Shown here: positions 1 to 45,790 of the stretch, in pieces | Numbering within the stretch: the first letter of the stretch is position 1 | How the letters are laid out: every line of letters starts with the position of its first letter | Assembly (NCBI GenBank): GCA_016928315.1 | Contig: JAFGKZ010000168.1 | Location: 1-45,790 of the forward strand | DNA: 45,790 nt | DNA from: Calditrichaceae bacterium | GTDB taxonomy: Bacteria > Calditrichota > Calditrichia > Calditrichales > Calditrichaceae | Reading direction: 5' to 3' | Made by a program: the position numbers and the translations under genes | Notes under the pieces: model-generated | Database searches by the model: none | Told to the model about the DNA's origin: nothing | What the model saw: the letters and a program-made list of their open reading frames with translations, nothing else

Positions 1-248
1 AGCGTATCGGCGGCGTCAAATGAGCATCCGGCACTGGTGATATCAAGGATAAGTTCTATACTATCCTGCGACTGGTTGTAATTTTCAACATATTGAAAAA
101 AGGCGCTGTCCGATTCCTGTTCATCACTGCCCATTTGAAGAAACCACACAATGGGGATTTTATCAGTGGCTTCGGCCCATATGTTTGACTGAAATAAATA
201 AACGACTACAAACCCTGCAGTAATTAAAATCCTGTAAACTTTGTTCAT
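1..248 (-). CDS. ABC transporter extracellular solute-binding protein, N-terminal part
   Basis: The gene runs off the left edge; only the first 82 codons are present, from an ATG at 248. The start has a Sec signal peptide (MNKVYRILITAGFVVVYLFQ) ending near residue 25. The mature part contains IPIVWFLQMGSDEQESD and, further on, FFQYVENYNQSQDSIELILDI. This strand-helix-strand opening (a WF-Q/V-MG loop, then an acidic helix with a YNxSQDxIEL turn) is that of family 1 sugar-type solute-binding proteins (UgpB/MalE-like). The protein would bind a sugar or similar solute outside the inner membrane and deliver it to an ABC permease encoded beyond the window. It lies 106 bases downstream of the membrane AraC regulator on the same strand, which suggests regulation by that gene. 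The substrate cannot be read from this fragment. Confidence 0.72.
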   Translation of the reverse strand, partial: MNKVYRILITAGFVVVYLFQSNIWAEATDKIPIVWFLQMGSDEQESDSAFFQYVENYNQSQDSIELILDITSAGCSFDAADT

Positions 249-354
249 GAGAGCACTCCTGAATAGTAAAAAATTTTTCAGGATTATAAGAGAATAAAGG
301 AAGGAAATCGTTCGATAATGAACGTTACGCGGGAAATATGACCATTTTTTTATT

Positions 355-1977
355 TTAATTTATTATTTCAGCTCTGTACTCGGTAGGTGTCATGCCGGTG
401 TATTTTTTAAACACAGAATTGAATACTGATTTATTATTATAACCGACTTCATATAATACTTCCAGGATGGTTTTTTTATTTTCACATGAACCGGCTATCT
501 GCTTTTTGGCTTCCTTAATCCTATAAGTATTTATAAATTCAAAAAAATTCATTCCAAAACTTCGGTTTATAACTTCAGACAGGGATCTGGGAGGGATGGA
601 AACCTGTTCGGATAATTTTCCTAATGATATATCAGGATCGAGATAAGGTTTATGAGTTTCCATATATTCCAGTAATTCGGTTTTATATTTTTCCAACAAG
701 CTATCGGAAAGCGACACTTTAGGCAGTTTGTTCAAATTAAAATCAATGATTGAAAATAATTCCGGATGATTGGATGTATAATACAAAACTGTAAAAGCAA
801 AACCCAACAGACTAATATATTTAATGGTATATAAAAATTCGCTGTATATACCCATATAGTTATAAAATATATGTTTGAAAAATCCCGCATAACTTACAAT
901 TAAAAATCCGAATAATACCAGATTCAGCCAGATAAATTGTTTGGAATTAAACTTTGCCTGCTGGTTTTTCAATTGCCGGATAAAGAAGAATATTAAAATA
1001 AATGCAGCGGTAATATATCCCAATAATTGCAGATTGTATATTATCATTCCAGCTATATTTTCACCTTCGGAAAATAGGTTCCCCAGTAAATATATTCTTC
1101 TTTTAAGATCTGCAGGAGAATGATAATACCGGAAATATAAAAGGATACTGACTGTAAGAAATGGAATAAAATGGATGATGTGCCATTTTTTGAAATGAAA
1201 ATTTTTATTTATCACGGATACAACATAAAAGAATAACAATGGCGCGATTATAAATTGAAAAGGAACCCAAATATAGAATAAAAAAGGGGAGGACAGGAAC
1301 AGGGCGTACCGGAAATAACCAAAGACCCAATCGATAGATAGTATGGCCAACGAAAATAAAAAAAGAGCAAATATAATATTACTTTTGTTTTGTTTTTTAT
1401 TAAACAACAAGAGAATTCCAACCAGGACAAAAAGGAAAACAGATACAGAAATAATAAGCCGTGAGACCCGGCTGATGACATAATCGGCAGATGCCGGCAT
1501 TTGAACAGGTATAATAATCTCGGTTATGTCCATATTATTTGAATTAAATTCTCCCCATCGAATCATCGTGGCGTCTTTTTGATGCAGATGCATTTCCTGC
1601 AGTTTCAGTTCCAGTTCTTTAATTGCATACATAATATCCGGTCCGGAATACGGCCGGATTACCGAAAGAAATTCTTTTCTACCCATTTCCAACGGCGGTT
1701 TAACCGATATGGGTTTAATTAAAGGATAGGCAAGCTGATATACCGGAGGCTGATCATTAAAATGTATGCTTAGACCTGAACCGGATATATAATCATTGAG
1801 ATTTTGTGCCTGACATGCTTCATCAAACCGGGACCAGTTTTGATCTATATTATAATGATCCTCCCCGAACTCCATATAAACGTAATCAATTTTAATGCTG
1901 TCCAGAGAAAAGTTCAGGCCTTGTGCATTAGAAGAAACAACAAGTATAAAAAAAATGAATAAATAGTATTTGTACAT
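355..1977 (-). CDS. membrane-anchored AraC-type regulator with extracytoplasmic domain and seven helices
   Basis: 540 residues. A signal peptide (residues 1-19, ending SSNAQG) is followed by about 150 residues with no hydrophobic segment, predicted outside the inner membrane. Seven hydrophobic helices follow at about 170-192, 200-222, 226-255, 265-283, 312-334, 347-367 and 381-400. The C-terminus (about 435-540) is an AraC/XylS double helix-turn-helix; the second recognition unit is seen as ILEVLYEVGYNNKSVFNSVFKKYTGMTPTEYR. The layout implies a one-component transmembrane sensor: ligand sensed outside, DNA bound by the cytoplasmic tail. 7TM-HTH_18 proteins are common in Bacteroidota relatives; the extra N-terminal domain is less usual and I do not recognise it. 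The ABC solute-binding gene downstream is a plausible target or partner. The AraC domain is certain, the ligand unknown. Confidence 0.88.
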   Translation of the reverse strand: MYKYYLFIFFILVVSSNAQGLNFSLDSIKIDYVYMEFGEDHYNIDQNWSRFDEACQAQNLNDYISGSGLSIHFNDQPPVYQLAYPLIKPISVKPPLEMGRKEFLSVIRPYSGPDIMYAIKELELKLQEMHLHQKDATMIRWGEFNSNNMDITEIIIPVQMPASADYVISRVSRLIISVSVFLFVLVGILLLFNKKQNKSNIIFALFLFSLAILSIDWVFGYFRYALFLSSPFLFYIWVPFQFIIAPLLFFYVVSVINKNFHFKKWHIIHFIPFLTVSILLYFRYYHSPADLKRRIYLLGNLFSEGENIAGMIIYNLQLLGYITAAFILIFFFIRQLKNQQAKFNSKQFIWLNLVLFGFLIVSYAGFFKHIFYNYMGIYSEFLYTIKYISLLGFAFTVLYYTSNHPELFSIIDFNLNKLPKVSLSDSLLEKYKTELLEYMETHKPYLDPDISLGKLSEQVSIPPRSLSEVINRSFGMNFFEFINTYRIKEAKKQIAGSCENKKTILEVLYEVGYNNKSVFNSVFKKYTGMTPTEYRAEIIN

Positions 1978-2041
1978 ACAGCTTATCCAAACAAAATAAT
2001 GTTCTATTTATGATTAGAATTGAACAGAGAAGAATTCAATA

Positions 2042-3658
2042 TCAGAATTTCTCATCATATTTTGTCCATAATTCATCGCCCAGTTTCCATCCGCGTTTGA
2101 CTATTTTATCAGCCCATTTCATGGAGTATTCCGTCAGATATTCTTTGAGTTTATACGAATCATCCCTGTATAATTCCAATGCCGTTCTTTCAAAATTAAC
2201 CTGATTGGCAAAAAGTTCGGATTGCATCGGTTGCCAGACTGCTTCCAGATCATGCCGCATATCGCCCCATCGCTGGGCAGCCAGTGTACTTAAACGGTTA
2301 AATGCCCACCAGGCGGAATTGCGGTTATAACCTTTTGTCCGGCCCGGTTCTTTAAACGAAGCTGGTACATCGATAATGCCGCAATAAAGCGGCGAATAAA
2401 CGGATGCAGCTACATTATCCCAGGCCAGCCAGACTATGCCGCCGATGGGATTGGGCAGCCAATCGCGGGACTGTGTAATGGTAGCATAAATAGTATACCA
2501 GCGAGCGATGGTGCGTTCGCCGCGCCAGCCCCAGCCGCCGTTGATGTTAAATAACGGATTCATATCATAAGGCATAAAGGGATTGGCAAAAGGCGAAATT
2601 TCAGTTTTGCCGTCTTTATTCACCCAGGTAATGTTTTTCACCGGGTTAAAATCGGTGCCTTCGTAATAATCCTGGAAAATGCGAACCATTTTCTGCAGGG
2701 TAATCAATGTATCAGGCTTAACGGAAAACGGATAATTTTCAGTATTAGGATGCAGATTTAATGACGGCGCCACCAGATCAAAAACCCGCCATTCCCGCCT
2801 GCGGCTGGAAAATGATTTACGACCGTTTGGATCGTACGCATAACAAAATTCAAAAGGACCGTCGGCGGGATTCCACCATCCGCTGTCCTGCGCTAATTTG
2901 GTCACGTTTTCAGAAGCCATAAAAAAATCGCTTTTTCCCAAATCAATCTGCCGTATACGGCTGGCATTGGCATTAACAGACACATGACCATCCGGTACTC
3001 GCTGCGCCGCCCAAACCGCGCCGAGATTACCTTTGCCCGGACCGACAATTTCCATATGCCACATTTCTTTAGTATCCGCAAAGGTCAGGCATTCACCGGT
3101 ATCGATCCAGCCGTATTTTTTTAATAACTCACTGGTAAGCCGGATAGCTTCACGGGCTGTTTTGCAGCGTTCCAGAATAATTTGTGTGAGTTGTTCCAGC
3201 ATAATCATGCCGTTATCGGATTTAAGTGTTCCCCTGCCGCCGAACGTGGATTCACCGATGGCCAGTTGATGTTCATTCATACAGCGTATTTCTGTATTGA
3301 TATAACCGTATGTATGTTCTGCTTCAGGGATTTTACCAATCGGAACATGCCTTAAAGAAGGCATAGCATCTCCATCGTAATTAATGCGTTTTAAAATTTC
3401 TTTTTGTGATCCGGGTTCAAAATCTTTTGCCGGCTGAATATCCAACCAGGTGCGGTAGCGATGACCGTCACAGGTATGAGAATTCATGACCGAGCCGTCT
3501 ATGGACGCCTTTTTACCAACCGTAACTACGGTGCATTCATCGGGGAAATTTACATCAACAGAATCAACAAACGGATTTGTCTGTGCCAATAAAATCCGAA
3601 TAAATATTGAGAAAAAAATTGTACATAATAATAGAAATCGATTTATTAAAAATAACAT
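2042..3658 (-). CDS. C69 family dipeptidase, secreted
   Basis: 538 residues from the ATG at 3658. That start is chosen over an upstream in-frame one (3763) because it opens with a clean signal peptide (MLFLINRFLLLCTIFFSIFI) and does not overlap dapD. Just after it, DECTVVTVGKKASIDGSVM matches the N-terminal nucleophile region of PepD/C69 dipeptidases, in which a cysteine (here Cys42) becomes the N-terminal catalytic residue after propeptide removal. The rest, including GRGTLKSDNGMIMLEQL and the aromatic C-terminal half, fits the family and its usual length of 500-570. Such enzymes cleave dipeptides outside the cytoplasm or at the envelope. It is last in the lysine/DAP run, 43 bases after dapD, so it may be co-transcribed; a link to peptidoglycan peptide recycling is only inference. 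Confidence 0.9.
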   Translation of the reverse strand: MLFLINRFLLLCTIFFSIFIRILLAQTNPFVDSVDVNFPDECTVVTVGKKASIDGSVMNSHTCDGHRYRTWLDIQPAKDFEPGSQKEILKRINYDGDAMPSLRHVPIGKIPEAEHTYGYINTEIRCMNEHQLAIGESTFGGRGTLKSDNGMIMLEQLTQIILERCKTAREAIRLTSELLKKYGWIDTGECLTFADTKEMWHMEIVGPGKGNLGAVWAAQRVPDGHVSVNANASRIRQIDLGKSDFFMASENVTKLAQDSGWWNPADGPFEFCYAYDPNGRKSFSSRRREWRVFDLVAPSLNLHPNTENYPFSVKPDTLITLQKMVRIFQDYYEGTDFNPVKNITWVNKDGKTEISPFANPFMPYDMNPLFNINGGWGWRGERTIARWYTIYATITQSRDWLPNPIGGIVWLAWDNVAASVYSPLYCGIIDVPASFKEPGRTKGYNRNSAWWAFNRLSTLAAQRWGDMRHDLEAVWQPMQSELFANQVNFERTALELYRDDSYKLKEYLTEYSMKWADKIVKRGWKLGDELWTKYDEKF

Positions 3659-3701
3659 TCTAGATCTCTCTTTAAAATAGAAAAATTTATAGGTAAGGGT
3701 T

Positions 3702-4535
3702 TTATCTGAGCCAGTCTTCCAGCTCAACCGCTTTATCTGTTTTATCATCCCGGTATTTGACAATTATCGGCGTGTAGATGGAAAGTCCATACTGATCCGC
3801 CCAATCATTATCAATCCTGCGTGAACCGGCAATGACTACCGCATTTTCGGGAATTTCCAGCGGTTTGTTCCCGGATCTCTGATATATAGTTTCATTAACC
3901 AAATCATAAACCGGGGTGCTTCCGGTTAATATAACGCCCGAGCCAATGATAGCGCCTTTGCGGATTACAGCGCCTTCATACACACCGCAATTACCGCCGA
4001 TTAAAACTTCATCTTCGATAATCACCGGCAGGGCGCCGATGGGTTCGAGCACACCTCCGATTTGCGCCGCTGCGCTGATATGGACGTTTTTACCGATCTG
4101 CGCGCACGATCCGACCAAAGCATGGGAGTCGATCATAGTACCGGAATCCACATAGGCGCCGACATTAATGTACATGGGCGGCATGCAGACTACGCCCGGA
4201 CTGACATAACAGCCATCGCGAATAGATGATCCGCCGGGAACCATTCTGACTCTATTATTCAGGCTCAAAGTCTTCAACGGATAGGTATCCTTGTCAAAAT
4301 ATTTGAACTGATCATCGATTGAATAATCTTTCAAACTTCCCACGCGGAACCCAAGCAATACCCCCTTCTTTACCCAGTCATGTACGATCCAGTTATCGCC
4401 TTGTTTTTCAGCGATGCGGATCGTGCCGTCATTGAGTTGTTCCTTAAATTGATTGAAAACCGTATAGTATTCTTCAGGATAATTTTCCTGAGCCGGTTGT
4501 GCATAAAGCTGTTCAATTTGTTGTTTTAAATTCAT
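3702..4535 (-). CDS. dapD: 2,3,4,5-tetrahydropyridine-2,6-dicarboxylate N-succinyltransferase
   Basis: 277 residues, the usual length. DapD transfers succinyl from succinyl-CoA to tetrahydrodipicolinate, the committed step of the succinylase branch of lysine and diaminopimelate synthesis in the cytoplasm. The sequence has an N-terminal helical part, the conserved [21 protein letters not shown] stretch, then a left-handed parallel beta-helix of hexapeptide repeats (about 100-220; for example [31 protein letters not shown], followed by [41 protein letters not shown]). Its presence implies the DapC/DapE route rather than the acetylase or aminotransferase route, which fits the DapE-like gene upstream. 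No Shine-Dalgarno is visible; instead a 14-base palindrome overlaps the start. It is separated from dapA by 112 bases containing a GC-rich inverted repeat. Confidence 0.97.
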
Positions 4536-4548
4536 AAAGTATACTTTA
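4535..4548. promoter_or_regulatory. 14-base perfect palindrome at the dapD start
   Basis: TAAAGTATACTTTA is a perfect inverted repeat that begins on the T of the dapD start codon (minus strand) and occupies the place where a ribosome binding site would lie. It could be an operator or an element that controls translation, or chance in AT-rich DNA. No match to a named regulator is claimed. Confidence 0.3.
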
Positions 4549-4590
4549 AAATATCATAGTATGGCTAACCTAATTGAATGATCCTCCCAT

Positions 4591-4640
4591 TCGCCCATTG
4601 GCGAGTTTCCCACCCTGCCAGCAGGGAGGGTTAGGGTGGG
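4591..4640. repeat. GC-rich imperfect palindromic intergenic repeat
   Basis: Between dapA and dapD. It contains TCGCC-CATT-GGCGA (4591-4604) and then CCCACCCT (4609-4616) paired with AGGGTGGG (4633-4640); inside this, CCCTGC-CA-GCAGGG (4613-4626) is an alternative perfect hairpin. The G+C content stands out sharply from the AT-rich surroundings. The transcript of the dap run would carry this hairpin between the dapA and dapD coding parts, where it could stabilise RNA ends or partly terminate; no U-run follows on the minus strand. It resembles dispersed intergenic repeats of bacterial genomes, but no second copy is in this window. Confidence 0.6.
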
Positions 4641-4647
4641 TTTATTT

Positions 4648-5538
4648 TTATATCAGTCCCAGATTTTTCATTTCTTGTTTTAGCAGCGCCTTATTGCTCT
4701 CTTTCATATTTACCAGCGGCAGACGGAAATGCTCTTCCATCAGCCCCATCATAGACAGTGAAGTCTTTACCGGTACCGGGTTTGTTTCGATAAAGTCAAG
4801 CGCCGTTAATCGGATGTACTTTTTCTGGATCTTTCGTGCTTCCGGGTATTTATTTTCCAGGCAAAGTTTTACAATTTTCGATACTTCTCCGGGTACTTGG
4901 TTAGAAAGCACCGATATAACGCCTACCCCGCCAACGGAAATAATCGGGATCGTTGCCGGATCATCTCCGGATAGAATTATAAAATCTTCCGGCACTTTCA
5001 TACCGATTTCAGCGATCTGGGCAATATTGCCGGAGGCTTCTTTAACACCGATGATATTATCAATCTCAGCTAATTTCACCATGGTATCCGGTAAAATATT
5101 GCAGTTGGTTCTTCCGGGAACATTATAGACGATAATCGGCAGATCGACGGCTTCAGCGACTTTTTTATAATGCTGAAATAATCCTTCCTGGGACGGTTTA
5201 TTATAGTAGGGGGTAACCGAAAGCAGGGCATCTGCGCCGGCTTTGGCCACTTCCTGTGCCAGTGTTACCACATAAGCCGTATCGTTGCTGCCTGCCCCCC
5301 CGATAACTGGTACTCTTCCGGCAGTGTGTTTTACAACCAGCTCAACTACATGCAGATGTTCTTCAATCGTAAGGGTAGCGCTTTCACCGGTCGTGCCGCA
5401 GGGCACTAAAAAATCAATCCCGCCATTTATCTGAAAATCAACCAGTCGTTTTATGGCCGCTTCATCTATATGATCATCGCTGGTAAAAGGCGTAACTAAT
5501 GCCGTTCCCGCTCCCCGTAAACCTTTCAGGTCTGCCAT
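4648..5538 (-). CDS. dapA: 4-hydroxy-tetrahydrodipicolinate synthase
   Basis: 296 residues, standard length. DapA condenses pyruvate with aspartate semialdehyde in the cytoplasm, the first step dedicated to lysine/diaminopimelate. Seen in the sequence: the GTTGES loop near residue 45, the YNVPGRTN segment carrying the catalytic tyrosine near 133, and the Schiff-base lysine in IIGVKEASGN near 161, on a TIM-barrel pattern. The start at 5538 has a strong site (GGAGG followed by ATTT and ATG). It lies 27 bases after dapB in the run lysC-dapB-dapA-dapD, so the four are probably one transcript. No alternative assignment is needed; N-acetylneuraminate lyase relatives are excluded by context. Confidence 0.97.
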   Translation of the reverse strand: MADLKGLRGAGTALVTPFTSDDHIDEAAIKRLVDFQINGGIDFLVPCGTTGESATLTIEEHLHVVELVVKHTAGRVPVIGGAGSNDTAYVVTLAQEVAKAGADALLSVTPYYNKPSQEGLFQHYKKVAEAVDLPIIVYNVPGRTNCNILPDTMVKLAEIDNIIGVKEASGNIAQIAEIGMKVPEDFIILSGDDPATIPIISVGGVGVISVLSNQVPGEVSKIVKLCLENKYPEARKIQKKYIRLTALDFIETNPVPVKTSLSMMGLMEEHFRLPLVNMKESNKALLKQEMKNLGLI

Positions 5539-5565
5539 AAATCCTCCAATTCGATAAAAATATAG

Positions 5566-6276
5566 TTAACTTAAAATTTCATCCAGCACTTCATTAAAGG
5601 CATATATGCCTTTTTTTTGATGAATCCATTTGACAGCCAGCATCGTGCCTTCGACCAGTCCCTGCCGGCCGCGGGCAATATGTTCAATGTATACCGAATC
5701 CACGGCAGAGTCAAAATTCAGTGAATGACTGCCGGGTATGTATCCTGCTCTTGTGCTGCTCACCGGCAAATTATAATCTGCGTAATATTTTTGAACCAAA
5801 TCCTTTAGAACCAGTGCGGTTCCGGATGGCGCGTCTTTCTTCATTTTATGATGGGACTCTTCGATGTATGGATCATAATTTTTGAATGTTGAAAACAGCC
5901 GGGCCGCAAATTCTGAAATTTTGTAGAACAGATTCACGCCGAGAGAAAAATTAGCGCCGTAAAGCAGACCAATGCCATTTTTTTTTACAATTCTTTCAAC
6001 TTCCGGCAACTGATCCTGCCAGCCGGTAGTGCCAATTACCATATTCTTTTTCATTGCTGCGACCAGCTCAACATGCCTAAGCACCGCGGAAGGTGTTGTA
6101 AAATCAACCAATACGGATACTTTATCCAGTAATTTACGCTGCTCAGCGGAATCCTGAAGTAGACTATTTTCATCATAGTGTATTATTACATTCATATCAT
6201 GCTGACCAGCAGCGTTCTCAATCATTTGCCCCATTTTGCCATAACCAAGCAGGGCGATATTTATAATGTTGTTCAT
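5566..6276 (-). CDS. dapB: 4-hydroxy-tetrahydrodipicolinate reductase
   Basis: 236 residues, the short form seen in Bacteroidota-like lineages. DapB reduces the DapA product with NAD(P)H to tetrahydrodipicolinate, the substrate of DapD. An N-terminal Rossmann fold has ALLGYGKMGQ; VDFTTPSAV and VIGTTGW mark the nucleotide and hinge region; the C-terminal domain has the hallmark ESHHKMKKDAPSGTA, with catalytic histidine and lysine. It sits 17 bases after lysC and 27 before dapA. A long lysine-rich T-tract on the plus strand near 5600 is only coding sequence (HQKKG). Confidence 0.96.
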   Translation of the reverse strand: MNNIINIALLGYGKMGQMIENAAGQHDMNVIIHYDENSLLQDSAEQRKLLDKVSVLVDFTTPSAVLRHVELVAAMKKNMVIGTTGWQDQLPEVERIVKKNGIGLLYGANFSLGVNLFYKISEFAARLFSTFKNYDPYIEESHHKMKKDAPSGTALVLKDLVQKYYADYNLPVSSTRAGYIPGSHSLNFDSAVDSVYIEHIARGRQGLVEGTMLAVKWIHQKKGIYAFNEVLDEILS

Positions 6277-6293
6277 GAAAATTTGCCACCTTT

Positions 6294-7652
6294 TTAAGTC
6301 ATGGTTTCAAATAAATCATAATGCATCTTCTTTAACGTCCTGTCAATATCGGATTCGTTTAACAGTATTGTATAGCTGTGCTCGCTGGTTTTATCAACAT
6401 CAAATTGCATGGATTGGGAAATTTTATATTTTTGTATTTTATTAAGTACTGACTGTTTCGTTCTAATCATATGGCCTATCAGCGAAATAGTCGCTTTGGA
6501 TTCTTCGATGTCAACATCAGCCCATTGTGTAATTTGATTGATAAATTCTTCTTTAAATTCCGATTTATTTAAGATTAAAATTATTTTCTTATCTGAGCCT
6601 TCAATAATTTCTGGGCTTATTTCCAGGTCGCGTAAAATTACGAAGACCTGAGCCGAAAAATCAAATTCACTCAATGATTGCTTCGCGCTAATCTGCAATA
6701 TTATTAAGTTCTTTCTACACGTAACAGATTTAATTGAATTACTCATTTCAGTCATTTGATTGTCAATAGTCGTTCCTCTAAAATCCGGTTGGCGGGAATT
6801 GAATATTTTTACCGGTATATTCAAGTCGCTTGCCGGCCGGATTGTGGATGGATGCAGCACCTGGGCGCCGCAGCGTGATAATTCAGCGGCTTCAGCATAA
6901 GTCATATTTTCTACTGGGATAGCTTTGGGAATTTTTGCAGGATCGGCACTCATAACACCGGGCACATCCTTCCATATTTGCACCTCATCAGCTTTTAAAG
7001 CAACGCCAATCAATACGGCCGAAAAATCCGATCCCTCAAATCCCAGTGTGGTGGTATCACCGGATTGGGTTGAGCCGATAAATCCCTGGATAATAGCAAC
7101 TTTATCTTCATTAATTACTGGTCTTAGATACCGTTCTATTTTCCCGAAACTTTCCGATTCCAGCGGTGTGGAATGAGTAAAATGTTCATCAGTAATGATA
7201 CAATCCCGGGCATCCAGTAATTTGGTATTAATCCCAATGACTTCCAGATAGGCCGATAAGATTAGTGTTGACAACAATTCGCCATAAGATAATGTTGCAT
7301 CCTGTAATTTTGGGCTTAAGTTCTTATCTGATTGGATTTTTTGTAAATTGGATTCTATTTCAGAAAAATACGCAGATAGATCTTTTTTAAATTGCACATT
7401 TGTTTTCAGCAATCCCAATTCTTCAGCAATATTAAAATGGTAAACTTTCACGGTTTCATAAATATTCTGACTGTCAGTTTGATTCTGCATTGACGCAGCC
7501 AGAGAACTATTCAGCAAATTACGGGTAGTCTTTCCCAAAGCGGATGCCACAATTACCGGCTGAAGAGATAATTTTGGTTTTATTATTTGAGCAACATTGC
7601 GAATCGATTCCGAATCTTTAAGTGAGCTCCCGCCAAATTTCATCACAATCAT
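6294..7652 (-). CDS. lysC: aspartate kinase, monofunctional
   Basis: 452 residues. It phosphorylates aspartate, the entry step for lysine, threonine and methionine. The N-terminus MIVMKFGGSSLKD is the kinase signature; GFEGSDFSAVLIGVAL and the PGVMSADP motif complete the amino-acid kinase fold (about 1-290). The tail (about 310-450) fits two ACT domains, the usual place for feedback inhibition by lysine. There is no homoserine dehydrogenase domain, so it is not the ThrA/MetL fusion. It lies 18 bases after the dapE-like gene and 17 before dapB, so it is probably the lysine-branch isoenzyme; other isoenzymes may exist elsewhere. Either Met1 or Met4 (7643) could start translation; no convincing ribosome binding site distinguishes them. 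Confidence 0.95.
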   Translation of the reverse strand: MIVMKFGGSSLKDSESIRNVAQIIKPKLSLQPVIVASALGKTTRNLLNSSLAASMQNQTDSQNIYETVKVYHFNIAEELGLLKTNVQFKKDLSAYFSEIESNLQKIQSDKNLSPKLQDATLSYGELLSTLILSAYLEVIGINTKLLDARDCIITDEHFTHSTPLESESFGKIERYLRPVINEDKVAIIQGFIGSTQSGDTTTLGFEGSDFSAVLIGVALKADEVQIWKDVPGVMSADPAKIPKAIPVENMTYAEAAELSRCGAQVLHPSTIRPASDLNIPVKIFNSRQPDFRGTTIDNQMTEMSNSIKSVTCRKNLIILQISAKQSLSEFDFSAQVFVILRDLEISPEIIEGSDKKIILILNKSEFKEEFINQITQWADVDIEESKATISLIGHMIRTKQSVLNKIQKYKISQSMQFDVDKTSEHSYTILLNESDIDRTLKKMHYDLFETMT

Positions 7653-7670
7653 AGAACAAGCAAATCCCGA

Positions 7671-8663
7671 CTAAAAACTTAATAACTTAATAACCATTTT
7701 TTTATACATATCAACCGCATTAAGTAACTGCTGCTTACTGATTCTCTCATGATCCGTATGGGCGTCAAGAATATCCCCCGGGCCGAACAGAATTGGTTTG
7801 CCCCAATTAGTTAATTTTGGAATATCTGTAGTAAATGCCGCTACCATGGTCTCATATCCATCCAACGCTTCTGTAAAGACCGGTTCATTATCAGACAGAT
7901 ATTCAATCTGCCCCCTGCCATTGACTGCCTTTTCAATCAGCGCTTTAATTTCACTAACAGAGGTAACTATGCGCAGCAAAAACAAAGCTTCGGCTTGCGG
8001 CGGAATCACATTAGCCTGAATCCCGCCCCTGATGGTCCCGATATTTATCAGGGTTTCGCCAAGAATATCATGTCCGGGCCAATTTATATTTCTAATATCA
8101 TTTAGGATATCCAGCAATTTTTCTATAGCCGACTCACCCATTTCCGGATAGGCTGAGTGAGCCGCTTTGCCTTTTGTGATTATTTTAAATCGTAACGATC
8201 CCTTTGATCCACGAGCCATTTTATTACCGGTAGGTTCACCATTAATCAGATACTTACATTGATTCGGAATTTTATTAGCTTCAACCGCACCCCGACTGAT
8301 TTCTTCCTCATCAACTACAAACAACAATCCAAAATTACTATATCCCCCGGTTAACAATTGTTCAGCTGCCTTCATTTGCGCAGCTATAATGCCTTTGGCG
8401 TCGCAGGATCCCCTTCCATAGATAAATTGTTTGTCTTTGGCAAAATCAATGAAGGGCGCTACCGTATCCATATGCGTAGATAAAACAACCTGTGGATCAC
8501 CGTGCCGTGCATACACATTTTTTCGTCCATCGCAAACTTCCTGAAAATCAACATTGAATCCGAGATGTTTTAAATTACTAAACAAAAAGTCTGCAATTTG
8601 CTGCTCGTTTCCGGAAATCGATTCAATCTGAATAAGTTGTTTGACCAGGTCGAATAATTTCAA
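7671..8663 (-). CDS. dapE: M20 family metallohydrolase, probable succinyl-diaminopimelate desuccinylase
   Basis: 330 residues of the ArgE/DapE/LysK branch of the M20 family. Metal-binding positions are visible: HMDTV, the GSCDAKG aspartate, DEEE, the GEPTG segment, and a C-terminal histidine in DAHTDHERI. The insertion (about 165-275) is the dimerisation lid. Sequence alone does not separate DapE from ArgE or LysK, but the gene sits between lpxH and lysC and the run contains dapD, whose product needs desuccinylation, so DapE is the best call. The start is TTG at 8663: no in-frame ATG precedes the conserved FDLVKQLIQIESISGNE, and AAGG lies upstream. Six bases separate it from the lpxH-like stop, so coupling is likely. 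Confidence 0.82.
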   Translation of the reverse strand: MKLFDLVKQLIQIESISGNEQQIADFLFSNLKHLGFNVDFQEVCDGRKNVYARHGDPQVVLSTHMDTVAPFIDFAKDKQFIYGRGSCDAKGIIAAQMKAAEQLLTGGYSNFGLLFVVDEEEISRGAVEANKIPNQCKYLINGEPTGNKMARGSKGSLRFKIITKGKAAHSAYPEMGESAIEKLLDILNDIRNINWPGHDILGETLINIGTIRGGIQANVIPPQAEALFLLRIVTSVSEIKALIEKAVNGRGQIEYLSDNEPVFTEALDGYETMVAAFTTDIPKLTNWGKPILFGPGDILDAHTDHERISKQQLLNAVDMYKKMVIKLLSF

Positions 8664-8669
8664 TGTAAG

Positions 8670-9425
8670 TTAAACCTTTTTGGATGCGTTATCGGGATTA
8701 AGAAATTTCAAATCTAACTGTTCACCATCAAAAACGGCATAACTGAACAGGGTAATCCAGTCGCCTAAATTGATATAGGTGTGTCCATCTTTATTATGTT
8801 TTAAAGGATTGTGCCGGTGTCCCATTAAAACATAATCATACCCTTCTTCAAATTTCTGTTCAGCGAATTCAATATAATCACTTTCATCGCGTTCAAGATT
8901 CAACTGGTTAGTATATTTGCGGCTGGAACCGGATACAAATTTCGCAAAAGGTATGCCCCAATCGGGATGCAGCCAGCGGAACAATTTTTGATTGGTTTTA
9001 TTGCGCAGGATACGTTTTAAAAATCGATAGGCAATATCTTTTTTAGCAACGCCATCGCCATGGTATAAATAGAATTTTTTATCCGCTAATTCAAAAATAT
9101 AGGTGTCGAGATGGGTGGAAATATTCAATTCCTCGTCAAAAAAAGTACCCAGGGCAAAATCATGGTTTCCGGCCAGATAGTGTATTTCAACACCCTGATC
9201 GGTTAATTTCCTGAATAAATATAGAAACTGAAAATACATTTTGGGAATGACGTTTTTATATTCGAACCAGAAATCAAACAAATCACCGACAATAAATAAA
9301 TGGGTTAAATCACTGCGTATTTCATTTATAAATTTTATAAATTTGTCTTGTTGCTCCATTTCCTCGGGACCGGGATGGGTAGCCAGATGCAGATCGGAAA
9401 TAAAATATGCGTTGATTTTTTTCAT
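8670..9425 (-). CDS. lpxH: UDP-2,3-diacylglucosamine diphosphatase family protein
   Basis: 251 residues from the ATG at 9425; a TTG five codons earlier is the alternative. It is a calcineurin-like phosphoesterase of the LpxH type: ISDLHL, GDLFDFW, AGNHD and GHRHNP give the two-metal site in order. LpxH removes UMP from UDP-2,3-diacylglucosamine to give lipid X in lipid A synthesis at the cytoplasmic face of the inner membrane. The FDFWFEY and SRKYTNQ segments fit the LpxH/LpxH-like group common in Bacteroidota. It is the first gene of the lpxH-dapE-lysC-dapB-dapA-dapD run. No separate promoter was identified in the 176-base gap to the divergent DJ-1 gene. Confidence 0.88.
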   Translation of the reverse strand: MKKINAYFISDLHLATHPGPEEMEQQDKFIKFINEIRSDLTHLFIVGDLFDFWFEYKNVIPKMYFQFLYLFRKLTDQGVEIHYLAGNHDFALGTFFDEELNISTHLDTYIFELADKKFYLYHGDGVAKKDIAYRFLKRILRNKTNQKLFRWLHPDWGIPFAKFVSGSSRKYTNQLNLERDESDYIEFAEQKFEEGYDYVLMGHRHNPLKHNKDGHTYINLGDWITLFSYAVFDGEQLDLKFLNPDNASKKV

Positions 9426-9601
9426 GATAAACAGATTCAATTATTGATGATCGAAAGTAAGCATTTATCATTTTTAATGCAATCGGAGAGAGGCTAAAAG
9501 ACTAAGGCACGAAGATGCACGATAGAATTAAAAATATTTGAAAGATTTTATGTGATAAATATTTTTTTGTAATATGGGATTAAAACAAAGAAAGGAAATT
9601 T

Positions 9602-10159
9602 ATGCCAAGCGCCTTAATTATTTTATCCCCGGGTTTTGAAGAAATAGAGGCTGTTACAGTTATAGATTTGCTGCGCCGCGCTTCAATTCAGGTAACTATT
9701 GCCGGACTGACCGATAGACTCATCACTGGTTCCCATAATATTGCGGTTATGGCGGATACAGCACTATCAATGGTAAATCATACTGATTTTGATATTTTGG
9801 TTTTGCCCGGCGGCCAACCCGGAACCAATAATATGAAGACAAACCCAATGATACTGAAATGGATTCAGGAAAGACATGCAAATGGGCAATGGATAGCAGC
9901 CATTTGTGCAGCGCCCACTGTTCTTCATGCCGCAGGAATTACTAAAAATTTAAATTTAACGAGCTATCCGGCTGAGAAAGATACGTTTACAGGCTCTAAT
10001 TACTCGGAAGATAATGTTGTGATTGATGATCATATCATCACCAGCCGGGGTGTGGGAACAGCAATTGATTTTTCCTTAGCAATTATTGCTAAAATATTAG
10101 ATCAATCAGCTGCAGATAATATTCAAACAAAAATTATTTACAAAAACGCCAGCCACTGA
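9602..10159 (+). CDS. DJ-1/PfpI family protein
   Basis: 185 residues, the length of DJ-1/YajL proteins. The N-terminal SPGFEEIEAV holds the conserved glutamate, DILVLPGGQPG is the oxyanion loop, and AAICAAP carries the nucleophile cysteine. A C-terminal TSRGVGTAIDFSLAII completes the DJ-1 subfamily pattern. Family members act on methylglyoxal-type damage or respond to oxidative stress; the exact activity is debated and is not readable here. The start is set by AAAGGAAATTT before the ATG. The stop codon lies inside an inverted repeat shared with the convergent ComEA-like gene. Confidence 0.93.
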   Translation: MPSALIILSPGFEEIEAVTVIDLLRRASIQVTIAGLTDRLITGSHNIAVMADTALSMVNHTDFDILVLPGGQPGTNNMKTNPMILKWIQERHANGQWIAAICAAPTVLHAAGITKNLNLTSYPAEKDTFTGSNYSEDNVVIDDHIITSRGVGTAIDFSLAIIAKILDQSAADNIQTKIIYKNASH

Positions 10160-10207
10160 GATCACAGAGAACAAATAATCTCTTTAAATCTCTGTGCGCT
10201 CTGTGGC
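10152..10207. repeat. inverted repeat containing both convergent stop codons
   Basis: A left arm of 19 bases beginning GCCACTGAGATCACAGAGA (10152-10170) pairs with TCTCTGTGCGCTCTGTGGC (10189-10207), 16 of 19 positions complementary, with an 18-base AT-rich loop. The TGA of the DJ-1 gene and the TAG of the comEA-like gene lie within or at the edge of the arms. It resembles the dispersed CACAGAG-type intergenic repeats of many bacterial genomes (recalled, not searched). It may also act as a bidirectional transcript end, though no clear U-run follows either arm. Confidence 0.65.
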
Positions 10208-10677
10208 TAATATGATTTGGAACTGTCCGTGGCGGTTTTGATGAAAATGTATGGCTCAATTTTTTTTAATGTTTTCGGCCCGATCCGTTTGACATTTTCC
10301 AATTCATCAATGGATTTAAAAAAGCCGTTCTGTTCACGGTATTCAATTATCAATTTTGCTGTACTTGGACCAATACTCGGTAGTTTTTTAAGTGTTTTCT
10401 GATCAGCTGTATTTATGTTGACGCTTTTTTCTTTTAAAATTTTTCTGCTCTTACCCGCCTTTCTGTGTGTACTTTTCAGAGGTTTTTTCACTTCAGCAGT
10501 CTGAATATCTGTTTCAACCGTATCCGCAGAAAGGGCTTTAAAAAGACTGTCTTCCATTGAATAATCATAAATGGCTGTATTTGTATCATGAGGTATAAGC
10601 CATTTTACCAGAATGCTGGCCAGCAGAACAGCTGTGATGAATAAAAGAGCACGCTTTTCTGATTTTGTCAGAACCAT
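10207..10677 (-). CDS. ComEA-like helix-hairpin-helix protein
   Basis: 156 residues. An N-terminal transmembrane helix (about 9-27, ALLFITAVLLASILVKW) is followed by a charged linker with many lysines and a C-terminal pair of helix-hairpin-helix motifs (about 86-150): VNINTADQKTLKKLPSIGPSTA, then IDELENVKRIGPKTLKKIEPYI. This is the layout of ComEA, which binds incoming DNA at the membrane during natural transformation, and of many ComEA-like proteins with unproven function. A strong ribosome binding site (GGAGGATGCAAA before ATG) supports the start. No other competence gene is adjacent. Confidence 0.88.
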   Translation of the reverse strand: MVLTKSEKRALLFITAVLLASILVKWLIPHDTNTAIYDYSMEDSLFKALSADTVETDIQTAEVKKPLKSTHRKAGKSRKILKEKSVNINTADQKTLKKLPSIGPSTAKLIIEYREQNGFFKSIDELENVKRIGPKTLKKIEPYIFIKTATDSSKSY

Positions 10678-10809
10678 TTTGCATCCTCCATTTCATCCAT
10701 GAAAGAATAGATAGTAAGATTGTATGATAAAAAAATATGTATGAACTTAATAAAAAATACTAGCAAAAAAAATGTGCGCAGCAAAAAAAGCAAAAAAAGA
10801 TTCTAAAAT

Positions 10810-11961
10810 TTATATATCTAATGCTTCTTTAAATTTTTCGAAGATACTTTTTTGATGATCGCCTTTTGGTTTAAGGTTATCACTTTCTGCCAAATCTGAA
10901 ATCAACTTTTTCTCAACACTATTCAATTTAGTTGGCACAACCACCTGCACCTGAACCAATTGATCACCTATTCCGGCGCCATGCAAATGCGGTATACCTT
11001 TACCGCGCATACGTAATATTTTTCCGGATTGCGTTCCGGGGGCTATATTAAGTTTTGCTTTCCCGGTTAATGTTGGAATTTCTACCGATGTACCTAAAAC
11101 TGCATCCGGAAAACTAATGGGTAATACCATAATGACATCATGATCCATTCGTTCAAAAATATCATGTTTTTGTTCTTCAATAAGAACAATCAAATCCCCG
11201 GCGCGGCCGCCCCGCAGACCCACATTGCCTTCACCCTCCATAGGGATATAATTTCCGGTAGCCACGCCTGCGGGAACATTTATTTCAACCATTTTACTTC
11301 CCGTTATCCGTCCTTCACCCTGACAGCTGCGGCAGGGGCTCTCAATAGTTTGACCACTGCCCTTGCATCGATGGCATGTCTGCACATTAACAAACTGGCC
11401 AAATAATGATTGTGATACCTGACGAATTTCACCGCTGCCTTTACAAACCGGGCAGGAAACAGTTCGGCTGTATTTAGCTGATCCGCTGCCGTTACACTCA
11501 TCACATCGAACCTGTTTTTTTACTTTGATTTTTTTCTTGGTCCCGGTTGCTATTTCTTCTAGAGTCAACTTTAAGCGTATTTGTAAATCAGAGCCCCGAT
11601 TACTGGTTCTTCTTCTGCGTGAACTGCCTGATCCAAAAATATCGCCAAAACCAAATCCCTGTTCCATGAACTGACGCAGTGCGTCAGAGATATCAAAACC
11701 ACCCATATCAAATCCGCCAAAACCGCCGCCGGCTCCCATACCGCTGTGACCAAAACGGTCATACTGCTGGCGTTTATTTGGATCATTTAAAACGGCGTAG
11801 GCCTCTGCAATCTCTTTAAATTTTTCTTCGGCTTCTTTATTACCGGGATTCTTATCCGGGTGATATTGGACCGCTAATTTACGGTAAGCTTTTTTTATTT
11901 CATCAGCGCTGGCACTTTTACTGACGCCTAGTATTTCATAATAATCTCTTTTAGTTGACAT
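10810..11961 (-). CDS. dnaJ: chaperone protein DnaJ
   Basis: 383 residues. DnaJ stimulates the ATPase of DnaK and delivers unfolded proteins. Seen in order: the J domain (1-70) with the HPD motif in [11 protein letters not shown], a Gly/Phe-rich region (about 75-125), four CxxCxGxG zinc motifs ([32 protein letters not shown]; about 150-225), and the C-terminal substrate-binding beta domains. It follows grpE by 8 bases on the same strand; dnaK and hrcA are not in the window. No CIRCE-type operator was seen upstream of grpE. Confidence 0.97.
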
Positions 11962-11969
11962 AATCTACC

Positions 11970-12557
11970 TTATTTTGCGACCAGCACCTGGGCATGCCGT
12001 ATCACTTTATCATTGATTAAATAACCCTTTAAATGCTGATCAACAATATGACCGCTCTCTTGTTTATCTGTTTCTATCTGCATCAATGCCTCATGCTGTT
12101 CTGTATCAAACTCCTTACCAATTACATCCATTACTTTAAGCCCTTTTTTCTCGAGTATCGAATACATCTTTTTATAAATAAGTTCTACACCCTCTTTAAG
12201 AGGATTTTTCCCCCCGGGTTCATCTGCATGATCCAGAAAACGTTCAAAATCATCAAGCACAGGCAGTATTTCAGTAATCAATCCTTCATTGGCAAATTCC
12301 AGATGCGCAAGGAATTCTTTTTCGGTGCGTCGTTTAAAATTTTCAAATTCAGCAATCTTCCGAAGATTCTGATCTTTTAACTGATTAATTTGAGCTTCAA
12401 ATTCCTCAATCTTTGTTTGAAGTTCATCTATTTTTTTTTGCTCTTTGGTTTTTTTTTCTTTTTTCTTTTTTGTGTCGGCAGATTTTGATTCTTCTGCGAT
12501 ATCAGTATTATCCTGAGCTTCTGCCATATCTTCTGATTTTATTTTTTCTTCTGCCAT
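11970..12557 (-). CDS. grpE: nucleotide exchange factor GrpE
   Basis: 195 residues from the ATG at 12557 (MAEEKIKSEDM); an in-frame start 14 codons earlier is less likely because the added stretch is only basic and unconserved. GrpE is the nucleotide exchange factor for DnaK. An acidic-lysine-rich N-terminus (12440-12480, AT homopolymer runs) precedes the long coiled-coil helix IDELQTKIEEFEAQINQLKD and the signature region KIAEFENFKRRTEKE; the beta domain ends with GYLINDKVIRHAQVLVAK. It forms an operon with dnaJ 8 bases downstream. Confidence 0.96.
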   Translation of the reverse strand: MAEEKIKSEDMAEAQDNTDIAEESKSADTKKKKEKKTKEQKKIDELQTKIEEFEAQINQLKDQNLRKIAEFENFKRRTEKEFLAHLEFANEGLITEILPVLDDFERFLDHADEPGGKNPLKEGVELIYKKMYSILEKKGLKVMDVIGKEFDTEQHEALMQIETDKQESGHIVDQHLKGYLINDKVIRHAQVLVAK

Positions 12558-12780
12558 AATTCTAATCTTTTCTTTCCTTTTATCAGATTTAACATACAAT
12601 AAAACTAACGATTGCTATTTTGCAAATTACAGGCCAATAATTTATGATTAATAACTCAAATTAAAAATTATTTCACACTCAACAATCTTTAGTTAAAATT
12701 GAGCAGGCAATATAGATGATAAGATTACCATATGTCAATTTTTATTGAGCTAAGATAATATTAAAATTTTTACTTAAAAA

Positions 12781-13632
12781 TTACTGCAGGTACTTTGATA
12801 CGCTCATTCTACTCGATAGAAACCCGATGAGAACACCAAATATGGTTAAAACAATGTACGGTTCTATTTGATGATGAATATAGGGATACACAAATCGTAT
12901 AATTATTTTAATTGATAAGAATAATAATCCGCAGGCTAACAACGATCCCAGAAATCCTTGCATAAATCCTTCGACGACAAAAGGGCGTCTGATAAACTTT
13001 GATGTAGCGCCAACTAGTTTCATAATTTCGATGATATCACTGCGGGCAAATATGGTTAAACGAATGGTATTATAAAGAAGGATAAAAGCAATCAGACATA
13101 AAACCAAACCGATACCGCCGGCAATCAAATAAACAAGATTGATATACTGGTCAATCAGAACCAGCAGATCACCCTGATACAATATTTCATCCACATAGTT
13201 AAAGGTTTTAATTTTATCAGATATTTGTTTTATGGACTGAGTATTTTGAAAGTTTTCTTTTAGGGTAACGATGCAGGTTATGGGAAGCGGATTGGTTTCC
13301 AAAACATCGTACACGCTTCGACCAAATTCCTTTTCAAAACGCTGCGCAGCTTTTGCTTTATCAATATAATTAACGGCGGCAACACCCTCAAGCGCTTTGA
13401 TTTGAATACTTACTTTTTTACCGATATCATCGTTCACATCGGCATCAAGAAAAACCTCAATCTCAAAACGGGATTTAAAATCACCAACCAGGGCGTCCAC
13501 ATTAAGTACAAATACGGCAAAATAGCCAATTAGCAGTAAAGCAAAAGCGATGGAAGTAATCGTAATTATTGTCGCCAAACGTGCCCGCTTAAATCCCTTA
13601 AGGCCTTCTTTAAGTGTAAACCAGAAACTCAT
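12781..13632 (-). CDS. ftsX: cell division ABC transporter permease-like protein FtsX
   Basis: 283 residues. FtsX pairs with FtsE to transmit ATP hydrolysis to periplasmic peptidoglycan hydrolases at the septum. It has the FtsX layout: a cytoplasmic N-terminus ([20 protein letters not shown]), helix 1 (about 20-45), a periplasmic domain of some 120 residues beginning VGDFKSRFEIEVFLD, then three further helices at about 170-195, 220-240 and 250-270. The IMKLVGATSKFIRRPF loop between the helices is the family coupling segment. It overlaps ftsE by four bases (ATGA), the usual coupling. Confidence 0.95.
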   Translation of the reverse strand: MSFWFTLKEGLKGFKRARLATIITITSIAFALLLIGYFAVFVLNVDALVGDFKSRFEIEVFLDADVNDDIGKKVSIQIKALEGVAAVNYIDKAKAAQRFEKEFGRSVYDVLETNPLPITCIVTLKENFQNTQSIKQISDKIKTFNYVDEILYQGDLLVLIDQYINLVYLIAGGIGLVLCLIAFILLYNTIRLTIFARSDIIEIMKLVGATSKFIRRPFVVEGFMQGFLGSLLACGLLFLSIKIIIRFVYPYIHHQIEPYIVLTIFGVLIGFLSSRMSVSKYLQ

Positions 13633-14282
13633 AGCTTTTGCATTGCCCCATCTTTAAGATTTATGATACGATGCACATATTTTTGGATGAGTCCTTCGTT
13701 ATGAGAAGCCATGAGCACAGCCGTGCCCTGACGATTAATCTTCTCAAGTATTTCCATGATCTCATGAGCAGATACTGTATCCAGATTGCCCGTGGGCTCA
13801 TCAGCCAGGACGATAAATGGATTATTGATTATAGCCCGGGCAATGGCAACCCGTTGTTTTTCACCTCCAGAAAGCTCATCAGGATAATGGTTGCGCTTAT
13901 GGCCTAAATTAACTTCTGCCAGTACGCGTAGTACTTTACGCTTAATCTCTGAGGATTTAGCGCCAATAACCCGCATTGCAAAAGCAACATTCTCAAAAAC
14001 ATTGCGGTCAGGAAGCAGTTTGAAATCCTGAAAAATAACGCCTACATGACGGCGTAAAAACGGGATATCTTTCGCTTTGATTTTTGCCGATGAATACGGG
14101 CCGACAATGACCATACCATCCACCGGCATCAGATCCATATATATAAGTCGTAAAATCGTAGATTTGCCTGCTCCACTGTGACCAACCAGATAAGCAAATT
14201 CTCCCTTTAAAAGGCGAAATGAAATGTTTTTTAAAATATCCTTGCCATCAATAATCGCATTGACATTATAAAATTCAATCAT
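13629..14282 (-). CDS. ftsE: cell division ATP-binding protein FtsE
   Basis: 217 residues, typical length. The ABC ATPase motifs are intact: Walker [11 protein letters not shown]-loop [20 protein letters not shown], signature [14 protein letters not shown], Walker [14 protein letters not shown] and the switch histidine in MASHNEG. The wording of the Q-loop and D-loop is that of FtsE rather than LolD. It is placed between an overlapping methyltransferase gene (8 bases) and ftsX (4 bases), so the three genes are translated as a coupled unit. Confidence 0.96.
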
Positions 14283-15027
14283 TGGATGTTAGTTTCCTGC
14301 AGACAAAATGAATTCGCTCTGATTTATTCTTTGCTTTTCGTAAACTGAAGTTATGATATGCTGCCAGCAATTTCAATGGGCTTACATTGATAAGACGCTC
14401 CCATTCTTCCATATTTCGAATTTTCTGTTGATGCAACTCTTTGTAAATTTGACTATCCACATATATTTCAAATTCGTTGTATTGTACCGATTCATCTTCG
14501 ACAAACCACGACTTACGTATATAACCTGATTTCCCCCAAAATTCCCGCTCGGTATAATCTTTAAATGCCGTTTTACAGATATATGGTGAAACGACATCAA
14601 AAATAAATAGCCCTCCGTTTTTCAATAAATTGTTAACCTCCTCAAACAGCCAAGTTATTTCAGTTTCATCGATAATGTAGTTAACTGAATCGTATAATAT
14701 CAGGGCTACATCAAATATTTCCTTTTTGATTGGCGCGTTTCGGTAATCTGCACAAAAAAAGTGACAGGGTTCTTTGCGTTTTTTTTCATAAGCAATACGC
14801 AGCATAGAATGTGATCGATCGCCGCCATACAGAGTCCATTTATCAGATTTTAGATATTTGAATATTGCGCCCGTGCCGCAAGCCAACTCGACAATATTCT
14901 TAGGCGTTTGATAATAATGAGATAAAATTATTTTTATGAACTTTGCCCACTTTTTATAATCCACATGATTCATCACCCGATCGTAATAGAGAGCCAATTG
15001 TGAGTAAGGAAGTGTATTTGCAAGCAT
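14275..15027 (-). CDS. class I SAM-dependent methyltransferase
   Basis: 250 residues. The N-terminus (YSQLALYYDRVMNHVDYKKW) and motif I (IVELACGTGAIFKYL, near residue 41), followed by GGDRSHSMLRIAYEK and the DVALILYDSVNYI motif, define a class I Rossmann methyltransferase of the small-molecule type. The substrate is not readable. It overlaps ftsE by eight bases and starts the MT-ftsE-ftsX unit, so it is probably co-transcribed with division genes; whether the link is functional is unknown. Confidence 0.88.
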   Translation of the reverse strand: MLANTLPYSQLALYYDRVMNHVDYKKWAKFIKIILSHYYQTPKNIVELACGTGAIFKYLKSDKWTLYGGDRSHSMLRIAYEKKRKEPCHFFCADYRNAPIKKEIFDVALILYDSVNYIIDETEITWLFEEVNNLLKNGGLFIFDVVSPYICKTAFKDYTEREFWGKSGYIRKSWFVEDESVQYNEFEIYVDSQIYKELHQQKIRNMEEWERLINVSPLKLLAAYHNFSLRKAKNKSERIHFVCRKLTSND

Positions 15028-15279
15028 TTAAAACCCAGCAATTAAATGTTCATCTGAATTTATTGATTCTTCCCTATTATTAGCAAACGTAATATAAAAT
15101 TTTGATAAAGGCTGTAATGATAATTGGGAAAATTAAAATTGTACAAGGATTTACAAATATTTAAGCTCAAATAATTTACGATTCATAATTCACAATTTAG
15201 AATTATTCTTTAGTTTTCAATCATTTGAAATAATAAATACTTTATAGTATCTTGATTTTTTAAAAATGAAAGCGGATTT

Positions 15280-17328
15280 ATGTTCAGTTTTTTAAATTCC
15301 CTTGTACTACCGGCATTAGCCGCCATAGCAATTCCCATTATTATACATTTTTTTAATCGCCGCAAAACAAAAAAAATTCAATTTAGTTCGTTGCGTTTTT
15401 TAAAGATGCTGGAGAATCAGAGAATCCGCCAGGTACGTTTACTACAGATACTGCTGATATTGATCCGCACCTTATTCATCTTATTCATGGTCTTAATGTT
15501 CGCACGGCCCGCCCTAAAAAGCGTTTTCATGACATCCGGATCGGCGCGTACTACTGCAGTAATCATTTTAGATGATACCTACAGTATGCAGGCGTTTAAC
15601 AGTTCTATTTCTACATTTCAGACCGCAAAAGATCAAATGGAATCAATTTTGTCTACCTTTAATTCTGAAGATCGCGTTTTTATTATACCCTTTTCCAATA
15701 TTCCGGATAACCTGACACCAATTAATTTGAATCAGTCCACCGCTGATATTAGTAAAAAATTTAATGTTACTAATAGTTCGCCTTTTATTACTGAAGTATT
15801 CAAAACCGCCAATAGATTATTTAACGATCATCCCAACTATAATCGTGAACTTTATCTAATCAGTGATTTAAATGTAAGTCAGTTTAACTTGCCCGATTCA
15901 GTGGAAAACTTGCTGACAGATCGTGAAGTCATCTGCTACCTGGTAAATTCAGGAAAAAATAATCAAAATAATATCGGCATTGATACCGTTATCATAGAGA
16001 ATCAATTATTCGAGGCAAATAAACCGGTACAATTTTCTATCCGTTTGAAAAATTATAATACAGTTGACGCTGTTGAATCCCTGGTTAATCTTTATAGTAA
16101 CAATGAACGCCTTGCCATGCAGCAGACGGTATTAAATCCGGCAGAAATAAAATCAGTTAATCTTAGCTTTGTGCCCAAATCCGCTGGCCCGCTTCTGCTT
16201 CATTTTGAAATCGATGATGATAACCTGCTTTTGGATAATCATTATTACCTTAATTTTACGATTCCAGAAAAAGTCAATATTTTATTTATTAATGATGAGC
16301 CATCACTCTCTTTGCGTGCCGCATTGGATATAATGCACGCCAACACGGTTTTAAATATCGATCAGGTTCGCTACGGGCAGTGGATTGGTAAAAATCCAAA
16401 AAATTATGATTTGATCGTTCTCTATAATCCCCCGCAGCTGAGTCCGGAATCAATTGATCGTCTGGACAGCTATTTGCAATCCGGGAATCTATTAATTTTC
16501 CCGGGAATAAATTTATCTGTAAGGGAGTTTAACCTTCTTTTTAGACTGCTGTTGAACAGCGATCTGCTTTTTAATCTGATTACTACACAGGGCGATAACA
16601 CATACTTTGCCCTCGGTGAAGAAGTTATTAAGCAGCCTTTATTTGAATCCATTTTTACTAAAGACAACTACCAAATAGATCTGCCAAAAATATTCCAATA
16701 TTTTAAATTGAGCGGATCGGGCCGGTCCGTATTAAACCTGCAGAACGGAGACGCTATACTGGCCGAATATCAAACGGCTCAAAACACCAAATTATATCTC
16801 TTTACATCCATAATTGCCGATGACTGGAATGATTTTTCCTACAAAGGTTTTTTTGTGCCGATGTTTTACCGAATTCTTATTTTTGCATCACAGAAAAATC
16901 AGATTGACAGATCTTTTCGGGTTAATAAAAATATTGCGATTACTTTGCCGGATTTATCATTGAATGATAAATATACTGTTTTCTCCCCAAAATCAGATAC
17001 CTATGAAATTATTCCTCAACAATCGGCAAAAGGTCTGCAAATTGTTTTGGATAATGTGCAGAATCCGGGCCATTATATAATTCAAAAGAATAATCGCTTT
17101 ACGCAGGCGTTTTCTGTGAACATATCATCCGGAGAACTACAGCGACCCTATGTGAAATTTGAAAATCTTTCCGATAATACTATCGAAATGAATAACAGCG
17201 CTGACTTAACAGAGACAATCAAATCAGCCCGCATTGGGCAAGAATTATGGTTTGTGTTTTTAATACTGGCGTTGTTAATGCTATTTCTGGAAGTTCTGTT
17301 AATAAAATGGATTGAAGGGCATGGATGA
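15280..17328 (+). CDS. BatA-type membrane protein with von Willebrand factor A domain
   Basis: 682 residues. The N-terminus (about 1-80) is the paired-helix BatA N-terminal domain: a hairpin helix LVLPALAAIAIPIIIHFFNR, the basic RRKTKKIQFSSLRFLKML stretch and a second helix. A VWA domain follows (about 88-210), with a modified MIDAS motif (DDTYSM in place of DxSxS). A central all-beta region of Ig type (about 225-340), a domain with a DUF-like glutamine amidotransferase fold (about 345-560), and a C-terminal helix near 655-677 complete it. Such proteins occur beside MoxR ATPases in the Bat operon; none is adjacent here. A ribosome site with GGA lies five bases before the ATG. Function is unknown. 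Confidence 0.86.
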   Translation: MFSFLNSLVLPALAAIAIPIIIHFFNRRKTKKIQFSSLRFLKMLENQRIRQVRLLQILLILIRTLFILFMVLMFARPALKSVFMTSGSARTTAVIILDDTYSMQAFNSSISTFQTAKDQMESILSTFNSEDRVFIIPFSNIPDNLTPINLNQSTADISKKFNVTNSSPFITEVFKTANRLFNDHPNYNRELYLISDLNVSQFNLPDSVENLLTDREVICYLVNSGKNNQNNIGIDTVIIENQLFEANKPVQFSIRLKNYNTVDAVESLVNLYSNNERLAMQQTVLNPAEIKSVNLSFVPKSAGPLLLHFEIDDDNLLLDNHYYLNFTIPEKVNILFINDEPSLSLRAALDIMHANTVLNIDQVRYGQWIGKNPKNYDLIVLYNPPQLSPESIDRLDSYLQSGNLLIFPGINLSVREFNLLFRLLLNSDLLFNLITTQGDNTYFALGEEVIKQPLFESIFTKDNYQIDLPKIFQYFKLSGSGRSVLNLQNGDAILAEYQTAQNTKLYLFTSIIADDWNDFSYKGFFVPMFYRILIFASQKNQIDRSFRVNKNIAITLPDLSLNDKYTVFSPKSDTYEIIPQQSAKGLQIVLDNVQNPGHYIIQKNNRFTQAFSVNISSGELQRPYVKFENLSDNTIEMNNSADLTETIKSARIGQELWFVFLILALLMLFLEVLLIKWIEGHG

Positions 17329-17521
17329 AAACAAGGTTAAATTAGCAGCGATGTTATACTTATTACTACAGAGTTATCATTTTCATAATTATTTTTTTAC
17401 ATACATACAAAAAACAATCTTTCTTTATTATTTCGTTCAACTTTTTATCACTGTCTTTTTATATAAATCAGGGATGATATTTAATACTAATCTTCGGAAT
17501 TTATTATAGTTTCAAATCGTC

Positions 17522-17527
17522 TATAAT
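17522..17527 (+). promoter_or_regulatory. possible -10 element of the methylmalonyl-CoA mutase operon
   Basis: TATAAT lies 45 bases before the mutase start in an AT-rich gap of about 240 bases after the BatA-like gene. No good -35 box is found at 17 bases upstream, so this is only a weak candidate promoter. Confidence 0.22.
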
Positions 17528-17572
17528 TTCTGTAAATTTTTAATTCTGTAAGTACAATTGAACGAGAACTGT

Positions 17573-19246
17573 ATGACTGAATTAAATAAAATAACTCATT
17601 CGAAACAAAAATGGGAATCGGAAATTTTAAAAACTACGTTGGAAAGGAATCCTGAACGAAAGCCTGATTTTTCAACCAGTTCATGGATTCCGGTTGAGCG
17701 CGTCAGTTTACCCGTATTGCTGAGCGAAGAACAATACATGGCAAAATTGGGCTTTCCCGGTGACTATCCTTTTACCCGCGGTGTGCAGCCAACCATGTAT
17801 CGCGGCCGATTTTGGACCATGCGCCAATACGCCGGATTTGGCACGGCCGAGGAATCCAATCAACGATATAAATATCTTTTAAGCCAGGGACAAACTGGGC
17901 TTTCAGTTGCATTTGATTTGCCGACGCAAATCGGATATGATTCTGATGATCCGATGAGTATCGGTGAAGTTGGTAAGGTTGGCGTTGCCATCGATTCGTT
18001 GAAAGATATGGAAATGCTATTTGATGGGATTCCGCTGGATCAGGTTTCCACATCGATGACCATCAATGCGCCGGCTGCTGTGCTATTGGCGTTATATATT
18101 GCCGTGGCTGAAGAGCAGGGGATATCAAACGATAAAATCCGCGGCACTATTCAAAACGATATTCTTAAAGAATATATTGCGAGAGGTACCTATATTTTCC
18201 CGCCGGAACCTTCTCTCAGACTCGTTACTAATATTTTTGAATATTGCTCAAAAGAAATCCCCAGGTGGAATTCTATAAGTATATCCGGATATCATATCCG
18301 CGAAGCCGGATCAACAGCGGTGCAGGAAGTAGCTTTCACATTAGCTAATGGCATTGAGTATATCAATGCCGCATTGCAGTCCGGGTTGGATATTGATCAG
18401 TTTGCCGGTGGATTGTCTTTCTTTTTTAATGCGCACAATGATCTTTTAGAGGAAGTTGCTAAATTCCGGGCTGCACGGCGTATCTGGGCCAAAATAATAA
18501 AGGAAAAATTCAAGGCAAAAAATCCCAAATCCATGATGCTGAGGTTCCATACACAGACCGGAGGCAGCACGCTCACGGCTCAACAACCGGATAATAATAT
18601 TGTTCGGGTAACCATTCAAACACTGGCTGCGGTGTTGGGCGGGACTCAAAGTTTACACACTAATTCACGTGATGAAGCTATGGGATTGCCAACGGAGGAT
18701 GCCGTACAGATTGCTCTGAGGACTCAGCAGATTGTCGCCCATGAATCCGGTGTGACAAATTCTGTAGATCCCCTGGCGGGCTCCTATTTTGTTGAGTCCC
18801 TGACAGATAAAATTGAAGAATCTGTTTGGCGTTATATTAATAAAATTGAGCAATTAGGAGGTATGGTTAGAGCAATCGAAGCCGGGTATATTCAAAAAGA
18901 AATTCAGAATGCCGCTTATAAATACCAGCAGGAAGTGGAAAAAAATGAACGCATCATTGTTGGTGTTAATCAATTTACAAGCAAAAATGAAAGCATGATT
19001 GAAATATTACGGGTCGATCCTGCGCTTAGAAAAATACAATCAGAAAAGTTGCAAAAACTAAAAGCTGAAAGAGATAATTCTCAGGTTAAACAATTACTGA
19101 TAAAATTGAGAGATGCGGCCAGAGATGAAAAGGTCAACTTAATGCCCGTTATTTTGGAGGCCGTAAAAGCTTATGCAACGTTAGGCGAAATATGCGGTGT
19201 CCTGCGGAAAGAGTTTGGTGAATATCAGGAGTCTGTTGTTCTTTAA
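17573..19246 (+). CDS. methylmalonyl-CoA mutase, catalytic (large) subunit
   Basis: 557 residues from the ATG at 17573; a TTG five codons earlier is possible. This is the TIM-barrel catalytic part of the B12-dependent mutase, which interconverts (R)-methylmalonyl-CoA and succinyl-CoA. [21 protein letters not shown] is the substrate-channel signature. Tyr76 and Arg204 (in [17 protein letters not shown]) correspond to the residues that set methylmalonyl specificity, and His241 ([13 protein letters not shown]) to the cobalamin-facing histidine. [16 protein letters not shown] and [13 protein letters not shown] are also conserved. The C-terminal B12 domain is absent and is supplied by the next gene, a split form known from archaea and some bacteria. 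Isobutyryl-CoA mutase is the alternative, disfavoured by the arginine and by the adjacent epimerase. Confidence 0.94.
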
Positions 19247-19260
19247 CAAGGAATAATACT

Positions 19261-19665
19261 ATGGCAAAAAAAATAAGAATCTTAATTGCTAAACCCGGTT
19301 TGGACGGTCACGATCGCGGAGCAAAATATATCGCACGGGCATTGAAAGATGCCGGATATGAAGTTATTTATACCGGCATACGCCAATCTCCACAGGCCAT
19401 TTGTAAATCGGCTATCCAGGAAGATGTGGACTTTGTAGGATTAAGTCTTCTGTCCGGCGCCCATAATGAATTGTTTCCTGAAGTGGTCTCCTTAATCCGC
19501 AAAGAAGGTGGCGATAACATCATCATTTTTGGCGGAGGCGTTATTCCCAATGATGATATTTCCTATCTTAAGAAAAAGGGCATTGAGGCAATTTTTACCC
19601 CGGGTACGCCTATCAAAGATGTGATTAATTTTATTGAAGCCAACAAATCCAGGATCAGCCATTGA
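19261..19665 (+). CDS. methylmalonyl-CoA mutase, B12-binding (small) subunit
   Basis: 134 residues. It is the cobalamin-binding domain of the mutase as a separate protein: [19 protein letters not shown] holds the DxHxxG motif with the histidine that ligates cobalt, followed by [10 protein letters not shown] and [10 protein letters not shown], the two nucleotide-loop segments of the Rossmann fold. It begins 14 bases after the large subunit, with AAGG before its ATG, and overlaps the MeaB-type gene by four bases, so stoichiometric production is likely. Confidence 0.94.
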
Positions 19666-20621
19666 TAGAACTTTCTGAAAATGTGATCAAGGGTCAGAGC
19701 CGGGCTGTTGCCCGCGCTATTAGCTGGATTGAAAACGATCATGAAATGAAAGAATCCCTGATTGATCAGATTTATCCATACTGTGGAAAGGCTGTTGTCT
19801 GGGGTATAACCGGTCCGCCGGGATCAGGAAAAAGCAGCCTGGTTGATCATCTTATTTTCAGGATGCGCGCAGTCGGTAAAAAAGTTGCTGTGATTGCAGT
19901 AGATCCCAGTTCACCATTTTCAGGCGGCGCTATTCTGGGTGATCGTATCCGGATGCAGAAACATGCGACGGACGAAGGGGTTTTTATTCGATCGATGGCT
20001 TCACGCGGGCATTTGGGTGGTGTATCAGGCGCAACATCAGATGCTATAAAGGTATTGGATGCAGCCGGATATGATCTAATTCTGATTGAGACCATCGGCG
20101 TCGGCCAGACCGAGATTGAAGTAATGGAATTATCGGACGTTGTTCTTTTGGTGCTGGTTCCCGGGCTTGGTGATGAAATACAGGCGTTAAAAGCCGGCGT
20201 TATGGAAATTGGTGATGTTTTTGTTGTGAACAAATCGGACCGGGATGATGCTGATAAGGTCCGGGCTGAAGTTAAATATATACTGGAATTCAAAGAACAG
20301 AATGGGAATTATATTGAAAATCCTGTGGTGATGACCTCGGCCAAACTCAATGAAGGAATCGATCAGCTTTTAAAAGATACTGAGAATTATTTACACAACA
20401 TAAACCTTAAAGGGCAACTTGAGGCCCGTCGCAAATTACGTATCCTTAATGAAATCAATCGCATTATCTCCGGAAAAATTGAAGAAGAGTTGAAAACATT
20501 CATCACCCAAAAAGAAAAACTGGATAACTGGATTGAAAAAATTTATCAGAAAAAATGCAGCCCCTACTCGTTTGTTAATGAAAATTTTAAGACCTTTTTA
20601 AAGGAATACAAAAAACCATGA
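19662..20621 (+). CDS. meaB: methylmalonyl-CoA mutase-associated GTPase MeaB
   Basis: 319 residues. MeaB is the G-protein chaperone that loads adenosylcobalamin into the mutase and protects it from inactivation. Walker [46 protein letters not shown] and the NKSD motif are intact. The start is a TTG whose bases overlap the TGA of the B12 subunit (TTGA), and the conserved [14 protein letters not shown] begins only eight residues in, so no later start is plausible. The older family name ArgK (YgfD) refers to the same group. The stop overlaps the epimerase start (ATGA). Confidence 0.94.
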
Positions 20622-21028
20622 TTACAAAGATAAATCATATTGGTATTGCCGTTAATTCATTGGATGAACAGATTGGATTTTACCGGGATGTGCTTAATCT
20701 GGATTTTGAGGGTATCGAAGCGGTGCACGATCAAATGGTACGCGCAGCCCTGTTTAAGGTGGGGGAAGTACGCATCGAACTGCTTGAACCGACCAGTCCG
20801 GAAAGCCCCATTGCCAAATTCATTGAGAAAAAAGGCGAGGGCATGCACCATATTGCCTATGAGACCGATCAGATTGATAATGAGATTAGCGGATTGAAAA
20901 AAGCAGGAATCCAGATGATTGATGAAAATCCCAAACCGGGGGCACAGCATACTACTATTGCCTTTATCCATCCAAAATCCAGCGGTAAAGTATTGACTGA
21001 AATCTGTCAGCACACAAAACTATATTAG
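20618..21028 (+). CDS. mce: methylmalonyl-CoA epimerase
   Basis: 136 residues, the usual length. It interconverts the (S) and (R) forms of methylmalonyl-CoA, giving the mutase its substrate. Two VOC-type beta-alpha units carry the metal ligands: His in INHIGIAV, His in GMHHIAYE and Glu in LTEICQ. It completes the cassette of split mutase, MeaB and epimerase, which serves propionyl-CoA catabolism or, in reverse, propionate formation. Propionyl-CoA carboxylase is not in the window. The start overlaps the MeaB stop by four bases. Confidence 0.95.
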   Translation: MITKINHIGIAVNSLDEQIGFYRDVLNLDFEGIEAVHDQMVRAALFKVGEVRIELLEPTSPESPIAKFIEKKGEGMHHIAYETDQIDNEISGLKKAGIQMIDENPKPGAQHTTIAFIHPKSSGKVLTEICQHTKLY

Positions 21029-21100
21029 ATTCAAACCTTACTGGCACCTGTTTTGCAAATGTTTATATATCCAGGTTTTAATTAAAAAGGATATTATAAT

Positions 21101-22348
21101 ATGAAGTTAAATTTATCAATTTGCCTCGTATTAGTGTTAATATTGACTTATAATTTAATTTCCGGTGAATCGGCCAATACCGGCAACTTACAGGTGTTTC
21201 CTCCCGATAACGCCTGGAACTGGGATATTTCCGGCTATGAGGTTCATCCTAATTCAGATAATTTTATTGACAGTATCGGTTCTTACACAAACCTTCATCC
21301 CGATTTTGGAACCTATTGGCAGGGAGCGCCGATTGGTATCCCTTATGTCGTTGTGAATGGTTCCCAGCCATTAATTGATATTGTTTACACCGCTTATGGC
21401 AATGAAAGTGATCCCAGCCCTTTTCCAATTCCTTTGGATGCTCCGATTGAGGGCGGTCCAAACTCAAACGGAGACCGCCATGTGATTGCGGTGGATACTA
21501 CCAATGCCATGCTTTATGAAATATATAGTTCTTATCCCGTGGATGATCATTGGGAAGCAAGGTCAGGTGCGAAATATGATTTAACAAGTAACGAACTGCG
21601 TCCGGCTGGATGGACTTCGGCCGACGCGGCTGGATTACCCATCTTTCCCGGATTGGTTAGATATGAAGAAGTTTATATTAAGAAAGAAATCAATCATGCC
21701 CTGCGGTTTACGGTAAGTAAGACAAGAAGGGAGTACATTTATCCGGCACGACACTTTGCCAGCTCATCTGATAATCCTGATTACCCTCCCATGGGTTTGC
21801 GTTTTCGATTAAAAGCCGATTTTGATATTTCAGGATTTTCAGAGCCAGTCCGCGTGATCCTGGCCGCTTTGAAAAAGTATGGGATGATTGTTGCAGATAA
21901 TGGCAGCGACTGGTTTATCAGCGGTGCGCCGGATGACCGCTGGGATGATGAAATTTTAGGTGAATTGAAATCCATTGACGGGTATTATTTTGAAGCTATT
22001 AAAACGGTCGATGAGGAAGGTAATCCCATATTTCCAACCACGTCAATCATTGATGAAAAACCAGATTCTTGTTATGAGATAAATTTAACCAACTATCCCA
22101 ATCCCTTCAATCCAATGACCACCATTTTATATACGGTAGGGGCACATCGCGATGTGCTCCAACACGTGGATATATCCATTTTTAATGTTCTGGGGCAAAA
22201 GATTGTTACATTAGTATCGGAACATCAATCAGCAGGCATATACAGCATTCAATGGGATGCAGCTGGACTTCCCAGCGGAATTTATCTATGCAAATTATCT
22301 ACAAGCAAGACAATGTTGAAAACTAGGAAACTTTTGCTTTTTGAATAA
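21101..22348 (+). CDS. secreted protein of unknown function with a type IX-like C-terminal sorting domain
   Basis: 415 residues. A signal peptide (about 1-23) leads into a 300-residue conserved region with many aromatic, glycine and histidine residues, for example HPDFGTYWQGAPIGIPYVVV, APIEGGPNSNGDRHVIAVD, RPAGWTSADAAGLPIFPGLV and REYIYPARHFASSS. I recall this pattern as a recurrent conserved family of soil and marine bacteria but cannot name a function. The C-terminus (about 330-415) is a beta domain with NYPNPFNPMTTILY, FNVLGQKI and GIYLCKLS, which is the type A sorting domain (or FlgD-Ig-like) for export through a type IX-like system, so the protein is likely outside the outer membrane. 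It lies 72 bases after the epimerase with its own AAGG site; it may be only loosely linked to that operon. Confidence 0.82.
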   Translation: MKLNLSICLVLVLILTYNLISGESANTGNLQVFPPDNAWNWDISGYEVHPNSDNFIDSIGSYTNLHPDFGTYWQGAPIGIPYVVVNGSQPLIDIVYTAYGNESDPSPFPIPLDAPIEGGPNSNGDRHVIAVDTTNAMLYEIYSSYPVDDHWEARSGAKYDLTSNELRPAGWTSADAAGLPIFPGLVRYEEVYIKKEINHALRFTVSKTRREYIYPARHFASSSDNPDYPPMGLRFRLKADFDISGFSEPVRVILAALKKYGMIVADNGSDWFISGAPDDRWDDEILGELKSIDGYYFEAIKTVDEEGNPIFPTTSIIDEKPDSCYEINLTNYPNPFNPMTTILYTVGAHRDVLQHVDISIFNVLGQKIVTLVSEHQSAGIYSIQWDAAGLPSGIYLCKLSTSKTMLKTRKLLLFE

Positions 22349-22453
22349 CAAAATTATAAAGATACCCTATGATCCGGTATTAGTTTTATTTTTAGTATTT
22401 TTTTACTAAGTTCAACACCTATTCATTTTAAATAATCATATTTGGAGCGATGT

Positions 22454-23872
22454 ATGTTTAAGCATTTATTTTATATAAGTATGAGTTTATTTATAATATT
22501 ACAGTCATGTACACCTAGTATTGATTCTAAAATTGATGATTTGGTTAAAATGTATTCAAATAAGGATTATTTTTCCGGTGTTGTTCTTTATGCTAAAGAC
22601 GGCAAAATAGTTTATAATAAAGCATTTGGATTATCTAATCATGAAGAATCTATAAATAACACTATAGAAACTCGATTTAATATAGGCTCACTCAACAAAG
22701 ATTTTACTTATGTATTAATACTACAATTGTTATCTGAGGACTCTCTTAAACTCGATGATCCAATTGGACAATATATTGATGATTTTGACGATAATATATC
22801 AAAAAAGGTTACTATCCGGCATATCCTTCGACATGCCAGCGGCTTTGGTGATTATGGAATGCATCCGGAGTATCAAAAAAATCGTACAAAATTCAAAACT
22901 GTCGACGACCTTTTAAAACTAATCGTTTCGGAACCCCTTCTTTTTAAACCTGGATCAAACCGCTATTATTCGAATAGTGGTTTTATTGTCCTAGGAAAAA
23001 TCATCGAAAATATTACCAATAAACCCTATGCAGATGTTTTACAGCAAAGAATATTTGATCCGTTAGACATGAAAAACACTTATTATTCTCATTTAGATAC
23101 CTTAACAAACAGGGCAACAGGATATATAAAATCTGCAACAGGTAAACTTATTAAAACAATTCAATTTGAAAACTACGCAACTCCCGCAGGAGGTTGTTAT
23201 TCAACAACTGGTGATCTTTATAAATTTTATAGTGCCCTGGAGAATACAGATATTCTCTTAACCGATCCTCATAAAAAAATAATGTATGTATATGCTAATC
23301 CTGATATTAAACTTACCTGGGAAAAAATTATTTCAGATGAATCTATATTTAATGCAAAAGCCGGGGGATTCGAGGGTTTTAACGCCATGGTAGTCGAATG
23401 GATGGTAAAAGGAGAAATAGCCATAATTTTAGCAAATTATGATGAACCTGTCGCTGAAGAAGTTGGTAATGGTGTTTTCGCAATTATGAGAAATTTAAAA
23501 CCGGAAAAACCAAGATTACCTATAAAACAATATGTGTACAATCTATTAAACAAGGATGGGTATGACTATATGAGTATGCATTTTGATTCTCTAATGAAAT
23601 CACAAAATTACCAGTATGAAGATCCTTGGTTACTAAATCAAGTGGGTTATGATTTATTACATGAAAATTTGTTTGAAGAAGCAATCCAAATATTTAAACT
23701 CAATGTTAAGCGCTATCCTAAACTAGCTAATCCATATGATAGCTTGGGAGAGGCTTATATGAAGGCTGGAGAGAATGAATTAGCTGTTGAAAATTATAGC
23801 AAGTCTCTTGAACTGGATCCAACGAATCAAAATGCTATAAATATCATAGCAAAATTAATGGAAAAACAATAA
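22454..23872 (+). CDS. serine hydrolase (beta-lactamase class C/PBP type) with C-terminal TPR, lipoprotein
   Basis: 472 residues from the ATG at 22454, chosen because GGAG lies six bases before it; an in-frame TTG is four codons upstream. A lipobox ends at Cys19 (FIILQSC). The catalytic SxxK is Ser79-Leu-Asn-Lys82, Tyr172-Ser-Asn174 is the second motif, and KAGGFEGFN is the likely third. The fold is that of class C beta-lactamases, esterases and DD-peptidases; the actual substrate is unknown. The tail (about 390-472) has TPR units ending NPYDSLGEAYMKAGENELAV. It converges on the symporter gene with 12 bases between. Confidence 0.9.
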   Translation: MFKHLFYISMSLFIILQSCTPSIDSKIDDLVKMYSNKDYFSGVVLYAKDGKIVYNKAFGLSNHEESINNTIETRFNIGSLNKDFTYVLILQLLSEDSLKLDDPIGQYIDDFDDNISKKVTIRHILRHASGFGDYGMHPEYQKNRTKFKTVDDLLKLIVSEPLLFKPGSNRYYSNSGFIVLGKIIENITNKPYADVLQQRIFDPLDMKNTYYSHLDTLTNRATGYIKSATGKLIKTIQFENYATPAGGCYSTTGDLYKFYSALENTDILLTDPHKKIMYVYANPDIKLTWEKIISDESIFNAKAGGFEGFNAMVVEWMVKGEIAIILANYDEPVAEEVGNGVFAIMRNLKPEKPRLPIKQYVYNLLNKDGYDYMSMHFDSLMKSQNYQYEDPWLLNQVGYDLLHENLFEEAIQIFKLNVKRYPKLANPYDSLGEAYMKAGENELAVENYSKSLELDPTNQNAINIIAKLMEKQ

Positions 23873-23884
23873 TATCTTGAATAA

Positions 23885-25585
23885 TCACGACTGAGTTTCT
23901 TGGTCTGATTTATTGATTGGATTGAGAAAAATCGCTAGTGCGACCACAAGCACACAACCAATAAAATTAAACCACAGGAATGGCATGTCTGTAAAGAAGA
24001 AACATAAAAGTACTACAATTTCAGCCAGGATGGCCGCTATAAAAGTCGAAGTTCCTTTTACCCATTTGATGTAAAAAGCTACTAAAAATATACCTAATAT
24101 CGTTCCATAAAAAAGGGAACCTAATATATTTACAGCTTCAATAAGTGAACCCAATTTATTGGCAAACATGGCAAAGCCGATCGCATATGCACCCCAGAAT
24201 ATTGTTGCCATTTTTGAAACCAAGAGATAATGACGGTCACTGCCATCTTTCTTAAAAATCCGCTTGTAAATATCAATGACCGAGGTTGAGGCCAGAGCAT
24301 TCAACTCAGCAGAAGTGGATGACATGGAGGCTGATAATATGGCAGCTAACACTAATCCGATTAAACCGACAGGTAAAAAAGATATTACAAAATTCAGAAA
24401 AATATAATTGGTATCATTAGTATCTGCGTTGGGATTGGCCTGCTCAATAAGTGCAATGCCATCTTTACGGATCTCTTTTGCCTGATCATTTATACCATTT
24501 AATTTTACTTTCTGCTGTTGTATTTCGTTTTCATCATTTTGATCAATAGCCTGCAATAAATCTCTTATCTGAGATTGTTTTTCTTGATGGATCTCATCAT
24601 ACTGGATTTCAAGCGCTTTGTACTGGCTGGCATATGCACTGGTTTTAACATTTGTTTCTTCAACAGAGTTGAAAAAAATCGGTGGCGTAACAAACTGATA
24701 AAATACAAAAACCATTGCACCGATAAAAAGGATAATAAACTGCATGGGGATTTTAACCAGGCCATTAACCAGCAATGCCATCCGGCTCTGAGTAACCGAA
24801 CTGCCGGATAAATATCGCTGAACCTGTGACTGATCCGTCCCAAAATAAGACAACATTAAAAAAGTGCCGCCTATGAGTCCGGACCAGATATTATATCGTG
24901 TACTTAAATCAAAGTTAAAATCAATCACATTAAGACGACCCATTTTACCGGCAATATGAGCCGCATCCATTACAGAAATATCATCCGGCAGTAAACGGTA
25001 TATCATCACAAAAGCCATGACCATTCCAAAGGTGATAACAACCATTTGCTGCATATGCGTTTTGTTAACTGCAACCGTGCCACCGACCGTTGTATAAATA
25101 ATCACTAAAATACCAATGACAAATATGGTAAGATTGATATCCCATCCCAACAACACTGAAAGAATCAGTGCCGGAGCAAAGATGGTAAATCCGGCAGCAA
25201 GTCCCCGTTGCGTTAAAAAGAGAACGCTGCCCAGAATGCGATTTTTTAAATCAAAGCGCTGTTCCAGATATTCATAGGCGGTGTAAACATTTAAACGGTG
25301 AAAAATCGGCACAGCGGTTATGGATAAAATAATCATGGCAATAGGTAAGCCCAGATAGAACTGCACAAATCGCATGCCATCCACAAAAGCCTGGCCCGGC
25401 GTGGAAAGAAATGTGATTGCACTGGCCTGTGTTGCCATAATAGAAAGTGTCATCGTATACCATGGGGCTGATTTATTGGCCAGCAGATAATTTTTAACGT
25501 CTTTGCTACCGCGGCTTTTCCACGTACCGTATGTAACAATAAAAATCAGGAAGGAGGCGAGGACAATCCAGTCGATAATACTCAT
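23885..25585 (-). CDS. sodium:solute symporter (SSS family)
   Basis: 566 residues, about 13-14 hydrophobic helices. The N-terminus (SIIDWIVLASFLIFIVTYGTW), a conserved ATQASAITFLSTPGQAFVDG stretch and GTDQSQVQRYL fit the SSS fold of sodium-coupled sugar, nucleobase or amino-acid carriers. Between two helices, about residues 300-385, is a long hydrophilic insert rich in Glu, Gln and Lys with helical periodicity, likely a coiled coil or extramembrane arm. The gene begins on the stop of a 42-residue helical protein (ATGA overlap), itself overlapping the PIG-L deacetylase gene. The substrate is probably the product of that enzyme or its sugar-containing precursor; this is inference. Confidence 0.93.
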   Translation of the reverse strand: MSIIDWIVLASFLIFIVTYGTWKSRGSKDVKNYLLANKSAPWYTMTLSIMATQASAITFLSTPGQAFVDGMRFVQFYLGLPIAMIILSITAVPIFHRLNVYTAYEYLEQRFDLKNRILGSVLFLTQRGLAAGFTIFAPALILSVLLGWDINLTIFVIGILVIIYTTVGGTVAVNKTHMQQMVVITFGMVMAFVMIYRLLPDDISVMDAAHIAGKMGRLNVIDFNFDLSTRYNIWSGLIGGTFLMLSYFGTDQSQVQRYLSGSSVTQSRMALLVNGLVKIPMQFIILFIGAMVFVFYQFVTPPIFFNSVEETNVKTSAYASQYKALEIQYDEIHQEKQSQIRDLLQAIDQNDENEIQQQKVKLNGINDQAKEIRKDGIALIEQANPNADTNDTNYIFLNFVISFLPVGLIGLVLAAILSASMSSTSAELNALASTSVIDIYKRIFKKDGSDRHYLLVSKMATIFWGAYAIGFAMFANKLGSLIEAVNILGSLFYGTILGIFLVAFYIKWVKGTSTFIAAILAEIVVLLCFFFTDMPFLWFNFIGCVLVVALAIFLNPINKSDQETQS

Positions 25586-25710
25586 TCAAAAACCTTCGTA
25601 AATAGATAGAACAAAAAAATGAGCATTACGAGATTTAAAAAGACCAGTGTGTACAGTCTTTTCCAGGTTTTCAGAACAGGAACTTTATCATCTATATTAT
25701 GACCTGACAT
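25582..25710 (-). CDS. small single-helix membrane protein between PIG-L and symporter genes
   Basis: A 42-residue reading frame too short for most tracks. It starts MSGHNIDDKVPVLKTWKRLY and has one hydrophobic helix (about 19-38, LYTLVFLNLVMLIFLFYLF) with basic residues before it, so the N-terminus would be inside. Its ATG shares one base with the PIG-L stop (TAATG), and its TGA overlaps the symporter ATG (ATGA). This exact packing, and no other use for the gap, argue for a real gene. Small accessory subunits of this kind accompany some SSS carriers. No homolog could be named; the function (symporter subunit) is inference. Confidence 0.72.
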   Translation of the reverse strand: MSGHNIDDKVPVLKTWKRLYTLVFLNLVMLIFLFYLFTKVFE

Positions 25711-28187
25711 TATTTCTGTTTCCCCGCTGAAATCATATTCACAAATAAACGATAGGCGCCCGGGGCGCCGGCAGGCAACTGTCTGAAAAAAGACAAACCG
25801 GAGTAAATAAAAACACCTTTTCCATATTTTGCATATAACAGCGCCCCCTGCGTTTCATTTTCTCCTGTATCATTGCCTTTCAGAATGGGCTGGAAAGCCT
25901 TATCCCATTTTTCAGCAAAATAAAGTCCACGCTCCTGCACCCATCCATCGAAATCTTCCTGTGAAATCTTGTTCGGATTGTTTAACAAAGCGTGATCAGG
26001 ATTAATAAATTCCATTTTTACTGTTTCATCTGCGATGCGATCCCGTCCAATTTCGAATGAATAAGGACCAATTTGATCCGAACGATAACCAAATCTTGTA
26101 TTGTGCTGTACAATCCAGGTTCCGCCATTTTTTACGTAATCATTCAGCCGAATTTGCAGAGATTGCAGCGTTTCTCTCGTATTGAAGGCTCTTACTCCGC
26201 ATATTATAGCATCATATTTTGATAAATTTTGTGATTCAATATCATCATCAGATAGCAAATCAACCTGATAACCAACCTGCTCGAGTGCCGGGGGAATTTC
26301 ATCCCCAGGCCCCATAATATAACCGATTCGATCACCCTGTTTTGCCAGGTTTACACGAACAATTTCAGCTTGAGCTTGTTCAAAAACGGTTTGAATTGGT
26401 ATATGATCATATTCAATTCTATATATGGATTGATTCAATTCCCGTTTGCCGGTTGAAACCGATGCATAAACTGTTGCACTATTCTCATTTTTAGGGGGAT
26501 TAATTGTAAAAGTATATATCTTTGCTGGAGAATTTGCCTTGAGGTCAATCTCAAAAGATTCCGGCTGGCAACTCCAATTATCAGGTAGCTGTAACTTTAA
26601 TTTGCCTGAAACAGGTGCCTTATAGTTCTCGAGATGAATTTTAATTGGTTTTGATTCTTGATTCGCAAAGATATAAACAGATTGATCAATCCACACAGAA
26701 AGAGCAGGTTGAATAACAACCGGGCGATACATTTCTCCCTTTGTAGCATCGTTCCAGCGATGACGGACCGGAATTTGGTAAACTAAAACCTGATTCATTA
26801 TACCCATCGTGATTTGAGCAAGAAATTCAGGATCATTTTCTGCTTTACCAATCAACTTCTGGTCAGATACATTGAAACGTCCATATTCTGATGGTTCCCT
26901 GAGCCAGAACGGTTGGGAAATTTGGGCTGATTCAGGAATTTGTATTTTTGTTTTAAATTCAAATGGTTGATTATATTCCAGCTTTCGACTGAGATTGACT
27001 GCGTTATTACTACTAATAATTTTCAGTTTTTCTAAAGCTATAGGTAAATCTGATCGATTGATTGCGGTAATAGTAATGCCCAGCGAATCCCCTGGAATTA
27101 ATGTATGCTGATCCGCAATCGCTTCCAGCCACAACCCGGAACATTGCTGAATCAATTTTACAACGTCCGCTTTTTTCTTATCGATCCAGAAACCGGGCGC
27201 ATGTTTGTTTATTTCCCTGTAAACCGCTATTAATGCCGACACACTTTTTGATGGATTTTGGGGATTAAATTCATCTATAGCTTTCTGAATAAGCTGCTGT
27301 ATTTTTTCACTATTTTCTATACGATTCCAGGTCAAATCAATACCATCAAATAAGGATGTCTCGGCAGGATCGCCGGCTGTATGCTCAAAATAGTTGATAA
27401 AATTCCCCCGTTGGGCTGAAGAACCGAATCCCTGTGTTTTGTGCATAGTCCGGCTGATGGCGGCAATTTCCATATATGATTTTCCAAGTAATGGATTGTA
27501 ATCACCCAAATCAATTTGAATAATCGGTGGTAACGCTTTGGATCGGTTTTCCAGTTCAGGTCGCCAGGAATTCCACAAAATACGTTTTGCCTGCCAGGGT
27601 TCTACATATTTGAGCTGTTCTGGAAACTGATTCGGATTAGCTGCGGCCCTAAATGCTTCTTCTGCCAGTATCGCCGAAGCCAGATGATGCCCATGCCCGC
27701 CTTGCTCTTTAGAAAATCGGGTCAAAATGACATCCGGTTTAAAGTTACGAATAACCCAAACCAGATCGCTTAAAATTTTCTCTTTATTCCAGAATCGCAT
27801 CGTTTCTTCCGGTGTTTTGGAATAGCCGAAATCTATGGCTCTTGTAAAAAATTGTTCTGCTCCATCAATACGACGGGCGGCTAAAAGTTCCTGTGTGCGT
27901 AACACGCCGAGCAGATCATTTTTTTCCTGCCCCAATAAGTTTTGACCTCCATCTCCGCGTGTCATAGACAAATAACCGGTACGAACCAGTTTGCCTTTGG
28001 ACATATAAGCCATCACAGCTGTATTTTCATCATCCGGATGGGCGGCTATATAAAGTACGCTTCCCAGAACATTCAATTTATTCAGACCGAGTTCAATTTC
28101 AGCAGCATCTGCAGGTCGGATAGGCTGAGCTTGCATAATTTTTAATAAAACTAAACATGAAATAAGTAAATAAATTGATCTATTCAT
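25710..28187 (-). CDS. PIG-L family deacetylase, secreted multidomain
   Basis: 825 residues. A signal peptide (about 1-20) precedes a PIG-L/LmbE domain (about 40-270) with the zinc motif AHPDDE (His50, Asp52, Asp53) and the second metal histidines in EQGGHGHHLASAILAEEAF. The middle (about 300-590) is beta-rich, with regions resembling NEW3-type domains. The C-terminus (about 600-825) looks like a ThuA/class I glutamine amidotransferase-like domain (DLLSDDDIESQNLSKYDAIICGV; GTWIVQHNTR). Such enzymes remove N-acetyl groups from N-acetylglucosamine-type sugars; BshB in bacillithiol synthesis is a smaller relative. Position in an overlapping trio with a symporter suggests extracytoplasmic deacetylation coupled to uptake. 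Confidence 0.9.
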   Translation of the reverse strand: MNRSIYLLISCLVLLKIMQAQPIRPADAAEIELGLNKLNVLGSVLYIAAHPDDENTAVMAYMSKGKLVRTGYLSMTRGDGGQNLLGQEKNDLLGVLRTQELLAARRIDGAEQFFTRAIDFGYSKTPEETMRFWNKEKILSDLVWVIRNFKPDVILTRFSKEQGGHGHHLASAILAEEAFRAAANPNQFPEQLKYVEPWQAKRILWNSWRPELENRSKALPPIIQIDLGDYNPLLGKSYMEIAAISRTMHKTQGFGSSAQRGNFINYFEHTAGDPAETSLFDGIDLTWNRIENSEKIQQLIQKAIDEFNPQNPSKSVSALIAVYREINKHAPGFWIDKKKADVVKLIQQCSGLWLEAIADQHTLIPGDSLGITITAINRSDLPIALEKLKIISSNNAVNLSRKLEYNQPFEFKTKIQIPESAQISQPFWLREPSEYGRFNVSDQKLIGKAENDPEFLAQITMGIMNQVLVYQIPVRHRWNDATKGEMYRPVVIQPALSVWIDQSVYIFANQESKPIKIHLENYKAPVSGKLKLQLPDNWSCQPESFEIDLKANSPAKIYTFTINPPKNENSATVYASVSTGKRELNQSIYRIEYDHIPIQTVFEQAQAEIVRVNLAKQGDRIGYIMGPGDEIPPALEQVGYQVDLLSDDDIESQNLSKYDAIICGVRAFNTRETLQSLQIRLNDYVKNGGTWIVQHNTRFGYRSDQIGPYSFEIGRDRIADETVKMEFINPDHALLNNPNKISQEDFDGWVQERGLYFAEKWDKAFQPILKGNDTGENETQGALLYAKYGKGVFIYSGLSFFRQLPAGAPGAYRLFVNMISAGKQK

Positions 28188-28241
28188 TGAACATCTCTTC
28201 TCTGGCTAATGTCAAACAATTTGGTAAATAACAAATAAAAA

Positions 28242-28279
28242 TGTCATCCTGATTCGAATAATGTATAATCAGGATGACA
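28242..28279. repeat. perfect hairpin repeat with TGTCAT ends, possible terminator
   Basis: TGTCATCCTGATT (28242-28254) and AATCAGGATGACA (28267-28279) form a 13-base perfect stem with a 12-base loop in the gap between the PIG-L start and the DUF2911 stop. On the minus strand the stem is followed by TTTTTATTTG, so it could end the DUF2911 transcript. The TGTCAT/ATGACA ends are shared with the element at 33204, and match a motif I recall from dispersed bacterial repeats. Confidence 0.65.
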
Positions 28280-28304
28280 AATAAAGCAAATTTGGAGTAT
28301 GTGT

Positions 28305-29276
28305 TTACAAATCTGATAACGCCTTTTTAATTCGATCCTTTTGATTTTCAGGGGCAGATTTTAGAGCAGCTTCGTAGTATTTTTTTGCATTCTTTTTATC
28401 ACCAAGCGTTTTATAGGCCTCGCCAAGACTGTCTTTAACATTCCAGCTATCCGGATATTTCTTTACATTTTCTTTAAATACTTTTAGTGCTTCGTCATTT
28501 TTACCGGCTGCCAGAAGAATATAGCCGTATATATTACGGTTTGTTTCATTCTCGTTCATTGCGATAGACTTTTTGGCCCATTCTTCACCTTTATCAAGAA
28601 ACGTATTGCTCCGAACACAGTAAGAAGCCGCCTGGTTCCAACCTTGCCAGGTAAATCCTGCCGTGTTACGTAATTGGTTTTCAATATTTTTGATTACCGT
28701 ATTGTCAACATCAAATTCAATTTTAAAAGGTACTTTGACTTTTTCCCAGTGCAAATAGGCGTTAACACTATTAAATGTGATTGTATCAAATCCATATTCC
28801 AGCCACTCTTTGTGTTCAGCCGTTTGTGGTTTCAGTTTGACCCGCAAAACATCTTCCTTCTCATCATAATAAAAACTGCCCCAGGATGTGGCATTGCTGC
28901 TCAAAATCAATGTCCATTCTTCCGGTTCTACAATCATAAATAAACCGTAGGTACCGGCTTTGATTGGCTGGCCTTCAATTTTTGCATCATCTGTGAAAGT
29001 AATTGTTGTGTTCTCATTGGCTCCGGCGCGCCAGGGGGCGGGATTGCCTTTGCCAAACTGGAATGTCGTCAGGCCGTAAGGTACTAGTTTTCCCCAGATT
29101 TCTCTTCCCTTTACGGCTGGGCGGTGATAAGAAATTTTGACCCAGCTTAACCCGAGTTCCTGTTTAACCACGGCTGCCGGACTGGCCATCGGTGTTGTGA
29201 TCAATTGAGCTTTCAGTTCACTACTCATTAAAATTGTCCCGATTAAAACGGTTAACAATAGAATAAGTTGACGCAT
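28305..29276 (-). CDS. DUF2911 domain protein with C-terminal TPR
   Basis: 323 residues. A signal peptide (about 1-23, ending LKAQ) precedes a DUF2911 domain (about 30-170), recognisable by YHRPAVKGREIWGKLVPYG, PWRAGANENTTITFTDD and GTYGLFMI. TPR-type helices follow (about 225-320), ending SWNVKDSLGEAYKTLGDKKN. DUF2911 proteins are frequent in Bacteroidota relatives, exported and of unknown function. A good ribosome binding site (AAAGGAGAAAATT before ATG) sets the start. Its TPR tail resembles that of the serine hydrolase at 22454. Confidence 0.88.
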   Translation of the reverse strand: MRQLILLLTVLIGTILMSSELKAQLITTPMASPAAVVKQELGLSWVKISYHRPAVKGREIWGKLVPYGLTTFQFGKGNPAPWRAGANENTTITFTDDAKIEGQPIKAGTYGLFMIVEPEEWTLILSSNATSWGSFYYDEKEDVLRVKLKPQTAEHKEWLEYGFDTITFNSVNAYLHWEKVKVPFKIEFDVDNTVIKNIENQLRNTAGFTWQGWNQAASYCVRSNTFLDKGEEWAKKSIAMNENETNRNIYGYILLAAGKNDEALKVFKENVKKYPDSWNVKDSLGEAYKTLGDKKNAKKYYEAALKSAPENQKDRIKKALSDL

Positions 29277-29556
29277 AATTTTCTCCTTTATGAGTAAAAA
29301 ATCATAAATACATACTAAAATATTTAATTTCTAAAAATTGAACAAATGTCCGGAAGTTAAACTCCCCCAAATATAAGCGTCTACGACGTTAGCTTCTGCA
29401 TGTTTCAATTCTATAAGACTTACTAAGGTCAAATAAAATTCCCTTTTTAAATTTCTATGCTTAATATTAACCAGCATTTAAACTGAATATATTTATCAAA
29501 AACTTGATGAATTAAACAGATGTACGTATAACCCTTTAAACAATCCGGATCTGGAT

Positions 29557-30069
29557 ATGATTGAAAATCAGTTTGATGAAATTGTGGATCGTTATAGTCA
29601 GCCGATACTGAATATCATATTTAAGATGATACATCATAAAGAGACGGCCTACGATTTAACCCAGGATGTCTTTACAAAACTCTGGGAACATCGTGATAAA
29701 TTCGATCAGGAAAAACCGATTTTCACTTTCATTTATAAAATGGCGATGAATTTATGCATCGATTATTTAAGAAAGAAAAAGCCGGATGTTTTTGAGAATG
29801 AAATATTAGAAATGGTAAATACGAGTGATCCTGAGAGTTTGAATGAAATATTTAGTTTAGTGGTTCAGTGTTCATCTGATTTAAAACCAAAACAAAAAGC
29901 AGTCTTTCTTTTAAGAGATATTGAAGGATTTGCCTTTGAGGAAATTGCTGAGACATTAAAAATGTCCGTAAATAATGTTCAGAGTAATCTTCATTTGGCC
30001 AGAAAAAGGATACGACATTTACTGGAAACAAAATTCCAGTTTACCCGGGAGATGTTATATGATATGTAA
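29557..30069 (+). CDS. RNA polymerase sigma factor, ECF subfamily
   Basis: 170 residues. Region 2 (about 10-75) is seen in AYDLTQDVFTKLWEHRDKF and the downstream FTFIYKMAMNLCIDYLRKK; region 4 (about 108-160) in KPKQKAVFLLRDIEGFAFEE, with the helix-turn-helix in MSVNNVQSNLHLARKRIRHLL. There is no region 1 or 3, so it is an extracytoplasmic-function factor. It is the first gene of an operon with the anti-sigma factor (11-base overlap) and a lipoprotein, and probably regulates its own promoter. The signal is not known. Confidence 0.94.
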   Translation: MIENQFDEIVDRYSQPILNIIFKMIHHKETAYDLTQDVFTKLWEHRDKFDQEKPIFTFIYKMAMNLCIDYLRKKKPDVFENEILEMVNTSDPESLNEIFSLVVQCSSDLKPKQKAVFLLRDIEGFAFEEIAETLKMSVNNVQSNLHLARKRIRHLLETKFQFTREMLYDM

Positions 30070-30775
30070 AAAAGTAAATGATAAGATTCCGCCTCTTATC
30101 CGGCGGGAAATTGATACAAATGAGCGGATCCAAATACTTAATCATTTAAAAGAATGTGATATTTGCCGTAATGCTTATTTAAGACATTTAAAGATTTATT
30201 ACGAAGTGGATAAAGGACATGTGAATGATTTGATTAAACTTAATAAAAATCAATTTAAATCAGATCTAACAAACAGACTTTCAACCACGGAAAAATCAGA
30301 ATTATACAATCCTTCCAAACTTTATGTATATGCAGCTGCAGTTGTATTAATTTTTATATTGATTTCACTGTTCATATTCAATATTAAAGAACCTGCATCG
30401 GGTAAAAAACAAACAGCTCAGATTGAACAAGCTTTGCATAATGAGGATTGGCCGATATTGCAAGAAATTTTAAAAAATGATTCTGAACTAAAAAAATATG
30501 CAAATGAAAAAATCCCCGTATCGCTGTTAATTGAAAAATTATCAAGATTGGAAAAACAGGGTGTTCGGTCGATTCATTACATTGATCTGTTTAATACCGC
30601 GACTGGTACTCAAAATTATTATGCCCTGTCTGAAATGAATAAGGAAATCCATCAGATTCAAATAACTAAACTTGTGCAGACATTAGAGAAATTTCAATCA
30701 TCAAAAAGTGAAATTACCTTATATGAAATTGGACTTTCATTGACTGAAACAAACAAAGGAGGAATCAATTCATGA
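30059..30775 (+). CDS. anti-sigma factor, membrane-bound, with zinc-finger (ZAS) motif
   Basis: 238 residues from the ATG at 30059, preferred over an in-frame start 28 codons earlier that runs through the sigma gene; GGGAG lies seven bases before it. The N-terminal cytoplasmic part has HLKECDICRNAYLRHLK, an HxxxCxxC zinc anti-sigma motif (about 25-45). One transmembrane helix (about 88-108, LYVYAAAVVLIFILISLFIF) separates it from a soluble outer domain of about 130 residues with helical content, which would be periplasmic and act as the sensor or as a target for proteolysis. It overlaps the sigma gene by 11 bases and the lipoprotein gene by 4. Confidence 0.88.
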   Translation: MICKKVNDKIPPLIRREIDTNERIQILNHLKECDICRNAYLRHLKIYYEVDKGHVNDLIKLNKNQFKSDLTNRLSTTEKSELYNPSKLYVYAAAVVLIFILISLFIFNIKEPASGKKQTAQIEQALHNEDWPILQEILKNDSELKKYANEKIPVSLLIEKLSRLEKQGVRSIHYIDLFNTATGTQNYYALSEMNKEIHQIQITKLVQTLEKFQSSKSEITLYEIGLSLTETNKGGINS

Positions 30776-31326
30776 AAAAAATTATAATCATTCCAATCAT
30801 ATTCACCCTTCTATTATTGCAGGGATGTTTAACTTACAAATCCATTGAATATCGGCTTGTTTATAATGAGAACTTTGATCATGGTGAAATCACGGTACAT
30901 TATAACGATATTCAAAGCTCAGAAGAAGAAGCTGTAAAACAAGAAAAGGATTTTAATGATCTAATAGATCTTCTGTTCGGTGATGATTTTTTATTAGACA
31001 ATGTGGATGAAGGCATTTACGTAAAAGATCGCAAATTATGGAAAGAAAACGGTATTTTAAAGGCAAACTTTAACGGCATATTTAAAGAACTTAAACTGGA
31101 TGATAGTGAACTTAAAATTGAAAACGATGAACGGATACTGGTTTTGAAAAGAGACAATGATACATACGAATGCAATGGTAAACTCTTACATACAGAGAAA
31201 AACGTTATTATGGTTTGGCCCAAGGAACAGAGAGAATTATACTGGAAGCAGACTATCCATTCGGATGATGATCCCACTTTTTCTTTAATTACATATTATG
31301 AAAAATGGGCGAAAAACAATCATTAA
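30772..31326 (+). CDS. lipoprotein of unknown function in the sigma/anti-sigma operon
   Basis: 184 residues. A lipoprotein signal ends at Cys19 (LLLLQGC). The mature protein is acidic, with a beta pattern and repeated charged stretches such as SEEEAVKQEKDF and NDLIDLLFGDDFLLDN; no named domain was recognised. It has a strong ribosome site (AAAGGAGGAATCAATTC before ATG) and overlaps the anti-sigma stop by four bases, so it is certainly part of that operon. It may be the outer-membrane or periplasmic signal partner of the anti-sigma factor, or a target of the sigma factor. Confidence 0.8.
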   Translation: MKKIIIIPIIFTLLLLQGCLTYKSIEYRLVYNENFDHGEITVHYNDIQSSEEEAVKQEKDFNDLIDLLFGDDFLLDNVDEGIYVKDRKLWKENGILKANFNGIFKELKLDDSELKIENDERILVLKRDNDTYECNGKLLHTEKNVIMVWPKEQRELYWKQTIHSDDDPTFSLITYYEKWAKNNH

Positions 31327-31346
31327 TTATAGCGCTTTAAGTGGGA

Positions 31347-31829
31347 TTACTGATTATCGTATGTTTCGACACTGTCTTCCATTACAACCAGTTCGATACC
31401 GGCTTTTTTAAATAAATCCCGGGTATCCTGAGCAGCATGATAGCGGCGTTTGGCGACTACTTTCTTAACGCCTACACTGATAATCAGCATAGCACAGACA
31501 CGGCAGGGTTCCATGGTGCAGTAGAGTGTCGTGTTTTCCAACGATATGCCATATCGGGCGGCCTGACAAATAGCATTTTGTTCTGCATGAATCGTACGCA
31601 CACAATGCTGGCGCACGGTACCATCGGGATCGAATACTTTTCTCAGATCATGGCCGGCCTCATCGCAATGGGGAAATCCCGGCGGCGAACCGACATAGCC
31701 GCTGCAGAGTAACCGTTTATCACGGACAATTACACAACCGCTTTTGCCCCGATCGCAGGTAGCGCGTTTGGCCACTTCATCAACCAGTTTAATAAAATAC
31801 TCATCCCAGCTGGGACGCGAATTACTCAT
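31347..31829 (-). CDS. deoxycytidylate deaminase family protein
   Basis: 160 residues. The zinc-deaminase motifs are TIHAEQNAIC (His-Ala-Glu) and MEPCRVC (PCxxC), on the cytidine deaminase fold, and the N-terminal RPSWDEYFIKLVDEVAKRATCDRGKSGCVIV is that of dCMP deaminase/ComEB. It deaminates dCMP to dUMP for thymidylate synthesis. A ComEA-like gene is 20 kb away, so the ComEB link is not supported by context. It is last in the same-strand run with the 60-residue protein and the membrane protein. Confidence 0.93.
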   Translation of the reverse strand: MSNSRPSWDEYFIKLVDEVAKRATCDRGKSGCVIVRDKRLLCSGYVGSPPGFPHCDEAGHDLRKVFDPDGTVRQHCVRTIHAEQNAICQAARYGISLENTTLYCTMEPCRVCAMLIISVGVKKVVAKRRYHAAQDTRDLFKKAGIELVVMEDSVETYDNQ

Positions 31830-31940
31830 ACCAAACCAATATTTAAATTATTATTGAGTGTGGAAAAATATAAAGTATTTTTCGAATAGTTCAAAAGAAT
31901 TATTTGGGGATTTGGGAATGCAAGTAAATTATAAAATAAC

Positions 31941-32123
31941 TCAATTTATCCGTTTTTTTGATGTGTTCTTATCAAAAACCGGTTTTGGGAAAGGCATCGG
32001 TGTTACTTCCGAAAGCGTCAGGAAAGAATCAAAATCATCCTCGTCTTTAAAAACGATTTGCTCCAGTTCATCCAACGTTAATTCCTTGAGATATTTTTCA
32101 AGATCGTATGGCGCTGATTGCAT
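31941..32123 (-). CDS. small acidic protein, 60 residues
   Basis: Start at the ATG at 32123, which has GGAGG five bases before it; two earlier in-frame starts lack such a site. The sequence is MQSAPYDLEKYLKELTLDEL followed by an acidic EDEDDFDSF stretch and a proline-rich end. No hydrophobic segment, so it is cytoplasmic, probably helical in the first half. No family recognised. It lies between the membrane protein gene (106 bases upstream) and the dCMP deaminase gene (111 downstream), all on the minus strand. The ribosome site and the acidic bias support a real gene, but moderately. Confidence 0.55.
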   Translation of the reverse strand: MQSAPYDLEKYLKELTLDELEQIVFKDEDDFDSFLTLSEVTPMPFPKPVFDKNTSKKRIN

Positions 32124-32229
32124 AACTGCCTCCATCTGTTTTCTTTTTTCTTTCTGTTTGTTCAAGTGCAATGTTTGTGCCATACAGGCAAAATATAATC
32201 TCATTTATAAGGTTATATGTGATTATTTT

Positions 32230-32889
32230 TTAAGCAGCTTTACTTTTATGATTGGATTTTACATGATGCCATTTCATGATCGGTGAAATCAGTGCAATCA
32301 GCAAAGATGCAGTTACAATCAATAAAGAAAAATTTACTATGCTGCTGGCAGAATCCATATTACGAAAACTGATAAATACAGAAAGAAAAAGCAGAATGGA
32401 CGATGTAATTTGTACAATTAAATGTGCGTGCGGAATCTGAATTTTGTATATATAATACGAAAGTAACTTTGAAGCATAAATACCGGCAAAAATTAACAAA
32501 ACCGATGATGTAACAAGGAGAAACCATTCAAATATCATCTTAAAGAAACTGGGTAAAATGGATAGTTCAAAAAAAGATAATATTTGAGATACTGCATAAA
32601 GCATAATAAAACCGAGGATAAAACCAACGATAAACAAACTGATTAAACTACTGAGAGCCAGTGAGGTATAGCTGAGCAATTTATGTGGATTATTTTTAAC
32701 CGTCGATTTGTTTGCAGATACTTGTTCTACAAATAAGGCTCTTATCTCGCTTGCCATTTTAAGAAATAAACGGTTGCTTTGTCTTTGAGTGAAACGAGCT
32801 AAAAAATAAATTGATATCAGCAGCACTACAATAAAAATAATAGGTGCGCTGATTGTCCAGGCATTAAGTAAAAAATCCATTTTAGCCAT
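32230..32889 (-). CDS. integral membrane protein of unknown function
   Basis: 219 residues with about five hydrophobic helices, at about 13-34, 78-105, 112-140, 155-180 and 185-208, and a basic C-terminus ending KSNHKSKAA. No conserved signature recognised. The start could also be the ATG three codons in (32880); GGATGG lies before it. It is upstream of the 60-residue gene and dCMP deaminase on the same strand. Composition is ordinary for the window. Confidence 0.7.
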   Translation of the reverse strand: MAKMDFLLNAWTISAPIIFIVVLLISIYFLARFTQRQSNRLFLKMASEIRALFVEQVSANKSTVKNNPHKLLSYTSLALSSLISLFIVGFILGFIMLYAVSQILSFFELSILPSFFKMIFEWFLLVTSSVLLIFAGIYASKLLSYYIYKIQIPHAHLIVQITSSILLFLSVFISFRNMDSASSIVNFSLLIVTASLLIALISPIMKWHHVKSNHKSKAA

Positions 32890-33283
32890 CCAATTGTATA
32901 ATTATTACACGATTTTTTATTTATGTGTATCATTACTCAATTTTTATGCCAGCAATGTTGCTTCACTTTTTAAGATTCATTTTGTCTCAGTTGATGAGTC
33001 GTTTTGGGTCGTGAAACTAATAGTGACAATGTATGTCACCTTTTCCTGCTTCAAAAACTTATTCGGAGACAAAAATGTATACTTAATTTATCATTAAAAT
33101 AAATGGAAATTGTGGTGAATTATTTTCCAGTAGACGAAAATCATTCGTATTTAACCACAATTATAGTCATAATATCGTTCTATATCAAAGAGAGCTAACA
33201 TACTGTCATTTCCGCGCAAGCGAAAATCTATTGTAAAAGATATTTGGCTGCCCGATTTCCCGGGCATGACACCGCTGTAAATA
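32890..33283. other. gene-free stretch between the membrane protein and lgt genes
   Basis: About 390 bases. A 67-codon frame on the plus strand (32894-33097) has no ribosome site and no recognisable features. The right part holds the palindromic element at 33204-33271. The rest is AT-rich and shows no RNA gene signature. It is divergent on neither side: both flanking genes run on the minus strand, so it lies upstream of the membrane protein gene and downstream of lgt, and probably carries the promoter of the former. Confidence 0.6.
33204..33271. repeat. imperfect palindromic element with TGTCAT/ATGACA ends
   Basis: 68 bases beginning TGTCATTTCCGCGCAAGCG and ending CCCGGGCATGACA, just after the lgt stop. 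The ends are inverted and the arms partly complementary through the CCGCG/CCGGG stretches. It looks like a worn copy of the widespread TGTCATTCCCGCG-type intergenic repeat (recalled from many genomes), which is non-coding and often acts at transcript ends. It shares its ends with the hairpin at 28242. No transposase is nearby. Confidence 0.6.
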
Positions 33284-34108
33284 CTATTTTTTCTTCGGTG
33301 ACGTTTTCGTTTCAGGTAACTCATTATTCGGTTCTTTGGCCCAAAAAATGAGGACAATGCCCGCTATTACAGCCGGGATACTTAATATTTGCCCCATATT
33401 CAAGGCCATTCCTGACTCAAAGGCAACCTGGTTTTCTTTTAAAAACTCTACAAAAAAACGAACGCCAAATACTAAAGCCAGAAATAAACCGAGTAAAAAT
33501 CCCCGGCACACTTTGGAACCTTGTTTTTTATAGATGTAATATAAAATTCCAAAAATTGCCAGGTAGGCTAATGCCTCATACACCTGGGATGGATGACGGG
33601 GTGTTAAAGGATCTGTAACCTGGGCGCGAATAAATTTGAATGCCCATGGCACATTGGTTGGTCTGCCGATTATTTCCGAGTTAAACAGATTTCCCATCCG
33701 GATAAAGAAACCTGCCAAAGCAACTGTAATAACAATACGGTCAACCAGCCATAAAAAAGGCTGATCAAGGTGCTTTTTTGAGTAAAAATATAAAGCCAGC
33801 AGAATACCAATAGCCGCGCCATGACTGGCCAGGCCGCCCTCCCATACTTTCAATATTTTTATGGGATTGCTTAAATAGTAAGAAGGATCATAAAACAGGC
33901 AATGACCAAGCCTTGCGCCGATTACCGTTCCCAGCATCATATAAATTAATAAAGGATCTAAATCTGCCTTTGGTTTATTTTCACGCTTATACACGCCATG
34001 AAATATAGCAATACCAAGGATAAACGAGAGCATAAATAGTAAGCTATAATAACGTATCGAAATAAAACCTATATGAAAAATTTCGGGATCAACATTCCAT
34101 TCAATCAT
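33284..34108 (-). CDS. lgt: prolipoprotein diacylglyceryl transferase
   Basis: 274 residues with about seven helices. Lgt adds diacylglycerol to the lipobox cysteine of prolipoproteins in the inner membrane, the first step in making the lipoproteins encoded elsewhere in this window. GGLASHGAAIGILLALYFY holds the essential histidine, and FIRMGNLFNSEIIGRPTNVPW contains the signature arginine and asparagines. The charged C-terminal KKK tail is cytoplasmic. No operon partner; a palindromic repeat follows the stop. Confidence 0.96.
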   Translation of the reverse strand: MIEWNVDPEIFHIGFISIRYYSLLFMLSFILGIAIFHGVYKRENKPKADLDPLLIYMMLGTVIGARLGHCLFYDPSYYLSNPIKILKVWEGGLASHGAAIGILLALYFYSKKHLDQPFLWLVDRIVITVALAGFFIRMGNLFNSEIIGRPTNVPWAFKFIRAQVTDPLTPRHPSQVYEALAYLAIFGILYYIYKKQGSKVCRGFLLGLFLALVFGVRFFVEFLKENQVAFESGMALNMGQILSIPAVIAGIVLIFWAKEPNNELPETKTSPKKK

Positions 34109-34203
34109 TAAAAACCGTCTCCATTTAAGAATTTTTGCATCTAAAATATTTTTAATATATTTGTAATACTTTTTTAGGAATAAAAAACTTTGATTTTCTA
34201 TTC

Positions 34204-34228
34204 TTTGATATATTAGAAAGATATCAAA
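34204..34228. promoter_or_regulatory. inverted repeat upstream of ferritin gene
   Basis: TTTGATAT (34204-34211) and ATATCAAA (34221-34228), a perfect 8-base repeat with a 9-base spacer, end 32 bases before the ferritin ATG and about 19 before its GAGGAG site. It could be an operator for an iron or peroxide regulator, or a hairpin in the leader. The spacing does not fit the Fur 19-base or PerR 7-1-7 layout. Confidence 0.4.
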
Positions 34229-34260
34229 ATAAATGCAAAATTAATCAGAGGAGTTATATA

Positions 34261-34773
34261 ATGATAAGTAAAAAAATTGAAAAGGCATTTAATGATCAGA
34301 TAAATGCTGAATTGTATTCGGAATATTTGTATCTGGCCATGTCCGCGTATTGTGAAACCATCGATTTACCCGGCTTTGCCGCCTGGATGAAACAGCAGGC
34401 TGCTGAGGAACACATTCATGCTATGCGATTTTATGATTTTGTTTTCGACCGCGATGGCCGCGTAGAACTGGAAGCGATCGCCAAACCGCAGGCTGAGTAT
34501 AAATCGATTCTGGATATGTTTGAAAATGTTTTGAAACATGAACAGCATGTAACAAAACTGATTCATGATTTATACGCCCTGGCATTAAAGGAAAACGATT
34601 ATGCGGCTCAGGTGGAACTTCAATGGTTTATTGCCGAGCAGGTCGAAGAAGAAAAAACGGCAAAAGATATTATTCAGCAATTAAAGTGGGTTGGTGATAA
34701 ATCCACTGCTCTTTATATGCTGGATCAGAAACTGGCAGCGCGGCCGGCGCCGACTACAGCAGAAGCAGAATAA
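34261..34773 (+). CDS. ftnA: ferritin
   Basis: 170 residues. A ferritin four-helix bundle of the FtnA type: the ferroxidase ligands Glu (near 17, INAELYSEYLYLAM), Glu50 and His53 (AAEEHIHAMRF), and later Glu and Gln (LQWFIAEQVEEEKTA) are intact. It stores iron as ferric mineral in a 24-mer cage in the cytoplasm. No haem ligand is evident. The start has GAGGAG eight bases upstream; a 13-base hairpin terminator follows. Confidence 0.95.
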   Translation: MISKKIEKAFNDQINAELYSEYLYLAMSAYCETIDLPGFAAWMKQQAAEEHIHAMRFYDFVFDRDGRVELEAIAKPQAEYKSILDMFENVLKHEQHVTKLIHDLYALALKENDYAAQVELQWFIAEQVEEEKTAKDIIQQLKWVGDKSTALYMLDQKLAARPAPTTAEAE

Positions 34774-34783
34774 ATATTTTATA

Positions 34784-34825
34784 ATAATCGCTTCCACCTG
34801 AATGATGGAAGCGATTATATTTTCT
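34784..34825. terminator. rho-independent terminator after the ferritin gene, shared with hflC
   Basis: ATAATCGCTTCCA (34784-34796) pairs perfectly with TGGAAGCGATTAT (34806-34818), a 13-base stem with a 9-base loop, followed by ATTTTC. It ends the ferritin transcript. It also overlaps the last bases of the convergent hflC region, so it may work for that transcript too. Confidence 0.85.
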
Positions 34826-35783
34826 ACCTGCCTGATTGTTTTTCTAAAAATTTATAATAATCACTCTCTGTAGATAAAATCAGCCAGTCTTTTTCAGAGA
34901 AAGAAGTTTTATAGGTTTCCAGAGTTTTCAGAAAACGATAAAATTCCCTTGAATCTGCATTCTGATCATAAGCGCGGGCATAAATTGCTGTAGCTTCCGC
35001 ATCAGCCTTGCCTATGATAGTTTGGGCTTCACGATAGGCTTCAGATTGAATCTGCTTAAGATCGCGTTCTTTATCACCAATAATTTTTGATGCTTCACCC
35101 TGACCTTCAGAACGATATTTGTCAGCAATTCGTTTACGTTCTGTAATCATACGCTCATAAATTTTACGCTGGACTTCTTCTACATAATTAATACGTTTAA
35201 AGCGCATATCAAGCACTTCCACACCCAGTTCTTTGGCGCGCGTAGAAGCCGCTGCAAGGATTTCACGGGTAATTTTATCTCGTCCAATTTCTATTTCAGG
35301 GAAAACTTCTGAATCATCAGCGCCTTCCATAATATCCATATCTACAACGGGTTTACGATTGGTACTGCGAACAATTTCAACCAAATCATGTTTAGCCACG
35401 GCATTTCGCGTTTCACCGTCCAGAATATCATCCAACCGGGCTTGTGCGCCGCGTTCATCCCTAACGCGCTGGAAAAACAACAATGGATCAGATATTCGCC
35501 AGCGGGCATAGCAGTCTACCCAAACAAATCGTTTATCTTTTGTCGGTACCTGGTTTGCATCACCGTCCCATTCCAGAAAACGTTTGTCAAATCGATTTGC
35601 ATCCTGAATGATAGGTACTTTGAAATGAATACCGGGATCAGTAATTGCCTCTCCAACGGGTTTACCAAATTGTGTAATAATCACCTGTTCCGTTTCATTA
35701 ACTACAAACGCCGATGAAAAAATAACAATTAAAACAATCAATACTAAAACTGCTATGGGAATCATTTTTTTACTTTGCATCAT
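34824..35783 (-). CDS. hflC: protease modulator HflC
   Basis: 319 residues. An N-terminal helix (about 7-27, MIPIAVLVLIVLIVIFSSAF) and a band-7/SPFH domain (about 20-230) with FVVNETEQVIITQFGKPVGE at its start. HflC with HflK forms a large periplasmic cage that modulates the FtsH protease. The gene overlaps hflK by 14 bases. The start may instead be the next ATG (35780); GGAGGG lies before both. FtsH is not in the window. Confidence 0.95.
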   Translation of the reverse strand: MMQSKKMIPIAVLVLIVLIVIFSSAFVVNETEQVIITQFGKPVGEAITDPGIHFKVPIIQDANRFDKRFLEWDGDANQVPTKDKRFVWVDCYARWRISDPLLFFQRVRDERGAQARLDDILDGETRNAVAKHDLVEIVRSTNRKPVVDMDIMEGADDSEVFPEIEIGRDKITREILAAASTRAKELGVEVLDMRFKRINYVEEVQRKIYERMITERKRIADKYRSEGQGEASKIIGDKERDLKQIQSEAYREAQTIIGKADAEATAIYARAYDQNADSREFYRFLKTLETYKTSFSEKDWLILSTESDYYKFLEKQSGR

Positions 35784-36759
35784 TCAGCCCTCCTTTTTCA
35801 AGATTGAACAAGGGTAAAATTCCGGAGGCTTTATCGTCCGTTATTAGTTTTCTTCCAACCTTTGACATAACTTCATTTAGAGTTTCCAAATAAAGCCTTT
35901 GACGCGTAACTTCCCTTGCTCTGGCATATTCCCGAAACTGGGCCTTAAAACGTTCTGCATCGCCTTTAGCATTATTAACACGTTCCAAAGCATAGCCCCT
36001 GGCTTCTTCAATCTGTCTTTGTGCTTCACCCTTTGCTTTTGGAATAACTTTATTGTATTCCGAACGTGCCTGATTGATGAGTTTTTCTTTTTCCTGCTGT
36101 GCTTCATTTACTTCATTAAATGAAGGCTTCACTTCATCCGGCGGATTAACATCCTGAAGCACAACCTGATCCACTTTAATACCGGTTTCATAGCTATCGC
36201 ATAATTCCTGAATTTTTACTTCCACAGCTAAAGCAATTTCCTGACGCCCAACTGTTAAAACTTCATTGACTGTTCGATCCCCAACGATATTCCGCATCAC
36301 AGCTTCAGTAATATCACGGAAAGTCGTTTCAGCGTTTCTCACCTTAAACAAATATTTATAAGGATCACTGATACGGTATTGTACAATCCATTCTACCTGA
36401 GCGGCATTTAAGTCACCTGTAAGCATTAACGATTCATCCTGGAAACGATTTGCAGCATACTCCGATCTTACGCCCGCTCTGAGAGTCCGAAATCCAAATT
36501 CCTGTTTAATTTGCCGTTCCACCGGAACTTTAATAACATCTTCAACTCCAAAAGGTATTTTGAAATTGAGTCCGGAAGGCGCCTGTCGGGTATATTTTCC
36601 AAAGCGCAAAATAATTCCCACTTCTTCAGGATTTACCGTAAACCAGCTTTGCCATATAAAAAGTAGTATGATAATTGCAACAAAGATCCACAGTATGTTT
36701 CTCCCGGAAATATTCGGCGGTTTAAAATTGCTTAGATCAAACTGATCTGATTGTGCCAT
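35770..36759 (-). CDS. hflK: FtsH protease activity modulator HflK
   Basis: 329 residues. A short cytoplasmic N-terminus, one helix (about 20-42, NILWIFVAIIILLFIWQSWF) and an SPFH domain starting VNPEEVGIILRFGKYTR, with a charged coiled-coil tail rich in Ala, Glu and Arg (about 220-300). It is shorter than E. coli HflK, lacking the glycine-rich N-terminal tail. A strong ribosome binding site (GGAGG, spacing 7) sets the start. Its partner hflC overlaps downstream. Confidence 0.95.
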   Translation of the reverse strand: MAQSDQFDLSNFKPPNISGRNILWIFVAIIILLFIWQSWFTVNPEEVGIILRFGKYTRQAPSGLNFKIPFGVEDVIKVPVERQIKQEFGFRTLRAGVRSEYAANRFQDESLMLTGDLNAAQVEWIVQYRISDPYKYLFKVRNAETTFRDITEAVMRNIVGDRTVNEVLTVGRQEIALAVEVKIQELCDSYETGIKVDQVVLQDVNPPDEVKPSFNEVNEAQQEKEKLINQARSEYNKVIPKAKGEAQRQIEEARGYALERVNNAKGDAERFKAQFREYARAREVTRQRLYLETLNEVMSKVGRKLITDDKASGILPLFNLEKGGLNDAK

Positions 36760-36821
36760 ATATTTACCTCCTTTAATTTATTGTTGAACATTTTGATTCT
36801 GATTACACTTATAACCTTATA

Positions 36822-37382
36822 TTATTCATTTTGAGATGAATCCGGCTTTACTAATTCATCGGATTCACTCATCTTGTCCAATACTTCTAATATTTGTTGT
36901 GAATGAGCTCCGGTATCAACCTTATCAAAGATGTGCATAATCTCACCGGACTCATCAATCAAATAGGTAATCCGTTTTGCGCCGATAAATCCGAGCATTC
37001 CTCCCTTTGCGCCATATAATTCCGAAACTTGCTTTTCAGTATCCGATAGAAGCACAAACGGCAATTGATTTTCTTCGATAAAATTCTGATGAGATTCCGC
37101 ATCATCATAACTGATTCCTAAAATGACAAGGCCCCTTTTTTGTAAAACTTCATAATTATCACGCAGATTGCAGGCCTCTTTTGTACAACCCGGCGTGCCG
37201 TTCTTTGGGTAAAAATATAAAACAATTATTTTACCCCGATAATCAGATAACTTGTGTAAATTGCCATAGGCATCGGGCAATTCAAAATCTGGGGCTTTCG
37301 TGCCGATCGTTAGCAGATCACCTGCTGTTACAAAGGAAATTAAAATACCTAAAAATATAAAGATCATTTGATAAAAATACAT
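36822..37382 (-). CDS. Bcp/PrxQ-type peroxiredoxin, with predicted signal peptide
   Basis: 186 residues from the ATG at 37382, chosen because GAGGG precedes it by 6 bases; an in-frame start 26 codons earlier gives a hydrophilic stretch with no signal. The N-terminus (MYFYQMIFIFLGILISFVTA) is a Sec signal or anchor, so the enzyme should be exported. The thioredoxin-fold signature APDFELPDAYGNLHKLSDYRG and the active-site segment NGTPGCTKEACN hold Cys66 (peroxidatic) and Cys71 (resolving, five residues on as in PrxQ). It reduces peroxides with a thiol donor. It lies 62 bases upstream of hflK. Confidence 0.9.
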   Translation of the reverse strand: MYFYQMIFIFLGILISFVTAGDLLTIGTKAPDFELPDAYGNLHKLSDYRGKIIVLYFYPKNGTPGCTKEACNLRDNYEVLQKRGLVILGISYDDAESHQNFIEENQLPFVLLSDTEKQVSELYGAKGGMLGFIGAKRITYLIDESGEIMHIFDKVDTGAHSQQILEVLDKMSESDELVKPDSSQNE

Positions 37383-37633
37383 ATGATCCCTCGCTATTAG
37401 ATAATTTGTATTATTGGTTATTATTAACTCCGGAAGTGTAAAATAATTTACCAAAAGCACTTAATCAATAAAAATTATTATTTGTTTAATCCGATCAGAA
37501 TGTCCTTATTTAATTAAATTCGTTTAACAATTTACATCTTTGCATAATTTTTGCAAATTAGAAGGACTTGATTAATTAATATAACCTTTATAAAATTCAC
37601 ATTTTTAAACGCAAATGAAACTATGAGGATTCC

Positions 37634-38248
37634 ATGGAGTATTGCCCGTATTGTTCAACGACCGTAAGCCCATCACAAAAAGTATGTCCAAAATGTAAAA
37701 AATCTTTGGACATAGAAAAATTACAATCTATGTATGAATCATCCGAAACTACCCAAATTGATAAAAAAGTAAAAAAGCAGATATGGTTTAAAGAACACTC
37801 CCATATTATTTATCCGATTATTACTTTAATTGTTGGTGTAATTGCAGGTATAATAGGCGCTTATTCGTTCGCACAAGTGGAATTTATTAATGAACGTTCC
37901 GATTATAAAGATCAAATCAGCCAGTTACAGCAACAGATTACTTCTGGAAAAGCGGCCGCTAATAATACTCAGGGAGAATTAAAACAGCAATTAGACAGAA
38001 AAGATGCACATATTAAAATTTTAAAAGAACAGCGCGATCTCATCAGCAAAATTATTAACTTTACGCGACGCTTAACTACCAATAGCGCAATTACACCGAA
38101 TACCGTTGAAGAGGGTGAGTACTACAATCGGAATATTCGGTATTTGATACGCCAGTTTGAAAATCAAACTCAATTGCTTGTAGAGGGAAATTTTGAAGCC
38201 GATCCAGGTTACAATTTACAAACTGTGCCTCAATTGTTAAGCGAATAG
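37634..38248 (+). CDS. zinc-ribbon and coiled-coil membrane protein
   Basis: 204 residues. The N-terminus is a zinc ribbon, MEYCPYCSTTVSPSQKVCPK with a fourth cysteine just after (CPYC and CPKC). After a lysine-rich linker there is one transmembrane helix (about 57-78, HIIYPIITLIVGVIAGIIGAY) and a coiled-coil (about 85-135, SDYKDQISQLQQQITSGK and following). The C-terminus is hydrophilic. The zinc ribbon would be cytoplasmic and the coiled-coil outside. Function unknown. GAGGA lies five bases before the ATG. Confidence 0.75.
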   Translation: MEYCPYCSTTVSPSQKVCPKCKKSLDIEKLQSMYESSETTQIDKKVKKQIWFKEHSHIIYPIITLIVGVIAGIIGAYSFAQVEFINERSDYKDQISQLQQQITSGKAAANNTQGELKQQLDRKDAHIKILKEQRDLISKIINFTRRLTTNSAITPNTVEEGEYYNRNIRYLIRQFENQTQLLVEGNFEADPGYNLQTVPQLLSE

Positions 38249-38287
38249 GTTCGTTAAGTATATAACTATAAAAGGAAAATATGCGGG

Positions 38288-39535
38288 TTATTCGCTTATA
38301 TAATCAAGCAGAGCACTATACTCATTACCTTCTTTAAATCGCGCTAAAACCTGAATCTTTCCTTTTTTAATGGGAATATATCCTTCGAATAAATTCCCTT
38401 GTCTATCCAAAAATGACCAATTATCATTTACTTTTACTGCAACGCCTTTAGCTCCGGGAATAAAAATCTTAAACTTCTGATTCTGTCCATCCGGAAGATA
38501 TCGAATGAGGGGTTCATACAGATAGGCATTTTGATTAATAAAAGTGGCGTATGAAAATGGAAATCCTGCTGATTTTCCTTTGCCTCCTGACGTTAAAATC
38601 TTATAATCACAGGTCCATTCAAATTTCAGAGAATTCCCCTGTTCTTTTGCATAAACGCGTAAAATATATTCTCCGGATTCGGGAATTTGAACAGCAATTC
38701 TAACGATACCGGATTTTCTCTGGCTAAAAGTCAGGTACTCCGGCAATGGATTTTCATCCTGAAACAATTGAGCCATTAAAGACACATCATCCGGTACATA
38801 AAATTCAACTTTGGCTTCATCATAAATATCCAGTGTATTTTTGTAATGACTTTTTACCGATAATCCATATCGAAAAAAAGCGGGCTTTAAAAATAAATAA
38901 TCTTCAAATTCTCTTAACGATATTGGTTGATTGATTAATTGCCATCGTTCATCTTCCGGCAAATGATCGAGAATAAAGGATTCCGGCGGGGTTAAAAAAT
39001 AATGATCCTGAAACCGTCGGACAAAACGGTTATTTTCATCAATATAACCGGCCCCCCATGTTACATCCAGTAGGTGCCATGTTCCATGTATTTTGACTGC
39101 GTTCCAGGCATGATTGGGATTATCGTTAAAACGATCACCAATTCTATAATCATATCCTTTTGAGTATCCGATAACTTGCACCATTTCAATATCCACAGCA
39201 TTGGCAAGCTCTGCCATCAACCGCGAATAACCGTCACAGACCGTACTTCGTTCTTTCAATATCTGTTTAACGGATCGTTGTTTATTATATTTCATTAAAT
39301 AACTTTGCACGTCGTAATTAATATTTTCCGTTACCCAGCGATACAAGGCCCGTACTTTTTCCTTTTCGGTCTGAGCCGGTTTAATTAAATAGGAGGCCAG
39401 CGTTTTTATGTTTTCTGCTGTATGAGCAGGTGTATTCAGAGCATGGCTATCGATATCAGAATATTGTTCAAAACCAGATTGAGCTAATAAAAAAGAAAGC
39501 CAAACAGCCGGCATAATGAGAATAAAAATTTTCAT
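38288..39535 (-). CDS. transglutaminase-like domain protein, secreted
   Basis: 415 residues from the ATG at 39535, because GAGGG lies nine bases before it but immediately next to the earlier ATG. A signal peptide (MKIFILIMPAVWLSFLLAQ) leads to a papain-like transglutaminase domain (about 50-190) with the catalytic triad: Cys in STVCDGYSRLMAELA, His in NDNPNHAWNAVKI and Asp in WHLLDVTWGAGYI. The C-terminal half (about 220-415) is beta-rich with Ig-like strands. The family (KyE/cyk3-type) covers proteases and cross-linkers; the activity is not readable. The stop is 39 bases from the convergent zinc-ribbon gene. Confidence 0.9.
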   Translation of the reverse strand: MKIFILIMPAVWLSFLLAQSGFEQYSDIDSHALNTPAHTAENIKTLASYLIKPAQTEKEKVRALYRWVTENINYDVQSYLMKYNKQRSVKQILKERSTVCDGYSRLMAELANAVDIEMVQVIGYSKGYDYRIGDRFNDNPNHAWNAVKIHGTWHLLDVTWGAGYIDENNRFVRRFQDHYFLTPPESFILDHLPEDERWQLINQPISLREFEDYLFLKPAFFRYGLSVKSHYKNTLDIYDEAKVEFYVPDDVSLMAQLFQDENPLPEYLTFSQRKSGIVRIAVQIPESGEYILRVYAKEQGNSLKFEWTCDYKILTSGGKGKSAGFPFSYATFINQNAYLYEPLIRYLPDGQNQKFKIFIPGAKGVAVKVNDNWSFLDRQGNLFEGYIPIKKGKIQVLARFKEGNEYSALLDYISE

Positions 39536-39560
39536 TAAAAGCATCCCTCAATCACTACAA

Positions 39561-40265
39561 TTACCATGGATTGGTTGCCCAGACAGACAACTCCGGTATA
39601 AATCCACGATCGTCCATTTCCAGAACAGCTTTAATGGTATAGGCAATTTCTTCTGAACTTAATTTATTGTCAACGGGTTTTCTTTCAATCCGGTCAGTGC
39701 TGCCAAATGCTGTAGCGACTTCCGATGGATTCACCTGAATAACACGTACATTGTATTTTCTCAGCTCTGCCTGCCAGGCTTGTGTCATCGCCCGTAAGGC
39801 AAATTTTGTGGCTGAATAAACCGTCGAACGGGCATCGCTTTTCAAAGCCGAGGTAGATCCGATATTTATAATATGTCCATGATTTTGTTTTTTAAAAAGA
39901 ACTGCTGCTTTTGATGCCATTAATGCTGCACCGAAAACATTTACACGATATACAGAGTCCAGATCTTGCAATTGCAATTCATCAATTAAGGGACGACGCC
40001 CTCCAATGCCGGCATTATTAATCAGGCAATCCAGCGTTTGAAATTCTTTTAAAAATATCTGATATGTACGTTCAATATCTTCTACCACTGCAACATCGGC
40101 AACAATCGGGAATGCTCCGGTTTCTTTAGCGGCTGCATGTAATCGGCCTTTATCACGTCCGGTAATAGCTACATTCGCCCCGGATTCCATCAGTAGTTTT
40201 GCAGAAGCTTTACCAATGCCCAGACTTCCGCCGGTGATTAGTATATTGCTGTCTTTAATATTCAT
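39561..40265 (-). CDS. short-chain dehydrogenase/reductase (SDR family)
   Basis: 234 residues. The classical SDR motifs are present: TGGSLGIGKA (nucleotide binding), NNAGIG, the catalytic serine in NIGSTSALKS and YSATK (Tyr-Lys). The C-terminal end, EMDDRGFIPELSVWATNPW, is the pattern of the sepiapterin-reductase or 3-ketoacyl-ACP reductase-like group. The substrate is not readable. An AAAGGGG site seven bases before ATG sets the start. It is 25 bases upstream of the transglutaminase-like gene on the same strand, so they are probably one transcript. Confidence 0.93.
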   Translation of the reverse strand: MNIKDSNILITGGSLGIGKASAKLLMESGANVAITGRDKGRLHAAAKETGAFPIVADVAVVEDIERTYQIFLKEFQTLDCLINNAGIGGRRPLIDELQLQDLDSVYRVNVFGAALMASKAAVLFKKQNHGHIINIGSTSALKSDARSTVYSATKFALRAMTQAWQAELRKYNVRVIQVNPSEVATAFGSTDRIERKPVDNKLSSEEIAYTIKAVLEMDDRGFIPELSVWATNPW

Positions 40266-40452
40266 TTAGTATCCCCTTTTATAATTGTTATTCTTATATT
40301 TAAACGTTGATTAAATTAATTTTTATTTCATGTCTAAAAATGATATACTATAATCAAATTAAGTCATGAGGAACCATAAACCTATTTAACCGTACCAAGA
40401 TTTAATTTTTTAAGTTTGATTTCAGTATATTCTAATTTAAAGGAAAAATTCG

Positions 40453-43281
40453 ATGAGAATAAAGAGAATATCCCTTGGATTAATACTTTTACTTCTTATA
40501 ACCTGTTCAGAAAAACGATTATACATCTATCAGGAAAAACCGCCGGAAATAAACATTGATGACGCTTTGCCTGTTGATCCAATGATCACCAAAGGTGTCC
40601 TGGATAATGGATTAACCTATTATGTTAAATACAACGGCGTGCCGGAAAATCGCTGTGAACTGCGTTTGGCCGTGAATGCCGGCTCCATTCTTGAAGATGA
40701 TGATCAGCAGGGTCTGGCACATTTTGTTGAGCATATGGCTTTTAACGGAACTGAAAATTTTAAAAAACACGAATTGGTTGACTACCTGGAATCGATTGGT
40801 ATGCGCTTTGGTCCTGAGATTAATGCTTATACCAGTTTTGATGAAACCATCTATATGCTGCAGTTAGCAACCGACAGTATGGATGTTGTTAAAACCGGCT
40901 TTCAGGTACTATACGACTGGGCGCATTTGGTTGCATTTGACAGCATCGAAATTGAAAGAGAGCGCGGTGTGGTTATTGAAGAATGGCGTTTAGGCCAGGG
41001 CGCCGATAATCGTATGCGTGATAAACAATTGCCTGTTCTCTTTAAGGGATCAAAATACGCCAATCGACTTCCCATTGGCCAGAAAGCTGTATTGGATACA
41101 TTCAAACATGAAACGCTTAAATCTTTTTATAAAGACTGGTATCGCCCGGATTTGATGGCTGTAATGGCCGTTGGTGATTTTGATCCTGAAGAAATAGAGC
41201 AAATCATCATTGATAAATTTTCCAATATTCCTGCAAAAAAATCCCCAAAAGAACGCATTGACTTTACTGTACCGGATAATAAGGAAACCTTGTTTGCAAT
41301 TGCTTCCGATCCCGAGGCAACCCAATCGAGTATCAGCATTTATTATAAATTACCGGATGAAAAAGAACAAACCGTACGTGACTACCGGCGTATGCTAATC
41401 GGTCATTTATACAATGGCATGTTTAATCAACGATTGGCTGAGTTGGCCCAGCAAAGCGATCCGCCATACCTTTTTGCTTACTCTGGTGACGGCCGGTTTG
41501 TACGAGGCAGAAATTTTTATACCCTTTCCGCTATGGTTAAAGATAACGGTATTCCCCTTGCTATGCAGACTCTTTTAGAAGAGGCCAAGCGTGTTAAAGA
41601 CTTTGGTTTTACTGAAACAGAGCTGGAACGGGAAAAATTAAATTTGCTACGCGGAATGGAAAAGCTGTTTCGTGAACGTACTCAAATGAATTCAAATGCC
41701 TTTGCAGCAGAATATATCCGCAATTTTATGTTTGATGAACCCATCCCGGGTATAACTTATGAGTACTATATCTTTCAGCAATTCGTACCAGGGATTTCAT
41801 TGAACGAAGTAAATGGGCTGGCCAATTACTGGATTTCTGATTCGAATCGCGTGGTTCTGGCAGACTATCCGGAGAAGGAGGGAATTGATCCCTTAAATGA
41901 GGAGCTGCTCAATACCATTATAGAAACCATAGATTCCTCAAAAGTTGATCCGTATATCGATGATACCCTTGATCAACCGCTATTATCTGAAAAACCGGTT
42001 GGTACAAAAATTAAAGAGGAAAAAGATATTGATGAAATTGAAGTTACTGAACTTACGTTGGAAAATGGGATACGAGTCATTTTAAAACCGACACTCTTTA
42101 AAAATGACGAAATACGTTTTACCGCTTATAGCCCTGGAGGTCTTTCACTTGTTTCCACGGAAGATATTGTTCCCGGAAGAACGGCAACGTCTGTTTTAGG
42201 ACAGAGTGGCATAGGAGAATTTACTGCTATCCAGCTTGAAAAATTATTAGCCGGAAAAGCCGTTAATGTATCTCCATCTATCGGTCAATTAACCGAGGGA
42301 TTTTCCGGTAACGCTTCGCCGGATGATCTCGAAATACTTTTTCAATTGATTTACTTATCCTTTACGTCACCCCGTGTGGATAGTACAGTATTTATATCGC
42401 TTCAAACCCGGTTGAGTGCATATTATCAGAATCAGGCTATGGATCCGGAGACGGCATTTGACGATTCAATTAATGCAATTACAACCCAGTATCACCCGCG
42501 TTATAAACCATTTAATCTTGAAGCCATATCAGAAATGGATATGCAAAAATCGCTGGAAATATATAGGGATCGTTTCGCTGATGCCGGAGATTTTACTTTT
42601 ATTTTTGTTGGGAATTTTGAGCTTGATAAAATTAAACCTCTGATTGAAACGTATCTTGGCGGTTTACCGGTTATAAATCGCCATGAAAGCTGGGATACTT
42701 CTACCTATGATTTTCCGTCCGGGATTAAAGAATGTATCATTAAAAAAGGTATCGAGCCTAAAAGCCAGAATTCTATTACATTTAGCGGTGACTTTGAATG
42801 GAATTCCGAGAATAGATATATCGCCCGTTCCATGCTGGATGTACTACGTATTAAACTAAGGGAACGTATTCGGGAGGATATGAGCGGCACCTACGGCGTC
42901 GGTGTAAGCGGATCATTTGATCATTATCCTAAAGAGCGGTATGAGATTGAAATATCATTTGGCTGTGATCCCGAACGGGTTGACGAGCTGACAAGAGAAG
43001 TCTTCCTGCAGATCGACAGTTTATCTCAATTTGGTACATCCAATGAATATTTACAAAAAGTTACCGAGACACAACGCCGGCAATTTGAATTGAGCCTTAA
43101 AAGTAATTCATTCTGGCTGAACAACCTGGAATACCGGTATTTTAATAATCTGGACCCTGCCGGGATTTTGGATTACTTGGATTTAGTTGAGAGTCTTGCA
43201 CTCAATGACATCCAACAAGCCGCACAAAAATATTTTAACTTTAATAACTATGTTCGAGTCGTTCTATTACCGGAAAATTAG
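40453..43281 (+). CDS. M16 family zinc metalloprotease, lipoprotein
   Basis: 942 residues. A lipoprotein signal ends at Cys18 (LLLLITC). The zinc motif is inverted HxxEH, His90-Phe-Val-Glu93-His94 (AHFVEHMAFNGTENF), and a third ligand is expected in the downstream ERGVVIEEW glutamates. Four M16 lobes follow, the second half (about 530-942) being the inactive pair with LENGIRVILKPTLFK and an Arg-Tyr pair near 870-880. It is the size of PqqL/pitrilysin-type periplasmic or outer-membrane proteases that clear peptides. It has an AAAGGA site. It converges with a lipoprotein gene 11 bases downstream. Confidence 0.95.
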   Translation: MRIKRISLGLILLLLITCSEKRLYIYQEKPPEINIDDALPVDPMITKGVLDNGLTYYVKYNGVPENRCELRLAVNAGSILEDDDQQGLAHFVEHMAFNGTENFKKHELVDYLESIGMRFGPEINAYTSFDETIYMLQLATDSMDVVKTGFQVLYDWAHLVAFDSIEIERERGVVIEEWRLGQGADNRMRDKQLPVLFKGSKYANRLPIGQKAVLDTFKHETLKSFYKDWYRPDLMAVMAVGDFDPEEIEQIIIDKFSNIPAKKSPKERIDFTVPDNKETLFAIASDPEATQSSISIYYKLPDEKEQTVRDYRRMLIGHLYNGMFNQRLAELAQQSDPPYLFAYSGDGRFVRGRNFYTLSAMVKDNGIPLAMQTLLEEAKRVKDFGFTETELEREKLNLLRGMEKLFRERTQMNSNAFAAEYIRNFMFDEPIPGITYEYYIFQQFVPGISLNEVNGLANYWISDSNRVVLADYPEKEGIDPLNEELLNTIIETIDSSKVDPYIDDTLDQPLLSEKPVGTKIKEEKDIDEIEVTELTLENGIRVILKPTLFKNDEIRFTAYSPGGLSLVSTEDIVPGRTATSVLGQSGIGEFTAIQLEKLLAGKAVNVSPSIGQLTEGFSGNASPDDLEILFQLIYLSFTSPRVDSTVFISLQTRLSAYYQNQAMDPETAFDDSINAITTQYHPRYKPFNLEAISEMDMQKSLEIYRDRFADAGDFTFIFVGNFELDKIKPLIETYLGGLPVINRHESWDTSTYDFPSGIKECIIKKGIEPKSQNSITFSGDFEWNSENRYIARSMLDVLRIKLRERIREDMSGTYGVGVSGSFDHYPKERYEIEISFGCDPERVDELTREVFLQIDSLSQFGTSNEYLQKVTETQRRQFELSLKSNSFWLNNLEYRYFNNLDPAGILDYLDLVESLALNDIQQAAQKYFNFNNYVRVVLLPEN

Positions 43282-43292
43282 AATATAGGTAA

Positions 43293-44093
43293 TTATTCGG
43301 GAAAATTGACCATAAAAGTAAAGATTTCCGTTTTATATTGATGCGTCACGGGAACCTGGAACGAAGAATGAATTTCATTCTTTGGGATATCTTCATAATT
43401 GAAGTTTAATATCATATATATCGGCTCAACAAGGTGAAGATCAAATTCATATTTATCCCATTCAACAGAAGTGGTGTCATATTCCGTTCCAAATGGCAAG
43501 CAAATATTTTTATCAAAACTCAAATTCAACCAGTTCGGAACCTGAGATAAATCATATTCACATACCAATGTATCTATTCCAATATTATAAAATGGAAATT
43601 TCAATGTATCGCCATGCATCTTAGCGTAAAGGGTAGCTATCGAATTTATTTCAAACTCATAGGAATTGAAACCCCATTTGTAACCAACCCATGCCTCAAC
43701 GGTATCATTTTGATTGTAATAGTCTATCTCCGATTCACCCTGATAACTTTTTCCAATATCTTCAGTTAATTCAGGATAAAGAAAATACTTTCCTTGTTCC
43801 AGGCTATCGAATAAAACGTAACCTTCGGAATTCGTCATTTTCGATTGAATAGTAGTAAATTCCTGGTTGCTTTCCTCTAGTATTTTGAGATCCACGAGGA
43901 TTGGTTTCCTTGGATAATCTTTAGAACCATCGCTGTAATGCCACATGCAAGTTCCCATCATGGTTCTTACATCAACCCAGATTGATCCTTTCCAGTTGTT
44001 TGTTTCAACTGAATTAAAGTTTTTTTCACAATAAAAGAATACAAAAGAAGATAATAAAATGCCTATGATTTTCACCTTTAATTTTCCGAGCAT
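43293..44093 (-). CDS. lipoprotein-like protein with Ig-type domains
   Basis: 266 residues from the ATG at 44093, six bases after GGAGG; the next-upstream ATG (44096) is three away. The signal ends at a cysteine (FVFFYC), an imperfect lipobox. A first domain (about 30-110) resembles a carboxypeptidase-regulatory beta-sandwich (NSEGYVLFDSLEQGKYFLY). A second part (about 150-240) has the BACON-like pattern of WLNLSF and PFGTEYDTTS. No exact family. It is followed on the same strand by no coding gene for 11 bases before the convergent M16 stop. Confidence 0.72.
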   Translation of the reverse strand: MLGKLKVKIIGILLSSFVFFYCEKNFNSVETNNWKGSIWVDVRTMMGTCMWHYSDGSKDYPRKPILVDLKILEESNQEFTTIQSKMTNSEGYVLFDSLEQGKYFLYPELTEDIGKSYQGESEIDYYNQNDTVEAWVGYKWGFNSYEFEINSIATLYAKMHGDTLKFPFYNIGIDTLVCEYDLSQVPNWLNLSFDKNICLPFGTEYDTTSVEWDKYEFDLHLVEPIYMILNFNYEDIPKNEIHSSFQVPVTHQYKTEIFTFMVNFPE

Positions 44094-44250
44094 CATACAC
44101 CTCCAATTTCTTTTCAACACATCCTACTCTTACTTTTAAATATAAATAGAGCAGATTAACCTTTATATGTTTAAAACAGTAAAATAATTATAACTGTCGA
44201 AGTTCAGGTTTGTATAATGATCCCATATACTAATATAAATGATTCAATTA

Positions 44251-44727
44251 TTAATAAATGGAATAAGTATGCTTAAACTCAAATACAATTTTCCATCTCG
44301 ATCTTTCAGTCACCTGAATTACTTTAGGCACTCCTGATTCATTTGACCATTCATCGTAAGGCTCATCTTTATCTAAGTAATAGTTATGGTTCAAATCTAT
44401 AAAGGAATAAGCATAGTAATCTCCCGGAGATAACACTTCCAAAAAGTTTACACTCACTTCATCCACAGGAACTCGGTTACCCGATTTGTTAGTCTTAATA
44501 AATGATAAAGACAAGCTCTCCTTGTAATCATTCATAAAACTTGAATTTGTGTAAAAATTTACTATCATTTCCGTTGAATCATTTTGAAATTTGAAATTCC
44601 CTTTGTTTTTCCCGGTAATGATCAGTTCATTTATAGTATCAAAAAAAGCTGCATCGATACCCTCTTCTTCACAACTATTCAAACAAATAATGATAAAAAA
44701 TAAAGAAATTAAAAATATCTTTTCCAT
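44251..44727 (-). CDS. small lipoprotein with calcium-loop-like motif
   Basis: 158 residues. The signal ends at Cys19 (IIICLNSC). The C-terminal half has FIDLNHNYYLDKDEPYDEW, a DxNxNxxxDxxEP pattern seen in beta-sandwich carbohydrate or adhesin-type domains with calcium-binding loops. GGGAG lies seven bases before the ATG. It stands upstream of the 266-residue lipoprotein (gap 157 bases), same strand, possibly one unit. No homolog named. Confidence 0.72.
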   Translation of the reverse strand: MEKIFLISLFFIIICLNSCEEEGIDAAFFDTINELIITGKNKGNFKFQNDSTEMIVNFYTNSSFMNDYKESLSLSFIKTNKSGNRVPVDEVSVNFLEVLSPGDYYAYSFIDLNHNYYLDKDEPYDEWSNESGVPKVIQVTERSRWKIVFEFKHTYSIY

Positions 44728-44862
44728 GGTGTACTCCCAGGAAGAGATGAAAAATTTGATTCTTTTTTCAAAACTAAAAAATCAGGATTTTGACGGATTG
44801 ATCTTATAATATATTTTTTAACAAACCTGTGATGAAAATCAAAATCATTATTTATAGAAGTT

Positions 44863-45228
44863 CTAATTCTTTGTGATGTTAAAGAAACTCTGAATTGCAG
44901 TATCTGTTGAGTCAAAAACCGGCATAACCAATTCCAGTTTGGTTATTTTAAGAAGACTTTTTAGTTTTGTGTTTAGATTGCATAAATGAATATCGCCGCC
45001 AGCATTACGCATGGTCGTCATACAACTGATTAAAGCCCCCAATCCCAAACTGCCCATCCAGTCCAGACTTTCCAGATTGAGAACAACCCGATTGATTTTA
45101 TTCTCCTGCAACTGGCGGATTTGAAAATACAATTGTTCGATTTCGTTCTGACCGATTAATTTACCAGTCAAACTTAAAATAACCACATTGTTCTCAGATG
45201 TCTGATTGATATTCAACATCGGATTCAT
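44863..45228 (-). CDS. STAS domain protein, anti-sigma factor antagonist type
   Basis: 121 residues from the ATG at 45228, with GGAAGG seven bases before it; the track start (TTG) is two codons earlier. The STAS fold is seen in VVILSLTGKLIGQNEIE, RVVLNLESLDWMGSLGLGAL (the phosphorylatable serine in the DxxGS loop, residue near 61) and DIHLCNLNTKLKSLLKITKL. Such proteins act as antagonists of anti-sigma kinases in partner switching; no partner kinase or phosphatase gene is adjacent. A terminator lies upstream of it, so it is a separate transcript from the DUF2914 gene. Confidence 0.92.
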   Translation of the reverse strand: MNPMLNINQTSENNVVILSLTGKLIGQNEIEQLYFQIRQLQENKINRVVLNLESLDWMGSLGLGALISCMTTMRNAGGDIHLCNLNTKLKSLLKITKLELVMPVFDSTDTAIQSFFNITKN

Positions 45229-45263
45229 TAACAAACCTTCCTTCAGTTAACATCCTAAATATA

Positions 45264-45295
45264 GAAAAAAAGCCCCGTAAAAACGAGGCTATTTT
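45264..45295 (-). terminator. rho-independent terminator after the DUF2914 gene
   Basis: On the minus strand AGCCTCGT (45290-45283) pairs with ACGGGGCT (45278-45271; one U-G pair) around a 4-base loop, followed by a run of seven T. It lies between the DUF2914 stop (45309) and the STAS start. On the plus strand a shorter T-run follows, so weak bidirectional action is possible. Confidence 0.85.
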
Positions 45296-45308
45296 TCATG
45301 AATGTGAC

Positions 45309-45707
45309 TTATTCAGCAGGAGCGGTAATTACAAAAGATTTTGAAGCCAGCACATCGCCATTTGCAGAAACAACTTCTACTTTCCAGTTGCCTGCCCAGG
45401 AAGGGTCAATATTTTTTGAGCTCCAGGTGCGCCACGTTTTTCCCTTAACAGATAATTCAACCTTGGCTTTTTCTTCATCCCCCAGATACCAAACATGAGA
45501 GACTGTCGTTGTATCTTCTGATCCGGTGATTTTTGTGAAACAATACAATTTGCCCACATCATTAGCAAACGAAGAATCTACCCCTGAGGGAGCCCGATCT
45601 TCAATCGCCGTGCATATGATCTGTTCTTCAACTACAAGCGCGGCATCCTGGGCAGCGATAAAACCGCAAAAAATCAACAAAATACAGGTTACGAATAAAT
45701 ACTTCAA
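45309..45707 (-). CDS. DUF2914 domain protein, exported
   Basis: 132 residues. A signal peptide (MKYLFVTCILLIFCGFIAAQ) leads to a DUF2914 domain: VGKLYCFTKITGSEDTTTVS, HVWYLGDEEKAKVELSVKGK, then TWRTWSSKNIDPSWAGNWKV. The start is TTG at 45707 because no in-frame ATG exists before the signal. DUF2914 proteins are periplasmic or linked to membrane and cell-envelope proteins; function is unknown. It is followed by the terminator at 45264. Confidence 0.88.
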   Translation of the reverse strand: MKYLFVTCILLIFCGFIAAQDAALVVEEQIICTAIEDRAPSGVDSSFANDVGKLYCFTKITGSEDTTTVSHVWYLGDEEKAKVELSVKGKTWRTWSSKNIDPSWAGNWKVEVVSANGDVLASKSFVITAPAE

Positions 45708-45790
45708 TATGAATGACCAGTTAAAATTTTATGATCAGAAATAGAAGCGCTGCTACCATTTTTACATTTATATGATAGCATAATCCTTCA

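Follow-up and report, generated by a model that had tools for sequence, protein, structure and literature searches.

Gene layout and encoded proteins

The window (the whole analysed stretch of 45,790 nucleotides from a Calditrichaceae bacterium) carries on its minus strand a row of three genes that encode, in 5'->3' order, a PIG-L family deacetylase of 825 aa (28187-25710), a microprotein of 42 aa (25710-25582; MSGHNIDDKVPVLKTWKRLYTLVFLNLVMLIFLFYLFTKVFE) and a sodium:solute symporter (SSS) of 566 aa (25585-23885). Base 25710 is common to the TAA stop codon of the PIG-L gene and the ATG start codon of the microprotein gene (TAATG), and the TGA of the latter overlaps the ATG of the SSS gene by four bases (ATGA, 25582-25585). 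The sequence itself confirmed the three-gene overlap with a 42-residue, one-helix middle gene that a sequence-only reading of the locus had described; the interval given there for the unit, 25582-28187, covers the PIG-L and microprotein genes and omits the body of the symporter gene, which extends to 23885. The features are as follows:

23885..25585, minus strand: sodium:solute symporter, 566 aa, 13 expected helices (TM0-TM12); Pfam SSF 5.3e-35, TIGR00813 2.5e-64
24437..24667, minus strand: helical hairpin insert of the symporter, approximate (about residues 307-383); alignment and AlphaFold model of a homologue
25582..25585, minus strand: ATGA junction (microprotein stop/SSS start); read from the sequence, recurrent in relatives
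25582..25710, minus strand: microprotein, 42 aa, single helix, proposed accessory subunit of the symporter
25706..25712, minus strand: TAATG junction with flanking bases (PIG-L stop/microprotein start); read from the sequence
25710..28187, minus strand: PIG-L family deacetylase, 825 aa; Pfam PF02585 3.5e-17
27684..27695, minus strand: HGHH motif of PIG-L; residues 1, 2 and 4 invariant in 38 homologues
28026..28043, minus strand: AHPDDE metal-binding/catalytic motif of PIG-L; invariant in 38 homologues
28305..29276, minus strand: DUF2911 and TPR protein, frequent neighbour of the unit; Pfam PF11138 1.3e-48

The DUF2911 gene lies upstream of the unit; on its other side, a beta-lactamase-fold protein (PF00144) with C-terminal TPR is encoded convergently with the SSS gene (22442-23872). 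Among 80 named PIG-L loci (L041-L120; Bacteroidota, Ignavibacteria, Acidobacteria, Eisenbacteria), no other additional gene accompanied the PIG-L/SSS unit as often as DUF2911 (with TPR), which was present at 29, usually in convergent orientation.

The symporter belongs to the SSS family (TC 2.A.21) according to its matches to PF00474 (121.5 bits, cut-off 22.8) and TIGR00813 (217.9 bits, cut-off 184), and the model of a homologue revealed a LeuT-type fold (versus SiaT 5nva: E 5e-20, TM-score 0.88 by target length); sodium-coupled transport is predicted. SiaT (5nv9/5nva) is the nearest solved relative both by fold and by sequence (E 3.3e-59 in the PDB profile search); however, at an identity of approximately 23% the substrate of the window SSS cannot be derived from this likeness, and the alignment showed that SiaT is devoid of a long hairpin insert of approximately 75 residues between TM7 and TM8. 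When a homologue was modelled with AlphaFold in one frame with its microprotein, the insert formed two helices (349-390 and 394-425). From the general SSS topology the hairpin is expected on the periplasmic side, where it might possibly serve as docking site for a periplasmic partner.

The PIG-L protein scored 63.5 bits against PF02585 (cut-off 28.2; E 3.5e-17) and comprises a signal-like N-terminus, an N-terminal PIG-L domain, a beta-sandwich middle part and a weakly ThuA-like C-terminal region (Pfam match with E 1.5e-4, below the ThuA cut-off). The AHPDDE and H-G-x-H residues are invariant in 38 homologues. In fold (MshB 1q7t, E 2.1e-9) and motifs the catalytic domain resembles MshB, the GlcNAc-inositol deacetylase of the mycothiol pathway; in contrast to the latter, the window protein bears a signal and is longer by approximately 520 residues, and it stays far below the MshB/Mca/Bsh equivalog cut-offs (47.7 bits versus 277 bits and lower; NCBIfam). 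On account of the invariant motifs, the MshB-like N-domain and the signal-like N-terminus, a periplasmic deacetylation by PIG-L can fairly be inferred, in agreement with the extracytoplasmic location that had been proposed earlier.

Occurrence and conservation of the microprotein

Homologues of the microprotein are mostly 38-54 aa long, with a W-x-x-x-Y pattern ahead of their single helix; none of 60 homologues deviates at W16 or Y20 (numbered as in the window). They are encoded 5' of an SSS gene of the same clade in the phylum of the window as well as in Bacteroidota, Ignavibacteria, Acidobacteria and Eisenbacteria. Codon changes were mostly synonymous (median dN/dS of 0.11 over 129 close pairs), and identical microprotein cores were retained in three Flavobacterium-like loci despite a dS of 0.9-2.3. 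The 42-aa ORF is a real gene rather than a chance reading frame.

Within the phylum of the window the microprotein was found in 12 of 40 genomes, the window's own included, and PIG-L in the same 12; the SSS gene follows the microprotein gene in 10 of the 11 relatives, even where foreign genes split the unit, and is located elsewhere in the genome of the eleventh (L037). An M13-type peptidase gene stands between the PIG-L and microprotein genes at L030 (6007-8022), and at L033 (7128-9627) the microprotein and SSS genes are separated by those for a DNA cytosine methyltransferase and a Vsr-like endonuclease. All 52 named PIG-L loci with an adjacent SSS gene possess the microprotein, which the first model detected in 51 and the second in L093. 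Of the named loci, 51 allowed the junction to be measured, and 39 of these have the four-base ATGA overlap, as do 43 of 101 sampled Bacteroidota loci.

As a rule each genome contains one microprotein match, and the window's genome holds a single copy (next match E 1.9); second matches at L160 and L211 were taken as chance. One contig of G384 has the unit twice, close to either end (C1:21555-23222 and 3845810-3847489), with several stops in one of the SSS genes; this probably reflects a circular genome whose assembled ends overlap.

The expectation that the microprotein would lack annotation was borne out: the 60 members had no significant Pfam or NCBIfam match (best E approximately 0.003, scattered over unrelated models), and a literature search found no report of the PIG-L/SSS pair or of this 42-aa microprotein. 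Plasmid records that were searched for an annotation of the ORF included no SSS match.

Association with symporter and deacetylase

Among 396 Bacteroidota genomes, 123 encode both the microprotein and a symporter of the SSS clade, two the microprotein only, 21 the SSS only and 250 neither (Fisher 4e-77). Both microprotein-only exceptions (two of 125 genomes) are peculiar: L243 has a broken adjacent SSS gene, and the doubtful match in G183 contains a stop. Approximately 16 of the 21 SSS-only genomes (partly as read by eye) possess a divergent one-helix ORF at the microprotein position that received a weak or no score from the microprotein profile. The association is confined to one clade of symporters: in 20 genomes, the microprotein gene was located beside 20 of 21 genes of this clade versus none of nine SSS paralogues. 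Clade members (520-1047 bits) and paralogues (below 200 bits) are separated by a gap in bit scores, and 231 clade sequences stand apart from the paralogues in the tree with a support of 1.0; the window's genome has one match to the clade. The microprotein is a real, widespread and unnamed protein that is specific to one SSS clade.

The deacetylase is linked to the same symporters. In the 396 genomes, all 107 with a core SSS also encode PIG-L, six encode PIG-L alone and 283 neither (Fisher 2.5e-90); core and divergent SSS were distinguished by bit scores followed by a tree check, and the borderline G226 was assigned to the core with its adjacent PIG-L known beforehand, the tree grouping it with G203 and G234. 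The resulting dependency is nested, with the microprotein within SSS and the core SSS within PIG-L. The divergent SSS lineages comprise 37 genomes without PIG-L: the microprotein was detected by profile in 21, and the other 16 have SSS only by profile, mostly with a similar ORF. Loci of the divergent branch that keep the microprotein without PIG-L include L213, L216, L217, L226, L227, L234, L250 and L257; the gene often found upstream at these loci (L213, L216 etc.) is presumably WbqC-like.

The constant company of core SSS and PIG-L supports the earlier view of the three genes as a functional unit. The claim of a microprotein dedicated to this coupled system stands as far as a real and dedicated protein is concerned, and is refined in that it is the symporter, not the deacetylase, to which the protein is tied. 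Loss of the frame with both flanking genes kept, which had been named as the observation that would speak against the claim, proved rare (four of 107 core-SSS genomes) and concerns two lineages: G203/G226/G234, which form one branch of the SSS tree and in which PIG-L overlaps SSS directly, and G252. Since these lineages retain PIG-L and SSS, the microprotein is not always essential.

Proposed role of the microprotein and its alternatives

Because its gene is strongly conserved and accompanies one particular sodium-driven transporter, the microprotein is probably a dedicated helper; we accordingly regard it with reasonable confidence as an accessory subunit that crosses the membrane once and serves the symporter whose gene follows. 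A role as membrane anchor or partner of PIG-L appears very improbable. It would account for PIG-L being the usual upstream neighbour of the microprotein (78 of 107 sampled Bacteroidota loci) and for two genomes (L037, L109) in which the microprotein gene stays beside PIG-L with the SSS gene elsewhere; against it stand eight genomes (Dyadobacter, Nafulsella, Runella, Lacihabitans, Bryobacteraceae and one Cytophagaceae) in which PIG-L is not adjoined by SSS and the microprotein gene directly precedes SSS at another site, the aforementioned divergent branch that mostly keeps the microprotein or a similar ORF without PIG-L, and three Ignavibacteria genomes that have PIG-L, no SSS of the clade and no microprotein. 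As the microprotein stays mostly with SSS when PIG-L is unlinked and the paralogues are without it, it belongs to the symporter and not to the deacetylase.

The frequency of the ATGA overlap, the commonest arrangement, would also suit a leader or translational-coupling device, from which ribosomes re-start on SSS and whose peptide is itself inert; however, the amino acid sequence is conserved (see dN/dS and the invariant W16 and Y20 above), and the ORF persists where the SSS gene is remote. In G128, G144 and G190 the SSS gene lies approximately 15 kb downstream, and selection nevertheless preserves the frame; SSS is still present in every genome with such a separation, including G365 (approximately 108 kb apart on the same contig), L037 and L109. 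A frame maintained without adjacency argues for a trans-acting protein rather than a leader peptide, and we hence hold the leader reading to be highly unlikely. (In the three related genomes G128, G144 and G190, at loci L215, L214 and L219, respectively, the gap includes a gene for an SLC13-like carrier that is read in the opposite direction.) Regulation of SSS, by inhibition or by FtsH protection or delivery as for MgtR or MgtU, would fit the sections of a 2023 review drawn on here, according to which one-helix bacterial proteins of similar size often regulate transporters (MgtR, MgtU, MgtS, AcrZ; PMC10710835); the fixed co-translation with SSS and the near-constant presence are better compatible with a stoichiometric partner than with a conditional regulator, so that this explanation seems quite unlikely.

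For the accessory subunit a cytoplasmic N-terminus and a periplasmic C-terminus are predicted from the distribution of charges: K/R residues are in excess on the N side of the helix in 80% of 174 unique sequences versus 4% with the reverse, the N stretch counted being the longer one. Contact with the symporter was approached by modeling and covariation. In the AlphaFold model of homologue L096, with microprotein and SSS in one frame and the TAG read as Gly, the SSS part folded well and the microprotein helix was left unplaced (pLDDT approximately 35-45); a microprotein-SSS fusion was looked for and none was found. A first mean-field covariation pass gave a top z of 9.5 for microprotein-SSS pairs versus 5.0 for the PIG-L control; after resampling, the best microprotein-SSS values (6.4-8.7) were barely above those of microprotein-PIG-L pairs (5.7-6.9) and shuffled rows (6.9). 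Only one recurrent pair, 25-82, remained mostly above the controls; covariation was therefore dropped as proof of contact after resampling and fairer controls. Rows with the microprotein alone proved misaligned, and the alignment containing them was discarded.

Small membrane partners of related transporters are known. MetS and its relatives are tiny one-helix subunits encoded with LeuT-fold methionine/alanine importers, which, unlike the window symporter, belong to the NSS family; DUF4212, YhdT (DUF997) and YjcH (DUF485) are encoded beside SSS genes (VC_2705-type, PanF, ActP) and have two helices and approximately 70-110 aa. None of them matches the microproteins: the MetS models of Pfam/NCBIfam and the DUF4212, DUF485 and DUF997 profiles were absent among the matches of the 60 members (Pfam and NCBIfam, E <= 0.1). 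MAP17 (PDZK1IP1), the partner of the human glucose transporter SGLT2 (SLC5A2), offers the closest functional precedent: it is likewise a single-helix partner of an SSS-family symporter, and its topology is opposite to that predicted for the microprotein. The SGLT2-MAP17 entries match the modelled SSS of the window clade by fold. Its one helix contacts TM13 of SGLT2 and is required for SGLT2 function and stability (PMC10803289, PMC12605011); in contrast to the microprotein, MAP17 is longer, and TM13 (PMC10803289) lies beyond the 13 helices (TM0-TM12) expected in the window SSS. Homology to MAP17 was not significant (one of 60 microprotein members matched PF15807, with E 0.099, and the PDB profile search was without MAP17); the system is analogous, but probably not homologous, to MAP17-SGLT2. 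In the sections considered, the 2023 review lists no comparable small protein that acts on an SSS carrier (PMC10710835).

As an accessory subunit, the microprotein, usually translated just before SSS via the overlapping stop and start codons, would insert N-in/C-out and pack against the symporter and, if the MAP17 precedent holds, may be needed for its folding, stability or activity. Going solely by family membership, the secreted PIG-L would remove an acetyl group from a periplasmic substrate, and SSS would import the deacetylated product, or the released acetate, together with sodium. A more far-reaching version, in which the whole SSS clade receives an additional membrane helix in trans from the microprotein and the three proteins constitute one periplasm-facing machine with PIG-L docking on the hairpin and handing over its product, is considered unlikely.

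If the accessory role is confirmed, a large unnamed microprotein family would provide the dedicated subunits for an SSS clade that is widespread in bacteria. The need of a LeuT-fold symporter for one additional helix could then be investigated in a bacterial system, a question that SGLT2-MAP17 likewise raises. A PIG-L deacetylase is, furthermore, tied to one transporter across phyla, and therefore the substrate of either protein may be searched for through the other.
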